This document shows, piece after piece, positions 1 to 64,000 of a stretch of 64,000 bases of DNA (positions within the stretch are counted from its first letter, which is position 1; the number at the start of each line of letters is the position of its first letter). The position numbers and the translations under genes are program-made. Under the pieces are notes generated by a model. The model did not search any database, was not told the origin of the DNA, and saw only the letters and a program-made list of their open reading frames with translations. The stretch is from Neisseriaceae bacterium ESL0693 (GTDB taxonomy: Bacteria > Pseudomonadota > Gammaproteobacteria > Burkholderiales > Neisseriaceae), in assembly GCA_029433475.1 (NCBI GenBank), contig JAQTIE010000006.1, positions 1-64,000 of the forward strand. Reading direction: 5' to 3'.

Positions 1-1
1 G

Positions 2-844
2 AATGCGTTAAAGTCACTGGGCAAAAACTATGACCGGATTATGGTGGATCCGGCCACCGGCCGGGTATTACCAACCACGGCCAATGCCAGTGCTTTGTGG
101 GATTTCAGTCATGATGTGCAAGAGACGGTTGCGGCGGTGGATAAAGACTATGCGAATAATAAGCCATGGACACAGGAGCAGTTTAATCAGCAGGTGATGA
201 GTCAGATAGAGCAGCGCTTTGATGAAACGATGAAGAATCTGAATGAGATCAGGAAACTGCTGGAGGAGCAAAAAAAGGCAGCCGCAGCGGCCAATGATAA
301 AGGGGCGCTTCAGAAAACCGGGCAATTATTGAATCAGGTAGATGACAACATGAATAAATTGCAGCAGGCGATGACGGAGAGTCAGGCTTTATCGGGTGTG
401 GATAATGCCGCTGCGATTATACCGGCCGGAGTGTTACCGCAGCGCAGTCTGTCGTTGCCGGTGGTAGAAAATCCGCTACCGGGCACGCAATTGCCGGCAG
501 GGATGGAATTGAGCATTGAGAATGTGCGGCTGCATATTCAAGAGCAGCTATCGGCACTGTCGCCCTTGACGGCACAGGCTGAAGGCACTGCTGACGGGCT
601 GGCGGCGATAGATACAACGAAGCGGCAGATCACACAGGCGGCCTTACAGGAACTGGGCATTGAATCTGAGATGAATGAGTATCTGAGTGGCCGGTTACTG
701 GAAGAGAGTCAGCCGCAGCTGCGGTTACTGGCGGAGGAATTGTCGGCGGGTAAGACACCAGAGGCGCTGCAAACGTTGTCGCCGATGAAATTGCAGCGGG
801 TGAGGCAGCTGTTGCAGCAGTATTTACAGGTTAGTCAGAGCTAA
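2..844 (+). CDS. C-terminal part of a T6SS-locus coiled-coil protein of unknown function (truncated by window edge)
   Basis: The reading frame is open from base 2, upstream of the first ATG at 41, so this is the tail of a longer gene that begins outside the window. The visible 280 residues are hydrophilic and Gln/Glu/Leu-rich. They have no membrane segment, and long heptad-like stretches (about residues 60-130 of the visible part) suggest coiled coil. I do not recognise a family. It lies 26 bp upstream of an exported Sel1-repeat gene and in the same run as tssM-E, so it belongs to the T6SS locus. A T6SS effector whose neighbour is its immunity protein is one possibility, as some lipase effectors have Sel1-type immunity proteins. 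A structural accessory protein is the alternative. Confidence 0.6.
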   Translation, partial: NALKSLGKNYDRIMVDPATGRVLPTTANASALWDFSHDVQETVAAVDKDYANNKPWTQEQFNQQVMSQIEQRFDETMKNLNEIRKLLEEQKKAAAAANDKGALQKTGQLLNQVDDNMNKLQQAMTESQALSGVDNAAAIIPAGVLPQRSLSLPVVENPLPGTQLPAGMELSIENVRLHIQEQLSALSPLTAQAEGTADGLAAIDTTKRQITQAALQELGIESEMNEYLSGRLLEESQPQLRLLAEELSAGKTPEALQTLSPMKLQRVRQLLQQYLQVSQS

Positions 845-870
845 ATGATGATTCAGTAAAGGAGCGTGAT

Positions 871-1497
871 ATGTGGCGTCAATGGATGGTGGTGGTATTG
901 CTGGCCGGCTGGATGTCTTGTGTATTTGCCGATACTTATGCTGATGCAACAGCAGCCAGAAAGAAAGGTCAATTACAGCAGGCGATGCAGCTTTATCAGC
1001 GGGCGATTGAAGAAAGCGATGATCATCGTGCCTACAATTCGATCGGTACGATGTATGAATTTGGTGAGGGTGTACCGCAAAGCTATACCAAAGCGTTTGA
1101 ATATTACAAAAAAGCCGGTGATCGTGGCAATGTCATGGCTTATGGTAATACCGGCGCTTTGTATGATCGTGGTCTGGGCGTTAAGCGCAATGTGCCTTTT
1201 GCGATGGAATTATATTTTAAGGGCATGAATAAAGGTGACAGTAAATCCATCAATAATCTGGGGGTGATGGCCGGCACGGGCGAAATATTGCCGCAGGATA
1301 TGGCGGTGGCTTGGGCGTTGTTTGCCTTTGCCCGTGATCTGGGCGATCCGTTTGCACCTGATAACCTGAAAGGTCTTCAGCCTTTAATGACACAGGCGCA
1401 ATCGGCGCGTGCGCGGCAGGTGTATCAGGCGCTTAAACGAGCCAAGCCCACAGCCCGGGTAGATACGTTTCTGGATTTTATGGATTTGGGTGATTGA
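871..1497 (+). CDS. Exported Sel1-like repeat protein in T6SS locus
   Basis: 208 residues. An N-terminal hydrophobic segment ending near VFA-DTYAD (about residue 20) looks like a cleavable signal peptide, so the product is probably periplasmic. The rest consists of TPR/Sel1-like repeats of 30-36 residues; three are clear (AYNSIGTMYEFGEGV, AYGNTGALYDRGLGV and a weaker SINNLGVMAGTGEI). The start is supported by AAGGAG at 858-863. The stop TGA overlaps the ATG of the next gene by one base, indicating translational coupling. Sel1 proteins occur as T6SS accessory proteins and as immunity proteins for lipase effectors; which applies here is inference. Confidence 0.8.
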   Translation: MWRQWMVVVLLAGWMSCVFADTYADATAARKKGQLQQAMQLYQRAIEESDDHRAYNSIGTMYEFGEGVPQSYTKAFEYYKKAGDRGNVMAYGNTGALYDRGLGVKRNVPFAMELYFKGMNKGDSKSINNLGVMAGTGEILPQDMAVAWALFAFARDLGDPFAPDNLKGLQPLMTQAQSARARQVYQALKRAKPTARVDTFLDFMDLGD

Positions 1498-2594
1498 TGG
1501 CCAAGAAGCAAACAGAGCCAAATCAGTGGCCGGCTCCAGCCAGGATACGCTGGTCATTCTGGCTGGGACTGTATCTGCTGGCTATAGCGCTTAACCGGCA
1601 TTATGCGCCTAAGCTGGCCGGGCTGTTGCAGCTGGAAAAATTAACGCCATTACAGACAGGGTTACTGGCGCTTTTGCCAGCGCTATTGCTGGTTACGCTG
1701 ATGCTGCTGTTGCGCTGGTGCTGGTATCAGGGCTGGTTGATTTATCATCGGGCCAATCAGTGGGTGTATGAAGAGAAGATTCGGCAGAATCAGCGTTACT
1801 GGTCGGAATCGGTGCAGTTGCAGGAAGTGGTGTTTTGTTGTGGTCAGATCAATGATCTGAAACAGTTACTCGACTACCGGCGTCAGACAGATGTGGCCGG
1901 CATACTGGATAAGAGTCAGCGCAAAATGGATTTAGCCACCTATTCGGAGCAGCCTGAGCACAGGCTGGAGGGTCTATTGTCCCGGCTGGCACAGGAATTG
2001 CAACAGCGTAAATTACTGGCTGAGGATAACCAGCAGTCGTTGTGGTTATGGCTGGGTGATGCGGCCAGCTGGCAGCTTTTCCGGGCACAGGTAAACGCTT
2101 TGGGGGGTATGTGCCCGACCGCCCCTGATCGCTATATCAAGGGTCTGGAAATAAACTGGCTGATTGATCGGGCGCAGGAAAGCCAGTACCGGCGTATTTT
2201 GCTGCTGGGGTATGAATGTGTGGACAAACTGGAATTACTGTTATTGCTGATTTTTGCACCTGAAGGCCGCCTGGCGCGATTGGGGCGGGCGTTTTCAGTA
2301 GAGCACTGGGCAGAGCAGCAGCCGGATTTTATGGCTATGCTGCCTTCTGGTATGGTGCAGTTACAGTTGTGCAGTGAGTCGTTTAAGGCGCATCAGTTTG
2401 AGCAATGGGGGCAGCATAAAAATCTGACAGTAACTGGGGTTTCGCTGGATATGCCGAATTTTGCTGTTGATGCGGATCGTACGGGTGCCTGGCTGTGGCT
2501 TTTATGTACGCTTGACCGGATTGATTCGTATCCGTTGATGGTTGAACAGCAGCGTCAGCTTTTAATGATTGCGCCGGTCAGGTCTGAAGAATAA
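1497..2594 (+). CDS. T6SS-locus inner-membrane protein, unrecognised
   Basis: 365 residues from the ATG at 1497, which overlaps the upstream stop (TGATG). An in-frame TTG one codon earlier is less likely. Two hydrophobic helices at about residues 20-38 and 53-76 are followed by a basic stretch and a roughly 280-residue cytosolic or periplasmic domain rich in Leu, Gln and Trp. I know no family for it. It sits 20 bp upstream of tssM in the same operon. The domain layout (two N-terminal helices, then a soluble domain) resembles the N-terminus of TssM itself, so a role at the membrane complex is plausible but unproven. Confidence 0.7.
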   Translation: MAKKQTEPNQWPAPARIRWSFWLGLYLLAIALNRHYAPKLAGLLQLEKLTPLQTGLLALLPALLLVTLMLLLRWCWYQGWLIYHRANQWVYEEKIRQNQRYWSESVQLQEVVFCCGQINDLKQLLDYRRQTDVAGILDKSQRKMDLATYSEQPEHRLEGLLSRLAQELQQRKLLAEDNQQSLWLWLGDAASWQLFRAQVNALGGMCPTAPDRYIKGLEINWLIDRAQESQYRRILLLGYECVDKLELLLLLIFAPEGRLARLGRAFSVEHWAEQQPDFMAMLPSGMVQLQLCSESFKAHQFEQWGQHKNLTVTGVSLDMPNFAVDADRTGAWLWLLCTLDRIDSYPLMVEQQRQLLMIAPVRSEE

Positions 2595-2614
2595 CAATAC
2601 AAAGATAAATAGTC

Positions 2615-5600
2615 ATGATGTTACCCTGGAATTTTCTTAAGCAATATCAGCAGCGGCTGCAAGCGCTGGGGTCGGCGCTGCCGGCAAGTCAAAAGAGCGG
2701 CAGGCCGAAAATCCTGACGCTGTGGTTATTGTGTAGTGTGTTGTGGTTGTTGCTGGTGTGTGCGGCGGTGGCTTTTCTTTATTGGTATCATGATCAGCAA
2801 TGGCTGGTACGGCATCGTCTGATGTTGCTGCTGCTGGCTTTAGCCGGGCTGGCATTGTGTGTGATTGTGCCGGTGCTGTGGCGGGTATTTGCGGTGCTGG
2901 ATGGCCCCGGCGGCAGTGTTGCGCTGATGAAGCGCAGTATTTATCAGCGGCAAACGCCGATTCAGGCGCGGCTGGATGCTTTTGCCGGTCATTTGCGTCA
3001 GAAATACCCGTTACACTGGCTTAATCGTCATTATATTCTGGCGGTACAGGGTGATCCGGCGGCTTTCAGTGATGTGGGTGAGCAGTTGCAGCGGCAGGGC
3101 TGGGCAGAGGTGGATCAGGTTTATCTGGTGCTGATGAATGAGTTGGACGATGTGCTGACGATGCCTTTCTGGCGCGGTCAGTATCATTGTCCGTTTGATG
3201 GTGTGGTATTGCTGCGCGATCTGAATAGTGGTGAGAGTAAGGTGTGTGGCGATGCGCCGCAAGCATGGCTGGATAAATTTTATGCGCTGGTTCATTGGAA
3301 AATACCGTTTGCGCATATTTTCCACACCGATGAGGCGCTGAATGATATACCGGAAAATTTAAGCTGGTGTGTGCATGAGGGCGGGCAGTCCGCAGCAACG
3401 TTAAGACAGAATATCTATCGGCACATTATTCAGCGGCTGATGCTGGCTTCGCCATCACAGAAAAAACCTTTATTGGCGCTTCTGGATGAGCATGCAGACG
3501 CTAAAATGGATCCGGAAGCGGTGTATGCCAAAGAAGCGCTGGCTTATTGTCATGCTATCGGTATTCAGGCCAGACAGAGCCGCTGGTGGGGGCAATGGCT
3601 GAATCTGGCGGTTGAATTACATCATCATCCTTCGGCCTGGGTGAAAGTACCGCGGCAGATTCGCTATGCCAAAGTCTGGATCGGTGTTTTATTGCTATTG
3701 TTATTGTGGATCGGGGTGTCATTCGGGCGTAATCTGCATGAGATCGCGCGATTCAAACAGGAAATTAAGCAGGTAGAGGCGATTCAGTCACCAGAAGACG
3801 CCAGTGTTCCATTGCTGGATTTGCAGAATCATATTGTATTGCGTCAGCGGGCGTCTTTATCGTCTTTGATGCAGCTGGGGTTTAATCATGATCATACTTT
3901 ATTGACCAAGGCATTACCGGTATATGGTATGGCCACCAGAAAATGGTTTGTGTTTCCAGCGGATGAGCAGATTGTGCGGGTACTGCAATCGTTGCCTTTA
4001 CAACGGCCACAGACGGCTGACAAAGATCATGCATTACTGAAACCGATTGAGCAATACAGTAATGATATTGCGCTGACGGAGGGTTTTGATGCGCTTAAAG
4101 CCTATCTGATGTTGCGTTATCCCAAAAGGGTGGACAATATTTATCTGACGGATTATTTAAGCCGTTTGTCTTTGCATCAGACGCCGGCACAGAAACATCA
4201 GATGCAGCAGATTTTTGAATTTTACAGCCGCCAGCTGCCGCATCAGCCATCATGGTTATTGGCGCCGGATGAAACTCTGATACGGCAAAGCCGGGCGGTG
4301 CTGAATGATTTGTATCAGCAGCAACAGCAGGATCAGAAACTTTATCAGTCTTTATTAGAAGCTGCTGATCAGCGGTTTGCACCGCTAACGCTGGCTGATC
4401 TGGCGGGTAAAGACAGTCAGCTGTTCTGGCAGAATAAACAGACTTTGTCCGGTGCCTATACCGCCCGGGCATGGCGGGAGTGGTTTGAGCCGGAATTAAA
4501 TAAACTGAATCCTGCTCATTATAAAAATGGTTCCTGGGTATTGAATGATCAGGCAAAAGACGATGACGGTGAGGGCGATATCCGTAAACAGATCATGGCG
4601 CTTTACCAGCAGGATTATTTTGAACACTGGCAGGAATTTTTGTCGGGTATTGAATGGGTGCCGAATGATCATTTAAATACTCAGGTGGAAAGACTGAAGC
4701 AATATGCGGATAAGAAAAATTCAGTGCTGGTGAAACTTCTGGCAGCGATAGAGGAAAATACGCGTATTGGCTATGCTGATCATCGTACCGAAGAGGGCAA
4801 AGGGGTATTGGTTGAATTTGAGCCGTTGATTGCCCTGATTAAAACGCGTCCGGATCAGGCTGAGCATGAGCGGCCTTTGGATCAGTATCAGGAAAATCTA
4901 TTGGCGATGTATCTGCAATTACAGAAAATTCAGGGCGCAGGCAATCAGGCAGCAGCGTCGCAGCTGGCGTTTAATGCTTTACTGGGGGACGCGGCTCATG
5001 CCAGTGCCGATTTTGTCAAGGTGCAGCAAAGCATTGATTTGCAGGTGGCCAATCTGGGGGTGCAATGGCAGGACATCGGGCGTACGTTGTTAAGTTTTCC
5101 GTTTGATGCCTCTAAAAAAATTGCGCTGCAACCGGCTTTGCTGAATATCAATCAGTTGTGGCAGCAAATGGTGCTGCTGCCCTGGCAGCAACGGTTTGCA
5201 CATAAGTATCCGCTGGATAAACGCGCGCAGCAAGATGTTTCACTGGCCGAACTGCAACAGTTTATTGATCCGCAGCGCGGGGTTATTGCTCAGTTTAACC
5301 GCCAGTATTTAAATGAGGTATTGGTATTGGTGGGGAATCAATGGCAGATCAATCCGGCGTTGTCTTCTGAAGAAGTGGCGATTGATCCTGCTTTTGTGAC
5401 GCAGTTGAATGCGTTAAATCAGTTGCTGGAATTTGTGTCTTCAGGTGATGGTACGGCGGTATTTGAACTGAAATTCAGGCCGGTACCTGATGTAAAACAA
5501 ATACGGTTGGTAGCGGCGGGGCAACAATGGACTTATCTGAATGAAAAACCTTACTGGCATAAGGTGAAATGGCCGATCAGTGGCGAGGGCGATAAAAAAA

Positions 5601-5863
5601 GTGCCATTGAATGGGTGGATATTCATGATCAGCATGGCCGGCTGGAGGTATTGGGTGATTTGGGTATTCTGCGGTTACTGGATAAAGCCACTGAGGCTTC
5701 GTTTAATGAGGATGGCTCTTATCATTTGCAATGGCAGATTCAGGGTAAAAAAATCGATATGGATATTAAAAGCTTGCAGACAAATGATTTTATTACGCTG
5801 CTGAAGCTGAAAGGGTTTGATTTTCCTGAAACTGTATTCAAGGTAGAACAGTATGCAGACTAA
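2615..5863 (+). CDS. tssM: T6SS membrane-complex protein TssM (IcmF/VasK family), without a recognisable P-loop
   Basis: 1082 residues. TssM spans the inner membrane and joins TssL and TssJ into the T6SS membrane complex. Transmembrane segments are visible at about residues 33-57, 70-95 and 353-371, the expected two-plus-one arrangement. The long periplasmic part ends in the typical TssM C-terminal beta domain (WPISGEG, then LRLLDKA and a final GFDFPE). In the cytosolic loop between helices 2 and 3, where many TssM proteins carry GPPGSGKTT, I see HYILAVQGDPAAF instead, and the loop is short. The Walker A motif is known to be absent from some TssM proteins. The gene overlaps tssA by 11 bases. 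Confidence 0.93.
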   Translation: MMLPWNFLKQYQQRLQALGSALPASQKSGRPKILTLWLLCSVLWLLLVCAAVAFLYWYHDQQWLVRHRLMLLLLALAGLALCVIVPVLWRVFAVLDGPGGSVALMKRSIYQRQTPIQARLDAFAGHLRQKYPLHWLNRHYILAVQGDPAAFSDVGEQLQRQGWAEVDQVYLVLMNELDDVLTMPFWRGQYHCPFDGVVLLRDLNSGESKVCGDAPQAWLDKFYALVHWKIPFAHIFHTDEALNDIPENLSWCVHEGGQSAATLRQNIYRHIIQRLMLASPSQKKPLLALLDEHADAKMDPEAVYAKEALAYCHAIGIQARQSRWWGQWLNLAVELHHHPSAWVKVPRQIRYAKVWIGVLLLLLLWIGVSFGRNLHEIARFKQEIKQVEAIQSPEDASVPLLDLQNHIVLRQRASLSSLMQLGFNHDHTLLTKALPVYGMATRKWFVFPADEQIVRVLQSLPLQRPQTADKDHALLKPIEQYSNDIALTEGFDALKAYLMLRYPKRVDNIYLTDYLSRLSLHQTPAQKHQMQQIFEFYSRQLPHQPSWLLAPDETLIRQSRAVLNDLYQQQQQDQKLYQSLLEAADQRFAPLTLADLAGKDSQLFWQNKQTLSGAYTARAWREWFEPELNKLNPAHYKNGSWVLNDQAKDDDGEGDIRKQIMALYQQDYFEHWQEFLSGIEWVPNDHLNTQVERLKQYADKKNSVLVKLLAAIEENTRIGYADHRTEEGKGVLVEFEPLIALIKTRPDQAEHERPLDQYQENLLAMYLQLQKIQGAGNQAAASQLAFNALLGDAAHASADFVKVQQSIDLQVANLGVQWQDIGRTLLSFPFDASKKIALQPALLNINQLWQQMVLLPWQQRFAHKYPLDKRAQQDVSLAELQQFIDPQRGVIAQFNRQYLNEVLVLVGNQWQINPALSSEEVAIDPAFVTQLNALNQLLEFVSSGDGTAVFELKFRPVPDVKQIRLVAAGQQWTYLNEKPYWHKVKWPISGEGDKKSAIEWVDIHDQHGRLEVLGDLGILRLLDKATEASFNEDGSYHLQWQIQGKKIDMDIKSLQTNDFITLLKLKGFDFPETVFKVEQYAD

Positions 5864-7448
5864 AATTTTATGGCAGACTTTAAAACAGCATCAGCTGAAA
5901 AAAATGGCTGAGCCATTATGGGATGAGATCAGTCCTTTATTGATGCCGCTGGCCGAGCCGCCGGAGGATATTCGTTATCATGAGTCGTTTTTACTGATCA
6001 AGGCCGAGCTGGAAAAAGCCTCCGGTATTGATCTGGCGGTGATTGATGAGGCGGGCGCCGATTTATGCTGCCATGTGGCTAAAGACATCCGGGTAGGGGT
6101 GTATTTAACTTATGTCTGGTTGCGTACGGAGGCTTATCAGGGTCTGATCAAAGGGCTGTTGTTTTTATATGCGCTTTGTGTGCTTTATCCAGATAGTTTT
6201 CAGCCGCGCCGTGTGGCTTTGATTAAAACCATGTTGTGCTGGTTGTCGGGTGATAAGGTAGAAAATGCGTTAATGCTGTTGCAGGGGCGGTTACTGGCCG
6301 ATGAGTATCAGGCGATTAAAGCGTTGTGTAGTCTGATTCAGGCGCATTTAACCACTCAGTTCGGGCAGGATTTTGATGAATTGAATGCTTTATTGTTATT
6401 GCTGCCTACCGATGAAATGCACTTGAATGAGGCAGATCAGGCTAAGACAGTATCAAAGCCTGCGGCGGCCAGTGATACAGATAAAAGCGCGGCTGTGGTG
6501 TCGCAATATGCTCAGGAGGGACAAAAGTCAGCAGTGAAAGCGGTATTGCGTTCTTCGCAGGATGTGCTGGATACCATGCGCACCGTGGCGCGGTTTATCA
6601 GTGATCAGGAGCAGAATGAATGGGCTTCAGCGCGGTTGTTGCGGGTTTTCCGCTGGGATTTATTGCGCCAGCTACCGCCCAATGAGGCGGGAATAACGCG
6701 GATTATGCCGCCGCGCGGGATATTGTTAGGCCAGCTGGATAATTTGTATCTGCAACAGCATTGGTCTGAATTATGGCGTCTCTGTCAGCAGGCATTTATG
6801 GAGGGCGCCAATCATTTTTGTCTGGACCTGCAATATTTAAGCTGGTGTGCCATGCAGCATCTGGGTGATGAGGCGTTGTTGTGGGCTGATGTGCTAAGTA
6901 GTGATGTGGCTTTGCTGCTTTTGCGTCTGCCGAAACTGGATCAGCTCAGTTTTTCGGACGGGCGGGCGTTTGCCAGTGAGGAAACACGCCAGTGGCTTGA
7001 ATTACATGCTCGTTTCCGGGAGGAGGATACACAGCATCCGGTGGCCGGACAGTCAGATACCGCTTTGGTGACGGCAGAGATCGAACAGCAGGCATTGGCG
7101 ATTTTGCATGAACAGAATATGTCTAAAGCGCTGGACTGGCTGCAAGGGGTTGTATTTGATGATGACGGACTTTCTCTGATGCGTAAACATTATCTGATGG
7201 CCAAACTGGCGATCGCTGCCGGTCAGACCGATTTTGCGCTGGCGTTACTGGAAAAAATGAATACCACGTTATCGGCAGAACCGTTATTTTCTTGGGATAA
7301 GAAGTGGACTTTCCAGATCAAACAGATGTTGTGGCAATTATTGAAAAAACAGCCTAAATCACAGCAAAACCGACCGCAGCTGGATTTACTGGTAAAGGAA
7401 ATGACGGTTTTAGAGCCTTGTCTGGCACATCAATTATTGTATAAGTAA
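5853..7448 (+). CDS. tssA: T6SS baseplate/sheath-organising protein TssA (ImpA-type N-terminal domain)
   Basis: 531 residues. The N-terminus (about 15-120) has the ImpA-N pattern: a conserved PPEDIRYHESFLLIKAELEKA followed by KDIRVGVYLTYVWLR. TssA proteins recruit baseplate or sheath components in the cytosol and cap the growing tail. The middle (about 190-245) is polar and low complexity, probably a linker. The C-terminal half is helical and repeat-like. The start codon lies inside the end of tssM, so translation is coupled. Which TssA subclass it belongs to (VasJ- or VasL-like C-terminus) cannot be decided by eye. Confidence 0.85.
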   Translation: MQTKILWQTLKQHQLKKMAEPLWDEISPLLMPLAEPPEDIRYHESFLLIKAELEKASGIDLAVIDEAGADLCCHVAKDIRVGVYLTYVWLRTEAYQGLIKGLLFLYALCVLYPDSFQPRRVALIKTMLCWLSGDKVENALMLLQGRLLADEYQAIKALCSLIQAHLTTQFGQDFDELNALLLLLPTDEMHLNEADQAKTVSKPAAASDTDKSAAVVSQYAQEGQKSAVKAVLRSSQDVLDTMRTVARFISDQEQNEWASARLLRVFRWDLLRQLPPNEAGITRIMPPRGILLGQLDNLYLQQHWSELWRLCQQAFMEGANHFCLDLQYLSWCAMQHLGDEALLWADVLSSDVALLLLRLPKLDQLSFSDGRAFASEETRQWLELHARFREEDTQHPVAGQSDTALVTAEIEQQALAILHEQNMSKALDWLQGVVFDDDGLSLMRKHYLMAKLAIAAGQTDFALALLEKMNTTLSAEPLFSWDKKWTFQIKQMLWQLLKKQPKSQQNRPQLDLLVKEMTVLEPCLAHQLLYK

Positions 7449-7454
7449 GCAGTT

Positions 7455-9218
7455 ATGGAAAAAAAAGATAATTTATTGCGTTATTATGAAGCTGAGATGC
7501 GTTACCTGACAGAGGCGGCCGATGATTTTGCCCAGGCGCATCCTGAATCAGCAAACCATTTGCGTATGAACGATTCGCTGCAACGGGACCCGATGGTGGA
7601 GCGGTTGTTTGAGGCTTTTGCGTTTTTAAATGCTAAGCTGTATCAGAAAATCGATGATGATATGCCTGAACTGACTGAACAGGTACTGGGGCTGTTATGG
7701 CCGCATTATTTGCGGTCTATGGCATCGATGTCGGTAGTCAGATTAAAGCCAAACCGGGAAGTGGGGCGCCATCAGTGTATTGAAGCCGGATTGGGGTTAC
7801 AGACCGCTTTTGATGATCAAACAGGGCTGCATTGTGAATTTCGTACCACCGCCCGGGTTGATGTTTATCCTCTGGTGCTGGCCGGCGCGCGGCTGACGCA
7901 TAATCCATTGGGGCAATCCATTATTCAGTTACAGCTGGCGCTGTCGCCGGAAATTTCAGAAAAAAATATCGTCTTACCTGAAAAGTTTGATCTTAAGGTG
8001 TATCTGACCGGAGAAATGGAAACCAAATTATCATTATATGATTATTTGATTAACCATCTGGATTATATTACCACGGATGAGCATTTGCGCCAGCGCTCGA
8101 GGCGTATTCATATTGATCGCTGTCATTTCACTACCGATGACGTGAGCTGGCTGAAACATCAACCTTATGCTGCCACTGAACGCGATATTCTGATGGAGTA
8201 TTTTCTTTTCCGGGAAAAATTTCTGTTTTTCGAAATCAAAGGGCTGAGTCAGGCTGATTTTGATCAGCCGCAACAGCAATTATTGATTAACTGTCATTTA
8301 AACCGTGATTTCCCGCTTCAGTTAAGCTTTGATGAAAGTTATTTTCAGTTATTCTGTACGCCAGTGATTAATGCATTTGAACTGGAGGCTGAGCCGGTCA
8401 GGCGCACTGTTGCCCAGCTGGAATATCAGTTACGGCCGATGCATGCCAAGGCTGAATACATGACGGTATTGGACGTGGTCAAAGTGGAATCCTATAGTCA
8501 GCGTACGGCAAAGCGGCAGCAGTATTTACCTTTCCATGAGTTTAAACAGGGTAAAAAGAGTCTTGACATCACCGCCGCATCACAACCTTACTATCATGTT
8601 CATGTGCGTCAGGGTACGGCTCAGCAATATGAAACATACATGGCTTTTGCTGAAGATACGGTTCAGATGGAGGATGAAGTGGTTTCCGTGACCATTCGCG
8701 CCAGTCAGGGTGATTTACCTCGTCAGATCAGTAAATACAATAAACATATGACTTTATCTTCATCAGTGCTGGGTATTGAAAGCGCCGAGATGATGATGGT
8801 GCCCACGCCCATGTATTATCCGCCTGATTTTAAAAATCAGCATTGGCAATGGCTGTTTGAAATGGGACACAATTATCTGGCTACTTTGGATACCCATGTT
8901 CTGAAAAACAGTTTACATCTCTTGGATTGGTCGGGCGTCAATCGCAATAAACAATATATTGAGGCCATTGAATCAGTCAGCCGGCATATTGTGCATCGTG
9001 CCCATCGTGGTATGATGATTCGTTGTATCCGGATTGACATCAGTTTAGACAGCAGTGCCTTTATTAATGAGGCCGATGCGGCTTTATTTGCCTATGCCTT
9101 AAATCAGTATTTAATCAGTCTGGCGCCATTGAATCTGGTGGTGGAAGTTCATTTTCAGCTTGAACCCAATGGTTATGAATTTCACTGGCCGGTACCTGTA
9201 CAGGAAGTGATCGGATGA
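7455..9218 (+). CDS. tssF: T6SS baseplate subunit TssF (ImpG/VasA)
   Basis: 587 residues, the usual TssF length. The N-terminus carries the family hallmarks: LLRYYEAEMRYLTEAADDFA, then RDPMVERLFEAFAFLNAKL and LTEQVLGLLWPHYLRSMASM. TssF with TssG forms the baseplate wedge together with TssE and TssK in the cytosol. Six bases separate it from tssA. Its stop overlaps the start of tssG as ATGA, so the F:G pair is probably made in coupled amounts. No frameshift or truncation is seen. Confidence 0.95.
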   Translation: MEKKDNLLRYYEAEMRYLTEAADDFAQAHPESANHLRMNDSLQRDPMVERLFEAFAFLNAKLYQKIDDDMPELTEQVLGLLWPHYLRSMASMSVVRLKPNREVGRHQCIEAGLGLQTAFDDQTGLHCEFRTTARVDVYPLVLAGARLTHNPLGQSIIQLQLALSPEISEKNIVLPEKFDLKVYLTGEMETKLSLYDYLINHLDYITTDEHLRQRSRRIHIDRCHFTTDDVSWLKHQPYAATERDILMEYFLFREKFLFFEIKGLSQADFDQPQQQLLINCHLNRDFPLQLSFDESYFQLFCTPVINAFELEAEPVRRTVAQLEYQLRPMHAKAEYMTVLDVVKVESYSQRTAKRQQYLPFHEFKQGKKSLDITAASQPYYHVHVRQGTAQQYETYMAFAEDTVQMEDEVVSVTIRASQGDLPRQISKYNKHMTLSSSVLGIESAEMMMVPTPMYYPPDFKNQHWQWLFEMGHNYLATLDTHVLKNSLHLLDWSGVNRNKQYIEAIESVSRHIVHRAHRGMMIRCIRIDISLDSSAFINEADAALFAYALNQYLISLAPLNLVVEVHFQLEPNGYEFHWPVPVQEVIG

Positions 9219-10177
9219 GTGATCATTTACTGGCCGGATTGTTACGTCACCCTGAGCGTCATCAGTTTTATCAGTTTTGCCGTATTCTGGCGCGGCAAGG
9301 GATTAATCTGCGTGTGCCTGGCTTACAGACAGACAATAAAGAAACCCTACAATTCTGTGCCTGGCCTTATCTGGGTTTTCCCGCCGGGGAATTGAGGCGG
9401 GCATTGCCTGAATCGGCCTATCATTATACGTTGCCTATTGTGTACACAACCTTTATGGGGCTGACCGGCACCGATGGCGCCATGCCCAACTGGCTGATTG
9501 CTCAGACGGCACAGAAAAGCGATGCTATGGCGCATTTAAATGCGTTTCTGGATATATTTCATCATCGGCAGATGATGTTGTTTTATCAGATATGGCAACG
9601 TTATTATTATGAATTCCAGTATACTGCTGCAGCTCAGGATAAGATTTCAACGGCGCTTCTGACTCTGGTTCAGGGGCGCCGTCCGGTGCCGGTGGATCCG
9701 CGCTATTATCTGGGCACAATGCGGCTTTTGAATAAAAAGCATAAAAACGCCCTGGGTTTGATCGAACTGGTGCGGTATGTGCTGCCCACCGCCAGACGGG
9801 TTGAAATCAATCAGTTTATGCCGGTAGCGCGTGCCATACCGCAGTTAACTTTAAAACAGCAGCCGGTATTGGGCGAGGCGGTATTGGGGCGGTTTATGTA
9901 TGATGCCAATAGTCAGATCGGGATACGGGTGACGCTGGATGATTATCAGAGTCTGCATGATTTATATGCCGGTCAGCCGATAAGACAGATTCTGGCTGAT
10001 CTGGTGAAAAAATATGTTGGTCTGGCTCTGGATGTTACGCTGACTGCACAGATTGCATTACAGTTTTTACCCTTTGCCCGCTTAAATGCTGCTGAACCGC
10101 AATTATTGTCTTCAGGGGTGAAACTGGGTGCTGCCAATGGTGACACCATGATGAGTATTACATTGGGAGAGATATAA
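9215..10177 (+). CDS. tssG: T6SS baseplate subunit TssG (ImpH/VasB)
   Basis: 320 residues, normal for TssG. The N-terminus LLAGLLRHPERHQFYQFCRIL and the segment TFMGLTGTDGAMPNWL (the family's GLxGxxGPLP-like motif, here in variant form) identify it. TssG is the partner of TssF in the baseplate wedge. It starts inside the tssF stop with a 4-base overlap and is followed at once by tssJ with no spacer. The GPLP part of the family motif reads TDGAMP here, a mild deviation. Confidence 0.92.
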   Translation: MSDHLLAGLLRHPERHQFYQFCRILARQGINLRVPGLQTDNKETLQFCAWPYLGFPAGELRRALPESAYHYTLPIVYTTFMGLTGTDGAMPNWLIAQTAQKSDAMAHLNAFLDIFHHRQMMLFYQIWQRYYYEFQYTAAAQDKISTALLTLVQGRRPVPVDPRYYLGTMRLLNKKHKNALGLIELVRYVLPTARRVEINQFMPVARAIPQLTLKQQPVLGEAVLGRFMYDANSQIGIRVTLDDYQSLHDLYAGQPIRQILADLVKKYVGLALDVTLTAQIALQFLPFARLNAAEPQLLSSGVKLGAANGDTMMSITLGEI

Positions 10178-10852
10178 ATGAAGCGCCAGCCATTAGGGTA
10201 TTGGATATTGTTGTGTCTGTTGCTATCGGGTTGTCATATGGCACAAAAAGGCTATGAATCGGTGCGCAAGGCCGGTACCGAAGCGGTAACGCTTAGCCGG
10301 TATCATTATGATTTTAAGGTAATGACCACTAAAACACTGAATCAGGGCAATCAGGCCAACGCGCTGACCACACACATGCAGATTTATCAGTTACGGGATA
10401 AAGCACGCTTTCAAGAAGCCAGTTATTATGATCTGCTTCATCAGGCTGATAAAGTGCTGGATAAGGATCTGGTGCAGCAGCAGACCATTACCGTCATGCC
10501 TTTCAGCAGTCAGGAAGTGACCGGCGATGTGGATCAGCAAAGCCAGTATATCGGCGTGGTGTTTTTCTTTCACCAGCCGCAGGAGGACGAACAGAGCTGG
10601 AAATTATTATTATCGCTGAAGGATATCCATTTATGGGGCGATAATTATATTCTGGTCGATGATAATACCGCCAGACTGGTGAAGAAAAAAGCGGTTAAGG
10701 CGCTATCCAAAGAGCAAAAAGCAGAGAAAAAAGTACAGGAAAAAGCAGCAAAAGCCAAACAGAAAGCTGAAAAAGCGGCTAAAAAGGCGGAAAAAATGAA
10801 TAAAGCTGCCAAACCATCAGGCAGTAACCCGGCTACTGCCATAATAAAATAA
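10178..10852 (+). CDS. tssJ: T6SS outer-membrane lipoprotein TssJ (VasD) with a lysine-rich tail
   Basis: 224 residues. The first 20 form a lipoprotein signal with lipobox LLSGC, so Cys19 would be acylated and the protein anchored to the outer membrane, where it binds TssM. The central domain (about 45-170) has TssJ features: QLRDKARFQEA, then a strand-rich region. The last 55 or so residues are an extended Lys/Ala-rich, low-complexity helix that the compact TssJ domain does not need. The start directly abuts the tssG stop. Confidence 0.88.
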   Translation: MKRQPLGYWILLCLLLSGCHMAQKGYESVRKAGTEAVTLSRYHYDFKVMTTKTLNQGNQANALTTHMQIYQLRDKARFQEASYYDLLHQADKVLDKDLVQQQTITVMPFSSQEVTGDVDQQSQYIGVVFFFHQPQEDEQSWKLLLSLKDIHLWGDNYILVDDNTARLVKKKAVKALSKEQKAEKKVQEKAAKAKQKAEKAAKKAEKMNKAAKPSGSNPATAIIK

Positions 10853-10868
10853 TTCTTATTGCATAAAG

Positions 10869-11291
10869 ATGATATCCGCCATGTTAGACGCCTCCATACT
10901 GGAAAAATTAACGTTGGTTCTGGCTGATGAAACACCGATTGAAACCCTTGATCAGCATGAGCGCTATATTTATAGCGTGATGAACCATATTGAACGCATC
11001 CTTAATACTCGCCGCGGCAGTGTGAAATACATTCCTGATTATGGTTTACCTGACCTGAGTGTGATTTACCGCCATCTGCCCGGCAGTCTGTTGGTATTGC
11101 AGCATCACATCAGTTTTACTTTATTGAAATACGAGCCCAGACTGGTGGCGGTACAGGTAAAAATGATCGAAGCACAATCCACTGATTTCATGATTGCCTA
11201 TGAATTATTGTGTCAGTTAAAAGGTATTGGCTCGGTACGGTTTACCACTACTTTTGATGGGCATGAGATGGTGCGGGTGTGGCGGGAATAG
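10869..11291 (+). CDS. tssE: T6SS baseplate subunit TssE (gp25-like)
   Basis: 140 residues. The protein matches the gp25-like TssE family: LNTRRGSVKYIPDYGLPDLS contains the conserved RxGS and YGLPD motifs, followed by EPRL. TssE sits in the baseplate and helps start sheath polymerisation. Two starts are possible, ATG 10869 and ATG 10881 (MLDASILEKL); neither has a strong Shine-Dalgarno. It is the last T6SS gene visible here. tssB, tssC, tssK, tssL, clpV, hcp and vgrG are not in the window and presumably lie to the left or elsewhere. Confidence 0.92.
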   Translation: MISAMLDASILEKLTLVLADETPIETLDQHERYIYSVMNHIERILNTRRGSVKYIPDYGLPDLSVIYRHLPGSLLVLQHHISFTLLKYEPRLVAVQVKMIEAQSTDFMIAYELLCQLKGIGSVRFTTTFDGHEMVRVWRE

Positions 11292-11543
11292 ACATAAATA
11301 GATAATATTTTAACAAAAATAATCTGCTAATTAATAAATGGATCTGTTTATCTACTTCTTCTGACCAATACTAAGCCGTATTTAATTGTATTAAAATACA
11401 AACTTTTTTATTCTTGTTATGATACGGGTCATGATGATTCGTGTTGCGGTTGCATGGCTGGAAGATGCGGGCTGATCAGGAATTTTATACAGAGATAGTT
11501 TTGCTGTGGAAGTTTCTTTTCTGAAAATAAAGTATGGGTGGGT
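11292..11543. other. AT-rich spacer between the T6SS and nar loci
   Basis: About 250 bases without a gene, strongly AT-rich in its first half. It must hold the end of the T6SS transcript and the promoter of the sensor kinase gene. No convincing intrinsic terminator is visible. The only ordered element I see is the palindrome at 11386-11401, listed separately. Confidence 0.6.
11386..11401. promoter_or_regulatory. Perfect 7-2-7 palindrome upstream of narX, possible operator
   Basis: TTGTATT-AA-AATACAA is a perfect inverted repeat about 140 bases upstream of the sensor kinase start. It does not match FNR (TTGAT-N4-ATCAA) and is not a classic NarL heptamer pair. A dimeric regulator site is inferred from symmetry only. 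Confidence 0.3.
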
Positions 11544-13454
11544 ATGAAGCGGATTTGGCAGAGGATTGAACAATCCTGTTTGCAAGGTAAGAAGTTGTCA
11601 CAGATTCTGATGGTGTTTATTGCGCTGTGGCTGATTCTGGCGTCGATGCTGATCGGGTTGTCGTTGAATACGTCCTGGCGGCTGGAAGAGCGGGGTATGG
11701 CGATTAATGAGGCGGGCAGTTTGCGTAAACGGGTGTTTCATATTGCCTTATTGGCTAGACAGCCTGAGCCTGAGGTGGCTTTACAGACGGAATATGAGGC
11801 ATTTGAATCGGTGATCCGGCATTTGAAGTCATTACGTGAGGGTGGTTTTGACCGGCGTGGCCAGCATGATTTAATGACCCGCAAGCTGGATGAGATTGAG
11901 CGCCATTTTCACAGTTTCTGGTATCAGGCACGTCAGTTTCATCAGCATAAGATTAAAGAAACGGCATTTATTGCCGAGGCGGAGGCGTTTACTCAATCGA
12001 TTAATGATCTGGTGCTGATTATTGAGAGTGACAATACCCGTAATATTCGTTTGTTGCGCTGGTTTCAGTTCAGTTTATTGTTGATGGCGTGGGTTTCGGC
12101 CTTTGCTTCGCTGCGCCTGTTGCATCAATTGGTATTGTTGCCTTTATACCGGCTGAATAAGGGTATTGATCATATTCGGGAAAAGCAGTTTTATACGCGT
12201 CTGAATGAACAGGGCACGAGTGAATTTGGTCAGGTGGTGCATGGGTTTAATCTAATGGCGTCCAGATTAAGTGATGTTTATGATAATCTGGAAGGTTTGG
12301 TGGCAGAGAAAACCCATGCGTTGCGTAAGAAAAATTATGAATTGGCCATGTTGTATGAAATGACTTCGATTTTTCAGGAAAATCAGGAGCAATCGGATTT
12401 AATTAAGGTATTTTTAGATCGCATGATGGCATTCAGTGGCGCTAAAGCCTGTGTGGTGCAGCTGAAAAAACGTCATGCTACTGATTTTGAGGTGGTGGGG
12501 TCGTCCGGATTACCTGAGTCGGTATTGGTGCATATGCAAAGGCATCGTTGTGGTTGTGGTGCCTGTGAGCAGTTTGGCGGGGATGCTGATCGTAGCGGTT
12601 TGCCGGCTGAGCGGGCGTGTGAGGGTAATGGTTGCCATTTGCTGGGTTTTTGTCAGGCTTTTCCGATTAAATCGGCTAAAGAAGAAATCGGTATTTTGAA
12701 TTTGTTTGCGCCGGTGCCTTTGGCGCTGACGATAGATGATAAGCAGTTGATCGAAACGGTAGCGGGTCAGTTTGGGATTGCTATTGAACGGCTGCGCCTG
12801 AATCAGCTGGATACACAAATGGCGGTACTGGAAGAACGGAATCTGATGGCGCGCGGTTTGCATGACAGTATTGCGCAGTCGTTGTCTTTTCTGAATATGC
12901 AGGTACAGGTATTATTGCGCGCCATTAAGGATGATAAGCCGCAATTGGTACAGCAGACGTTGAATTTTATTGATGAAGGTATTAAAGAATGTTATGCCGA
13001 TGTACGGGAATTATTGTCTAATTTTCGGGTGCGTCTGGCGCGGGAAGGGTTTTTAAGTGCGATGCAATCGGTGATCGTGCGATTTGAAAAGCAAACCAGT
13101 ATTCCGGTGGACTGGTCGTTAGAGGGTGAGCCTTTTGAACTGGATGATGATGAACAGTTACAGGTGATTTTTATTGTGCAGGAGGCATTGTCTAATATTC
13201 GTAAGCATGCCAGAGCCACTCAGGTGCAGATTAAGGTAGTTTATGATGCTGATCGTTTGTGTCTGCGGATTCAGGATAATGGCGTTGGCTTTGATCCGGC
13301 CAGTCTGGTGCAAAAGGAATTACAGGGTCATGTGGGCACCAGTATTATGCGTGAGCGTGCGGGTAAAATAGATGGCCAGTTGCAGATTGTGTCTGCGCCA
13401 AGAGCGGGGACGACAGTTGAATTAACTCTTTACCGTGCACATACGGTAAATTAA
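11544..13454 (+). CDS. narX: NarX-type nitrate/nitrite sensor histidine kinase
   Basis: 636 residues from ATG 11544; an in-frame GTG at 11538 is the alternative. Helix 1 (about 20-45) is followed by a periplasmic four-helix module containing INEAGSLRKRVFHIAL, which matches the NarX/NarQ P-box that binds nitrate. Then come helix 2 (about 170-195) and a HAMP domain (GIDHIREKQF). A GAF-like central module carries a Cys cluster (CGCGAC near 336-341, then further Cys), also typical of NarX. The HisKA_3 H-box RGLHDSIAQ places the phospho-His at about 440. An HATPase domain follows (EALSNIRKHA, DNGVGF). It is followed by its response regulator 12 bases downstream. It could be named NarQ, but the Cys module and operon favour NarX. 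Confidence 0.9.
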   Translation: MKRIWQRIEQSCLQGKKLSQILMVFIALWLILASMLIGLSLNTSWRLEERGMAINEAGSLRKRVFHIALLARQPEPEVALQTEYEAFESVIRHLKSLREGGFDRRGQHDLMTRKLDEIERHFHSFWYQARQFHQHKIKETAFIAEAEAFTQSINDLVLIIESDNTRNIRLLRWFQFSLLLMAWVSAFASLRLLHQLVLLPLYRLNKGIDHIREKQFYTRLNEQGTSEFGQVVHGFNLMASRLSDVYDNLEGLVAEKTHALRKKNYELAMLYEMTSIFQENQEQSDLIKVFLDRMMAFSGAKACVVQLKKRHATDFEVVGSSGLPESVLVHMQRHRCGCGACEQFGGDADRSGLPAERACEGNGCHLLGFCQAFPIKSAKEEIGILNLFAPVPLALTIDDKQLIETVAGQFGIAIERLRLNQLDTQMAVLEERNLMARGLHDSIAQSLSFLNMQVQVLLRAIKDDKPQLVQQTLNFIDEGIKECYADVRELLSNFRVRLAREGFLSAMQSVIVRFEKQTSIPVDWSLEGEPFELDDDEQLQVIFIVQEALSNIRKHARATQVQIKVVYDADRLCLRIQDNGVGFDPASLVQKELQGHVGTSIMRERAGKIDGQLQIVSAPRAGTTVELTLYRAHTVN

Positions 13455-13466
13455 TGGTATACAGTT

Positions 13467-14120
13467 ATGACAGATGAGGCAAAAAAACGTATTTTAATTG
13501 TGGATGATCATACTCTGTTTCGCAAAGGTTTATGTTCTCTGATTAATAACAGTGATGAATTTGAGGTAGTGGGCGAGGCTACTGATGGTCTGGAAGGGGT
13601 GAAGTTGCAGCGTCAGCTTGACCCTGATGCGGTATTACTGGATGTGGATATGCCAGTGATGGGCGGCATTAAAGCCTTGCCTTTGATGATCAGTCAGCAT
13701 CCGCATGTGGCGGTATTGATGCTGACGGTGTCTGAGGATGATCAGAATCTGATGGAGTGCATGCGTCTGGGGGCACGGGGTTATTTATTGAAAAACATTG
13801 ACCCGCAGTTTTTGCTGGATGGCCTGAAAAAAGCGATTAACCGTGACAGTGTGTTATCACCGGAAATGACCAGTAAGCTGATTAATCATCTGCGTCAGCA
13901 TGAAATGCAGCCGACAGATCAGACTGAACCGCTGACGCCGCGTGAAAAAGAAATTCTGAAGTGGATTGTCCGCGGTGTGAGTAATAAGGTGATTGCGCGT
14001 AATCTGAATGTTACTGAAAGTACAGTAAAGGTACATGTGCAGAATGTGTTGCGTAAGCTGAATCTGGTCAGCCGGGTTCAGGCAGCGGTATATGCAGTTG
14101 AGCACGGACTGGATAAATGA
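13467..14120 (+). CDS. narL: NarL/NarP-type response regulator
   Basis: 217 residues. An N-terminal receiver domain has the acidic pair at the start (IVDDH), phospho-acceptor Asp59 in LLDVDMPVMGG, and the conserved Lys in YLLKNI. The C-terminal LuxR-type helix-turn-helix is PLTPREKEILKWIVRGVSNKVIA...ESTVKVHVQNVLRKL. It pairs with the kinase directly upstream and should bind NarL heptamers (TACYYMT type) at nitrate genes. The obvious targets are the narK and narG operons downstream. Confidence 0.93.
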   Translation: MTDEAKKRILIVDDHTLFRKGLCSLINNSDEFEVVGEATDGLEGVKLQRQLDPDAVLLDVDMPVMGGIKALPLMISQHPHVAVLMLTVSEDDQNLMECMRLGARGYLLKNIDPQFLLDGLKKAINRDSVLSPEMTSKLINHLRQHEMQPTDQTEPLTPREKEILKWIVRGVSNKVIARNLNVTESTVKVHVQNVLRKLNLVSRVQAAVYAVEHGLDK

Positions 14121-14191
14121 GTTGATTTAGAGATGGCTGGTCAGCAATAGCCTGACTTGGGGTATTTTCGGATACCTCTCTGATGCCTGTT

Positions 14192-14857
14192 TCAGGATTG
14201 AATATGTTTGTCTGTGTGGCGTTGGTTTGTCTCTGGCGAGTAAAAGATTTTTTTGGCCGTATGGCCGATGATGCTGGTGGCCGTGGCTTCAATGGTGCCG
14301 CTGACCAGACCGCCGATCAGTGGTATCAGCGTGGTGGCTTTAGTCATGCCGGCTTTGCTGGTCTGATTCAATAAGCGCTGGCCGACGATATGATGGATTT
14401 TTTTCATGACTTCTGTGTTCAGATAAGTCTGTCCCAGTTGCTGGCCAAGGCGGCTGGCGGTGTTGATGCCTGTTTTTTTAAGTATGTCGGTAACGGCGGT
14501 GCCACATAAGGTCGCATAAACCAGAGTTTGTACTTTATCGTCTTTGAGATCATAACCGCACATATAGGCAATGGCAGCGATCATCCTGATCTGAAGAAAC
14601 AATACTGCCGACAGATTGGCCGGTAGGCTGACGGGCAGGGTAAATAGACCACCAAGTCCGGTGATAAATCCTACTGAGCCGGTTTGCAGGGTCTGGCGCC
14701 GGATGAGCTGATCAATACTTTTACTCAGATCAGGCTGATTCATGTAATTTCTGGCCAGATGTTCGGCGCTTTCTATACCGGCCAGACCACTTAAAGATTT
14801 ACTGTAGAAGTAGTTCAGGGCGGTCAGAAGGGTGTTGAAACGATATTTATACTTCAT
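14192..14857 (-). CDS. EcsC family protein
   Basis: 221 residues, opposite in strand to the flanking nar genes. The pattern LxGIESAEHLARNYM...IRRQTLQTGSVGFITGLGGLFTLPVSLPANL is typical of the EcsC family (named after the third gene of the Bacillus ecs locus), whose biochemical role is not established. There are hydrophobic, Gly-rich helices at about 60-95 and near 165-190, and the protein is probably membrane-associated. The gene is convergent with narL and divergent from narK, splitting the regulator pair from its likely targets. No link with nitrate metabolism is known to me. Confidence 0.8.
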   Translation of the reverse strand: MKYKYRFNTLLTALNYFYSKSLSGLAGIESAEHLARNYMNQPDLSKSIDQLIRRQTLQTGSVGFITGLGGLFTLPVSLPANLSAVLFLQIRMIAAIAYMCGYDLKDDKVQTLVYATLCGTAVTDILKKTGINTASRLGQQLGQTYLNTEVMKKIHHIVGQRLLNQTSKAGMTKATTLIPLIGGLVSGTIEATATSIIGHTAKKIFYSPETNQRHTDKHIQS

Positions 14858-15390
14858 CTTGATATATGCTCGCTGATACGGCTTACGTTTTCGTCAGATA
14901 AGCAAAACGTGGTATCAACAGTGGTTTTCTCTAAAATAATAAATGGATTATAGTCAGTATGATTGTGCTTGCCTAGGTATGGAAAAATGATTTTAGGCAG
15001 AATCAGTCAGTACAGTCGGTTTACTGAGGATTTTGATATCAGTATCCGGATAGATGTGATTTATATTAATGGAATTTAATATAAATCGCATTATTTTTAA
15101 GTATGATAATAATATAAATATTTGAATTAATTTAATTTACCTAAACAATAAGCATTGAAACAATATAGCACGATATGCTTTTAATGATGATTTGTCATGT
15201 TGGTATCTGCCATCAGAAAAGTGGACAACTCATTCGGTTGGTCGGCTGTCTATTATCCTTTGGTAGTAGTTTGTCTTCGTCTTTTGAATCTGGATTTCTA
15301 ACTGTTGTAAGAATGTGATTTCTATTATTTAGCAGGTAAGCTTATGGCCGAATTTAATTTTGGGATATGGAATCCGGCGGGAATGATGAT
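14858..15390. other. 533-bp regulatory gap upstream of narK
   Basis: This AT-rich intergenic region separates the divergent ecsC-like and narK genes and should carry both promoters plus FNR/NarL control sites. I could not find a consensus FNR site (TTGAT-N4-ATCAA). The only strong feature is the long inverted repeat at 15058-15087. A TATTAT at 15251-15256 could be a -10 box. Confidence 0.5.
15058..15087. repeat. 12-bp perfect inverted repeat followed by a T-run, possible terminator or operator
   Basis: GATTTATATTAA and TTAATATAAATC are separated by six bases. The symmetry extends outward by about three more pairs with one G:U. On the + strand it is followed by ATTATTTTT, as an intrinsic terminator would be, but no + strand gene ends just before it. 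It could end an unannotated small RNA starting in 14880-15040, or be an operator for narK. Confidence 0.4.
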
Positions 15391-16611
15391 ATGAATACCG
15401 AAACCAGAAAGTCTGTAACCGTACTGACCTCCAGTACGGTTTCGTTTGCCATCTGTTTTATGATCTGGATGGTTTTTGCTGTAATCGGTGTGCCGATTCA
15501 GAAACAATTTAATCTGACAGAAACCCAATTTGGTTTGCTGGCAGCAATGCCGGTGTTGTCAGGGTCATTGGTGCGGGTGCCACTGGGGATCTGGACTGAT
15601 CGTTTTGGTGGTCGGGTGGTGTTTTTTGCTCTGATGCTGGTGTGTGTGCCAGCGGCTTTTCTATTGCGTTATGCCCATAGCTATGAACAGTTTTTACTGA
15701 TTGGTTTGTGGCTGGGGCTGGTGGGTGGTTCGTTTTCGGTGGGTACGCCTTATGTGGCCAAATGGTTTAAAAAACAAAACCAGGGTCTGGCCATGGGTAT
15801 TTTTGGCGCGGGTAATGCCGGAGCGGCACTGAATAAATTTGTGGCACCGGCCATTATTGCGGCTTATGGCTGGCAGATGGTGCCGACTGTATACGGCGTG
15901 GTGTTGTGTGTGGTGGCGGTATTGTTCTGGCTGTTCAGCTATAACACGCCCAAAGTGGCCAGTGCTCAGCAGGTACCGCTGAAGGCACAGCTGAAGCTGA
16001 TGAAAGATCCGCGGGTATTGAAATACAGCCAATATTATTCGGTGGTGTTTGGCGGTTATGTGGGTATTTCATTGTGGATGGTGAGCTATTACGTGCATGA
16101 ATACCATTTCAGTTTGCAACAGGCTGCCTTTTTAGCTGCCTGCTTTTCTTTGCCGGGCGGCGTTTTGCGTGCTTTTGGTGGCTGGTTATCCGATAAATAC
16201 GGGGCGCACAAGGTGACCTGGGCGGTGATGTGGGTGTGCTGGGTGGCGTTTTTTATTCTGTCGTATCCGCCAACACAAATGTCGATTCAGACGGTGTCGG
16301 GGCATTTGTCATTACACATTGGTCTGAATGCCACGGTGTTTACTTTGTTGCTGTTTGTGGTGGGTGTGGCACTGGCGATTGGTAAGGCTTCGGTATTTAA
16401 ATACATTGCCGATGATTTTCAGGAAGATATCGGCACCGTTTCGGGTGTGGTGGGGCTGGCTGGTGGTCTGGGCGGTTTTTTGTTGCCCATCATGTTCGGG
16501 GTGCTGGTTGATTTAACCGGTATTCGTTCTACCTCATTTATGCTGATGTACGGCACGGTGTGTGTGAGTCTGATCTGGATGTATTTTTCTTTTAAGCAGA
16601 AAAACCATTAA
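15391..16611 (+). CDS. narK1: NarK1-type nitrate transporter (MFS)
   Basis: 406 residues from ATG 15391, preceded by GGCGGGA at 15376-15382; an in-frame ATG at 15367 would add eight residues. About 12 hydrophobic helices are present. MFS nitrate-porter signatures include RVPLGIWTDRFGGR in loop 2-3, GIFGAGNAGAA in helix 5 and GVVGLAGGLGGFLLP in helix 11 (the nitrate signature type). By length and motifs it belongs to the NarK1 (proton/nitrate symport-like) subgroup, and a NarK2-like gene follows after 21 bases. It probably brings nitrate in to start respiration. Confidence 0.88.
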   Translation: MNTETRKSVTVLTSSTVSFAICFMIWMVFAVIGVPIQKQFNLTETQFGLLAAMPVLSGSLVRVPLGIWTDRFGGRVVFFALMLVCVPAAFLLRYAHSYEQFLLIGLWLGLVGGSFSVGTPYVAKWFKKQNQGLAMGIFGAGNAGAALNKFVAPAIIAAYGWQMVPTVYGVVLCVVAVLFWLFSYNTPKVASAQQVPLKAQLKLMKDPRVLKYSQYYSVVFGGYVGISLWMVSYYVHEYHFSLQQAAFLAACFSLPGGVLRAFGGWLSDKYGAHKVTWAVMWVCWVAFFILSYPPTQMSIQTVSGHLSLHIGLNATVFTLLLFVVGVALAIGKASVFKYIADDFQEDIGTVSGVVGLAGGLGGFLLPIMFGVLVDLTGIRSTSFMLMYGTVCVSLIWMYFSFKQKNH

Positions 16612-16632
16612 GCATTTATTAAGGAACAAACA

Positions 16633-18003
16633 ATGGCTAAAGTATTAAAAAACTGGCAACCGGAAAATCCGGAATTCTGGCGCTCAGAAGGCGAGCGCAT
16701 TGCCAGGCGTAATTTATGGATTTCGATTCCGGCCTTGTTGCTGGCCTTTGCCATCTGGCAGGTATGGAGTGTGACGGTGGTGAAATTGCCACAGGTCGGA
16801 TTCCATTATGACAGCAATCAATTATTCTGGCTGGCGGCGCTGCCGGCTTTATCGGGTGCAACGCTGCGTATTTTCTATTCTTTTGTGGTGCCGATTGTGG
16901 GCGGTCGCCGCTGGACCACGCTGTCTACGGCCAGCCTGCTGATTCCGGCGCTGGGGTTGGGCTTTGCGGTGCAGAATCCGCATACTTCATACACTACCAT
17001 GTTTATTCTGGCGTTATTGTGTGGTTTTGGTGGTGCCAATTTCAGTTCTTCCATGTCTAATATCAGTTTCTTTTTCCCCAAATCCGCCAAGGGCTCGGCC
17101 ATGGGCTTAAATGCCGGCTTGGGTAATCTGGGGGTGTCGGTGGTGCAATTGGTGGTGCCGATTGTGATTACGATGGGTGTGTTTGGTGCGCTGGGGGGTA
17201 CATCGCAAACCATGACCACGCCACAGGGTACTTCACAGGTATGGTTACAGAATGCCGGCTTTATCTGGGTGCCGTTTATTGTATTGAGTACTCTGGCGGC
17301 CTGGTTTGGTATGAATGACATTGGCAATATCGAGTCTTCAGTTAAACAACAATCAGTGATTTTCAAACGGCGGGATAACTGGCTGATGTGCTGGTTGTAT
17401 GTGGGTACGTTTGGTTCGTTTATCGGTTTTTCGGCGGCTTTCCCGTTATTGATCACGCACTCCTTTCCTGAAGTGAATGCCATGAAGCTGGCGTTTTTGG
17501 GGCCGTTGGTGGGTGCGGTGTTGCGTGTGGTGGGGGGCTGGCTGTCTGACAAGATGTCAGCAGCGAAACTGACCCAGTTTAGTTTTGCCATCATGATTCT
17601 GGGTGTGATCGGGGTTATTTTCTGCTTGCCGGTACAGGGTGCAGGGGGTAATTTCGTTGGCTTTTTCTGTAGCTTTATGCTGTTGTTTGCTTTTACCGGT
17701 ATTGGTAATGCTTCTACTTATGCCCAGACGCCGCGTATCTTTTCGCGCTTGCATCGCCATATCGAACCCGACAACGCCAAACTGGCTGAAATGAATGCGA
17801 CCAAAGAATCTGCCACTACGCTGGGCTTTATGGGTGGTATAGGCGCGTATGGTGGTTTTTTTATTCCTAAGGCATTCGGTAGTTCCATTGCGGCCACTGG
17901 TAGTGTCAATCTGGCGTTGTGGTGGTTTATTGCTTTCTATGTGACGTGTCTTTTGATCAATTTCTGGTTTTATGTGCGGAAACAATCGCCCACCAGTTGC
18001 TAA
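16633..18003 (+). CDS. narK2: NarK2-type nitrate/nitrite antiporter (MFS)
   Basis: 456 residues. The N-terminal PENPEFW motif and Arg-rich first loop match E. coli NarK-type antiporters. Helix 5 contains GLNAGLGNLGVSVVQ and helix 11 contains LGFMGGIGAYGGFFIP, the two nitrate-signature segments. It should exchange external nitrate for the nitrite made by NarG. The RBS is AAGGAAC at 16621-16627. The tandem of two different NarK types resembles the fused NarK of Paracoccus, but here they are separate genes. A hairpin separates it from narG. Confidence 0.9.
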   Translation: MAKVLKNWQPENPEFWRSEGERIARRNLWISIPALLLAFAIWQVWSVTVVKLPQVGFHYDSNQLFWLAALPALSGATLRIFYSFVVPIVGGRRWTTLSTASLLIPALGLGFAVQNPHTSYTTMFILALLCGFGGANFSSSMSNISFFFPKSAKGSAMGLNAGLGNLGVSVVQLVVPIVITMGVFGALGGTSQTMTTPQGTSQVWLQNAGFIWVPFIVLSTLAAWFGMNDIGNIESSVKQQSVIFKRRDNWLMCWLYVGTFGSFIGFSAAFPLLITHSFPEVNAMKLAFLGPLVGAVLRVVGGWLSDKMSAAKLTQFSFAIMILGVIGVIFCLPVQGAGGNFVGFFCSFMLLFAFTGIGNASTYAQTPRIFSRLHRHIEPDNAKLAEMNATKESATTLGFMGGIGAYGGFFIPKAFGSSIAATGSVNLALWWFIAFYVTCLLINFWFYVRKQSPTSC

Positions 18004-18042
18004 ATCATCACCTTCATTTAAGGCTATTAGTCAGAAGTATTA

Positions 18043-18069
18043 GAAGGGCAGCCTTTCGGTCTGCTCTTT
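18043..18069 (+). terminator. Imperfect hairpin between narK2 and narG
   Basis: GAAGGGCAGCC, loop TTTC, then GGTCTGCTCTTTC forms a roughly 10-pair stem with one bulge. No proper T-run follows, so it is more likely an mRNA processing or partial attenuation element that changes the narK:narG ratio than a full terminator. Confidence 0.4.
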
Positions 18070-18155
18070 CAGCCAATAGCCCCATAAAGATAAATACTGA
18101 ATAATGACAATAAATAAAAGATTATTTTCAGGCCTGGCCTGAGGAGCGCAAAACC

Positions 18156-21100
18156 ATGAGTCAATTTCTGGATCGATTGAATTTTTTACATAAAACCAAA
18201 GAAACCTTTTCCAAAGGCCATGGCGCCGTGGTGGCGGAAAGCCGCCAGTGGGAAGAAGGTTATCGTCAGCGCTGGCAGCATGACCGTATTGTGCGTTCTA
18301 CCCACGGGGTGAACTGTACCGGCTCATGTAGCTGGCGTGTGTTTGTTAAAAGCGGCCTGATTACCTGGGAAATGCAGCAGACGGATTATCCGCGTACGCG
18401 TGCTGATCTGCCCAATCATGAACCGCGCGGCTGTCCGCGTGGTGCGTCTTACAGCTGGTATGTATATTCTGCCCAACGGGTGAAATATCCGTTGATTCGT
18501 TCGGAATTGATGCGGTTATGGCGTGAAAAACGCAAGAGTATGAATGCAATTGCTGCCTGGCAAAGCATTACTCAGAATCCTGAAGAAGCCAAACGTTATA
18601 AATCCCAGCGTGGTCTGGGTGGTTTTGTGCGGTTAAGCTGGCAGGAAGCGTATGAAATCATTGCTGCGGCCAATGCGTTTACGATTAAAGAATATGGTCC
18701 TGACCGGGTGATGGGCTTTTCGCCGATTCCGGCCATGTCGATGGTGAGCTATGCCGCCGGTTCGCGTTATTTAAGCCTGATTGGTGGCGTGCCGTTGTCT
18801 TTTTATGACTGGTATTGTGATCTGCCGCCATCCAGCCCGCAAACCTGGGGTGAGCAAACCGATGTGGCCGAATCGGCCGATTGGTATAACGCCAATTATT
18901 TGTTGGTATGGGGTTCTAATGTACCGATGACCCGTACGCCTGATGCGCATTTTTATACAGAAGTACGCTATAAAGGCACCAAAACAGTAGCGGTTTCGCC
19001 TGATTATGGCGAGATGGTGAAATTCAGCGATATCTGGCTGGCACCCAAGCAAGGCACTGATGCTGCGCTGGCCATGGCGATGGGACATGTGATTCTGAAA
19101 GAATTCCATCTACAGAATCCCTCGGATTATTTTGTTGATTATTGCCGCCGTTTAACCGATATGCCTAATCTGGTGGTGTTGCAGCAAAAAGATGATACTT
19201 TATTGCCGGCTTATTTCTTGCGCGCCAGTCAGCTGGATGGTGCTTTGAATGAAGACAATAATCCTGAGTGGAAAACCTTGGTGATTGATGAAAATACCGG
19301 CGATATTGTGGCGCATAAAGGTTCAATCGGTTTTCGCTGGGGTGAGCATGGTCGCTGGAATCTGAAATCAGAACAGGCAGACGGTGCTGAGATCAAACCG
19401 TTGCTGACTCTGGCTGATCAGCACGATGATATTGTGGGTGTAGGTTTTGATTATTTTGGTGGTGAAGACGCTAAATCCATATTGGTGAAAAATCTGCCGG
19501 TGAAAAAAATCGTTGCTGCTGATGGTTCTATGTTACTGGTGACGACTGTATTTGACATGATGTGCGCCAATTACGGCATTGATCGTGGTTTTGGCGGCGA
19601 AGGTGTCACCAATGATTATATGGACGACGTGCCTTATACGCCGCGCTGGCAGCAAAAACACACCGGTGTAAAACCTGAGCTGGTGATTCAGGTAGCGCGT
19701 GAATTTGCCCAGAATGCGCATGAAACCCATGGCCGCAGTATGGTGATTGTGGGTGCTGGTCTGAACCATTGGTATCACATGGACATGTCTTATCGCGGCA
19801 TCATCAATATGCTGATGATGTGCGGCTGTATCGGTCAGAGTGGTGGCGGCTGGGCGCATTATGTTGGCCAGGAAAAACTGCGTCCGCAGACCGGCTGGGC
19901 ACCCTTGGCATTTGCTGCTGACTGGCATCGTCCCAGCCGTCAGATGAACGGTACGTCATTCTTCTATGCCCATACCAGCCAGTGGCGGCATGAGAAACTG
20001 GGCATGAATGAGGTAATTGCCCCCACACATGCGGGTGAAATGGCCGGCATGAGTCAGCTGGACTTTAATGTCAAAGCCGAACGCATGGGCTGGCTGCCTT
20101 CTGCGCCGCAATTGACCCAGAATCCATTGGACGTGGTACGCGAAGCGGAAAAACACGGTCAGAATCCGATTGACTATACGGTCAGCCATCTGAAAGACGG
20201 CAGCATGGATATGGCGTGTAATGATCCGGATAATCCGAAGAATTTCCCGCGCAATCTGTTTGTATGGCGCTCGAATATTCTGGGTTCTTCCGGTAAAGGA
20301 CATGAATACTTCCTTAAATATCTGCTGGGTACGCAGAATGCGGTCATGAGTGATGAGAATGATTGCATTAAGCCCAGTGATGTTCATATCCGTCCGGCGG
20401 CTGAAGGCAAGCTGGATTTGCTGACGGTGTTGGATTTCCGTATGTCAACCACTTGTCTGTATGCCGACATTGTGTTGCCAACCGCCACCTGGTATGAAAA
20501 AAATGACCTGAATACCTCAGACATGCATCCGTTTATTCACCCTTTGAGTGAAGCGGTACAGCCTTTATGGGAAAGCAAGAGTGACTGGGATATCTATCGT
20601 GGTCTGGCGCGCGCCTTCTCTGACACTGCGCGTGATTATCTGGGGGTGCAGAAAGACCTGGTATTAACGCCGTTGATGCACGACAGTGTGCAGGAACTGG
20701 GGCAGGCGTTTGATCCGAAAGACTGGAAACTGGGCGAATGTGAGCCTATCCCGGGCAAAACCATGCCGCAGATGACGGTTGTAGAGCGTGATTATGGTGC
20801 CATTTACGATAAATATACTTCCATCGGCCCTTTATTGGAGAAAGTGGGTAATGGCGGTAAAGGCATTAACTGGCAGACACAGCCTGAAGTAGAAGTTTTG
20901 CGTAACCTCAATCAGACACGCCGCGAAGGCGCCGGCAAAGGTCAGCCGAAACTGGAAACCGCCATTGATGCGGCTGAAATGATTCTGACGCTGGCACCGG
21001 AAACCAATGGCCATGTGGCGGTGAAAGCCTGGGCGGCCTTATCGAAAAATACCGGTATTGATCATACTCATCTGGCCATACCGCGAGAAGACGACAGTAT

Positions 21101-21854
21101 TCGTTTCCGTGATATTCAGGCACAGCCGCGCAAGATTATTTCTTCGCCCACCTGGTCTGGTCTGGAAAGTGAAAAAGTCAGCTATAACGCCGGCTATACC
21201 AATGTGCATGAATTGATTCCGTGGCGTACCCTGACCGGCCGGCAACAATTTTATCAGGATCATCAATGGATGCGTCTGTTTGGTGAAGGACTGGTGTCAT
21301 ATCGTCCGCCGGTAGACCTGAAAACCACCTTGTCGGTGCTGGGTAAACACAGTAATGGCAATCCGGAAATTGTGCTCAATTTCATTACGCCACACCAGAA
21401 ATGGGGTATTCACAGTACCTATTCGGATAACCTGCGTATGCTGACTTTATCCCGCGGTGGCCCGCATGTCTGGGTATCTGAAGTTGATGCCAAAAAAGCC
21501 GGACTGGTGGATAACGACTGGGTGGAAGTATTCAATGTCAATGGTACCTTAACCGCGCGCGTGGTGGTGAGTCAGCGTGTACCTGAAACCATGATTCTGA
21601 TGTACCACGCCCAGGAAAAAATTGTGAATGTGCCTGGCGCCGAAGTCTCCGGCATGCGTGGTGGTATCCACAATTCAGTCACCAAAGTGGTGATGAAACC
21701 CACACACATGATCGGTGGCTATGCGCAATTGTCATGGGGCTTTAATTACTACGGTACTGTTGGCACCAACCGCGATGAATTTGTGGTGGTACGCAAAATG
21801 AATAAAGTGGATTGGCTGGATCAACCTGCTGATCCGCGTGAGATAACAGAATAA
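18156..21854 (+). CDS. narG: Respiratory nitrate reductase alpha subunit NarG
   Basis: 1232 residues, normal length. This is the molybdenum bis-MGD catalytic subunit that reduces nitrate to nitrite on the cytoplasmic face of the membrane. The FS0 [4Fe-4S] ligands are visible as His50, Cys54, Cys58 and Cys93 (HGVNCTGSCSW, then RGCPRGAS). The molybdenum-ligand region DWYCDLPPSSPQTWGEQTDV contains the Asp ligand. The RBS GAGGAG at 18141-18146 lies just after a short palindrome, TCAGGCC-T-GGCCTGA (18129-18143). narH follows after 19 bases. No truncation is seen. Confidence 0.98.
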   Translation: MSQFLDRLNFLHKTKETFSKGHGAVVAESRQWEEGYRQRWQHDRIVRSTHGVNCTGSCSWRVFVKSGLITWEMQQTDYPRTRADLPNHEPRGCPRGASYSWYVYSAQRVKYPLIRSELMRLWREKRKSMNAIAAWQSITQNPEEAKRYKSQRGLGGFVRLSWQEAYEIIAAANAFTIKEYGPDRVMGFSPIPAMSMVSYAAGSRYLSLIGGVPLSFYDWYCDLPPSSPQTWGEQTDVAESADWYNANYLLVWGSNVPMTRTPDAHFYTEVRYKGTKTVAVSPDYGEMVKFSDIWLAPKQGTDAALAMAMGHVILKEFHLQNPSDYFVDYCRRLTDMPNLVVLQQKDDTLLPAYFLRASQLDGALNEDNNPEWKTLVIDENTGDIVAHKGSIGFRWGEHGRWNLKSEQADGAEIKPLLTLADQHDDIVGVGFDYFGGEDAKSILVKNLPVKKIVAADGSMLLVTTVFDMMCANYGIDRGFGGEGVTNDYMDDVPYTPRWQQKHTGVKPELVIQVAREFAQNAHETHGRSMVIVGAGLNHWYHMDMSYRGIINMLMMCGCIGQSGGGWAHYVGQEKLRPQTGWAPLAFAADWHRPSRQMNGTSFFYAHTSQWRHEKLGMNEVIAPTHAGEMAGMSQLDFNVKAERMGWLPSAPQLTQNPLDVVREAEKHGQNPIDYTVSHLKDGSMDMACNDPDNPKNFPRNLFVWRSNILGSSGKGHEYFLKYLLGTQNAVMSDENDCIKPSDVHIRPAAEGKLDLLTVLDFRMSTTCLYADIVLPTATWYEKNDLNTSDMHPFIHPLSEAVQPLWESKSDWDIYRGLARAFSDTARDYLGVQKDLVLTPLMHDSVQELGQAFDPKDWKLGECEPIPGKTMPQMTVVERDYGAIYDKYTSIGPLLEKVGNGGKGINWQTQPEVEVLRNLNQTRREGAGKGQPKLETAIDAAEMILTLAPETNGHVAVKAWAALSKNTGIDHTHLAIPREDDSIRFRDIQAQPRKIISSPTWSGLESEKVSYNAGYTNVHELIPWRTLTGRQQFYQDHQWMRLFGEGLVSYRPPVDLKTTLSVLGKHSNGNPEIVLNFITPHQKWGIHSTYSDNLRMLTLSRGGPHVWVSEVDAKKAGLVDNDWVEVFNVNGTLTARVVVSQRVPETMILMYHAQEKIVNVPGAEVSGMRGGIHNSVTKVVMKPTHMIGGYAQLSWGFNYYGTVGTNRDEFVVVRKMNKVDWLDQPADPREITE

Positions 21855-21873
21855 TAAGTTAGGAACACAAACG

Positions 21874-23424
21874 ATGAAAATTCGAGCACAAATCGGCATG
21901 GTGCTGAACCTGGACAAATGTATCGGCTGTCATACCTGTTCTGTTACCTGTAAAAATGTCTGGACCAGTCGTGACGGCGTGGAATATGCCTGGTTTAACA
22001 ATGTTGAAACCAAACCCGGGGTCGGTTATCCCAAAAACTGGGAAGATCAGGATCAGTATAAGGGCGGCTGGCTGCGCCGTCCCAATGGCAAACTGCAATT
22101 AAGACAAGGCAACCGTTTAAAGATTCTGGCCAATATTTTTGCCAATCCGAATCTGCCTACCATTGATCAGTATTATGAGCCCTTTACCTTTGATTATGAG
22201 CATTTGCAAAATGCCCCCAGAATGACCACCCCGCCCACCGCGCGGCCGATCTCGGTGCTGACCGGCGAAAAAATGGAAAAAATCGAATGGGGTCCGAACT
22301 GGGAAGACGATCTGGGCGGTGAATTTGCCAAACGCAGTAAAGATAAACTGTTTGAGAATATTCAGAAAGATATTTACGGCGCCTTTGAAAACACCTTCAT
22401 GATGTATCTGCCACGCTTATGTGAGCACTGTCTGAATCCGGCCTGTGTTGCCAGCTGTCCGTCCGGCTCCATCTACAAACGTGAGGAAGATGGTATTGTA
22501 TTGATCGATCAGGATAAATGTCGCGGCTGGCGCATGTGTGTCTCTGGTTGTCCTTACAAAAAGATTTATTACAACTGGACTTCCGGCAAAGCAGAAAAAT
22601 GCATTTTCTGTTATCCGCGCATTGAAGGCGGTGAGCCGACCATTTGTTCTGAAACCTGCGTGGGGCGTATCCGTTATCTGGGTGTAATGTTGTACGATGC
22701 CGATCGCATCAGTGATGCTGCTGCGACTGAGAATCCACAGGATCTGTATCAGGAACAACTGGATATGTTCCTGGACCCGAATGATCCGGAAATTGCCAAA
22801 GAAGCTTTAAAACAGGGTATTCCGGCCGAATGGGTGGACGCAGCCAAAAATTCACCGGTATATAAAATGGCGATGGAATGGAAAGTGGCATTTCCGCTGC
22901 ATCCGGAATTCCGTACCTTACCGATGGTGTGGTATATCCCACCGTTGTCACCGATTCAGTCTGCCATTGAAAGCGGTGTGATTGGTGAGCATGGCCTGAT
23001 CCCGAGTGTGGATGAACTGCGCATTCCCGTAGAATATCTGGCCAATCTGCTCACGGCCGGTAAAACCGAGCCGATTGTAGAGGCATTGCAGACCATGATT
23101 GACATGCGTCAGTATATGCGCGCCAAAACCATTTATTCGCAGGAAGAAGCACTGGACACACTGTCCGGCAGCAGCCTCAAACCGGAACAGATTGAAGATA
23201 TGTATCGCATCATGGCACTGGCCAATTATGAAGACCGGTTTGTGATTCCGACCGCGCACAAAGAAATGGTCAGCAACACCTTTGAAGAAAAAGCCAGCTG
23301 TGGCTTCAGTTTTGGTAACTGTTCTTCAGAAGGGGAAAGCAAAGCCAGTCTCTTTGGACAGCGCAAAGCCTCGCCGATCATTTTTCATGGTTTACGCAAG
23401 AAAACCGAAAAGCAGAATGTCTAG
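21874..23424 (+). CDS. narH: Nitrate reductase beta subunit NarH
   Basis: 516 residues. It carries the electron-transfer clusters between NarI and NarG. Cys groups are intact: CIGCHTCSVTC near the N-terminus, CEHCLNPACVASCPSG, then CRGWRMCVSGCPYKK, where a Trp replaces one Cys as expected for the single [3Fe-4S] centre, and CIFCYPRIEGG...ICSETCVGR. The C-terminal half includes the usual long YxRAKTIY region. The RBS is GTTAGGA upstream of 21874. It is followed by narJ after 12 bases. Confidence 0.98.
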   Translation: MKIRAQIGMVLNLDKCIGCHTCSVTCKNVWTSRDGVEYAWFNNVETKPGVGYPKNWEDQDQYKGGWLRRPNGKLQLRQGNRLKILANIFANPNLPTIDQYYEPFTFDYEHLQNAPRMTTPPTARPISVLTGEKMEKIEWGPNWEDDLGGEFAKRSKDKLFENIQKDIYGAFENTFMMYLPRLCEHCLNPACVASCPSGSIYKREEDGIVLIDQDKCRGWRMCVSGCPYKKIYYNWTSGKAEKCIFCYPRIEGGEPTICSETCVGRIRYLGVMLYDADRISDAAATENPQDLYQEQLDMFLDPNDPEIAKEALKQGIPAEWVDAAKNSPVYKMAMEWKVAFPLHPEFRTLPMVWYIPPLSPIQSAIESGVIGEHGLIPSVDELRIPVEYLANLLTAGKTEPIVEALQTMIDMRQYMRAKTIYSQEEALDTLSGSSLKPEQIEDMYRIMALANYEDRFVIPTAHKEMVSNTFEEKASCGFSFGNCSSEGESKASLFGQRKASPIIFHGLRKKTEKQNV

Positions 23425-23436
23425 GGGACAAGATAG

Positions 23437-24066
23437 ATGTTGAAAATTTTATCTTTATTACTCAGTTATCCACAGCAACAATGGCTGTCTCATCTGGCTG
23501 AAATTGAGGATGCTGTGGCGGCTGAACCTGAGACAGCACAAAAGCTCCAGCCGCTGTTTGACTATCTGCATCAGCACGATGAGATTGAATTGCAGGAAAA
23601 TTATGTGGCCACTTTTGATCGCAACCGCAACCATGCCTTGCATTTATTTGAGCATCTGCATGGTGAAGATCGTGCCCGTGGTCAGGCGATGGTGGATTTA
23701 CTGCATGAATATCAGAATCATGGTTTTGAGCCACGCGAAAATGAATTACCGGATTATCTGCCGTTGTTTCTGGAATTTCTGGCACAGATTGATGCTGACG
23801 AAGCCAAAACCTATCTGGCCGATGCGGTGCATGTGATCGCTTATATTGCTGGTCATCTGCGCCAGAATCAATCGGTTTACGCGCCGGTACTGGAGGCGGT
23901 GGTGGCCTTGTCGCCCGTAGCGCCAGAACCTTTACAGGTTGCGCCTGTGCGCGATATGGACGAGGCGATGGAACGCTTTGGCACCGGTGCTGATGGTGTT
24001 GAACCATTGCTGCGCCAGAGCAGTGAACAGCCCGTACAATTTTTTTCGTCTAACCCAACCAAATAA
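23437..24066 (+). CDS. narJ: Nitrate reductase assembly chaperone NarJ
   Basis: 209 residues. The product is the cytosolic, TorD-like chaperone that holds NarGH apo-enzyme until molybdenum cofactor insertion and membrane docking. The motif YVATFDRNRNHALHLFEHLHGEDRARGQAM is the family core (FDR-x5-LHLFEHVHGESRDRG in homologues), followed by NELPDYLPLFLEFLA. Position between narH and narI is standard. The C-terminal 40 residues are variable, as in other NarJ proteins. Confidence 0.97.
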   Translation: MLKILSLLLSYPQQQWLSHLAEIEDAVAAEPETAQKLQPLFDYLHQHDEIELQENYVATFDRNRNHALHLFEHLHGEDRARGQAMVDLLHEYQNHGFEPRENELPDYLPLFLEFLAQIDADEAKTYLADAVHVIAYIAGHLRQNQSVYAPVLEAVVALSPVAPEPLQVAPVRDMDEAMERFGTGADGVEPLLRQSSEQPVQFFSSNPTK

Positions 24067-24079
24067 ATCGGGAGCGATT

Positions 24080-24769
24080 ATGAATTACTTCAATCAGTTT
24101 TTATTCGGCATTTATCCCTATATTGCCATAAGTATTTTTTTATTCGGCTCTCTGGTGCGGTATGATCGGAATCAGTACAGCTGGAAATCGGATTCCAGCC
24201 AGTTGTTGCAGCCGCACTTATTGCGGGTAGGCAATATCCTGTTTCATGTCGGCGTGCTGGGTCTGTTTTTCGGTCATCTGGTGGGCTTACTGATGCCCAT
24301 GGTGGTGTGGGAAGTACTCGGTATTTCTCATGGCGCCAAACAATTAACCTCTATGGTTGCCGGTGGCATCATGGGTGTTATGGCCTTGATCGGCATTCTG
24401 ATGCTGATCTACCGCCGGTTTTCTTCTGCCCGCCTGCTCAATAACAGCACCTGGCGCGATAAGTTGGTTCTGATCTGGATATTGCTGACCTTACTTCTGG
24501 GTCTGAGCACCATTGTGGTTTCCTCGCATCATCTTGATGGAGAAGAAATGGTTCGCCTGATTAACTGGGCGCAATATATTGTCACTTGCCGCGGTGGTGC
24601 CGCCCAATGGCTGGATGGTGTCAGCCATGTGTATAAAATGCATCTGTTTATGGGCATGACCTTATTTGTCATTTTCCCGTTTACCCGCTTGGTACATATC
24701 TGGAGTGGTTTTGGTTCGCTGATTTTCTTAAAACGTAAAACCCAATTAGTCAGAAGTCGTAAATACTGA
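24080..24769 (+). CDS. narI: Nitrate reductase gamma subunit NarI (cytochrome b)
   Basis: 229 residues from ATG 24080, chosen because of the RBS GGGAG at 24070-24074; the open frame runs further upstream inside narJ. There are five membrane helices. The haem b ligands are all visible: His56 and His66 in HVGVLGLFFGH, and His188 and His206 in YKMHLF...RLVHIWSG. It takes electrons from the quinol pool and anchors NarGH. It is the last gene of the operon; a strong terminator follows at 24805. Confidence 0.97.
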   Translation: MNYFNQFLFGIYPYIAISIFLFGSLVRYDRNQYSWKSDSSQLLQPHLLRVGNILFHVGVLGLFFGHLVGLLMPMVVWEVLGISHGAKQLTSMVAGGIMGVMALIGILMLIYRRFSSARLLNNSTWRDKLVLIWILLTLLLGLSTIVVSSHHLDGEEMVRLINWAQYIVTCRGGAAQWLDGVSHVYKMHLFMGMTLFVIFPFTRLVHIWSGFGSLIFLKRKTQLVRSRKY

Positions 24770-24804
24770 TTCAGTATATTTGATTGTTTCTTTCTTTCCT
24801 CTTT

Positions 24805-24841
24805 GCCGGTGCATCTTATCGTTCATTGCACCGGTTTTTTT
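24805..24841 (+). terminator. Intrinsic terminator of the narGHJI operon
   Basis: An 8-bp perfect stem, CCGGTGCA / TGCACCGG, plus one G:T pair, a 13-base loop, and a run of six to seven T starting in the second arm. It lies 36 bases after the narI stop. Confidence 0.9.
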
Positions 24842-24955
24842 ATGTCTGCCTGAACCAGATCAGTCATTGCATGCAACATAAAAACCAATAGATCGTGTAT
24901 GATGCATTGTTTACTGGAAAATACTTGATTGATCAAATCATTAGGGAGGACAGAC

Positions 24956-25999
24956 ATGCGTATCAGAGGATTTTTGCTGGGTTTATTGATCATGATCAGC
25001 CCATGGGCAACTGCCGCGCAGGCATTGCCGCATATTGTGATTTTAGCCACAGGCGGCACCATTGCCGGCTCGGCAGCTGATAATACCCAGACCACCGGTT
25101 ATCAGGCAGGTGCCATTGGCGTTGATGCTTTGGTTAAGGCTGTACCGGCCATCAATCAGGTAGCGCATATTGAAGCCGAACAATTCAGCAACATTGGCAG
25201 CGAAAACATGACCAGTGACCGAATACTGGCCTTAGCCAAACGTGTGAACGAATTATTAAACCGTGCTGATGTGGATGGCGTGGTGATTACCCACGGCACC
25301 GATACTCTGGACGAAACACCGTATTTTCTCAACCTGACCGTCAAAAGCCACAAACCTATTGTGTTTACTGCCGCCATGCGTCCGGCCACCGCCATCAGTG
25401 CTGATGGCAGCATGAATCTGTTACAGGCTGTCACCGTGGCTGCCGACCCGCAATCGCAAAACCGTGGTGTCATGGTGGTACTGAATGATCGCATTGGCGC
25501 AGCGCGTTTTATCACCAAAACCAACACCACTACATTGGATACGTTTAAAGCACCAGAAGAGGGCTATTTAGGCAGCATTGTTGGCGGTCGGGTTTATTTT
25601 CACAACCGGATTGATAAAATTCATACCACTGCGTCAGTGTTTGATCTGCGTAAGATAAAGGCATTACCGCCCGTAGTGATTATTTACGGTTATCAGGACG
25701 ATCCCGAATACATGTATGATGCGGCCATTGCTCATCATGCCAAAGGAATTGTTTACGCCGGTACCGGTGCCGGTTCTATGTCTGTGCGCAGTCAGGCAGG
25801 TATTGAGAAAGCCATCCGCGCCGGCATTGTGGTCGTCCGCGCTTCCCGCACCGGTAGCGGCATTGTGCCGCCAGTGGCCAATGAATCTGGTCTGGTGGCC
25901 AATTCGCTCAATCCGGCCAAAGCGCGCATTTTACTGATGACTGCATTAACCCAGACGCATGACCCCAAAGTAATTCAGGAATATTTTAATCGCTATTGA
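24956..25999 (+). CDS. ansB: Periplasmic type II L-asparaginase
   Basis: 347 residues from ATG 24956, chosen for the RBS AGGGAGG at 24943-24949. A signal peptide of about 21 residues ends at WATAAQA. Mature enzyme motifs are [12 protein letters not shown] with the nucleophilic Thr32, the second catalytic segment [14 protein letters not shown], and [12 protein letters not shown]. It hydrolyses L-asparagine to aspartate and ammonia in the periplasm. In enterobacteria the type II enzyme is induced anaerobically, which would fit its place beside nar, but no FNR site was found. It is monocistronic, with a hairpin downstream. Confidence 0.95.
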
Positions 26000-26031
26000 T
26001 TTACTGTGTATAAACATAAATATGCTTAAAC

Positions 26032-26062
26032 CCGCCAGTTAAACTCATACACTGGCGGTTTT
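26032..26062 (+). terminator. Probable terminator after the asparaginase gene
   Basis: Stem CCGCCAGT / ACTGGCGG with an 11-base loop, followed by TTTTG. The T-run is short, so efficiency may be moderate. It lies 32 bases after the stop codon. Confidence 0.7.
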
Positions 26063-26680
26063 GAACAAGTGACAGATTTTTGTCTGATTGGTTGTCAGAA
26101 GTACACCGCGCCAGATTACCGGTATGATCAGTCAATAACGAATTAATAACTATTTAATTTTTTCATATGTCTGAAGATATAAAAAGTAAAATTTTATATA
26201 AAAATCAATTTTGTATTCTGGATTTATCTAATAGAAGTTGTTGTTAATGGTGAGGACTCATTAAATCTGTGTTCATGAGAAATTTGTAATCAGATCAAGT
26301 TACAACAAGACATAGATTATTTGATGAAATACCATTTTAATTGGTTTTTGAATCATGGACATAACAGAGGATATAGTTAAGATCAGAATATTGATTCTAT
26401 TAATAATTTTATAAACCATACAATACCAAGAAGGATATTTTGAATTTACTGAGGGTCTATTGTTGTCATGTAGGTTAAAGCTGTGGATCGCGGTCTTATT
26501 CTTGCCGATATTAATGAAGTGGATTTGATCACTGATTCATTGTATCTGGCTAAGGTTTGAATGGTGTTGAGCGCCGCGTTAAGCTATATATGCTATATGA
26601 ATAGTATTCAGGGTGTTTCAATCACTAATAGTGGATTAAAACAGCCATGAATAGCATAATCATCAGATTTTTACCAATAA
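26063..26680. other. AT-rich intergenic region with possible gene debris
   Basis: Roughly 600 bases with no intact gene. Most is AT-rich with frequent stops on both strands. A coherent but broken peptide stretch is listed separately at 26474-26606. Confidence 0.6.
26474..26606 (+). pseudogene. Possible frameshifted remnant of a dehydrogenase-like gene
   Basis: Frame 26474-26556 reads VKAVDRGLILADINEVDLI and continues TDSLYLAK. A one-base shift then continues as GLNGVERRVKLYMLYE before a stop. The GLILADINE...DL pattern recalls the second beta strand of short-chain dehydrogenases, after which an Asp is common. No start or upstream Rossmann Gly motif survives. Identification is tentative. Confidence 0.25.
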
Positions 26681-26721
26681 TAAATACACAGCCGACAGAT
26701 TTTATTCAGTCGGCTGTGTAT
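26671..26721 (-). terminator. Terminator of the ABC permease gene (reads leftward)
   Basis: A perfect 13-bp stem, ATACACAGCCGAC / GTCGGCTGTGTAT (26684-26696 with 26709-26721), has a 12-base loop. On the - strand it is followed by TTTATTATT, so it ends the permease transcript coming from the right. Confidence 0.85.
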
Positions 26722-26752
26722 ATTAAAAACATCAATATTGACAATAATAGGT

Positions 26753-27502
26753 TTACAAATGATTATGGCGGTTATAACGTTTTTCCAGCCAGGAGAAAAA
26801 CCAGCTCAGTGCCACTGTCATCACCAGATAAATGGCGGCGATGGTGTAATAGGGTTCTTCATAAATGGAATAGCGTCCGGCAATGGTACGCGCCACAAAC
26901 GCCAGTTCGGCCACGGCAATGGAGGAGACCAGTGAGCTGTCTTTGAGCAGGGTAATAAATTCGTTACCAAAAGGCGGCAGCATGCGGCGGATGGCCTGAG
27001 GCAGAATAATATAGCGCATGGCCTGCGGGTAACTGAGCCCTAAAGAACGCGCTGCTTCAATCTGACCACGATCAATGGATTGAATACCGGCACGGAAAAT
27101 TTCAGTAATATAAGCACCGGAATTGAAGGATAATGCCAGTGTGCCGGCGATCAGTGCGCCGTAGCTGCGGCGTAATTCAATCGCCAGATCGCCCTGAATA
27201 ATCAGCCCGCTGGTGGGGTGAACCAGAACTGGAAACCAGACAAAATACCAGATAAAGATCTGCACAAACAACGGTGTACCGCGAAATAAGGTAACATAAA
27301 TCAAGGATAACTGGCGCAATATCCAGCTGAGGGTACGTAAAAACATACCGCCCTTTTCAAAGCGGATAAGCCGGGCTAAAGCAGAAATAAGCCCAAGAAT
27401 CATGCCTGACAGGGTGGAAATAAAGGTAATACCCAAGGTGGTCAGGGCACCATAGAAAAACATTTCCCGATATTCGTAAATAATGTCAAAGCGAAAAGCC
27501 AT
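26753..27502 (-). CDS. Polar amino-acid ABC transporter permease (HisMQ family)
   Basis: 249 residues. The N-terminal helix and GALTTLGITFISTLSGMILGL, then YVTLFRGTPLFVQIF, match the polar amino-acid permease family. The EAA loop for ATPase contact is EAARSLGLSYPQAMRYIILPQAIRRMLPP, and GNEFITLLKDSSLVSSI follows it. Five or six membrane helices are visible. It probably forms a homodimer in an importer for an amino acid (glutamine or histidine type). No ATPase or binding-protein gene is adjacent, so its partners must be encoded elsewhere; the substrate cannot be assigned. Confidence 0.9.
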   Translation of the reverse strand: MAFRFDIIYEYREMFFYGALTTLGITFISTLSGMILGLISALARLIRFEKGGMFLRTLSWILRQLSLIYVTLFRGTPLFVQIFIWYFVWFPVLVHPTSGLIIQGDLAIELRRSYGALIAGTLALSFNSGAYITEIFRAGIQSIDRGQIEAARSLGLSYPQAMRYIILPQAIRRMLPPFGNEFITLLKDSSLVSSIAVAELAFVARTIAGRYSIYEEPYYTIAAIYLVMTVALSWFFSWLEKRYNRHNHL

Positions 27503-27730
27503 GATGTTCCCAAGTGTAGTGTCGGTGATCTGTCAGTGCCTGATCATGACATTGACGACCACTACTGTAAAGACAAATAGAGGCCATTTTACCAATAAAT
27601 GCGGTGACTGCTGTATTTAATTTTTTAATGGCTGATGGTGGCCGTAAGGTTGGTTATCTGATTAAAAAATGTTTTAGCTAAAATCATCAGCCATCAATAT
27701 CTTAAAAATTATCGAATGCTTTGCCATCAT

Positions 27731-28324
27731 TCAGCTATTCAGGGTTAATTTTTTCTTTTGCTTTTTTCTATAGATCATTCTCAGGAATAAATAAGTAAAA
27801 TAGATAAAATAAATACCCCAGATAATAATGATTATTTTGTATACTTTTCTCCAGAATACACGTTCATTGACAAAGTAATTCTGCCAGTTCAGGATTTCCT
27901 GTCCGGATAACGCGATTACTTTGGTTTGACCATCGTACGGGTCAACAAAGATGATATTCCTGATGATTAAATCATCTTGTTTAAAAGGAGAGTCAGTATA
28001 GACATGAATACCTTCTGCACGCAGTACTTTAACGAGCCCCATATGATATCTATATCGATCACAAAATGATTTATCGTCCTGATAATGAAGATTACGACAT
28101 ATTACCTTGAATTCTTTAGCTGGTTCTGATTCATGCCGATCAGTAAGCAACAGACTGTATCTTCTTAATCGGAGTTTTGGCTGATCGAATATAATGGGGC
28201 GCTCATGTATGGTATATGCAGTATAAGGATGATCCGCAATATGAGCCGGATATAATATGGTCAGAAAGCTTAAAATACTTAAGGCAATCCATTTGGCTCT
28301 TTGAATAAATTCTTTTACCTTCAT
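27731..28324 (-). CDS. Small membrane-anchored protein of unknown function
   Basis: 197 residues. An N-terminal hydrophobic helix (about 10-27) follows basic residues. A polar middle of about 130 residues contains two Cys (VICRN and SFCDRY), and a second strong helix (about 163-185) is followed by a very basic tail ending KKQKKKLTLNS. The likely topology is both ends cytosolic with a periplasmic domain between. The gene is AT-rich compared with its neighbours, which suggests recent acquisition or relaxed selection. I do not recognise a family. Confidence 0.6.
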   Translation of the reverse strand: MKVKEFIQRAKWIALSILSFLTILYPAHIADHPYTAYTIHERPIIFDQPKLRLRRYSLLLTDRHESEPAKEFKVICRNLHYQDDKSFCDRYRYHMGLVKVLRAEGIHVYTDSPFKQDDLIIRNIIFVDPYDGQTKVIALSGQEILNWQNYFVNERVFWRKVYKIIIIIWGIYFIYFTYLFLRMIYRKKQKKKLTLNS

Positions 28325-29283
28325 AAATCAGATAATCTCCTCACTGTCTGATCAGATAATGCAGACTGGTAAAACCATAATTCATACGGTTTTATCGTTT
28401 ACCCGGCCACTATACGGACGAGATAACATGATGCTGTTATTTATTGGTGTCTTTAGGCTAATTATATGCAAAATATATAAAAATATAAAGTAATTTAATT
28501 ATAAAATCATATTATCAGTAGTTTTTAAACCAGTAAGTGAATAAAATGCTGTGGCTGCATCGGGCGAACGACTGATATAAAGTTTTCTGGTGCGACTTTA
28601 CCGTTGTTATTATGGCTATTATGGTCAAGGGAATCAGACAATTTTTGTCAGCATTCATGCCTGATTTTGGTTTTAGAGCCTAAGGCATTGATTTATGAAT
28701 GGCAGGAGCTTTTTAAATAAAAGATGATAAAATCGAAATGGATTTAGTCATATCTTTGTCTATAACCGGATATTGTTGTATTAATGAATGTCATGGTTTA
28801 ATTCTGAATATCATTATGGCCGGTAAAGACAATATCATTGATACCCATACCTACTTATTTTGATACGTATATTAATGCTATATGGCTGAATAAGAACACT
28901 GATCACCAATAAGCCTGTAAAATAACCAAAAGATCATTTTTCTGATGGATACATGCAAGAATTTCTGTCTATCTGATCTTAGTCAGAATATATTACTGAT
29001 GTCTGTACATATTCTATTTTTATTATGTGAAAACAGTCGTTGATCAATATGATGCATAAAATTATCGGACTGATGTTATGGCTATAATCCGAGGGTATCG
29101 AAAGCATGTTATCTTTAAGGTTTTAATGAATGGGTAATTAAAGAATCTTCTAACCTGGTGTTTTTGATTACTTGTTTGTCACAGTAATGTAACCCAGCCG
29201 GCGCCATGCGTGTAGTACTGGCTAAGGGGCGCCGAAATGTTTACAATAACATGCTTGATTATTTGAGCTAATACAATAATTAT
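28325..29283. other. 959-bp AT-rich gap without recognisable genes
   Basis: Stops are frequent in all frames, and I see no RNA gene, clear terminator or repeat family. The right end (about 29180-29283) must contain the ribF promoter. It is likely a decayed region next to the AT-rich gene at 27731-28324. Confidence 0.5.
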
Positions 29284-30216
29284 ATGATGCAAGTTTGGTT
29301 GGGTAGCGAATCGTCACCCCATTGGCCACAGGGCACAGCCGTGACCATTGGCAATTTTGACGGTGTTCATTGTGGGCACCGGCATATTTTAATGCGTCTC
29401 AATCATGAAGCAAAACAGCGCGGGTTACCGGTGGTGGTTATGGTGTTTGAACCGCAACCGCAGGAATTTTTTGCCCATCAGCAACATCAGCCATTACCAT
29501 ATCGTTTATCGCCCTTACGCGATAAGCTGGATTTACTTGCGGCCACAGGTTGTGTAGATGCGGTATGGGTATGGCGTTTTAATCAGCATTTTGCCCAATT
29601 AAGTGCCGATGATTTTATTCACCATGTTCTGATCGATAAACTGAATTGTCGTTATCTGCTGGTGGGCGATGACTTTCGTTTCGGGCGCCAGCGTCAGGGC
29701 GATTTTGCCCTTTTGTCACAGCAGCATCAGTTTGTGACTGAGCGCACGCCCAGTATTCTGATTCATGATGTGCGCGCCTCCAGTACTGCTATTCGGCAAG
29801 CACTGTTAAACGGTGATCTGGCTTATGCCCGGACTTTACTGGGTCATCCTTATTGTCTTAGCGGAAAAGTAAAATACGGGGCACAATTGGGGCGTACACT
29901 GAATTGTCCTACCGCTAATATTCATTTGCCGCCATTACACTATGCCATGAGCGGGGTTTTTGTGGTGGAGGCAGAGGGTATTTTCGGCCGCAGGCGTGGC
30001 GTGGCCAGCTTTGGCCTGAATCCCACGGTTTCATCCACCACACAGCAAAAGCTGGAAGTGCATTTATTTGATTATCAGGGCAATCTCTATGGACAGAGGT
30101 TACGGGTACATTTTTTACACAAATTACGTGATGAAGTGAAGTTTCCTTCTCTGGCTGCTTTAGAACAGCAGATTGAAGCCGATATGATTGCGGCACGAAT
30201 GTGGCAGGCAGCCTGA
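29284..30216 (+). CDS. ribF: Bifunctional riboflavin kinase / FAD synthetase RibF
   Basis: 310 residues, normal length. The N-terminal nucleotidyltransferase domain has GNFDGVHCGHRHIL (HxGH at residues 29-32) and LVGDDFRFGRQRQGD. The C-terminal kinase domain has GRTLNCPTANIHL and ASFGLNPTV. It phosphorylates riboflavin to FMN and adenylates FMN to FAD. It heads the ribF-ileS-lspA-ispH cluster, the widespread proteobacterial order. ATG 29284 or ATG 29287 may be used. Confidence 0.96.
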   Translation: MMQVWLGSESSPHWPQGTAVTIGNFDGVHCGHRHILMRLNHEAKQRGLPVVVMVFEPQPQEFFAHQQHQPLPYRLSPLRDKLDLLAATGCVDAVWVWRFNQHFAQLSADDFIHHVLIDKLNCRYLLVGDDFRFGRQRQGDFALLSQQHQFVTERTPSILIHDVRASSTAIRQALLNGDLAYARTLLGHPYCLSGKVKYGAQLGRTLNCPTANIHLPPLHYAMSGVFVVEAEGIFGRRRGVASFGLNPTVSSTTQQKLEVHLFDYQGNLYGQRLRVHFLHKLRDEVKFPSLAALEQQIEADMIAARMWQAA

Positions 30217-30292
30217 CTGGATTAAAAAGGTCAGAGCGCCATTATCATCAGCTATTGCATATTATTTTATTTAATTTTACAAAGAGTTTGTC

Positions 30293-33076
30293 ATGACTGA
30301 CTACAGTAAAACCGTGAATCTGCTGGATACATCTTTTCCCATGCGCGGCAATTTGCCCAAGCGTGAGCCTGCATGGCTGGAATCGTGGTATCAGCAACAG
30401 CGTTATCAGAAATTGCGTCAGAAAGCCGCTGGCCGGCCTAAATTTATTCTGCATGATGGTCCGCCCTATGCCAATGGCGATATCCACATCGGCCATGCGG
30501 TCAACAAAATTCTGAAAGACATCATTATCCGCAGTAAAACTCTGGCCGGTTTTGATGCGCCGTATGTGCCTGGCTGGGATTGCCATGGTTTGCCGATTGA
30601 GTTAATGGTAGAAAAAAAACACGGTAAACATATTCCGGCAGCTAAATTCCGCGAATTGTGCCGGGAATATGCCAGCGAACAGGTGGCCAGACAAAAACGT
30701 GATTTTATGCGACTGGGTGTTCTGGGCGACTGGGATAATCCTTATCTGACCATGAATTTTCAGACTGAAGCCGAAATTGTGCGGACACTGGGCAAAATCC
30801 AGCAGGCAGGTTATCTGTATCGCGGTGAAAAACCGGTTCAGTTCTGTCTGGATTGTGGTTCTTCGCTGGCAGAAGCCGAAGTCGAATATAAAGACAAAGT
30901 ATCTTTTGCCATTGATGTGGCTTACCCGGTGCAGGATAAGCAGGCACTGGCGGCAGTATTTGATTTACCTGAAGTCATGGGTGAAGCCTATGGCGTGATC
31001 TGGACCACCACCCCATGGACATTGCCGGCCAGTCAGGCCATTTGTGTCGGACCCGAAGTGGTGTATCAACTGATTGATACACCTAAAGGCAAACTGATTC
31101 TGGCCAAAGACCTGGCCGAAGCGGCACTACAACGGTATGGTTTTGATGAAGCGGATTATGCAGTACTGGCTGAAACCAAAGGCAGCGCGTTGGAAGGACT
31201 GGTATTGCAGCATCCGTTTATTGAACGTGATATCCCTGTATTGCTGGGCAGTCATGTGACCACGGAAGCCGGTACGGGTCTGGTGCATACAGCGCCGGCA
31301 CATGGTCTGGACGATTATTTTGCCTGCCTGCGTTATGGTATTCAATTATACAATCCGGTCAATGGTGAAGGTCGTTATATCAGCGATGTACCGCGTCTGG
31401 CCGGTCTGACAGTATGGGAAGCCAATCCTAAAGTGATTGAATGGGTAGACGAAACGGAGCGTTTATTGGCCAATGGTAAAATCACCCACAGTTATGCCCA
31501 TTGCTGGCGGCATAAAACCCCGCTGATCTATCGTGCTACCGGCCAATGGTTTATTGGTATGGATAAACCCGGCCACGATGGTGAAACCTTGCGCCACAAA
31601 GCAGAGCAAGCAGTAGAGGATACGGAATTTTTCCCTTCATGGGGGCGTGCCCGTCTGGAGGCCATGATTGAAGGCCGGCCAGACTGGGTGGTATCGCGTC
31701 AGCGTTACTGGGGCACACCGATGACATTTTTTGCCCACAAGGAAACCGGTGAACTGCATCCCAGATCGGCTGAATTTCTGGAAATTATTGCTCAGCGGAT
31801 TGAAAAACAGGGCATTGAAGCCTGGTTTTCACTGGATAAAACCGAATTACTGGGTGATGAAGCCGATCAGTATGAGAAATTGCCGGATACTTTGGATGTG
31901 TGGTTTGATTCCGGCAGTACCCATAATGCGGTGTTGCGTCAGCGGCCGGAATTATCCTGGCCGGCCGACTTGTATCTGGAAGGCTCCGATCAGCACCGCG
32001 GCTGGTTTCAGTCGTCTTTGTTAACCGCCTGTGCCACGGTTGGCCGCGCGCCGTATAATCAATTGCTGACCCATGGTTTTGTGGTTGATGGGCAGGGGCA
32101 GAAAATGTCCAAATCCGTGGGTAATGTGGTGGCACCGCAAAAGGTTAATGACCGGCTGGGTGCGGATGTGTTGCGCCTATGGGTAGCCTCAACCGATTAC
32201 TCAGGTGAACTGGCCATTTCCGATGAGATTCTGACCCGGGTGACTGAGAGTTATCGCCGTATCCGCAATACTTTACGCTTTTTGCTGGCCAATCTGAGTG
32301 ATTTTGATCCTGCACAGCATGCGGTGGATGTGGCTGATATGGTGGAAATGGATCGCTATGCTTTATGGCTGGGGCGTGAATTGCAAGAGAAGGTAGGGCA
32401 GGATTTTTATCCGCGTTATGCGTTTCATTTTGCGGTTCAAGAAATACTGCATTTCTGTTCAGAGGACATGGGGGCTTTCTATCTGGACATCATCAAAGAC
32501 CGTTTGTATACCACTCAGGCCGATAGTCGGGCGCGCCGCAGCGCTCAGACTGCGCTGTATCACATCTGCCGTAATCTGATTCTTCTGCTGGGGCCAATTC
32601 TGTGTTTCACGGCTGAAGAAGCATGGGCTGTATTGAATGGCGATGAGGAAGACAGTGTGTTGTATCATACTGAGCATGTATTCCCTGAGCTTGGCTCAGA
32701 TGCCAATCAGCTGGCGCAGAAATGGCAAACCATTCGCCATGTGCGCGATGCGGTCAATGTGACACTGGAACCATTGCGTAGTGATAAAAGTATTGGTTCT
32801 TCCTTACAGGCAGATGTGACCATTGCTGCACCGGCAGAGGTGCTGACACCGTTGCAGAGTCTGGGTGATGAATTGCGGTTTGTGCTGATGGTGGCGCAAG
32901 TGCAGTTACAAGCGGCAGCAGAGCTGGCGGTAACTGCTGGTGTGGATCAGGGGCAGAAATGTGAACGTTGCTGGCATTACACCAATGATGTTGGTAGCCA
33001 TGCCGCGCATCCGGGCTTATGTGGCCGCTGTGCCGATAATTTGGACGGTCAGGGCGAAGTGCGTCATTTTGCCTGA
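30293..33076 (+). CDS. ileS: Isoleucyl-tRNA synthetase
   Basis: 927 residues. The class I signatures are [12 protein letters not shown] (HIGH at 65-68) and KMSKS at about 604-608. The CP1 editing domain contains [14 protein letters not shown] and [18 protein letters not shown]-terminal zinc finger ([12 protein letters not shown], then LCGRCADNL) marks the eubacterial type. It charges tRNA-Ile in the cytosol. It is followed by lspA after 97 bases that contain a hairpin. The tRNA-Ile2(CAU) gene in this window is one of its substrates after lysidine modification. Confidence 0.98.
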
Positions 33077-33107
33077 TGGGCAATGAGATAAAACCTGTTA
33101 TCTGGAT

Positions 33108-33148
33108 TCAGGCGTGACTGTATGAAATTAATCATCGCTCACGCCTGA
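33108..33148 (+). terminator. Hairpin in the ileS-lspA spacer
   Basis: A perfect 10-bp stem, TCAGGCGTGA / TCACGCCTGA, with a 21-base loop, is followed by TTCAGTCTTTATC. The T-run is weak. It could partly terminate or stabilise the upstream ileS message. Confidence 0.45.
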
Positions 33149-33173
33149 TTCAGTCTTTATCAATGGAAACAAT

Positions 33174-33671
33174 ATGCAAAGTAAAAAATTATGGCTTTGT
33201 GCCGCCATTATGGTGGTGGCGGCATTGCTGGATCAGTTCAGTAAAAGCCAGATCCTGAGTCATTTTACCTACGGCGAACGCATCAACATCATTCCGCATT
33301 TTTTCGATCTGATTCTGGTGTATAACCCGGGTGCAGCCTTCAGTTTTCTGGCCAATGCCGGCGGCTGGCAGAAATTCTTTTTTATGGCACTGGCGCTGGT
33401 GATCAGTATTTATCTGATTCGGGCTATCTGGCGCAATGAATTTGATCGGTTGGGAAATCTGGGCGCCTCGCTGATTGTTGGTGGTGCGGCGGGCAATGTG
33501 ATTGACCGGCTGATGCATGGCCATGTAGTGGATTTTTTGCTGTTTTACCATCAGCACTGGTTTTTCCCGGCGTTTAATCTGGCCGACAGTTTTATTTGTG
33601 TGGGTGCCGCGTGCCTGCTGCTGGAGGGCTGGTGGCGCCACCGCAAAACCGGTAAAGTTTCCAGAACGTAA
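33174..33671 (+). CDS. lspA: Lipoprotein signal peptidase LspA
   Basis: 165 residues with four membrane helices. The catalytic aspartates lie in GAAGNVIDRLMHGHVVDF and FNLADSF, the two family boxes. It cleaves signal peptides of acylated prolipoproteins in the inner membrane, which would include the TssJ lipoprotein in this window. It is followed by ispH after 31 bases. The fkpB (slpA) gene that often lies between lspA and ispH is absent. Confidence 0.97.
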   Translation: MQSKKLWLCAAIMVVAALLDQFSKSQILSHFTYGERINIIPHFFDLILVYNPGAAFSFLANAGGWQKFFFMALALVISIYLIRAIWRNEFDRLGNLGASLIVGGAAGNVIDRLMHGHVVDFLLFYHQHWFFPAFNLADSFICVGAACLLLEGWWRHRKTGKVSRT

Positions 33672-33702
33672 CCCGCAGATTTGTGTTGAGGCAGAATAAA
33701 GC

Positions 33703-34644
33703 ATGACTGAAAAAAGTATTTTACTGGCCAATCCGCGTGGTTTCTGTGCTGGTGTTGACCGAGCCATCAGCATTGTAGAGCGGGCGCTGGAGTGTTTCGG
33801 TGCACCGATCTATGTGCGCCATGAAGTGGTACACAATAAATTTGTGGTGGATAATTTACGCCATAAAGGCGCAGTGTTTATTGAAGAACTGGATGAGGTG
33901 CCGGCGGGTGCTACTTTGATTTATTCGGCTCATGGTGTTTCCCGTGCTGTGCAGGACGAAGCCAGAGCGCGCGGTTTTCGTATTTTTGATGCCACATGTC
34001 CGTTGGTCACCAAAGTACATAAAGAAGTCTTGCGGCTGCATGAACAGGGCTATCAGATCATTATGATCGGCCATAAGGGTCATCCTGAAGTAGAGGGCAC
34101 CATGGGGCAATTACCACCCGGCACCATGCTGCTGGTGGAGACAGTGGCCGATGTGGCGGCTTTACAGGTGAATGACAGCGATAAACTGGCGCATGTCAGT
34201 CAGACTACTTTATCGGTTGACGAAACCAGTGGCATTATTGCTGCCTTGAAAGCCCGTTTCAATCACATTAAAAGCCCACATAAAGAAGATATCTGTTATG
34301 CCACCACCAACCGGCAGGAAGCCGTAAAAACTCTGGCGGGTCAATGTGATGTGGTGATTGTGGTGGGTTCGCCCAACAGTTCCAACAGTAACCGTCTGCG
34401 TGAAGTGGCGGCACTTTTGGGAGTGGATGCCTATATGGTTGACAATGCCCGATGTTTGAGGCCAGAATGGTTTAATGGCAAAACCAGCGTCGGCGTGACT
34501 GGCGGTGCTTCGGCACCGGCGGTATTGATTGATGATGTGGTACAAACCATTGCATCATGGGGTTATCCGACAATCACTGAAGATTCAGGCGTAGAGGAAA
34601 GCATTATGTTTGTACTACCCAGAGAATTGCGTGGCACTTCATGA
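33703..34644 (+). CDS. ispH: 4-hydroxy-3-methylbut-2-enyl diphosphate reductase IspH
   Basis: 313 residues. The three [4Fe-4S] ligands are in [25 protein letters not shown] and [10 protein letters not shown]. The substrate-binding [11 protein letters not shown] and the [11 protein letters not shown] segment are present. It makes IPP and DMAPP, the last step of the MEP isoprenoid pathway. Its stop overlaps the ATG of the ABC ATPase gene by four bases, coupling an iron-sulfur enzyme to an iron exporter. Confidence 0.98.
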
Positions 34645-35366
34645 CAACTGCCTTATTATCCGGTCATGGGTTAACTCAGATTGCCCATGATGACGGGCGC
34701 GAATTATTACACCCTACCGATTTTGAGGTATTACCCAATGCGCGCATTGCCATCACCGGCCCTTCCGGTGCCGGTAAATCGGTGTTATTACGTACCATTG
34801 CACTGCTGGATATTCCTTCTTCCGGCAGTCTTTTTTTTCAGGGTCAGCAGGTTGCATTGAAAGCACAAGCCATCGGACAGTATCGCAGTGAAGTGGCTTA
34901 TGTGCGCCAGCAGCCGGTATTATTGCCAGGTAGCGTACGTGACAATCTGGCCTTTCCGTTTACTTTGCAACGTTATCAGCAACAGAAATTTGACGAACAT
35001 TTTGTCCAGGAAGCTTTGCAAAAACTGGGTAAAAAGGCAGATTTTCTGACGCGCGACGGCAGTGATTTATCTGGCGGTGAAGCACAACTGGTGTGTCTGT
35101 TGCGGGTCATACAGCTTAATCCCTCTGTTTTGCTGCTGGATGAACCCACAGCGGCTTTAGATGAAACTTCGGCCAGACAGGTACAGCAATTGGTACAGCA
35201 CTGGCAACAGCAGCATGCCACCGGTGCCTATTTGTGGATTTCACACAATGATCAGCAATGCCGCGAAGTGGGTGATGTCTTATGGCTGATAGAAGATGGC
35301 CGTATTGCAAAGATTAAATCACACGAGACGGGAGAGCAGCATGCAGACAACACACATCGTCAGTAA
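34641..35366 (+). CDS. fetA: FetA-like (YbbL) iron-export ABC ATPase
   Basis: 241 residues. Walker [12 protein letters not shown] lies at about 39-49, the signature is [15 protein letters not shown], and Walker B is [13 protein letters not shown]. It is shorter than most ATPases and pairs with the UPF0014 permease that follows, as in FetAB of E. coli, which exports iron and raises peroxide resistance. The start is inside the ispH stop (ATGA). The end overlaps fetB by 26 bases. Substrate assignment rests on homology and context. Confidence 0.88.
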
Positions 35367-36150
35367 TGCCGATCTGGCATTGGCCTCCATTCTGGTGCTG
35401 GTCAGTGCCGGTGTGTCCTTATGGTTGAAACTGGGATTAACCAACCGCATTATCATATCAGCCATTCGCGCAGTGGTGCAGCTATCAATTATCGGCCTGT
35501 TACTAAAATGGATTTTCGCTGCCAATCAATGGTATTGGGTATTACCGATGGTCACGGTCATGACGCTGGTGGCCGGTTTGTCGGCGCGTTCGCGCGGGCG
35601 TTATAGCTATCGGGGTTTAAGTTTTGACGCATTGTCTTCGGTTTGGCTGGCTTCATGGCTGACTGCCGCTGTGGGTTTGTATGCGGTATTGCATGTCAAA
35701 CCCTGGTATTCGCCGCAATATGTGATTCCGATTCTGGGCATGATTCTGGGTAACTGCCTGACCGCGGTATCGTTGTGTCTGGATCGGTTGACTCAGGACT
35801 TACGCCAGCAGCAATCAACCATTGAAATGTTGTTGTCTTTAGGTGCTACCGGCTGGGAAGCCTATCGGGAAACGGCTCGCGGTGCCGTGATTGCCGGTAT
35901 GCTGCCCACCATTAATCAGTTAAGCGTGGTCGGACTGGTGAGTCTGCCCGGCATGATTACCGGCCAGATTCTGGCTGGAGCAGCACCTGATCAGGCCATT
36001 CGTTATCAGCTGTTAACCATGTTTCTGATCTGTGCCGGTTCGGCCGGTGGTTGTCTGTTGTGTGCCTTATTGGTTTATCGGCATATGTTTAATCAACGCT
36101 GGCAGTTTTGTAGCTGGCGTTTGCACCAGCGTAAAAAAGCCGGTTTATAG
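35341..36150 (+). CDS. fetB: FetB-like (YbbM, UPF0014) iron-export ABC permease
   Basis: 269 residues from ATG 35341, supported by GGGAG at 35330-35334; the frame is open further upstream. Seven or so membrane helices are visible. The UPF0014 core is LSLGATGWEAYRETARGAVI...PTINQLSVVGLVSLPGMITGQILAGA. It forms the membrane part of the exporter with the upstream ATPase. No strong terminator follows directly; a symmetric hairpin lies about 220 bases on. Confidence 0.9.
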   Translation: MQTTHIVSNADLALASILVLVSAGVSLWLKLGLTNRIIISAIRAVVQLSIIGLLLKWIFAANQWYWVLPMVTVMTLVAGLSARSRGRYSYRGLSFDALSSVWLASWLTAAVGLYAVLHVKPWYSPQYVIPILGMILGNCLTAVSLCLDRLTQDLRQQQSTIEMLLSLGATGWEAYRETARGAVIAGMLPTINQLSVVGLVSLPGMITGQILAGAAPDQAIRYQLLTMFLICAGSAGGCLLCALLVYRHMFNQRWQFCSWRLHQRKKAGL

Positions 36151-36454
36151 AATAGAGTAATCCAATGGGCAGACTGCGTTGTTATGCTAAAAACATAATC
36201 AGACTTAATTCGGTGCGTTGCTGGTGGCACTGAGCGGTACAGACTGTGACCAGACGGTAGATATAGATAAATAAAAGAGCAGCATAAAAAAACGACAGTG
36301 TTTCGGGTGTATGGGCTGTAATTGTATTTATTTAATAGTAAAGATAAAATTCAAAGCGATAAAATTCATCCTGTCTGTAATCTACAGACAGGATAATGAT
36401 TTAATAATATGCATTAAAAGATTGCTGCTTCAGGTATAAAGCATTCAGCGGTGA
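36151..36454. other. Intergenic gap between the convergent fetB and iscX
   Basis: About 300 AT-rich bases with no gene. It contains two close copies of GATAAAATTCA (36343 and 36358) and the 12-bp hairpin at 36368-36394. Confidence 0.6.
36368..36394. terminator. Perfect 12-bp hairpin, probably a shared terminator for fetB and iscX
   Basis: ATCCTGTCTGTA and TACAGACAGGAT are separated by only three bases. On the - strand it is followed by GAATTTTATC, and on the + strand by AATGATTTAATAA. It lies 60 bases past the iscX stop, so it most likely ends that gene and perhaps also transcripts from fetB. Confidence 0.7.
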
Positions 36455-36655
36455 CTATTGGTCTTCTGCTTCATCAATCCAGTGCTGCTGAATGGCCTCC
36501 AGTATCCGCTCGCCACAATGCTCGGGTACATCATCAAAATCAGGCAAAGCCAGCACCAGCTCACGCAGCCGAGTAAAACGGATATTTTTCGGATCAATAT
36601 CGTTGTGGTTATCGGCCAGTTCTTCGGCAATTAATTGTACGTCAGTCCATTTCAT
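36455..36655 (-). CDS. iscX: IscX (YfhJ), iron-sulfur assembly accessory protein
   Basis: 66 residues, the exact family size. MKWTDVQLIAEELAD, then DPKNIRFTRLRELV and a C-terminal acidic IDEAEDQ match IscX, which binds IscS and iron and modulates cluster assembly. In E. coli it is the last gene of the isc operon, directly after fdx. Here it has the same orientation but lies about 2 kb from fdx, with an MFS gene on the other strand between them. It must therefore have its own promoter. Confidence 0.95.
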   Translation of the reverse strand: MKWTDVQLIAEELADNHNDIDPKNIRFTRLRELVLALPDFDDVPEHCGERILEAIQQHWIDEAEDQ

Positions 36656-37252
36656 AACATTTTCTTCTGGTTGTGTCTGATAAACGTCAGGCAGATTGTA
36701 AACAGTTCAGTAGTATAAAGTCTCAGTATTTGACTTAGCAAATAGAATGGTCAGTTGTGCAATCTGGAATCAAATATGGTTGAAAGATAAATAATGAATA
36801 AATAAAGTTTATATTTTCAATGAATCCGGGGAATTAAAATTTTCTTCTCTTTATTACCATTAAATTAAAATTTAATGGTAAATAAATAATAAAATGAATA
36901 TCAATAATTAAACATAAATGCTATTTTATTTTTATGACATAAATAATATATAATTTTTTAATCGATATGAAAAATGTTGATGTCTGTAATCTTGTTTTAT
37001 TGATGAAAGGATTACTTGGTGATGATAAAGAAACGCTTGATAATGATATTGGCTGCTTAGCTATTTTTACTGTAATCCGTTACCCGATATCATCAACTCT
37101 GGCTTGCCAAGTCAGGAATATGATCGGCTTCCCAGGGTTACCCAATCTTAGCCAATAACAAGATATTGATTATATAAAATTGAATAACAATAAATTTTTT
37201 CCTATTGTTATTTGGAATACAAGAATATTTATAAGATTATAGGAGAATTATG
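36656..37252. other. Very AT-rich gap upstream of the MFS gene
   Basis: About 600 bases, among the most AT-rich in the window, containing the iscX promoter on the left and the MFS promoter on the right. A 63-codon open frame at 36967-37158 has no ribosome binding site and no recognisable product. I treat the stretch as noncoding or decayed. Confidence 0.5.
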
Positions 37253-38407
37253 ATGTTTAGTTTTAAGAAAGTATTTCTGGCCTGTTTTCTGACTTCATTT
37301 TCGTATGGTGTCATGCTGACATTACCTTTATTTTTATATAACCAGTTTCAGATTACTGCTGCCGATTCTGGAAAGATAATCAGCAGTGGTTTTATTGGTA
37401 TTTTATGTGCCTTTTTTTTATTACCGCGTTTTTTAAATAAAATATCCATACCACGATTGGCGGCGATCAGCAGCTTTATTTATGCTTTTGGAATTGTGAT
37501 AATAATCAGCTCTGAACACATAAGTCTGTTTTATCTGGCACAGATTTTTTTAGGTATGGGCTGGGGCGGAATTTATACTCTGGGGCCAATGATGGTTTCC
37601 GGTAGCTGTGATGAACAAACCCGCAGTAAGAATTTTAGTTTGATTGCCGCCTTTAACATGCTGGGTGCAGGTATGACGCCTGCACTGGTTAAAATATTGG
37701 TTGATTATCAGATAAGCTATTTACTGATATTCAGTAGCTGTGCTTTGCTGTCTGTTTTAGCTGCTGGTTTATTTTTAAGTATTGGCGATATACCCCGATT
37801 GGTTCAGTCAGACAACCAGACAACCCTGAACCGAGCTATAGCAGTTACATTTCGGTGTCCGGCCAGGTATGCTGTTATGATGGTTCTGTTTGGCGCCTGT
37901 ATTTTTAGTTCGATGATGAGCTTTCAAACTTTGTTTGCTCAGGAGCGAAGGCTGGATTTTTCGTTTTTTTATTTAAGTTATACGGTAGCTGTGATTGGCG
38001 CCCGTTTTCTGTTAACTGATTTAATTAATCGTATTCAGATTAATCTGGCTGTGGTGTATTTATTGTGCATTATGGCAATATCAATGGTGTTATTTAATTA
38101 TTCCTTTTCTAATCTGCTCTACAGTATAGCTAGTGCATTATTGGGTCTAAGCTATGGTCTGGTTTACCCGCTTATTCAGAATTTATCACTAAAACATATT
38201 GCTTCAAGCCATAAAGAACAAGTATTGACTGTATTCAGTCTGTTTTATTTTATTGGTATCTATCTTTTTCCATTTATAGGCGGCGGTATTTTATCCAGAC
38301 AAGGCAGTAATATTTTTATGGGCACTTTATTCGGATTAACACTACTGGAACTGGTTATCGCTGTTTATCTGTTGTATCGCTATCGGTATCACCGCTATTG
38401 CAGTTGA
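37253..38407 (+). CDS. MFS transporter, substrate unknown
   Basis: 384 residues from ATG 37253, which is better spaced from AGGAG at 37241-37245 than ATG 37250. About 12 hydrophobic helices are visible, with a central loop near 180-195. Helix 4-5 contains IFLGMGWGGIYTLGPMM, as in sugar or metabolite MFS proteins. I cannot assign a substrate. The gene is AT-rich and Phe/Ile/Leu-heavy compared with its neighbours and splits fdx from iscX, which suggests insertion by transfer. Confidence 0.85.
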   Translation: MFSFKKVFLACFLTSFSYGVMLTLPLFLYNQFQITAADSGKIISSGFIGILCAFFLLPRFLNKISIPRLAAISSFIYAFGIVIIISSEHISLFYLAQIFLGMGWGGIYTLGPMMVSGSCDEQTRSKNFSLIAAFNMLGAGMTPALVKILVDYQISYLLIFSSCALLSVLAAGLFLSIGDIPRLVQSDNQTTLNRAIAVTFRCPARYAVMMVLFGACIFSSMMSFQTLFAQERRLDFSFFYLSYTVAVIGARFLLTDLINRIQINLAVVYLLCIMAISMVLFNYSFSNLLYSIASALLGLSYGLVYPLIQNLSLKHIASSHKEQVLTVFSLFYFIGIYLFPFIGGGILSRQGSNIFMGTLFGLTLLELVIAVYLLYRYRYHRYCS

Positions 38408-38701
38408 TAAAGCTCTGTTGATTTAACCATAACGGGCTCAGATGATAAAATAAGATCAGGATTAATGCTTTTTATGGTACATAATATTTCTATACTCAAT
38501 ATTCAATATTCAATATTCAATTGTTTTTAGAAGTGTGGCAAAAGATGATTTTCCTGTAAATGAAACGATATTGAATTGGAAATCATTAATGAATAGATCT
38601 GAATCATAAATCAGGCCGCCATGAATGGTTAAACAGCCTGATGTTATTTGTTTCAATAATATATTATTTATCAGCAGCAGAAGAAGATAATAAATGCTGT
38701 T
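38408..38701. other. AT-rich gap between the convergent MFS and fdx genes
   Basis: About 290 bases without a gene and with no clear GC-rich terminator. It holds a short heptamer tandem repeat at 38496-38520. Confidence 0.5.
38496..38520. repeat. Short tandem repeat of TCAATAT
   Basis: Three full copies of the heptamer TCAATAT plus a partial fourth (TCAA). It is a simple AT-rich array that may vary in copy number by slippage. It is not in a coding region or an obvious promoter spacer. Confidence 0.8.
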
Positions 38702-39040
38702 TTAATTTTCCCGCGCATGATTGATGGTGTATTTGGGAATATCAATGGTGACATCCTCTTCACCCAGACGCGCCTGACAGCTTAAGCGTGAGTCGGCTTC
38801 CAGTCCCCATGCCTGATCCAGTAGATCTTCTTCCTGTTCGGTGGCTTCAGACAGGCTGTTGTAGCCTTCGCGTACGATGACGTGACAGGTGGTGCAGGCG
38901 CAGGACATTTCGCAGGCGTGTTCAATTTCAATACCGTGATTAAGCAGGGCAATACAGATGCTTTCGCCGGTAGGAATATCGGTTAATACTTTGCCTTCTG
39001 GACATAAAACAGGGTGGGGTAATACGGTAATGTTTGGCAT
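38702..39040 (-). CDS. fdx: ISC-type [2Fe-2S] ferredoxin
   Basis: 112 residues. The cluster ligands are visible as Cys43, Cys49 and Cys52 in HACEMSCACTTCHVIV, and Cys88 in RLSCQARLG. This matches the adrenodoxin-like ferredoxin that supplies electrons to IscS/IscU. The C-terminal DIPKYTINHAREN is also typical. It is the last - strand gene of the main isc run. A GST gene separates it from hscA. Confidence 0.97.
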   Translation of the reverse strand: MPNITVLPHPVLCPEGKVLTDIPTGESICIALLNHGIEIEHACEMSCACTTCHVIVREGYNSLSEATEQEEDLLDQAWGLEADSRLSCQARLGEEDVTIDIPKYTINHAREN

Positions 39041-39067
39041 GAGGTCATTCTCTGTTTCAATAAGATG

Positions 39068-39090
39068 CAGGGTCAGATATTCTGACCCTG
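39068..39090 (-). other. Perfect 10-bp hairpin between gst and fdx
   Basis: CAGGGTCAGA and TCTGACCCTG flank a three-base loop. There is no T-run on the - strand side, so it is probably not a terminator. It may stabilise or process the operon message between the two genes. Confidence 0.6.
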
Positions 39091-39113
39091 TGTCAGGGTT
39101 GCGGCTAATGCGA

Positions 39114-39740
39114 TTACAGCAAACCTTCTTGTTTCAATACATGCTGCACGCCGGCATTGGCCTGTACGCGGTTACGTAAGTCAGCAAGACGGGTAAAGGG
39201 GCTTAAATCCAGTGCAAGTGCACCAGCCCAGCGCATGGTCACAAAAACGTATACATCGGCAATGCTGATGCTGTTGCCAGCCAGATAATCCTGATGCTGT
39301 AAGGCCTGTTCCACTTTTTCATACAGACTGAGCACTTTTTTAGCGGCATGTGCCTGTAAATCCGTCTGTGCCTGTTCGCCATCAATCAGACGGGTAGCGC
39401 CAAATAGGATGTCAAAGGCCGGATGCAGATCGCTGTTGGCAAAAGCCAGCCATTGACGGGCGCGAGCGCGGATACGCACGTCGCTGTCACCCTCAACGCT
39501 AAAAATATGACTGTTGGGCGCCAGATCGTTGATATAGTCAATAATGGCCATATTCTGTGTCAGTGCCCAGTCGCCATCGACCAATACAGGTACTTGTCCT
39601 TGCGGATTAAGTGCCAGATATTTGGCTGATTTGATTTCTTCATGTTCCACTGCCTGTGCTGTGTAAGTCAGGCCACTCCATTCCAAAGCGACATGCGGTA
39701 CGGTAGAGCAAGCGTTGGGCAGGTAATAAAGTTTTAACAT
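39114..39740 (-). CDS. Glutathione S-transferase, beta-class-like
   Basis: 208 residues. The N-terminal thioredoxin-like domain starts MLKLYYLPNACSTVPHVALEWSG; Cys11 is at the position of the catalytic Cys of bacterial beta-class GSTs. NPQGQVPVLV gives the cis-Pro, and TQNMAIIDYI the glutathione gamma-Glu contact. The helical C-terminal domain includes SIADVYVFV. It probably handles electrophiles or peroxides with glutathione. Its insertion between hscA and fdx in the isc operon is unusual. Confidence 0.9.
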   Translation of the reverse strand: MLKLYYLPNACSTVPHVALEWSGLTYTAQAVEHEEIKSAKYLALNPQGQVPVLVDGDWALTQNMAIIDYINDLAPNSHIFSVEGDSDVRIRARARQWLAFANSDLHPAFDILFGATRLIDGEQAQTDLQAHAAKKVLSLYEKVEQALQHQDYLAGNSISIADVYVFVTMRWAGALALDLSPFTRLADLRNRVQANAGVQHVLKQEGLL

Positions 39741-39798
39741 GATGCGTCTCCTGTGTCAGTTTCAGGCAGTCGGTTGGCTGTCTGGTTAAGGGTAATAA

Positions 39799-41667
39799 TC
39801 AGATATCGGTCACGTTTTTGCCCTGTAAGGCGCGCTGGATATGGCGGTTCATGCGTTTAGCGGCAAATTCATCAGTGGCGTGGCTGAGCTGATCGATGGC
39901 AGCGCGAATATCGTCGGCACTGCCGGTTTGCATGTGGCTTTTCAGGCTGTCTATGGCTTGCTGAATTCGATTTTGTTCGGCAGTGTCCAGTAAATCGCGG
40001 TCAAGTGTTAAAGCACTGTCTACCGCGCTGAGCATACTTTGTGCTTCAACGCTGGCTTCAGTGCGGGCGCGTTCGCGGGCATCATCTTCAGCATGGCTGA
40101 AACTGTCTTTAAGCATCCGGGTAATGGTGTCATCGTCCAGCCCGTAGGAAGGTTTGACTTCAATCTGTGCCTGAGTGCCGGTGGTTTGTTCACGCGCAGA
40201 AACAGATAATAAGCCGTCTGCATCCACTTGAAAGGTAACGCGGATTCTGGCTGCGCCGGCGCTCATGGGCGGGATACCGCGCAAGGTAAAGCGTGCCAGA
40301 CTGCGGCAATCGGCCACCAGCTCGCGTTCACCTTGTACCACATGAATCATCATCGCGGTCTGACCATCCTTAAAGGTGGTGAAATCCTGTGCCCGTGCCG
40401 TAGGCAGGGTGCTGTTACGTGGGATTACCTTTTCCACCAGTCCGCCATAGGTTTCTAGACCCAGAGATAAGGGGGTGACATCCAGTAACAGCCAGTCGTC
40501 TTCGTTTTTATTGCCCACCAGTACATTGGCTTGCATAGCAGCGCCTAAAGCGACGACTTCATCGGGATTAAGGTTATTCAATGGTGTTTGGCCAAAAAAG
40601 GTGGCTACTGCTTTTTGCACATGGTGCATGCGTGTTGCTCCGCCCACCATGATCACGCCTTTAATGTCCTGTTTGGTGACCTCGGCGTCAGCCAGTGCCT
40701 GTTTTACTGGCTCCAGCGTTCTGGTCACCAATGACTGGGTGATTTGTTCAAATTGCGCCCGGGTAATGGTGGTGTGGATTCTGCGTTGATCAGACAGGGT
40801 AGCTTCAATGGTGGCGCTGTCTTGTTCGGTCAGGGTTTCTTTGGCCGAACGTGCCAGTGCCAGTAACAAGGCATTATCCTGATCACTCAGTTGTGACAGC
40901 CGGTTTTGTTCCAGCAACCAGCAGAATAAACGTTGATCAAAATCATCGCCGCCCAGTGCACTGTTGCCGTTAGTGGCTTTGACTTCAAATAAACCGCGGG
41001 TGAGGGTGAGAATGGATACATCAAAGGTACCGCCGCCCAGGTCATATACCACGAATGTACCTTCGGCGCGGTTATCAAGACCGTAGGCAATGGCAGCCGC
41101 GGTGGGCTCGTTCAAGAGACGTAAAACCGGCAGGCCGGCCAGACGGGCGGCATCTTTGGTGGCCTGTCGCTGCGCATCGTCAAAATAGGCGGGTACGGTA
41201 ATCACAGCGCCGGCCAGTTCTCCGCCCAGACTATTTTCAGCACGTTGTTTTAAGGTACGCAGAATATCGGCCGATACATCAATTGGGGTTTTGTCGCCAC
41301 CGCGGGTATGAATCTGGATAATGCGTTCATTATCACCAAAATGATAGGGCAGATAACGGGTTTCTTCATCGGTTTTGATGTCGGTCAGGGTGCGGCCGAT
41401 CAGGCGTTTGGCCGAACTGATGCAATGTAGCGGATCCATTCGCTGGGCTTTAAGAGCATCACTGCCGACTTCGATCTGTTGCTGATCGAGATAGCGCACG
41501 ACTGAAGGCAAGGTAACACGGCCATTGATGTCTGGCAGGCACTGAGCTTGTCCGCTTCTGACCGTGGCCACGAGGCTGTTGGTGGTGCCCAGATCAATGC
41601 CTACTGCCAGGCGGTGTTGATGAGGTGCGGATGAAAGGCCGGGTTCGGCGATTTGCAATAAAGCCAT
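39799..41667 (-). CDS. hscA: Fe-S assembly chaperone HscA (Hsp70 family)
   Basis: 622 residues. Hsp70 motifs are [47 protein letters not shown] and GGATRMHHV. The length and the absence of the Gly-rich DnaK tail fit HscA. With HscB it binds the LPPVK motif of IscU (present in this window's IscU) to release the assembled cluster. It is preceded by hscB with a 109-base gap, and followed by gst. Confidence 0.97.
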
Positions 41668-41776
41668 AATTTAAATCTTATCGTTGTTCATGCTGAAATG
41701 AGTGGTCGTTATTAAAATGAATCATACTGGTTTAACAGCGGTTTTGTCTGTTTACCTGGCTGAGATTTCAGCATGT

Positions 41777-42280
41777 TTATCCCAGTGAGCGGGTAATTTC
41801 CTGCTGTAATTTTACCAAAAACCGCCCTTGTCGTACCGCCTCGGCAGCCTGTTCAAATGCCTGATTGTGAAATGACTCAGCCAGATGCTGCTCCAGTTCG
41901 GTTTGGGCGGTTCTGATGGTATCGGCTAAAGCCGTTAAGGCGTTATTATCGTGTTGTGCACGTGCGTCTTCCAGTTCTTCCCGCCATGCCATCTGCTGCA
42001 TTAAAAATTCACTGGCAAAATGCGTGTGTTCAGGCGCATCGGCATCAATGCCATGCTGGTTTAATAAATAAGCGGCGCGATCCAGTGGCTGGCTTAAAAT
42101 ACGGTAAGCTTCGTTGACTGTGGCTGCCATCATCATGGCCTGTTTTTGTTCAAACGCACTTCTGGTGGCAAATTTATCGGGGTGACATTGTGCGGCCAGC
42201 TGACGATAACGCTGATCAAGCTGTGCCTGATCCAGATTAAATTGTTCTGGAAGCTGAAATAAATCAAAATATTGGCTCAT
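41777..42280 (-). CDS. hscB: Fe-S assembly co-chaperone HscB (J-protein)
   Basis: 167 residues from ATG 42280 (MSQYFDLFQLP). A TTG six codons upstream is possible but less likely. The J-domain has the HPD motif in QCHPDKFATRS and ends ILSQPLDRAAYLL. The C-terminal three-helix domain binds IscU. It stimulates HscA ATPase and delivers IscU. An OYE gene lies between iscA and hscB. Confidence 0.96.
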   Translation of the reverse strand: MSQYFDLFQLPEQFNLDQAQLDQRYRQLAAQCHPDKFATRSAFEQKQAMMMAATVNEAYRILSQPLDRAAYLLNQHGIDADAPEHTHFASEFLMQQMAWREELEDARAQHDNNALTALADTIRTAQTELEQHLAESFHNQAFEQAAEAVRQGRFLVKLQQEITRSLG

Positions 42281-42367
42281 GACATCACTTTTACTCAATG
42301 AAGTTGCAGATGACGGTAAATCGTGATCTGTAGCCGCCGGTCAAACACATGCCGGCGGAAAAATACA

Positions 42368-43480
42368 TTATTTTTTAAACAGATTTTTCTGGTTGGGATG
42401 GGTGGTACCGCGCCAGTATTGAGGTGCGGTACTGATCTGACGGTTCAGTTTTTCCGCTGCCCGCCACGGCCAGTGCGGATTGTGCAGTAAACCGCGGCCG
42501 ACAGCGATGGCATCGGCCTGCTGGCTGACCAGAATACTTTCGGCCTGCTCGGGTTCGTTAATGAGACCAACGGCAATGGTGTCAATACCTACGGCTTTGC
42601 GGATTGCGTCAGAAAAAGAGACCTGATAACCCGGGCCTGCGCTGATATTCTGTTCCAGAGCCAGACCGCCAGTAGACACATGAATCAGCGGGCAGCCCAG
42701 TTGTTTTAATTCGCGGCATAAGCTGATGGATTGTGCCAGATCCCAGCCGCCTTCTATCCAGTCAGTAGCAGAAATGCGTACCCATACGGGAAAATCAGCC
42801 GCTACCGCTGCTTTTACCGCTTTAAATACCTGTAATGGCAAACGCATACGATTAGTCAGCGAGCCACCATAATCATCAGTGCGTTGATTGGATAAAGGAG
42901 ACAGAAATTCATGCATCAGATAACCATGTGCCATGTGTAATTCGATGCCGTCAATACCCAGCGCTTCAGCGCGTCTGGCTGCCTGGGCAAAATCCTGTAC
43001 CACACGGTCAATATCATGCTCAGTCATGGCCTTTGGTGGGGTGCCGTCAGGGAAAAACGGCAAAGCTGAAGGGGCGAGGGTCTGCCAGCCTGATGGCTGA
43101 TCAGGGGCAATGGATCGATCTCCTCCATCTTCGCCAAGCCAGGGCGCATTGGTTGAGGCTTTGCGGCCGGCATGAGACAGCTGAATGGCAACCGGCATGG
43201 CAGAATAACGCCGTACTGAAGTCAGCACTGCCTGCATGGCTTTAGCAGTATCATCCGACCACAAGCCCACACAATAGGGTGAAATACGGCCTTCAGGTGC
43301 CACAGCAGTAGCTTCAATGATAAAGAGACCAGCACCTGAGGTGAGCATGCTGCCTATATGAATGCGGTGCCAGTCGGTCATGCAGCCATTTTCAGCACTG
43401 TACTGGCACATGGGTGGAATCACAATACGGTTTTCCAGTTTTAATTGACCAATATGCCAAGGCTCGAATAAATGAATCAT
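42368..43480 (-). CDS. NADH:flavin oxidoreductase, old yellow enzyme family (YqjM/XenA-like)
   Basis: 370 residues. It is a TIM-barrel FMN enzyme: RIVIPPMCQYSAENG has the Cys typical of the YqjM/XenA class that tunes the flavin. LSHAGRKAS, ELHMAHGYLMHEFLSPLSNQRTDDYGGSLTNRMR and ADAIAVGRGLLHNP complete the family pattern. The usual HAAH substrate pair reads HMAH, keeping both His. It reduces alkenes of alpha,beta-unsaturated electrophiles with NAD(P)H. It is inserted in the isc operon on the same strand, suggesting co-expression with Fe-S repair. Confidence 0.92.
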   Translation of the reverse strand: MIHLFEPWHIGQLKLENRIVIPPMCQYSAENGCMTDWHRIHIGSMLTSGAGLFIIEATAVAPEGRISPYCVGLWSDDTAKAMQAVLTSVRRYSAMPVAIQLSHAGRKASTNAPWLGEDGGDRSIAPDQPSGWQTLAPSALPFFPDGTPPKAMTEHDIDRVVQDFAQAARRAEALGIDGIELHMAHGYLMHEFLSPLSNQRTDDYGGSLTNRMRLPLQVFKAVKAAVAADFPVWVRISATDWIEGGWDLAQSISLCRELKQLGCPLIHVSTGGLALEQNISAGPGYQVSFSDAIRKAVGIDTIAVGLINEPEQAESILVSQQADAIAVGRGLLHNPHWPWRAAEKLNRQISTAPQYWRGTTHPNQKNLFKK

Positions 43481-43623
43481 GAGATGAATGTCCTTTCTGT
43501 ATCACGGCCATGGAAGACTATTGCTGCCTGAAGAGTCAGAATCATACCAAAGCATAACCAAAATCAATCCAGATGATGGGTCAGATCAGTAAGGTATGGG
43601 TGATATGGTTGAAATTCCGGTTT

Positions 43624-43944
43624 TCAAACGTGAAAGCTTTCACCGCAGCCGCATTCATCCTTGACATTCGGATTGGCAAATTTAAAGCCTTCCTGCAAAC
43701 CTTCACGCACAAAATCCAATTCGGTACCATCCAGATAAACATGGCTTTTCGGGTCGACAAACACATTAACACCATATTGGCTGAACACCATGTCTTCCGG
43801 TTGAATGTTGTCAACAAATTCCAAAGTATAGGCCATGCCGGAACAACCACTGGTTTTAACTCCTAGACGGATACCTTCGCCTTTACCGCGGCGTTGCAGA
43901 TAATTACTGATGTGATTGGCCGCGCGTTCAGTCAATGTAATCAT
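43624..43944 (-). CDS. iscA: A-type Fe-S carrier IscA
   Basis: 106 residues. The three conserved Cys are Cys34 (TSGCSGMAY) and Cys98/Cys100 in the C-terminal [10 protein letters not shown], the IscA tail. It accepts and passes on Fe-S clusters. It lies downstream of the small zinc-finger gene rather than directly after iscU as in E. coli. Confidence 0.96.
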
Positions 43945-43991
43945 GACTTATTCCTTAAAATGAAAGAGTAGAGTATTTGGCGCTAAACATG

Positions 43992-44258
43992 TTAGCGTAA
44001 CTGGCTGTCTTTGCTGCCCCGACGGTTGTAACCCGTAGCAAACTGCTGTTGCTGATCCTTTTTTTGCTGGCACTCAATGCACAGACGAACACCAGGCACA
44101 GCAAGGCGGCGCGCTTCGGGAATTTCTTCACCACACTCGTCACAATACAAGGCACTTTCACCTTGTGGCAGACGGGTGCGAACCTGGGCTAAGGCGTCTT
44201 CCAGAGAAGCGTCTATCTGCGCCTGTTCAGCGCCGTCCGGAGCCCAGCCAGTGGCCAT
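43992..44258 (-). CDS. Small DksA/TraR-type zinc finger protein (YbiI-like)
   Basis: 88 residues. C4 zinc finger with Cys39, Cys42, Cys60 and Cys63 (CDECG...CIECQ). The N-terminus MATGWAPDGA and the C-terminus TGYNRRGSKDSQLR closely follow E. coli YbiI. It lacks the long coiled coil of DksA, so it may bind in the RNA polymerase secondary channel only weakly, or act otherwise. It starts 3 bases after the iscU stop, with its RBS (GGGAG) inside the end of iscU. Finding it inside an isc operon is unusual. Confidence 0.92.
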   Translation of the reverse strand: MATGWAPDGAEQAQIDASLEDALAQVRTRLPQGESALYCDECGEEIPEARRLAVPGVRLCIECQQKKDQQQQFATGYNRRGSKDSQLR

Positions 44259-44261
44259 GAT

Positions 44262-44645
44262 TTACTCTCCCTTTTTATTCCGATAATCGGCCACAGCAGC
44301 CTTGATGGCGTCTTCGGCCAGAATCGAACAATGGATTTTTACCGGTGGCAATGCCAATTCTTCAGCAATGGCATTGTTTTTAATTGCCAATGCTTCATCC
44401 AGACTTTTACCCTTAACCCATTCGGTAATCAGGCTGGATGAGGCAATGGCAGAACCACAGCCATAAGTTTTGAATTTGGCATCTTCAATAATACCCTGAT
44501 CGCTGACTTTGATTTGCAGCTTCATCACATCGCCGCAGGCTGGTGCACCCACCATACCGGTACCAACGTTCTGATCAGCTTTGTCAAATGAACCGACATT
44601 GCGTGGATTTTCATAATGATCAATGACTTTGTCACTATAGGCCAT
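44262..44645 (-). CDS. iscU: Fe-S cluster scaffold IscU
   Basis: 127 residues. The active-site residues are Cys37, Asp39, Cys63 and Cys106 (GAPACGDV, TYGCGSAIASS, KIHCSILAEDA). The HscA recognition motif LPPVK is at 99-103. It assembles [2Fe-2S] and [4Fe-4S] clusters with sulfur from IscS. A 71-base gap separates it from iscS. Confidence 0.98.
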   Translation of the reverse strand: MAYSDKVIDHYENPRNVGSFDKADQNVGTGMVGAPACGDVMKLQIKVSDQGIIEDAKFKTYGCGSAIASSSLITEWVKGKSLDEALAIKNNAIAEELALPPVKIHCSILAEDAIKAAVADYRNKKGE

Positions 44646-44716
44646 AGTTGTTTCCTTAATATAATATTATGTGGCTGTTTGCCTGTTATTTATTCATCTG
44701 AGTGTCAAGTCAGAGG

Positions 44717-45931
44717 TTAATGTGCCGCCCATTGCACGCTGTTTAAATCAATACCTTCCTGATGCATTTCCCATAAAGGCGATAGTTCCCGCAGTTTGCC
44801 GATTTTCGCTTTCAGAAGATTGGCGGCATAATCCACTTCCTCATCCGTCGTAAAGCGGCCAAAGGTAATGCGTAGGGAGCTGTGCGCCAGTTCATCATTG
44901 CGACCCAGTGCACGCAATACATAGCTTGGCTCAAGGCTGGCAGAAGTACAGGCCGAACCACTGGACACAGCAATATCCTTAACGGCCATAATCAGACTTT
45001 CGCCTTCAACAAAATTAAAGCTGATATTGAGGTTTTGAGGTACACGGTGTTGCATATCACCATTAATATATACTTCATCAATATCGCTGATGATGGCCAA
45101 AAAGCGATCACGCAGCGCTTTAGCGCGTTCATTATCGGTATCCATCTCCAGACGCGCCAGCCGATATGCCTCGCCCATGCCAACAATCTGATGAGTAGGC
45201 AACGTGCCCGAACGGAAACCACGTTCATGACCACCGCCGTGCATTTGTGCTTCCAGACGTACCCGAGGCCGGCGGCGCACATATAAGGCGCCAATGCCTT
45301 TGGGGCCATAAATTTTATGCGCGGACAAACTCATCAGGCCAATATGATTGGCTTTAACATCAATCGCCACCTTACCTGCGGCCTGAGCAGCATCAACATG
45401 GAAAATAATGCCATGTTCTTCGCACAGAGCGCCAATGGCGCTGATGTCCTGAATCACACCAATCTCATTATTGACCCACATCACACTGATCACTGTGGTA
45501 TCCGGACGAATGGCGGCCTTGAGTTCTTGCAGATCAATCAAGCCGTTTTCCTGTACCCCAAGGTAAGTAACCTCAAAGCCTTCCCGCTCAAGTTCACGCA
45601 TAGTATCTAAGACGGCTTTGTGTTCGGTTTTAACCGTAATCAGATGCTTACCCTTACTGGCGTAAAAGTGTGCTGCCCCTTTTAAAGCCAGATTATCGGC
45701 TTCGGTAGCACCTGAAGTAAAAATGATTTCTTTAGGGTCTGCACCAATTAAGGCAGCAATTTCCTTACGCGCATTTTCCACCGCTTCTTCAGCCTGCCAG
45801 CCAAAGCTGTGGCTGGAAGAAGCCGGATTGCCAAAATGTTCAGTTAAATAGGGAATCATTTTTTCCGCTACACGCGGGTCAACCGGTGTAGTGGCGGAGT
45901 AGTCCAGATAGATAGGAAGTTTTACAGTCAT
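44717..45931 (-). CDS. iscS: Cysteine desulfurase IscS
   Basis: 404 residues, group I length. The PLP lysine is in [16 protein letters not shown]. The catalytic mobile-loop Cys is in [21 protein letters not shown]. The N-terminus [19 protein letters not shown] is classic. It provides sulfur for IscU and also for tRNA thiolation. It follows iscR after 30 bases and is under the same IscR-controlled promoter. Confidence 0.98.
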
Positions 45932-45961
45932 GGTTGTGTTCCCTGTAATGGGGTCGCTGGC

Positions 45962-46414
45962 TTAGTGAATATCAATCAGCGCGACCGGTTGTTCTTGTTG
46001 GTTTGCTGGTAGTGTGGTTTGCTCAAGCAGATTGGATAAACTGATCGAGCGCAAATAGTGGTCAATGGTTTTATTCAGATTGGTCCATAAATGGTGGGTC
46101 AGACAAGGGCCATCTTCCTGGCAGTTGCCGGTACCACCGCATTGAGTAGCGTCCAGCATGTCTTCAGCTGCGGCCACAATATCGGCAATATTGATCTGTT
46201 GCGCTGTCTGGCTCAATACATAGCCACCACCCGGACCGCGGACACTATCCACTAGACCAGCACGGCGTAATTTACCAAACAGCTGTTCCAGATAGGATAA
46301 TGAAATACGCTGACGTTCGCTGATGGCGGTAAGGCTAACAGCACCATCCTGAGCATGCATGGCCAGATCCAGCATCGCAGTAACGGCAAAACGTCCTTTG
46401 GTGGTCAAACGCAT
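45962..46414 (-). CDS. iscR: Fe-S responsive regulator IscR (Rrf2 family)
   Basis: 150 residues. The N-terminal winged helix has MRLTTKGRFAVTAMLDLA and LSYLEQLFGKLRRAGLVDSVRGPGGGY. The [2Fe-2S] ligands are Cys92, Cys98 and Cys104 plus His107 (QCGGTGNCQEDGPCLTHH). It represses its own operon in the holo form. The promoter just upstream carries a type 1 IscR box, so autoregulation is directly supported by sequence. Confidence 0.98.
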   Translation of the reverse strand: MRLTTKGRFAVTAMLDLAMHAQDGAVSLTAISERQRISLSYLEQLFGKLRRAGLVDSVRGPGGGYVLSQTAQQINIADIVAAAEDMLDATQCGGTGNCQEDGPCLTHHLWTNLNKTIDHYLRSISLSNLLEQTTLPANQQEQPVALIDIH

Positions 46415-46446
46415 AAATAAGCTTAAAGTAGATTATCAATAACTGA

Positions 46447-46478
46447 ATTATCTAATACCCGACAAAATTAGTCAACTT
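46447..46478 (-). promoter_or_regulatory. iscR promoter overlapped by a type 1 IscR binding site
   Basis: On the - strand the promoter reads TTGACT (46475-46470), a 17-base spacer and GATAAT (46452-46447). Overlapping it, 46478-46455 reads AAGTTGACTAATTTTG followed by TCGGGTAT, a good match to the E. coli type 1 IscR box. Holo-IscR bound there would cover the -35 box and spacer and repress the operon. Confidence 0.88.
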
Positions 46479-47273
46479 TAGTGGATTGATTGGCCGGATC
46501 AGGCCAACCTTGAAAACAGATACTGTCAATAGTCAGATTTGCAACGATTCTTTCTTATCAGCAGATGCTATATTGCAACCATGAAAATACAACAACATGC
46601 CTTTCATTGCTATTATTAATAATGAGGTGAAACTATTGTTCTAATCATTAGGCATATTTCTGAGTATTTTCCATATATTTATTTTAATAAAAACAAAATA
46701 TACGCAATATAAAATGATGTATTTTCACTCATGAAATTATCTGTTGAGTCACATTAAGTCATTCAACATCCAATGTTGCTATGATTTGAATAAATATGAC
46801 TAACAGAACATAGAGCACAAGACTACTTTTTCAGCCGAGATGATCGCATCCTGGACAGTGGTGCAATGCCGGCAGGTAATCCCATTTTAGAAATATCCGC
46901 TTGCATTAGACTATCATTGTTTGCGCCAATCATGGCTTTGAAGAACAGCCAAATAAGCATTACAATTTTATTACTGGCGTAGTCATTGCCGCTGATTTAT
47001 GATTTTCTGATGTCAGCGAATCAATATAAAAGTGACTTGTTTTATTGAATAATAATATGTCATTTTTATAACATTATCGTTATTGTGAGTTGTATCAAAA
47101 TATAATTTTTTGCGCTGTTTTTTGATAAATCGGATTATCTGATGCTTGATAATTATCAAAAGCAGTATGCCAGCCGGAATCTGGTTCTAGTGTATAGGAT
47201 AATAAGCTTTCAATACAATGTAAGCGGTTCTATCCGAGTAAATAAAGAATATAACTCATGATAATTATTCAAA
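46479..47273. other. About 800-bp AT-rich gap upstream of the isc operon
   Basis: No intact gene, RNA gene or terminator is seen. A less AT-rich island at about 46820-46960 may be gene debris but gives no recognisable protein. Confidence 0.5.
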
Positions 47274-47612
47274 TTAAATATTTATGCCTAATGTTGCCGG
47301 TACAATCTCTTTTAATAGTGCAATCAGTTCAGGATCCATATAACGGTAATCATCCGGAATATCAAGAATATAAAGCGGTTTGTTTTCAATAATTCTGCGA
47401 TACTCAGCCATTAATCTGTTTTTGTGTTTTTGTTCCATAACACAGATGACATCTGCCCACTGGAGTAAGTCACGGGATACTCTTTTTTTGGCGCTGCTAC
47501 TGGTGCCGGCTGAACGTACATTTAGCGCAGGCGAGCGGCGGAATAGCTGTTCTGCGGTGGGGCTGCGCCATTGATTACGGCTGCATATAAAAAGAACATT
47601 TATTTTAGACAT
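47274..47612 (-). CDS. Small low-molecular-weight protein tyrosine phosphatase
   Basis: 112 residues from ATG 47612 (MSKINVLFICSRNQWRS); the open frame extends 24 codons upstream but without family similarity. The phosphate loop is CSRNQWRS with catalytic Cys10 and Arg16, in line with C-x5-R-S. The general-acid region is near DIPDDYRYMDPELI. It belongs to a short (about 110-residue) LMW-PTP-like group. The substrate is unknown. The gene is isolated, AT-rich and flanked by noncoding DNA. Confidence 0.82.
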   Translation of the reverse strand: MSKINVLFICSRNQWRSPTAEQLFRRSPALNVRSAGTSSSAKKRVSRDLLQWADVICVMEQKHKNRLMAEYRRIIENKPLYILDIPDDYRYMDPELIALLKEIVPATLGINI

Positions 47613-47816
47613 ATTTTCATGATTATTGACTGGAGATTTAATTTTATCAGATATGGATATTGTATTAAATCGTATCTTAAACAACAGAATTTCAGTCTGG
47701 CTATTTTATTGATAATCAGATGGATAAAACATTAGTTGGTGGCTTGGTTATTGATGAGATCAAATAAACATACGAATTAAATGCCCGATGACAAACCAAA
47801 CGAGAATAAATCAAAT

Positions 47817-48083
47817 ATGAAAAACAGCAAATACACGCTGCTTTTCAGTCTGTGCGCACTGAGTTTAGCTGGCTTACAGCAGCCATCAGTAAAAGCATCA
47901 GTAGCTAGTCTGTAGTATGAAATGGCATAAAGCGGCCAGTGGCGGCTATATCTGGCAATGGTGGTAAAAGAACATGCATAACGGGCAGAGGCAGCAGATC
48001 GTCAGCGCGATAGGCTGGGGTAATGACAAGCTTATGAGAATATGGTTGATGGTGCAAGTGGGCTATTGTCTAAACACCAGACA
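47817..48083 (+). pseudogene. Decayed gene for a small exported protein
   Basis: One frame starts with a good signal peptide (MKNSKYTLLFSLCALSLAG, then LQQPSVKASVASL) and then hits TAG. The same frame continues protein-like past further TAA and TGA stops: YEMA, SGQWRLYLAMVVKEHA, RAEAADRQRDRLG, QAYENMVDGASGLLSKHQ. Four of the five stops are one C-to-T change from CAA or CAG. The frame is never shifted, so this looks like a recently inactivated secreted protein. It is followed by a strong hairpin. The family is not recognised. Confidence 0.5.
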
Positions 48084-48086
48084 AAT

Positions 48087-48112
48087 AAAAAGCCACGCTG
48101 GCGTGGCTTTTT
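48087..48112. terminator. Strong bidirectional terminator
   Basis: GCCACG / CGTGGC (up to GCCACGC / GCGTGGC) is flanked by AAAAA on the left and TTTTT on the right. It can end the pseudogene transcript on the + strand and the tRNA transcript on the - strand. Confidence 0.88.
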
Positions 48113-48143
48113 ATTTATTACCTTGAAAATACAAGGTTTATAT

Positions 48144-48219
<76 letters not shown>

Positions 48220-48313
48220 GAAAGGATAGCTATTCTAACGAAATAGGGATATTTTCGCAAGTGCCATGACAATAAATTGACAGGCAAGTGGCATTTTTGC
48301 CAATATCTAAAAA

Positions 48314-48360
48314 CAGACTGCATCAGCCATATGGTAAAACGCCAGTGCTTATGGCTGATG
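48314..48360 (-). terminator. Terminator of the rpsU-yqeY-dnaG-rpoD operon
   Basis: CATCAGCCATA / TATGGCTGATG (11 pairs) lies just past the rpoD stop. On the - strand it is followed within seven bases by a TTTTT run. Confidence 0.8.
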
Positions 48361-48376
48361 TAGTCAACACAATAAA

Positions 48377-50389
48377 TTATTGCTTGTTTTCTTCGTTGTC
48401 TAAGAAGCTTTTTAACCGGTCTGAACGGGTAGGGTGGCGCAGTTTACGCAATGCCTTGGCTTCAATCTGACGAATACGTTCCCGTGTCACATCAAATTGT
48501 TTGCCTACTTCTTCCAGTGTATGGTCAGTATTCATATCGATACCAAAACGCATACGTAATACCTTGGCTTCACGCGGGGTTAAGCTTTCCAGTACATCTT
48601 TGGTTACTTCGCGCAGGCTGGAATACATGGCGGCATCGGCTGGCGCCACGTTATTGGCGTCTTCGATAAAGTCCCCCAGATGTGAATCATCGTCATCACC
48701 AATCGGCGTCTCCATGGAGATCGGTTCTTTGGCGATTTTCATGATTTTACGGATTTTGTCTTCGGGCATTTCCATCAGTTCGGCCAGTTTGGCAGAATCC
48801 GCTTCTTCACCGTTTTCTTGCAGATACTGACGTGAAATCCGGTTCATTTTGTTGATGGTTTCAATCATGTGTACCGGAATACGAATGGTACGCGCCTGAT
48901 CGGCAATAGAGCGGGTAATGGCTTGCCGGATCCACCAGGTGGCATAGGTAGAAAATTTGTAGCCGCGGCGGTATTCAAATTTATCTACCGCTTTCATCAG
49001 GCCGATATTGCCTTCCTGAATCAGGTCAAGAAATTGCAGGCCGCGATTGGTGTATTTCTTGGCAATGGAAATCACCAGACGTAAATTGGCCTGAATCATT
49101 TCACGTTTGGCCGCAGCTGTTTCACGTTCACTTTTAACCATGTTTTTATTGATGGTTTTAAGTTCTTCGATAGAAATTTGTGCTTCTTTTTCCAGATTGG
49201 CCAGTTCGGTTTGTTTTTCAATAATGGCATATTGAAAACGTGTTAATGCTTCATTCCAGACGCGGTTGAGGGATAGTTCATGATCTACCCAGTTTAAATC
49301 GGTGGGATTGGCCAGAAAGCTGTTAATGAAGTATTCACGATCCATGCGAACGCGGTTGAGGGCAATATCACGGATATCACGCTCCAGTTGCCGTACCAGA
49401 TTGACGCGGGAGCGCATACTTTCGCAAAGGCTTTCAATCTGACGGGTGGCGAAGCGTACTCGCAGCAATTCATTGGCAATGTCTTGCTGTATGGTTATGT
49501 ATTCAGGATCATGACTGCCTTTTTTCTGTAACACGGCAATCATTTGGTCGTAGCGTGTCTGAATGCCACTGAAGTGTTCCAGGGTTTTCTGGCGCAATTC
49601 TTCCAGATTGGCGGAAGCTACCAATGCCGCATGTTCTTCATCGGTCTCTTCAGTTGCCTCATCAGTACTGTCGTCATCATCACCATTGTCACTGTCAACA
49701 TCATCATTACTGTTTTCCTGCTGAATATCCACTTCTTTGCCGGTATCGGCAGACTTGCCGATTTTGACATCCATACCGATGCCCAATTCATCCAGCAATT
49801 CTTCATGTGGATCGACAATGGCCTCAACCACTTCATCAACTTTAATTTCGTCTTCCTGAATACGTTTAATCAATGTCAGAATTTCTGCCACCGAACCTGG
49901 GCAGGCTGAAATGGCCTGAATCATGTTACGTAAGGCATTTTCGATTTTTTTGGCAATGATGATTTCGTCTTCACGGGTCAGAAGATCAACCTGTCCCATT
50001 TCACGCATGTACATGCGTACCGGGTCGGTGGTGCGGCCAAATTCATTGTCGGCATTGGATAAAGCCGCTTCGGCTTCGGCTACGGCATCATCGTCGGTCA
50101 TGTTGGCTGTATTGTCACCCATCAGCAGACTTTCTGCATCGGGCGCTTCTTCAGTCACCTGAATTCCTAAACCGGAAATCATGGAAACGATGTTGTCGAT
50201 CTGATCGGCATCTGACATCTCATCAGGCAAGGCATCGTTGATTTCTGCGTAAGTGATGTAACCACGCTCTTTACCTTGAATGATCAGCTGACGTAAACGC
50301 GCGCGTTGTTCTTCCACGGTTAATGGACGGTTGTCTTCTTGCTCTTGCTCGGTTTCTGTGCCGATTCTTTTGGAGGTCTGATTGGCCAT
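48377..50389 (-). CDS. rpoD: Primary sigma factor RpoD (sigma-70)
   Basis: 670 residues. Region 1.2 is [11 protein letters not shown]. Regions 2.1-2.4 run from [28 protein letters not shown] to [26 protein letters not shown]. Region 4.2 is [20 protein letters not shown]. The nonconserved region contains a very acidic, Asp-rich insert (about 225-255). It is the last gene of the macromolecular synthesis operon. A separate promoter for heat or stress expression may lie in dnaG but is not evident. Confidence 0.98.
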
Positions 50390-50472
50390 AATATACTCAA
50401 TGTATTGCTACGAACTCAAAAAACCATGATATAAATACATGACTATCATGCAGGTGGTTAGAATCATGGTGC

Positions 50473-52242
50473 TCAGGACGGGCTCAGTAGTCGCAGCAGC
50501 AGTTGTTTTTCGTCGGCGCTTAAAACTTTATCTTGAAGTTTGCGCTTCAACGCGTCAATTTGCTGTGATTTGAGGCTGTCCAACAATTTTTGCATGCCTT
50601 GTTTAAATGTCATACAGTCTTCTTCATTGTCTGTCTGGAGTAATTCGGGCGAATCCAGATAATCATGGATGATCTGCTGTATAACAGGTTCAAATTCGGT
50701 ATTACGCATCAGTTCCAATACAGCACCACAATTAAGCGGTGCAGCAGAGGCTTGTATGCATTCGGCAAGCGCGGCGAGACATGCATAATCGCCGTGCAAA
50801 TCCAAATATTCGGGCAAGTCTATATATACGGCCCATTGCGGATTTATCAATAGCGCACGGATCTGCTTTTGTACCAGTGACATCATGGCCGGTTGCCGGA
50901 ATGTCTGTCTGGGTAAATGATAATCTTTTTGTCTGACTGAACGCTTTGGCGTTTCCTGCCCCATAAGCTGAGCCAAATTGTATTCATCAATACCTACTTT
51001 GTCACTGAGTTCCTGTCGCAGTAAAAAAGCCAGAGCAGGTGCTTTAATCTGGTTAATCAGCTGGCTGGCATTTTTAATCAGTTCGGCTTTGCCTTCTTGG
51101 GTATTGAGAGGAATTTTTTCGGTCAGTGTCTGCCAGAAATACTGTGATAAAGCCAGACTCTGATGTAACAGGGCTTCTTCAAATACAGCGGCTCCCTGTG
51201 CGCGGACAAAGCTATCAGGGTCATGCTCGGGCGGCAGAAATAAAAAGTGCAGTGTCTTGCCATCCTTTAACTGGGGCAAGGCATTTTCCAATGCGCGCCA
51301 GGCAGCTTTGCGGCCGGCCTGATCGCCATCAAAGCAAAAATAAATATCATTACTCTGACGCATCAGTAAATGAATGTGGTCGGCGGTGGTGGCTGTCCCT
51401 AAGGCGGCTACGGCATAGCCAATGCCAAATTGTGCCAGTGCCACCACGTCCATATAGCCTTCAACCACCAGTACCCGTCCGGTTTCCTTAATGGCCGAGC
51501 GTGCCTGATAGAGGCCATAAAGTTGTCGCCCTTTATCAAATAAAGGGGTTTCCGGTGAATTCAGATATTTGGGTTCACCCTGGCCGATAATGCGTCCGCC
51601 AAAACCAATGACCTGACCACGAATATCATGAATCGGAAACATGACACGATCACGGAAACGGTCATAACATTTGGTTTCTTTGTCGATCACCATGCCGCTG
51701 TTGATTAATGCCTGGCTGGGATAGGGCTGAAATACCTGACTGAGCGCCTGCCAGTGATCGGGTGCATATCCCAGTTCATAATGATTGATGATTTCATCAC
51801 TTAAACCACGGTTTTGCAGATAACAGAGGGCTGTGGCCGACAGTTTGAGCTGCTGCCGGTAAAAATCGGTAGCCGTAGCCATGGTTTGTGTCAGGGTTTG
51901 CTGCTGCTGTTTGCGTTGTTTTTGCTGCGTCTGAGTGTGTGCGTCATCATGTTGTTTCGGTACCGGCATGCCAACACGATCAGCCAGAAGCTGTACTGCC
52001 TCTACAAAATTTAAGCCCTGATATTCCATAATAAAGCCAATGGCAGAACCATGTGCACCACAGCCAAAGCAATGATAAAACTGTTTGGTCGGGCTGACGG
52101 AAAATGAGGCTGATTTTTCCTTATGAAACGGACAGCAGGCCATATAATTCGCACCACGTTTTTTCAGTGGCACGAAATCATCAATAATGTCTACGATGTC
52201 TGTTTTGTTGAGCAGCTCATCAATAAATTCATTCGGAATCAT
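50473..52242 (-). CDS. dnaG: DNA primase DnaG
   Basis: 589 residues. The N-terminal zinc finger is CPFHKEKSASF...FYHCFGCGAHG. The TOPRIM catalytic core has VVEGYMDVVAL and FCFDGDQAGRKAAW. The C-terminal DnaB-interaction domain ends LQDKVLSADEKQLLLRL. It makes RNA primers at the replication fork. yqeY lies 31 bases upstream and rpoD 83 bases downstream in the same operon. Confidence 0.98.
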   Translation of the reverse strand: MIPNEFIDELLNKTDIVDIIDDFVPLKKRGANYMACCPFHKEKSASFSVSPTKQFYHCFGCGAHGSAIGFIMEYQGLNFVEAVQLLADRVGMPVPKQHDDAHTQTQQKQRKQQQQTLTQTMATATDFYRQQLKLSATALCYLQNRGLSDEIINHYELGYAPDHWQALSQVFQPYPSQALINSGMVIDKETKCYDRFRDRVMFPIHDIRGQVIGFGGRIIGQGEPKYLNSPETPLFDKGRQLYGLYQARSAIKETGRVLVVEGYMDVVALAQFGIGYAVAALGTATTADHIHLLMRQSNDIYFCFDGDQAGRKAAWRALENALPQLKDGKTLHFLFLPPEHDPDSFVRAQGAAVFEEALLHQSLALSQYFWQTLTEKIPLNTQEGKAELIKNASQLINQIKAPALAFLLRQELSDKVGIDEYNLAQLMGQETPKRSVRQKDYHLPRQTFRQPAMMSLVQKQIRALLINPQWAVYIDLPEYLDLHGDYACLAALAECIQASAAPLNCGAVLELMRNTEFEPVIQQIIHDYLDSPELLQTDNEEDCMTFKQGMQKLLDSLKSQQIDALKRKLQDKVLSADEKQLLLRLLSPS

Positions 52243-52273
52243 GCAAGACAGCGATCAGGTTTGAATAAACGGG

Positions 52274-52720
52274 TTAAGACATCAATAGCTGTTTGACTTT
52301 GGTGCTGACTTCGCCCATGTCTGCCTGACCGGCCAGTTTGGGTTTTAATATGGCCATGACTTTACCCATATCACTGATCTGACTGGCGCCGATACTGTTT
52401 ATTGCAGTCTGAATTTCTTTTTCAATGGCAGCAGCATCAAGCATGGCAGGCAGATAGCGTTGTAATACATTGATTTCCGCCTGCTCTTTTTCAGCCAGAT
52501 CATGGCGCTGGCCTGCTTCAAACATGCGCACGGATTCTTTGCGCTGTTTGATCATTTTGGTTACGGTATTAATGAAGCGCTCGTCATCTACCTCAATACG
52601 TTCATCCACTTCAATTTGTTTAATGGCCGCCATTGCCATGCGGATGGTGGTTAAGGTAGCACTGTCATGCTGACGCATGGCTGTTTTCATGTCTTCTTGT
52701 AGTTGCTGGCGTAAACTCAC
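52274..52720 (-). CDS. yqeY: GatB/YqeY domain protein
   Basis: 148 residues from a GTG start at 52720 (GTG AGT TTA CGC), chosen because AGGAG lies about seven bases upstream; the open frame extends 29 codons further without similarity. The family pattern is SLRQQLQEDMKTAMR, then RYLPAMLDAAAIEKEI and ISDMGKVMAILKPKLAGQADMG. It is related to the tRNA-binding tail of amidotransferase GatB; its function is not settled. Its place between rpsU and dnaG is conserved in many proteobacteria. Confidence 0.93.
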   Translation of the reverse strand: MSLRQQLQEDMKTAMRQHDSATLTTIRMAMAAIKQIEVDERIEVDDERFINTVTKMIKQRKESVRMFEAGQRHDLAEKEQAEINVLQRYLPAMLDAAAIEKEIQTAINSIGASQISDMGKVMAILKPKLAGQADMGEVSTKVKQLLMS

Positions 52721-52829
52721 GATAAATCTCCTGTTTATGCTTTGTGTAATGAACAGACTGAATACATGGCATGGCCAAATAGGCAAGGTAGCTATAAACC
52801 AGACCATAAATTTTTAATGACTACAAATA

Positions 52830-52860
52830 GAAAATACCGCAAGCCACAGCCTACGGTATG
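52830..52860 (-). terminator. Hairpin with T-run after rpsU, probably partial
   Basis: On the - strand ATACCG ... CGGTAT encloses further weak pairs and is followed by TTTTCTATTT. It lies 48 bases after the rpsU stop and is likely a leaky terminator that lets less transcript reach yqeY, dnaG and rpoD, as known in the E. coli operon. Confidence 0.65.
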
Positions 52861-52874
52861 TTTCTTGATGAACT

Positions 52875-52893
52875 GACTGTGTCAGACACAGTC
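52875..52893. other. Perfect 8-bp hairpin directly after rpsU
   Basis: GACTGTGT and ACACAGTC flank a CAG loop, 15 bases after the rpsU stop and just before the terminator-like hairpin. There is no T-run on the - strand. It could be a processing or stability element. Confidence 0.55.
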
Positions 52894-52907
52894 TTTGCAA
52901 ACCATCA

Positions 52908-53120
52908 TTAATAGTATTTTGGTGGCAATTGCTGGCTACGCAGGCGTTTTTGCAAGCGTTTTACTGCGGCAGCTTTTTTGCGTTTACGTTCAGTAGTTGG
53001 TTTTTCATAGGCTTCACGGCTGCGTAATTCAGTTAATAAGCCGGTTTTTTCTACAGCACGTTTAAAACGGCGCATGGCCACTTCAAATGGTTCATTTTCT
53101 TTGACACGAATAGAAGGCAT
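52908..53120 (-). CDS. rpsU: Ribosomal protein bS21
   Basis: 70 residues. [24 protein letters not shown] and the basic [16 protein letters not shown] are standard bS21. It sits on the 30S platform next to the anti-Shine-Dalgarno end of 16S rRNA and helps initiation. It is the first gene of the rpsU-yqeY-dnaG-rpoD operon. Its own RBS is a modest AGGA about six bases from the ATG, in contrast with the very strong one of the leader mini-ORF upstream. Confidence 0.98.
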
Positions 53121-53217
53121 GTTTTTCCTAAAATCAATAAAATAGCAATAAGTATGCAGTTTTTAAAAATAACAACTATTATGGTTTGATCCTAATAGTC
53201 TGGCGGTGGTTAAACAA

Positions 53218-53250
53218 TTAATTAAGGTGCCACCTCACCGGATACAACAT
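53218..53250 (-). CDS. Candidate 10-codon leader peptide in the rpsU 5' region
   Basis: ATG TTG TAT CCG GTG AGG and onward encodes MLYPVRWHLN then TAA. AGGAGGTGAT, fully complementary to the 16S rRNA 3' end, overlaps the start (only about two bases from GGAGG to ATG; a TTG one codon on would be better spaced). It ends 97 bases before rpsU. Translation is not proven; it may instead be a ribosome-binding decoy. Confidence 0.35.
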   Translation of the reverse strand: MLYPVRWHLN

Positions 53251-53313
53251 CACCTCCTAAGGTGCTAAATCAGTAGCTGTCAGATTTTAATCTGAGCAAA
53301 AAATGAGTGATGT

Positions 53314-53343
53314 ATTATTATACGTCAGTACATTGTTTGTCAA
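53314..53343 (-). promoter_or_regulatory. rpsU: Sigma-70 promoter for rpsU
   Basis: On the - strand a perfect TTGACA (53343-53338) is followed by 17 bases and TAATAA; an overlapping TATAAT would have a 15-base spacer. Transcription would start near 53307, giving a leader of about 185 bases that contains TCAGATT/AATCTGA (53280-53295) and the mini-ORF. Confidence 0.75.
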
Positions 53344-53379
53344 TGGATAGCAAGTTTATTTTGATACAGACAGATAATT

Positions 53380-55914
53380 TTACAATCGGGTTACGCGGCG
53401 AATGTGGGCGATGGAATGCAGTGCCCTGATGATTTGGTTGAGTTGTTGTAGTGTCTGAATGCGCAGGAAGAAGCGAAATTCAATAAATCCTTCCGTACCA
53501 TCCTGTTTCTGGGAAGGAGTGTCAACCGACTCGATATCACCGCCATGGGTTGAAATGGTCTGGGCAATGGCGGCCAGTAAGCCGCGCGAATCCTGAGCGT
53601 AAATCAGTAAAGTGGTGGGGTAGGTATCGGCCTGGAAAGTATCCCAGTCGGCATCGAGTTGATTGTCAGGTTCAGTATCCAGAATGTGCTTACAGTTATC
53701 GCGGTGAATAATCAGTCCCTGATCTTTGACCAGCAGCGCTCTGATCGCGTCACCCGGGATGGGATTACAACATTTGGCCAGATGCATTCTGCCGGTTTCA
53801 CTGCCAGAAATTTTAATGGGCGATAATTTCACGGTATCGCCGAAATGTTCTTCAGCCAGATCAGCAATGTGCATGGCCACAGAAATGGGTTGTAATCGTC
53901 CGGTGCCCACATCACACAAAATATCTTCAAAAGTAATATTTTTATTGGCTAAATCAGATAAATATTTGTCTTTAAGGCTTTCTGACCATAATACATTGGA
54001 AGGCAACAAGCTGGATAAGGCTTTTTGCAGCAGATTCTCGCCGAGCTTAATGGCATCAGTACGGTTCATGTTTTTAATCTGACTGCGAATGGCGCTACGG
54101 GCACGGCTGGATACGGTAAAATTCAGCCAGGCCGGATTGGGTCGCGCTTGCTCGGAAGTGATGATTTCCACAGTGTCACCGGTATGCAGACGGGTGCGCA
54201 AAGGCATCATATTATGGTTGATACGGGCAGCTACCGTATGATTACCGATATCGGTGTGGACAGCGTAAGCAAAATCAATGGGTGTTGACCCTTCGGGCAG
54301 TACCATGATTTTACCGGTTGGGGTAAAGGTATAGACTTCGTTGGGAAACAAATCTACTTTTACATGTTCCAGAAATTCAACGGCATTGGCGCTGTGTGCT
54401 TGTAAATCAAGAATGGTTTGCAGCCATTGGTGTGTGCGCATCTGTGCCTGGGTAAAGCTGCTTTGTTCGCCGGTCTGGTGCATCCAGTGACTGGCAATGC
54501 CGCCTTCGGCCACAACGTCCATTTCATAGGTGCGGATCTGTACTTCAATGGGTAAGCCGTAAGGACCGACCAAGGTGGTATGCAGGCTTTGATAGCCATT
54601 ATTTTTAGGGATGGCAATATAGTCTTTAATTCTGCCGGGTCTGGGTTTGTAGAGACTATGCAGGGCGCCCAGTGCTGCATAGCAGGCCGGAATGCTGTTT
54701 ACAATGACGCGAAAAGCATAAATATCCATTACATCGGCAAAATGCAGTTTTTTATGGCGCATTTTCTGATAAATGCTGAAGAGATTTTTTTCTCTGCCTT
54801 TAATCTGTGCTTCAATATTGGCACTGACCAGATGCTGGCTGAATGCCCGCAATACCTTGCCGACTACATCGCGCCGGTTACGCCGGGAAGCCTGTAAGGC
54901 TTTTTGCAGTACTTCGTAACGGTGCGGATACAGGTGCTGGAAGGATAAATCCTGTAATTCGTGATAAACCTGATTAAATCCGATGCGATTGGCCAGTTGC
55001 GCATAGATTTCCATGGTTTCTTGTGCAATGCGCCGGCGACTCTGTGGTTTTTTGGCGCCTAAGGTACGCATGTTGTGTAAACGGTCTGACAGTTTGACGA
55101 TAATGACGCGCAAATCTTTGGTCATGGCCAGAATCAGTTTGCGAAAACTTTCAGCCTGTGCTTCCTGATGGCTGTTGTATTCCAGTTTTTCGAGTTTGGA
55201 CAGGCCATCCACCATATCGGCGATGGTCTGGCCAAACGTTTCTGTGATCTGTGTTTTACTGGTGCCAGTATCTTCCAATACATCATGTAAAATGCCGGCG
55301 CACAAGGCTTGTATGTCAACATGCCATTCAGCCAGTTGCGTGGCTACGGCGATGGGGTGAGTAATATAAGGCACGCCACTATTGCGAAATTGGTCATGAT
55401 GGCTGGCGATGCCGAATTCACATGCCTTTTGCAATAGTTTTTTCTCATCTGCTGAAAGATAGCTGGCCGTTTTAAAGAGTTTATCCTGCTCTGTTTTGAT
55501 GATGGCCTGATAGGTTGCCTCGATTTGCGTCCGGATTTGTTGCAGTTGCTGATCTTTGCTGGCTGAAGGATCGGCTTGAATTTGGCTGATAAGCCGATTG
55601 CCGACGGCGCCTAATTCCGATTCCAGTAAAGGGCTATCCGGATTCAGTGCCATATCCTGTAATGCGGTTTTGATCAGTATCGCTGCCAGTGCATGGACGC
55701 GGTGATGTTCTTTGGCCAGTTCGGTAGTGAGGATAAAACTGCGCTCAAGCAGCGGAGTTTTCTGGTGTTGCTGTGCCAGTGTATATACATAGGCACAGGC
55801 AGTTTCCAGTAGGTGCCAGCGTTCTTTTTTGTTTAAATAACCCGTTTTTTCAAACAAAGCCGACCGCCAGGTATCGACTTGGGTTGAATAAGGCAAACTG
55901 GGTGCAAATATCAT
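53380..55914 (-). CDS. spoT: Bifunctional (p)ppGpp synthetase/hydrolase SpoT with an extra N-terminal HD-like domain
   Basis: 844 residues from ATG 55914, 13 bases after rpoZ; the frame is open for 41 more codons inside rpoZ. The active HD hydrolase domain is at about 146-300 (HDVLEDT, His210-Asp211). Then follow the synthetase (KGREKNLFSIYQKMRHK, IPKNNGYQSLHT), TGS (TPTGKIMVLPEGSTPIDFAYAVHT) and a C-terminal ACT domain. Usual SpoT/RelA length is about 700-750; the excess is residues 1-140, which align with the HD domain (LFEKTGYL with LFKTASYL, and ALAAILIKTALQD with ALCAGILHDVLED) but have Lys82-Thr83 in place of His-Asp. Linkage to rpoZ and gmk is standard for SpoT. Confidence 0.93.
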   Translation of the reverse strand: MIFAPSLPYSTQVDTWRSALFEKTGYLNKKERWHLLETACAYVYTLAQQHQKTPLLERSFILTTELAKEHHRVHALAAILIKTALQDMALNPDSPLLESELGAVGNRLISQIQADPSASKDQQLQQIRTQIEATYQAIIKTEQDKLFKTASYLSADEKKLLQKACEFGIASHHDQFRNSGVPYITHPIAVATQLAEWHVDIQALCAGILHDVLEDTGTSKTQITETFGQTIADMVDGLSKLEKLEYNSHQEAQAESFRKLILAMTKDLRVIIVKLSDRLHNMRTLGAKKPQSRRRIAQETMEIYAQLANRIGFNQVYHELQDLSFQHLYPHRYEVLQKALQASRRNRRDVVGKVLRAFSQHLVSANIEAQIKGREKNLFSIYQKMRHKKLHFADVMDIYAFRVIVNSIPACYAALGALHSLYKPRPGRIKDYIAIPKNNGYQSLHTTLVGPYGLPIEVQIRTYEMDVVAEGGIASHWMHQTGEQSSFTQAQMRTHQWLQTILDLQAHSANAVEFLEHVKVDLFPNEVYTFTPTGKIMVLPEGSTPIDFAYAVHTDIGNHTVAARINHNMMPLRTRLHTGDTVEIITSEQARPNPAWLNFTVSSRARSAIRSQIKNMNRTDAIKLGENLLQKALSSLLPSNVLWSESLKDKYLSDLANKNITFEDILCDVGTGRLQPISVAMHIADLAEEHFGDTVKLSPIKISGSETGRMHLAKCCNPIPGDAIRALLVKDQGLIIHRDNCKHILDTEPDNQLDADWDTFQADTYPTTLLIYAQDSRGLLAAIAQTISTHGGDIESVDTPSQKQDGTEGFIEFRFFLRIQTLQQLNQIIRALHSIAHIRRVTRL

Positions 55915-55927
55915 CAGATTCTCGGCA

Positions 55928-56131
55928 TTATTTTTGCTGATTGAGTAATTCCATACCGATCTGACCGGAAGCGATTTCACGTAAAGCAATGACTGTGGGT
56001 TTGTCGTGATCTGCATCAACCAGTGATGTAGCGCCATTGGCCAGTTGTCGCGCCCGTAAGGCGGCAGCTAAAGTCAAATCAAAGTGATTGGGAATGCGTC
56101 CGATACAATCTTCTACAGTAATGCGTGCCAT
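55928..56131 (-). CDS. rpoZ: RNA polymerase omega subunit
   Basis: 67 residues. [33 protein letters not shown] is the standard omega N-terminus, followed by [17 protein letters not shown]. Omega stabilises beta-prime and forms part of a ppGpp site on polymerase, which makes its coupling with spoT meaningful. It lies between gmk and spoT on the same strand. Confidence 0.97.
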
Positions 56132-56206
56132 AATAAATATCCGTATTTAAACCTATGATGATTATAAAATAATAATAAAAAGTAAGCAGCTTATTTTTGC
56201 CGGTTG

Positions 56207-56818
56207 TTAATCGGCGGCCAAAACATCCGTGATGGTTTGCTGCTGTTTTTCACCGCGCAGATGGGAAGTGCGGATGATGGCAAGTAAATCCTGTTCCGCT
56301 TGGTCAAGCTCTTTATTGATGATGACATAATCAAATAAAAATGCTTGTTCGATTTCGTGATGTGCTTTGGATAGTCGTCTACTGATGACATCTTTGCTTT
56401 CTGTGCCACGCCCCATCAGGCGTTCGGCCAGCACGGCAAAAGAGGGCGGAAGAATGAAAATACTGACGGCATCCGGCAGTTGTTTGCGTACCTGTTGTGC
56501 ACCCTGGATATCAATTTCCAGAATTACATCAAAACCCTGCTCAATCAGGCTATTGACTGCATTTACGCTGGTGCCATAGTAGTTGCCGAACACATCGGCG
56601 TGTTCAAGAAAGGCGCCTTGCCCGATCAAGTCTTCAAATTCTCTGATAGAAACAAAATGATAATGTGTGCCGTCTTGTTCACCGTCTCTGGGCGGACGGG
56701 TGGTATGGGAAATAGACACACGAATGAAGGGCTGATGTGCGATCATGCGCGATACAAGGGTGGTTTTACCTGTACCGGAAGCCGCGGAAACGATAAAAAT
56801 TTGGCCGGGTTGAGACAT
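56207..56818 (-). CDS. gmk: Guanylate kinase
   Basis: 203 residues. The P-loop is SAASGTGKTTL; the GMP-binding region has SHTTRPPRDGEQDGTHYHF. LEIDIQGAQQVRKQLPDAVSIFILPPS completes the core. It makes GDP from GMP and ATP. Together with rpoZ and spoT it forms a guanine nucleotide/(p)ppGpp operon. It is divergent from pyrG across a 178-base gap. Confidence 0.98.
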   Translation of the reverse strand: MSQPGQIFIVSAASGTGKTTLVSRMIAHQPFIRVSISHTTRPPRDGEQDGTHYHFVSIREFEDLIGQGAFLEHADVFGNYYGTSVNAVNSLIEQGFDVILEIDIQGAQQVRKQLPDAVSIFILPPSFAVLAERLMGRGTESKDVISRRLSKAHHEIEQAFLFDYVIINKELDQAEQDLLAIIRTSHLRGEKQQQTITDVLAAD

Positions 56819-56966
56819 GGTGCTAACTTGATGTGTTACGGTGTCTAATTATGCCACATTAGATAGATCGATGCCACAGTGAGGCTGATTTTACACAGAA
56901 TGAGCCTTTGTTAATACGGCGGTAATACGGGGTTTGCGACTTTCTTTTAAAGCTGTTTTCAGCTAA

Positions 56967-58622
<1,656 letters not shown>

Positions 58623-58640
58623 TATTCATTTTTAATGCTA

Positions 58641-58675
58641 AAAGACAGGCCGGATTATCCGGCCTGTCTTTTTAT
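58641..58675 (+). terminator. Strong intrinsic terminator of pyrG
   Basis: A perfect 11-bp GC-rich stem, GACAGGCCGGA / TCCGGCCTGTC, with a TTA loop is flanked by AAA and a run of five T. AAAA on the 5' side makes it usable on the other strand too. Confidence 0.93.
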
Positions 58676-58893
58676 ATTTTTAGGCTGCTGATTTGTTTTA
58701 GTGCCAAAGGCTGAATAATGATGTGTCTACTTTGGGATTTCTCTTAAATTATTGATGATTATTTAAAAAATGTAGGTAAATGTATAAGCAATGAAGCTAA
58801 GTTGTTTTTTGAGTAAATGTGGAAGTTTATTTTTGCCTTCTCTCTTGCCGTTTTGTATGATGGGTATGTCTTTATTATTATGATTCTGGCCTT

Positions 58894-59394
58894 ATGGGTG
58901 CATGGGTAAAGAAGATTGTTTTATTAATTGTCATTGTATCGGGGTTCTGGTACTGGCAGCATCAGCAGTTTGATCATTCTTTTGACAAAAGCCAGACGCG
59001 GGCACAGATTGAACAGGCATTACAGACAGCCAAGAACAGTATTACCCGGCCAGCACCATCAACGTCTTCGGCTGGTTTAACCATCAGGCAGGCGCATCAG
59101 CAAGGTCTGGATAAGGTTATTGTCAATGACAGTGGTGCGGTTGTGCGAATTTTGCCAGATGATATTCAAGGTGATCGGCATCAAAAGTTTATTGTACGCA
59201 CGGATGGTGGTACGGTTTTAATCGTGCACAATATTGACATGGCGCCGCGTTTACCGGATCTGAGGATAGGTGACCGGGTAGGTTTTCAGGGAGAATTTAT
59301 CCAGAATAGTAAAGGTGGATTGGTACATTGGACACATTGCGGAGTTCGAAAATGTAGAGGGTGGCTGGAGTATAAGGGAAAACGTTATCAGTAG
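58894..59394 (+). CDS. DUF3465-like exported protein
   Basis: 166 residues. One N-terminal hydrophobic helix (about 5-22) is an anchor or signal. A polar linker of about 45 residues follows, then a C-terminal domain ending GGLVHWTH...RGWLEYKGKRYQ, the DUF3465 ending. The function of the family is not known to me. Between HWTH and GWLEY this protein has CGVRKCR, with two Cys and no HDP; the other + frame reads ENVEGGW at the same place, so a small compensated frameshift is possible. hdeD follows after 67 bases. Confidence 0.75.
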   Translation: MGAWVKKIVLLIVIVSGFWYWQHQQFDHSFDKSQTRAQIEQALQTAKNSITRPAPSTSSAGLTIRQAHQQGLDKVIVNDSGAVVRILPDDIQGDRHQKFIVRTDGGTVLIVHNIDMAPRLPDLRIGDRVGFQGEFIQNSKGGLVHWTHCGVRKCRGWLEYKGKRYQ

Positions 59395-59461
59395 TCAGAG
59401 GTTTGCTTTGCCATCACGGACGGAATATCGGTTTGATTATTCATTAAAGAAAGGAAGTCGT

Positions 59462-60034
59462 ATGGATACTACTAGCTTAAATCTGAATAATGCTTCAATG
59501 GCTGGATTATTATCGAAAACATGGTGGTTATTATTGCTGCGTGGGTTGGCTGCCGTTATTTTCGGGTTACTGACTTGGTTTCAGCCTGCTATTACGCTAC
59601 TGGTACTGGTGATATTTTTCGGTGCTTATACATTGGTTGATGGTATTTTTGGTCTGGTGGCTGCTTTTCAGGGCAGACGCACGCATCCTGACTGGTGGAT
59701 TTTGCTGTTGTGGGCTTTGGTCAGCATTGTTGTGGGTATTCTCACGTTTTGCCTGCCGGGTATTACTGCCTATGCATTATTATGTCTGATTGCGGCATGG
59801 GCCATTATTGCGGGTCTGTTTCAGATTGCAGCAGCAATTAAATTGCGTAAACAGGTAGCAGGCGAAGTCTGGATGATTGTGGGTGGTATTTTATCGGTAT
59901 TATTCGGTATCGCTTTATTTGTCTGGCCTGTGTCTGGTGCTGTGGCCATTGCTTGGTTAATTGGTATCTATGCCTTTATTTTCGGGATTGTGAATATCAT
60001 TGCGGCTTTCCGTGTTCGTCGGTTAGCACATTGA
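59462..60034 (+). CDS. HdeD family membrane protein (DUF308)
   Basis: 190 residues from ATG 59462 (MDTTSLNLNN), with RBS AAAGGAAG about eight bases upstream. Six hydrophobic helices are arranged as three pairs, with the family pattern WWLLLLRGLAAVIFGLLTWFQP, then GAYTLVDGIFGLVAA and W-x-LLLWALVSIVVGILTF. HdeD proteins are linked with acid or envelope stress in enterobacteria. The exact role here is unknown. Confidence 0.9.
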   Translation: MDTTSLNLNNASMAGLLSKTWWLLLLRGLAAVIFGLLTWFQPAITLLVLVIFFGAYTLVDGIFGLVAAFQGRRTHPDWWILLLWALVSIVVGILTFCLPGITAYALLCLIAAWAIIAGLFQIAAAIKLRKQVAGEVWMIVGGILSVLFGIALFVWPVSGAVAIAWLIGIYAFIFGIVNIIAAFRVRRLAH

Positions 60035-60127
60035 CTGGATACTGATCTTATTTCTTATTTTGGTTGATAAACATGGATTGATTCAGGGATTTGGTTTCAA
60101 TGGCTAAAATCAATGATCATGTTTGAA

Positions 60128-60164
60128 TGAAAAAATATCCCCACTCAATCTGGGCGGGGATATT
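60128..60164 (-). terminator. Terminator of the aminotransferase gene (reads leftward)
   Basis: A 9-bp stem, AATATCCCC / GGGGATATT, with a 13-base loop. On the - strand it is followed by TTTTTTCATT. It lies 28 bases after the aminotransferase stop. Confidence 0.88.
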
Positions 60165-60191
60165 ACGGTTTAATCAGATTGATATGATTGA

Positions 60192-61385
60192 TTATTGCAA
60201 TATTTCTGCCATGGCATTAGCCACATAATCTACATTGCCCTGATTTAATCCGGCAATACACATGCGGCCATTTTCTACCATGTAGATACCAAATTCGGTT
60301 TGCAGCCGGTTAACCTGAGCAGGTGTCAGGCCGGTAAAGCTGAACATGCCGCGCTGTTTGGTAAAGTAACTAAAATCCCGATCCGGTATTTTTTCACTTA
60401 AAACAGCCTGTAATTGCTGACGCATACTGCGAATGCGGTCACGCATGGCATAAACTTCTTGCTGCCATTGCTGAAATAATGATTCATCATTCATGATGTT
60501 GCTGACTACATGGCCGCCATGTGAGGGTGGGTTGGAATACATGCGTCTGATGGTGAATTTGAGCTGACTTTGTACCAGTCGTGCTTCTTCCTCTGTCTGA
60601 CAGACCACACTCAGACCGCCGACACGTTCGCCATACAGTGAAAGGCTTTTGGAAAAAGAGTTACTGATAAATACGGTCATGCCCAGATCAACCGCACGAC
60701 GAATGGCATAGGCATCTGTATCCATGTCATCGCCAAAACCTTGATAGGCAATGTCCATGAAAGGAATCAATTGTCTGGTTTTGATGATGTCCAGTAGTTC
60801 ATCCCACTGGCTATGGGTGGGATCAATACCCGTTGGGTTGTGACAGCAAGGATGCAGTAAAATCACGCTGCCCGCATCCAGCTGTTGTAAAAATGTTTTG
60901 AGTTCATCAAATTTAATACCGATGGTTTCGGCATCATAATAAGGGTAGGTATGCACTTCAAAACCGGCGCCGGCAAAGATGCTGATATGGTTGCCCCAGG
61001 TGGGATCGCTGACGTAAACCTTGGCCTTGGGAAACCATTGATGAATAAAATCGGCTCCCACCCGCAATGCACCTGAGCCGCCTAGACTGGCTACAGTAGC
61101 TACCCGGTTTTGTTGTAGTGCCGGATGGTCTCTGCCCAATAATAAATGCTGGCAAGCCTTGCGATAGCCTTCCAGGCCGTCCATGGGTAGATAAGGTCGG
61201 GGCTGTGGCGGGTTGGCCAGACGTGTTTCTACGGTTTTAACGCATTCCAGGACAGGCAGGTTACCGTCATCATCGTAATACACACCGACACCCAGGTTGA
61301 CCTTATGACTGCGTGGATCTGCTTTGTATTTATCCATTAAACCTAAAATAGGATCTCCAGGATAAAATTCGATATGCTGAAACAT
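60192..61385 (-). CDS. Aspartate/aromatic amino acid aminotransferase (class I)
   Basis: 397 residues. The start MFQHIEFYPGDPILGLMDKYKADPR and KVNLGVGVYYDDDG are typical of the AspC/TyrB group. The PLP lysine is in ISNSFSKSLSLYGERVGG. YLPMDGLEGYRKA and HPCCHNPTGIDPT belong to the substrate and cofactor site. It transfers amino groups between aspartate or aromatic amino acids and 2-oxoglutarate. AspC or TyrB cannot be decided by eye; the nearby aroB and aroK make an aromatic role attractive. Confidence 0.92.
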   Translation of the reverse strand: MFQHIEFYPGDPILGLMDKYKADPRSHKVNLGVGVYYDDDGNLPVLECVKTVETRLANPPQPRPYLPMDGLEGYRKACQHLLLGRDHPALQQNRVATVASLGGSGALRVGADFIHQWFPKAKVYVSDPTWGNHISIFAGAGFEVHTYPYYDAETIGIKFDELKTFLQQLDAGSVILLHPCCHNPTGIDPTHSQWDELLDIIKTRQLIPFMDIAYQGFGDDMDTDAYAIRRAVDLGMTVFISNSFSKSLSLYGERVGGLSVVCQTEEEARLVQSQLKFTIRRMYSNPPSHGGHVVSNIMNDESLFQQWQQEVYAMRDRIRSMRQQLQAVLSEKIPDRDFSYFTKQRGMFSFTGLTPAQVNRLQTEFGIYMVENGRMCIAGLNQGNVDYVANAMAEILQ

Positions 61386-61489
61386 AATTTTCCTTATTAT
61401 CGGGTTTAAACCATCTGATGCAGACGGGCTGAGAAACAGGGTCAGAAATAAAATAAATTGTACACCAACTCATGAAGTTGTCAGCGGTT

Positions 61490-62197
61490 TTATTGATTTT
61501 TGATAAAGATAATATCCCAGACGCCATGGCCAAGGCGTTTCCCTCTGGCTTCAAATTTGGTTTCAGGCCGGTAGGCTGGTTTTTCGGCGTAATCTGTGGC
61601 GGTATTGGTTAATGCGGGGCATTGATTCAAGACATCCAGCATTTGTTTGGCATATTCCTGCCAATCGGTAGCCAGATGAATGTAACCACCGGTTTTAAGT
61701 TTAGGCAATAATTGCCGGATAAATTCCAGCTGGATCAGGCGACGTTTGTGGTGGCGTTTTTTGTGCCAGGGATCAGGGAAGAAAATATGAATCCCATCAA
61801 GGCTATTGTGCGATAGCATGTGTTGAATCACTTCTACTGCGTCATGCCGCATGACGCGAATATTAGACAGTTGTTGTTCAGCAATCAGTTTGAGCAGATT
61901 ACCTACTCCCGGGCCATGCACATCAATGGCCAGAAAATCTTTTTCTGGCTGGTTTTGGGCAATGGCGGCAGTAGCTACACCCATGCCAAAGCCGATTTCC
62001 AGAATTTTGGGCGCTGGTCGTTGAAATACATGATTTAAATCGAGCAATTTATCCTGATAATCAAGCCCGAATTGTGGCCATAGGTGGTCAATAGCCCGTT
62101 GCTGGGCGGCCGTCATGTGACCTTGCCGTAAAACAAAGCTGCGGATACTGCGTGTTTGATCAGTATTCTGATCATTAAAAGATGGAGAATCAGTCAT
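61490..62197 (-). CDS. trmB: tRNA (guanine-N7)-methyltransferase TrmB
   Basis: 235 residues. The SAM site is LEIGFGMGVATAAIA. The family motif IHIFFPDPWHKKRHHKRRLIQ and the C-terminal TKFEARGKRLGHGVWDI are clear. It methylates G46 in the variable loop of tRNAs. It lies between aroB and the aminotransferase, all on the - strand, with gaps of about 80-105 bases. Confidence 0.97.
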   Translation of the reverse strand: MTDSPSFNDQNTDQTRSIRSFVLRQGHMTAAQQRAIDHLWPQFGLDYQDKLLDLNHVFQRPAPKILEIGFGMGVATAAIAQNQPEKDFLAIDVHGPGVGNLLKLIAEQQLSNIRVMRHDAVEVIQHMLSHNSLDGIHIFFPDPWHKKRHHKRRLIQLEFIRQLLPKLKTGGYIHLATDWQEYAKQMLDVLNQCPALTNTATDYAEKPAYRPETKFEARGKRLGHGVWDIIFIKNQ

Positions 62198-62276
62198 AAA
62201 AATTCAGTTAATAAGGTGAAAGGGTCAATAGAAAAGGCAAATAAAACCACCTGTTCAGACCCTGCATGGTGTATTG

Positions 62277-63347
62277 TTAATTTAATATCTGGCTTAAGAT
62301 ATCAGAAGAAATATGATCGGCCATTTGTGCCTGTCCTAATGCGGATAAAATCACAAAACGCAGTTGTCCCTGGTGGTTTTTTTTATCATGACTCATGTGT
62401 TCCAGCCATTTTTCCATGGGCATGGCCGGCGCCTGAATGGGCAGCCGGACTGCTTTAAGTAGTCTAATCACTCGTTGGGTATCATATTCAGTTAAATGAC
62501 CCAAGTGTTGTGATAACCGGCAGGCCAGCACTAACCCTGCTGCCACTGCTTCGCCATGCAGCCAGTTGCCGTAGCCCATCTGCGCTTCAATGGCATGACC
62601 AAAGGTGTGACCCAGATTCAGATAGGCGCGGATACCATGTTCCTGTTCATCTGAAGCCACAATGCTGGCTTTCATTTGGCAGCAGTGTTGAATCATGTGT
62701 GCCAGTATTTCTGGTTGCTGCGCCATGATGGCGTCTATGTTTTGTTCTAACCACGTCAGAAAGCTGACGTCACCCAATAAAGCATATTTAATCACTTCAG
62801 CCATGCCGGCCGAAAATTCACGCGCGGGTAAGGTGTGTAAGGTATTTAAATCAGTAATGACAGCCTGTGGCTGATAAAAAGCACCGATCATGTTTTTACC
62901 CAACGGGTGGTTGATGGCGGTTTTACCGCCCACGGCAGAATCTACCTGACTTAACAGGGTAGTGGGTACTTGAATGAAAGGTGCACCGCGCTGATAGGTG
63001 GCTGCTGCAAAGCCGGTCATATCTCCAATCACGCCGCCGCCTAAGGCGATAAGCGTGGTCTGACGTTCGGCACGGTGTTGCATTAAACCGTCAAAAATCA
63101 GGTTTAAGGTTGTCCAGTCTTTGTATTTTTCTCCGTCTGGTAACACGATGCTGAAATGCTGATGACCCAATTGATCCAGAGCCTGTTGCCATTGCGCCAG
63201 ATAGAGAGGTGCTACGGTTTGATTGGTGATAATGGCCAGTTGGTGCTGAATATAGGGTTTCAGGATTTGATTGGCCTGACTGAGTAAATCGGTGCCGATA
63301 AAAATGGGATAGCTGTGGGAAGGGGTATGAACAGTAAGCGTGTGCAT
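62277..63347 (-). CDS. aroB: 3-dehydroquinate synthase
   Basis: 356 residues. The NAD-binding [19 protein letters not shown] and the metal-binding [11 protein letters not shown]...[11 protein letters not shown] are standard. It forms 3-dehydroquinate from DAHP, the second step of the shikimate pathway. It starts 4 bases after the aroK stop, in the usual aroK-aroB order. Confidence 0.98.
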
Positions 63348-63351
63348 GATG

Positions 63352-63897
63352 TTATCGAATCAAAGAAGGTGTAGGAGCAGCAAGCTGTAAGTGCTGGAGC
63401 AGGTGGTTCAGGGCATTGGCGGCATGATGATCGTTGACTTCCAGAACCAGGTGAGCCGCTGAGTGATACAGTGGATCCCGTTCGGCATAAAGCTGGTTTA
63501 ATCTGGCCAGAGGATCTGCAACCTGTAGTAATGGCCGGTTTTTGTCACAACGGGTTCGTGCCAGTAAAATATCTGGTCGTGCCTTGAGATAAACCACATA
63601 GCCGCGATGGCGTAAGGCAGAATGATTCTGTGGCTGTAAAATGGCGCCACCGCCTGTGGCCAGAATGATGTTATTCAGCTGTGTGAGTTCATCAATAATA
63701 GTCCGCTCACGGCTACGAAAACCGGCTTCGCCTTCCAGTTCAAAAATGGTGGGTATGGAAACACCGGTGCGCTCACAGATGACTTGATCGCTATCATAAA
63801 AATCACGCTGTAAATGAGCAGCTAATTGTCTGCCCAGCGTGGTTTTACCCGCGCCCATTAAACCGATTAAAAAAATATTGCCTGCCATTGTGTTCAT
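63352..63897 (-). CDS. aroK: Shikimate kinase
   Basis: 181 residues; an internal ATG at codon 4 could also be the start. The P-loop [15 protein letters not shown], the shikimate-binding [29 protein letters not shown] and [10 protein letters not shown] are typical. It phosphorylates shikimate with ATP. In many beta- and gammaproteobacteria it follows pilQ, but the 103 bases to the window edge contain no pilQ end and may hold its promoter. Confidence 0.97.
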
Positions 63898-64000
63898 GCT
63901 GGCTATTGTAACTGACTGGCGTTATTTGTGCATTAATGAATACATGTTATTCAAGGGTAAAATGGATATGATCTATGCTAAAAAGGATGATGAATCATTC

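Follow-up and report, generated by a model that had tools for sequence, protein, structure and literature searches.

Why should the leader of a ribosomal protein gene carry, well upstream of the start codon, a sequence fully complementary to the 3′ end of 16S rRNA? The rpsU locus of Neisseriaceae bacterium ESL0693 (contig JAQTIE010000006.1, positions 1–64,000, the whole 64,000-nt stretch being referred to as the window hereafter) raises this question. The gene, which encodes bS21 (70 aa), lies on the minus strand at 52908–53120 with its ATG at 53120, as do all features given below for the window. The ORFs downstream of it were read as dnaG and rpoD, and a tRNA gene (48147–48219, minus strand) is found downstream of rpoD. 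A sigma-70-like promoter occurs at 53317–53343 (TTGACA at 53338–53343, TATAAT at 53317–53322, spacer 15 nt), and an alternative −10, AATAAT, with a spacer of 18 nt also fits. The leader is about 185–190 nt long; the median 5′ leader given in the accessible text of a gonococcal transcriptome paper is 54 nt (PMC4176332). The passages covered give no mention of rpsU.

The first-pass annotation had listed in this leader an inverted repeat, an extended SD, a mini-ORF and a second hairpin followed by a T-rich run, and had read them as a possible sensor of bS21-depleted ribosomes or an attenuator. Every one of these pieces was found on the minus strand at its place. The observation is real and confirmed, and the interpretation is partly supported. 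The upstream hairpin, P0 (TCAGATT/AATCTGA, 53289–53295 with 53280–53286), has moderate support: of 73 relatives, no more than 20 have a hairpin at this position that outdoes 95 or more of 100 shuffles.

Complementarity of the leader to the 16S tail

The extended site, AGGAGGTGAT (53249–53258), is located 129–138 nt upstream of the rpsU start within a conserved core, TTAGGAGGTGATGTT (53246–53260), delimited by base counts over 73 family leaders. Because the 16S tail of the window genome reads GGATCACCTCCTTTCT, the 10-mer is fully complementary to it (10 contiguous pairs); the complementarity claimed at first is thus confirmed against the genome's own tail. The SD of rpsU itself had been called modest, and this is also the case: it reads TTTAGGAAAAAC and gives −4.2 kcal/mol, as compared with −17.6 kcal/mol for the upstream site. 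Four copies of the 10-mer exist in the whole genome, namely, the antisense of the 16S tail, the rpsU leader and two sites judged by eye to be coding.

For the family, 83 Neisseriaceae genomes were searched with the bS21 protein, and the upstream regions of all 80 rpsU matches were used. The pattern [A/G]GG[A/G]GGTG[A/G]T is present in 73 of the 80 leaders (52 with AGGAGGTGAT, 9 with GGGAGGTGAT, 6 with AGGAGGTGGT and 6 with AGGGGGTGAT), where it starts 97–160 nt upstream of the rpsU start; the site is strongly conserved while its flanks diverge. Since three positions of the pattern accepted no letter other than A or G, the seven misses (L030, L066–L068, L070, L079 and L080) were checked individually: their best copies carry 2 to 4 mismatches at unrelated places, and these rpsU leaders are mostly short. 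Over all 80 leaders, the pairing with the 16S tail has a median of −18.5 kcal/mol at the best upstream site versus −5.7 kcal/mol at the rpsU start.

The substitutions within the 10-mer were counted on a tree of limited support that was made from the leader and rpsU with the 10-mer removed. About 12 parsimony events were obtained, a number to be taken as an estimate because many branches are weak; all are changes from A to G, four at each of the three A's, while the other seven positions have 0 changes. Every such A faces a U in the 16S tail, so the change keeps the pairing as G-U. Among the mechanistic inferences, pairing between the 10-mer and the 16S tail has the best support. The purine-only changes could alternatively reflect a purine-specific protein.

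The conservation extends beyond the 10-mer. Five adjoining positions are conserved although they do not pair: T at −2 (73/73), T at −1 (67/73), G at +11 (64/73), T at +12 (71/73) and T at +13 (70/73); the U's beside the 10-mer are almost as conserved as the pairing positions, though unable to pair with the tail. For this reason, pairing accounts for only part of the core. These U's would be accommodated if bS21 or another factor bound the purine core together with the pseudoknot that adjoins it (see below), the likeness to 16S being partly incidental. S15 and S4 do bind pseudoknot leaders. Nevertheless, an exact 10-nt complement of the 16S tail with wobble-only changes is hard to obtain by accident, and we consider a protein-binding leader of this kind quite improbable.

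Promoters and start codons around the site

A better promoter-like site was found upstream of the element than between the element and rpsU in all 73 relatives; scores of at least 10 were reached upstream in 65 of the 73 and between the element and the gene in none. The element should therefore be contained in the mRNA, and a promoter downstream of it was rejected. This positional relationship bears on the possibility, named in the first-pass annotation as one that would speak against its reading, that transcription starts downstream of 53250; as far as promoter-like sequences can tell, the start probably lies upstream of the SD.

The mini-ORF of the window (ATG TTG TAT ... TAA, 10 codons, 53218–53250) begins with an ATG that overlaps the SD. 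Such an ATG, 2 nt after AGGAGG and overlapping the SD duplex, occurs in 61 of the 73 leaders and is missing from that place in 12. A start codon at a spacing of 4–10 nt from the SD is found in only 19 leaders, and the ORFs at the site have anywhere between 2 and 115 codons. Neither a preferred length nor a preferred peptide emerges across genera, and 7 Snodgrassella leaders have two-codon ORFs. The conservation suggested for the mini-ORF was thus not borne out, as length, peptide and spacing all vary, and a short ORF that is both conserved and properly spaced from the SD was not recognized among the 73 leaders. Because the ATG overlaps the duplex, proper spacing is rare and lengths vary, we take the site to be start-less and consider the mini-ORF incidental. 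Control of rpsU through translation of the 10-codon ORF could draw on the frequent ATG; the 2-nt spacing, the 12 leaders without it and the scattered ORF lengths, including the two-codon ones, make such control extremely improbable.

Like a STAB-SD, the site combines a strong SD with the lack of a productive start, and this brings another explanation into consideration: a 30S subunit at the start-less SD might shield the rpsU-dnaG-rpoD mRNA from nucleases independently of translation and of any bS21 sensing. The position of the SD near the 5′ end and the accompanying hairpins fit such a stabiliser. We know of no pseudoknot in stabilisers of the STAB-SD or ompA/ermC type. According to the accessible text on these stabilisers (PMC7509114), they share with the Neisseriaceae element a strong SD in an untranslated leader with no productive start but, unlike it, are not tied to rpsU. 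The single copy and the confinement to the bS21 gene would be left unexplained by stabilisation, as would the recurrence of extended SDs at rpsU in Bacteroidota and in some Rhodocyclales-type loci, and we regard it as unlikely.

Predicted pseudoknot and other structures of the leader

The main feature that we add to the first-pass annotation is a predicted H-type pseudoknot just downstream of the site. In the window it spans 53205–53239, with S1 formed by GGTG (53236–53239) and CACC (53226–53229) and S2 by GGTGG (53230–53234) and CCACC (53205–53209). In 63 of the 73 leaders, no more than 5 out of 100 shuffles that kept dinucleotide composition were as good, a count that, like the other shuffle counts for the pseudoknot, is optimistic because the ranges of the finder were fixed after a first look. 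Among the 73 leaders scanned, the finder returned no pseudoknot in L075. When 1000 shuffles were used for 19 representatives, 14 had at most 40 as good, while 5 (L004, L034, L010, L064 and L063) had 104–276 and were not significant; for the window pseudoknot, the value was 6 of 1000.

The same topology recurs across genera and is drawn with unrelated letters in most of them: GGTG-GGTGG-CACC-CCACC in the window, GGCG-GTATC-CGCC-GATAC in Neisseria (with the variants ATGCC/GGCAT in L062 and GCAAC/GTTGC in L069), GGCT-TTATC-AGCC-GATAA in L024 (g3), ACGGT-GCGGT-ACCGT-ACCGC in Snodgrassella and AGCCGA-GCGGT-TCGGCT-ACCGC in L073. Distinct segments only were aligned, 49 in A1 and 10 from Snodgrassella in A2, six (L064, L073, L074, L075, L076 and L078) falling in neither. 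On the sequence-only alignment of 49 leaders, the site hairpin, S1 and S2 together gave 92.2% paired cells, as compared with 18.4–62.6% for slid versions. Double-change cells numbered 13 versus 3.1 in the shuffles (none of 500 reached this), and the covariation score was reached by 1 of 500 shuffles. Covariation was unclear in the 10 Snodgrassella leaders alone (double-change pairs, 2 versus 2.2 shuffled; further pair types, 4 versus 6.0). Two interleaved helices are thus kept across species, weakly within Snodgrassella and with 5 of the 19 representatives not significant.

The site itself can be closed by a hairpin. In the window it is of the Snodgrassella type, CACCT(TAGG)AGGTG (53251–53264); this hairpin is kept in 10 of 10 alignment rows and shows no covariation because it is invariant in all of them. 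In Neisseria, the site is closed instead by a downstream GTGATG/CATCAC hairpin (95.9% of cells paired over 49 leaders), and the site hairpin in that alignment shows one-sided changes only. RNAalifold recovered the site hairpin and S1 unaided, with a small covariation term (−0.1). The closing arms, CATCAC in Neisseria and CACCT in Snodgrassella, look like stretches of the 16S tail, and the site was mostly paired in nested single-leader folds (mean unpaired 0.23 versus 0.48 overall). Plain nested folding of the window leader gives nothing unusual (z = −1.00); the structural case rests on comparison. Rfam gave no leader family at gathering score in the window; the leader of the window, like 10 related loci, drew chance-level matches only.

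Farther downstream, the hairpin P3 (ACTATT/AATAGT, 53194–53199 with 53175–53180) precedes a T-rich stretch. The P3 region, which starts 55 nt past the SD and stops 25 nt short of rpsU, folds better than its shuffles, with a mean z of −2.90 and z below −2 in 53 of 70 leaders, segments under 20 nt being left out of the 73. This folding, together with terminator-like hairpins in 9 of the 73 leaders versus 1.1 expected from mononucleotide shuffles (e.g. L006, L011, L038, L073 and L074; a few Snodgrassella and other genera), would suit a transcription attenuator in which the leader adopts either the pseudoknot or a terminator farther down. However, no downstream hairpin with a U-run is listed for Neisseria proper, and the window P3 stem, made up almost entirely of A-T pairs, is passed over by the terminator scan. 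Relaxed settings flagged only S1 itself in L036, L044, L051 and L055. Attenuation by an intrinsic terminator finds no general support; a generic terminator was rejected as a family-wide feature, being confined to those 9 leaders of a few genera, and an attenuator is judged very unlikely. No sign was obtained that the leader sequesters the SD of rpsU (the mean z is 0.06, and only 2 of the 73 leaders fall below −2), and this candidate was also rejected.

Proposed relation of the element to bS21, its known counterparts and its distribution

In the 30S subunit, bS21 sits beside the anti-SD tail of 16S rRNA. The reading that we find most likely, and to which we incline slightly, is that 30S subunits dock at the element, which offers them no start, and that the expression of rpsU is thereby tied to the bS21/anti-SD state of the ribosomes. 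The 10-nt site would pair with the 16S tail, with no conserved start codon at the correct spacing and with the predicted pseudoknot following within about 7–13 nt. In most species, a short local hairpin, whose second arm resembles part of the 16S tail, could close the site, and the 30S would need to open it. Subunits with an available anti-SD tail would dock at the 10-mer and, since bS21 is the neighbour of that tail, docking might make rpsU expression depend on the bS21 state of the ribosomes present. We infer all three of these elements, i.e., the 30S binding, the importance of the bS21 state and the effect on rpsU. Docking would take place about 100–150 nt upstream of the rpsU start, whose region shows neither special structure (mean z +0.58) nor special pairing with the leader, which we count against the docking reading. 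A more specific form is that the docking pseudoknot captures the whole 30S via the 16S tail and reads its bS21 composition without initiating, a built-in 16S-tail mimic closing the docking pseudoknot; this form is put forward tentatively, as we are rather inclined to doubt it. The conserved leader suggests that the cell gauges its need for bS21 through its own ribosomes.

A published circuit provides the closest comparison. McNutt 2023 describes, in its accessible text, autoregulation of bS21 via an extended SD of rpsU in Flavobacterium johnsoniae and other Bacteroidota, where ribosomes lacking bS21 favour the extended SD (PMC9976891). The earlier proposal that rpsU reads the anti-SD state fits this circuit (PMC9976891). 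Common to both, as far as that text goes, are the gene rpsU, an unusually long pairing with the 16S tail and confinement to rpsU in the searches made; the Flavobacterium-type mark of −13 kcal/mol given there is exceeded both in the window (−17.6) and by the family median (−18.5). The layouts differ: in Flavobacterium, the extended SD initiates rpsU, and the circuit also rests on a Bacteroidia tail pocket, whereas in Neisseriaceae the site is distant, has no usable conserved start and is followed by a pseudoknot (PMC9976891, same text). None of the 80 family starts has at least 9 contiguous pairs, so that no extended SD initiates rpsU there. The principle of an extended SD at rpsU is already published for Bacteroidota, and the distant, start-less layout with a pseudoknot differs from it.

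The identity of the gene, the Flavobacterium case (PMC9976891) and the extended SDs at rpsU in Betaproteobacteria are the reasons for taking bS21 as the sensed quantity. For E. coli, the accessible part of a review credits bS21 with providing SD pairing (PMC10931766). With a role of this type, docking of bS21-replete 30S would be a signal of sufficiency; we lean weakly to this signal, rather than to bS21-less subunits, for Neisseriaceae, where the SD at the start of rpsU is no more than modest. The same part of the review states that the regulation of rpsU in E. coli remains unknown and that the Flavobacterium circuit is a unique case of a ribosomal protein regulating as part of the ribosome (PMC10931766). 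If a second phylum has a long match to the 16S tail at its bS21 gene, in another layout, ribosome-composition sensing would become testable in ordinary SD users, including Neisseria. If the reading with a docking pseudoknot is true, this would be a bS21 regulator outside Bacteroidota with the ribosome itself as the ligand; being upstream of dnaG and rpoD, the element could also tie replication and transcription capacity to the ribosome state.

Pseudoknot leaders with 30S entrapment are known from E. coli rpsO/S15 and the alpha operon/S4, where the initiation site of the regulated gene takes part in the pseudoknot. As in these, the Neisseriaceae pseudoknot adjoins a ribosome binding site in a ribosomal protein mRNA; unlike these, it is well upstream of the rpsU start, and it has no Rfam match. 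A literature search, with supplementary tables and most subscription papers beyond its reach, returned no description of the Neisseriaceae rpsU leader.

The distribution was examined with a covariance model, R1, of the Neisseria type, from which S2 was omitted because such models cannot hold pseudoknots. R1 gave one match per genome in 52 of the 83 family genomes, all 52 just upstream of rpsU (positions compared by eye). It gave none in 243 non-family genomes of the order, a result that covers the Neisseria type only because R1 misses Snodgrassella (0 of 14 genomes). At 40 non-family loci of the order, no element was found at the corresponding place, and the leaders are short. In Chromobacteriaceae-type loci (L088–L090, L094, L131, L132, L136, L139 and L147), a look-alike, GAGGGGGTGATT, occurs about 160–190 nt upstream of rpsU; it was rejected as the same element because, by eye, it falls at the 3′ end of the preceding coding sequence, which we take to be thiG.

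Extended SDs directly at rpsU were also found outside the family. We used 112 loci of L081–L200, leaving out L121–L126 (family), L157 (no start found) and loci with less than 120 nt upstream; some genomes are represented twice (e.g. L084/L127 and L092/L134). At least 9 pairs were found at 6 of the 112 starts, whereas two control windows had 1 such locus each among the 112, and 15 contiguous pairs occur directly at the rpsU start in L149 (Dechloromonas hortensis), L156 and L170. In the Dechloromonas-type genomes (L149, L156, L170 and L221–L224), AAGGGGGTGAT stands immediately before the rpsU ATG; this placement is the Flavobacterium layout in Betaproteobacteria. The exact pattern AAGGGGGTGATTTAT-ATGCC was present in 4 genomes of group f21 among the 399 searched, its coordinates coinciding with rpsU in G191 and G295. 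Finally, 19 of the 73 family leaders carry the DNA uptake sequence, GCCGTCTGAA, between the element and rpsU, with two copies in one leader; it is seen in Neisseria leaders such as L021, L022, L046 and L053.

Follow-up and report, generated by a model that had tools for sequence, protein, structure and literature searches.

The spoT gene in the analysed DNA (the window, 64,000 nucleotides of Neisseriaceae bacterium ESL0693) encodes a long RSH protein with a degenerate partial copy of its own HD domain placed in front of the active one. This copy arose by duplication once, in a single clade, and has decayed; it is kept under constraint, and the ppGpp-binding rim of the active HD domain has changed in the same clade. 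We infer that the extension contacts the hydrolase cleft and regulates the hydrolase.

The extended SpoT and its gene

The gene, its neighbour and the active domains of the product are as follows.
53380–55914, minus strand: spoT, encoding an extended long RSH protein of 844 aa
55928–56131, minus strand: rpoZ, directly upstream of spoT, with its stop 13 nt before the spoT start
54925–55479, minus strand: active HD (ppGpp hydrolase) domain, residues 146–330, catalytic residues intact (Pfam HD_4, E 9e-45)
55282–55287, minus strand: catalytic His210-Asp211 (H78-D79 of A. baumannii SpoT)
54469–54798, minus strand: synthetase domain, residues 373–482, motifs intact (Pfam RelA_SpoT, E 4e-37)

The gene order on the minus strand is gmk–rpoZ–spoT, and spoT starts with the ATG at 55914, 13 nt past the rpoZ stop. 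The protein is SpoT by every feature tested. It scores 704.6 bits with TIGR00691 (cut-off 499) and has the HD–SYN–TGS–ACT architecture of the long RSH, SpoT[HS], according to Pfam. Pfam and NCBIfam together place the HD domain at residues 164–312, the synthetase at 373–482, TGS at 527–586, AH/RIS at 599–685 and ACT at 763–843; the synthetase motifs YQSLHT and EVQIRT are present. The hydrolase residues R45, Y51, H54, H78, D79, E82, D83, K140, R144 and N147 are invariant in all 14 distinct extended SpoTs. Since no other intact HD_4 hydrolase site was found in the genome, the HD domain of RelA being degenerate, the hydrolase of this SpoT presumably works. The RelA paralogue (L002, G000:C24:98738-100900) is ordinary, with an independently decayed pseudo-HD that has neither the HD pair nor the extension, and RelA and SpoT represent the standard division of labour in this genome.

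The number of extra N-terminal residues is about 131–143. The original prediction, made from the window alone, that residues 1–140 exceed the usual length agrees with the open frames of ordinary Neisseriaceae SpoTs, which are mostly 712–787 aa, and with the NCBIfam and Pfam RelA-SpoT models, which begin only at residues 150–166, none of them covering 1–143. From the active HD domain on (the count starting 40 residues ahead of PYITHP), the extended proteins have a body of 702–703 aa and ordinary Neisseriaceae SpoTs one of 701–702 aa; the N-terminus is therefore a pure addition.

Duplication, decay and spread of the extension

Three features describe the added region.
55522–55914, minus strand: N-terminal extension, residues 1–131, a partial and decayed copy of the HD domain of SpoT (approximately helices 1–7), from profile and shuffle tests and AlphaFold2
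55666–55671, minus strand: Lys82-Thr83 at the site of the catalytic His-Asp, from the alignment; K, Q or R followed by T, I or A across homologues
55468–55557, minus strand: junction, residues 120–149, predicted to form a single unbroken helix that links the extension to helix 1 of the active HD domain (full-length AlphaFold2 model, pLDDT about 78–87)

The predicted residue pairs were confirmed; they lie at offsets of 126 (LFEKTGYL/LFKTASYL), 125 (LLETAC/LLQKAC) and 128 (both TTELAKEH and ALAAILIKTALQD), and the 5-residue loop deletion falls between them. Smith–Waterman alignment of the extension with the protein's own HD domain gives a score of 80, whereas shuffled sequences give a mean of 28 and a maximum of 58 in 500 (Z = 10); Z ranges from 6.6 to 14.8 in 14 further homologues. 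In profile–profile comparison, the extension scores 77 (E 6e-13) against the HD domains of 23 ordinary Neisseriaceae SpoTs and 56 against the paired own HD domains, with maxima of 20 and 23, respectively, in 200 column shuffles. These shuffle tests rule out chance similarity. A search of the genomes with the extension profile retrieved the own HD domain with E 2e-7 and ordinary Neisseriaceae SpoT HD domains with E down to 1e-12; it found no match to the RelA of the genome, and an origin from this paralogue was rejected.

In the profile–profile alignment, residues 6–131 match the first part of the HD domain collinearly. The repeat unit opens with the usual SpoT N-terminus (APxxxYxxxxxxxRxxLFxxTxYL) and runs to about the 'QAESFRKLI' helix (alpha7) of the active copy, stopping before the KLSDRLHN helix; copy 2 restarts at YxxIIxxAxxxLLxTAxYL. 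Judged from these alignments, the extension is a tandem duplication of about 125–130 codons and not of the whole HD domain. The idea of a degenerate tandem HD domain before the active one thus holds as regards duplication and decay; as regards a whole domain it does not, since the copy stops after roughly two thirds of it. Only two positions are retained from the ancestor in copy 1 and lost in copy 2, too few to argue from. Sequence searches of Pfam, NCBIfam and PDB with the extension gave no useful match, Pfam HD_4 did not match residues 1–143 in any of 15 homologues, and a scan of viral contigs found nothing.

The catalytic His-Asp pair (residues 210–211) corresponds to Lys-Thr (82–83), as predicted, and to Lys/Gln/Arg followed by Thr/Ile/Ala among homologues; H54 is replaced by Arg. 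The guanine-holding loop (R45–Y51 in A. baumannii SpoT) is five residues shorter, and everything from alpha8 onward is absent, including the half with K140, D143, R144, N147, K158 and R161. Residues 1–143 contain neither the His-Asp metal motif nor a complete HD_4 domain. Judged by its sequence, the extension is unable to hydrolyse ppGpp through the known mechanism. It was also suggested that the extension might bind an alarmone. Its homology to a ppGpp-binding domain, the invariance of Asp87 (the D83 equivalent) across extensions and the near invariance of Glu86 would suit a sensor of (p)ppGpp or GTP in the relic HD pocket. However, since the R45–Y51 loop is largely deleted and the pocket half with K140 to R161 is absent, binding in the usual HD manner is unlikely, and with His54, His78 and Asp79 replaced as well, we regard such a sensor as very improbable.

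AlphaFold2 predicted the extension, from extension sequences only (no templates and no HD rows), to be a compact domain of six helices (pLDDT 85.8, pTM 0.83), which correspond to HD helices under the alignment. In a Foldseek search of PDB, the top TM-scores and probabilities among the listed matches belonged to RSH HD domains, but with E about 1 or above: SpoT 7qpr gave TM 0.52 and probability 0.63, and RelSeq 1vj7 gave TM 0.50, probability 0.63 and rmsd 3.8 over 98 columns, neither with a significant E-value. The model suggests a partial, rearranged HD fold rather than a complete one. The full-length model, from which the continuous junction helix is taken, is unreliable beyond residue 240, where the alignment is too shallow.

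The extension was found in 17 of the 83 Neisseriaceae species genomes, and the extended SpoTs form one clade with support 100/100. What had been noticed in one SpoT is therefore no peculiarity of that protein; it is fixed across a whole Neisseriaceae clade. By genus, the extended genomes comprise 13 of 14 in g1 (Snodgrassella, bee gut symbionts), both in g3 and the single ones in g6 and g11. The last three genera are probably among Stenoxybacter, Populibacter and Vitreoscilla, since a core-gene tree unites these with Snodgrassella in one branch (PMC5390963). Among 399 sampled genomes of the order and 274 sampled genomes of the class, no extension was found outside Neisseriaceae; the sole, weak class-level match (L084) was a chance match to an antitoxin-like ORF.

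Two assemblies deserve mention. In G070 (97% complete), the one g1 genome without the extension, no spoT was found, only relA, which is probably explained by an assembly gap; loss of spoT with relA present, if true, would be striking. G059 (99% complete, 2% contaminated) has two equal-scoring spoT matches, C17:4820-5818 and C22:129561-130559, representing either a true duplicate or an assembly artefact.

In the g1 homologues spoT starts about 13–25 nt past the rpoZ stop, a position that is kept in the genus, and no internal start is common to all species. Its dN/dS in close pairs is about 0.11–0.13, compared with about 0.03 for the HD domain and about 0.01 for the synthetase. A downstream start near residue 140 is therefore unlikely, and the conserved start and purifying selection likewise argue against a mis-annotated start or read-in from rpoZ. 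Because the start is conserved, no internal one is shared and dN/dS is low, the extension is, on this comparative evidence, translated and constrained; it evolves faster than the rest of SpoT.

The extension could also be neutral or structural baggage without any regulatory role: a tolerated duplication on which only folding or stability later came to depend (constructive neutral evolution). Its evolution, roughly fourfold faster than that of the HD domain relative to synonymous change, suits this explanation, as does the otherwise constant length of the SpoT body. However, the extension persists in four genera, among which amino-acid identity falls to about 40%; 33 positions are invariant, no loss was seen and purifying selection acts on it. 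We consider pure baggage improbable.

The ppGpp rim and possible control of the hydrolase

Two loops of the active HD domain carry changes specific to the extended clade.
55366–55389, minus strand: ppGpp loop, residues 176–183 (SpoTAb 44–51), with T44F, K46N and E49V/L/A
55039–55056, minus strand: phosphate/guanine loop, residues 287–292 (SpoTAb 153–158), with S153A, M154K, R155K and K158S

In A. baumannii SpoT numbering, ppGpp is coordinated by loops 44–51, 110–117 and 153–158 (PMC9974481). When full-length bodies of extended and ordinary SpoTs are compared, 17 fixed differences can be noted: nine in the HD domain, four in the synthetase, two in TGS, two in HEL/ZFD and none in ACT. Six of the 17 lie in the three ppGpp loops, which hold 16 of the 401 variable columns (P about 1e-5, for loops chosen after the pattern was seen and changes that are all on one stem branch). 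Extended SpoTs carry F44 (one has Tyr), N46, A153, K154, K155 and S158, while the ordinary members mostly have T44, K46, E49, S153, M154, R155 and K158; the replacement of E49 by Val, Leu or Ala is a further clade-specific change without a single fixed residue. In a control clade of ordinary SpoTs, one of 16 clade-specific changes falls in the ppGpp loops.

A single-HD Neisseriaceae SpoT (L021, genome G050), whose lineage is possibly near the sister group of the extended clade, already has F44, A153 and K154. Since this protein is not extended, some of the rim changes may be older than the duplication. For A. baumannii SpoT, the contacts made by K46 are described as redundant (PMC9974481), and the coincidence of the rim changes with the extension could be due to chance.

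Regulation of the hydrolase by the extension is plausible and gains indirect support from the clustering of the clade-specific changes around the ppGpp rim of the active HD domain. A single tandem duplication of the 5' end of spoT, about 125–130 codons, took place in the ancestor of the Snodgrassella-containing clade. Copy 1 lost metal and substrate binding, as seen in its sequence, and became what is predicted to be a compact helical pseudo-domain, joined to the active HD domain through the predicted continuous helix. This pseudo-domain would act in cis on the hydrolase cleft, covering or bracing the side that is open to solvent and holds the guanine and 5' phosphates of ppGpp, and would thereby set or gate ppGpp hydrolysis, leaving the synthetase and C-terminal domains largely untouched. 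That it acts in cis on the cleft to tune or gate hydrolysis is the most economical reading, and we hold it with moderate confidence. Somewhat more tentatively, this duplicated half-domain may serve the ppGpp hydrolase as an internal lid or allosteric arm and may have driven the remodelling of the alarmone-binding rim in the clade, which would be a new type of RSH regulation.

Alternatively, the extension might be a docking module for another protein, a nucleic acid or a second SpoT, without action on the HD cleft. Partner proteins control SpoT in other bacteria (PMC8012599), and invariant extension residues with no counterpart in ordinary HD domains, K29, E31, R32, R58 and R72 among others, would suit a new interface. 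Docking leaves unexplained, however, both the concentration of fixed changes in the ppGpp loops and the predicted continuous helical junction; we consider it rather doubtful.

Comparison with known RSH proteins

Wherever there is a RelA, SpoT serves as the principal ppGpp hydrolase, and the switching of its hydrolase is an active question. A natural SpoT variant that is fixed throughout a clade and combines an additional pseudo-HD with a remodelled ppGpp rim lends itself to comparison with the ordinary form, and the clade includes a genetically tractable member, Snodgrassella alvi. No description of a tandem or duplicated HD domain in RSH proteins was found in the open-access literature, most subscription journals being outside this scope, and the architecture is probably undescribed.

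The extended protein shares with SpoT[HS] of beta- and gammaproteobacteria (A. baumannii, PDB 7qpr) the HD, synthetase, TGS, helical/zinc and ACT domains, the length from the active HD domain on, the intact catalytic residues and the gmk–rpoZ–spoT neighbourhood, but differs in the extra N-terminal partial HD copy. In RelA, a catalytically dead HD domain regulates the neighbouring domain (PMC8012599). The extension resembles the pseudo-HD of RelA[hS], such as E. coli RelA, in being a dead HD, and perhaps in its working mode; however, the dead HD of RelA is its only one and acts on the synthetase, whereas the dead copy described here is extra, partial and placed before an active HD. The ordinary Neisseriaceae SpoTs (717–730 aa class) begin with APxxxYDxLTAEARxLLFxTAxYL...ACAYAF, the N-terminal stretch from which the duplicated unit evidently came. 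Unlike the extended SpoT, they have a single HD domain, and relative to them the extended rim has K46N, M154K, R155K, K158S and E49V/L/A.
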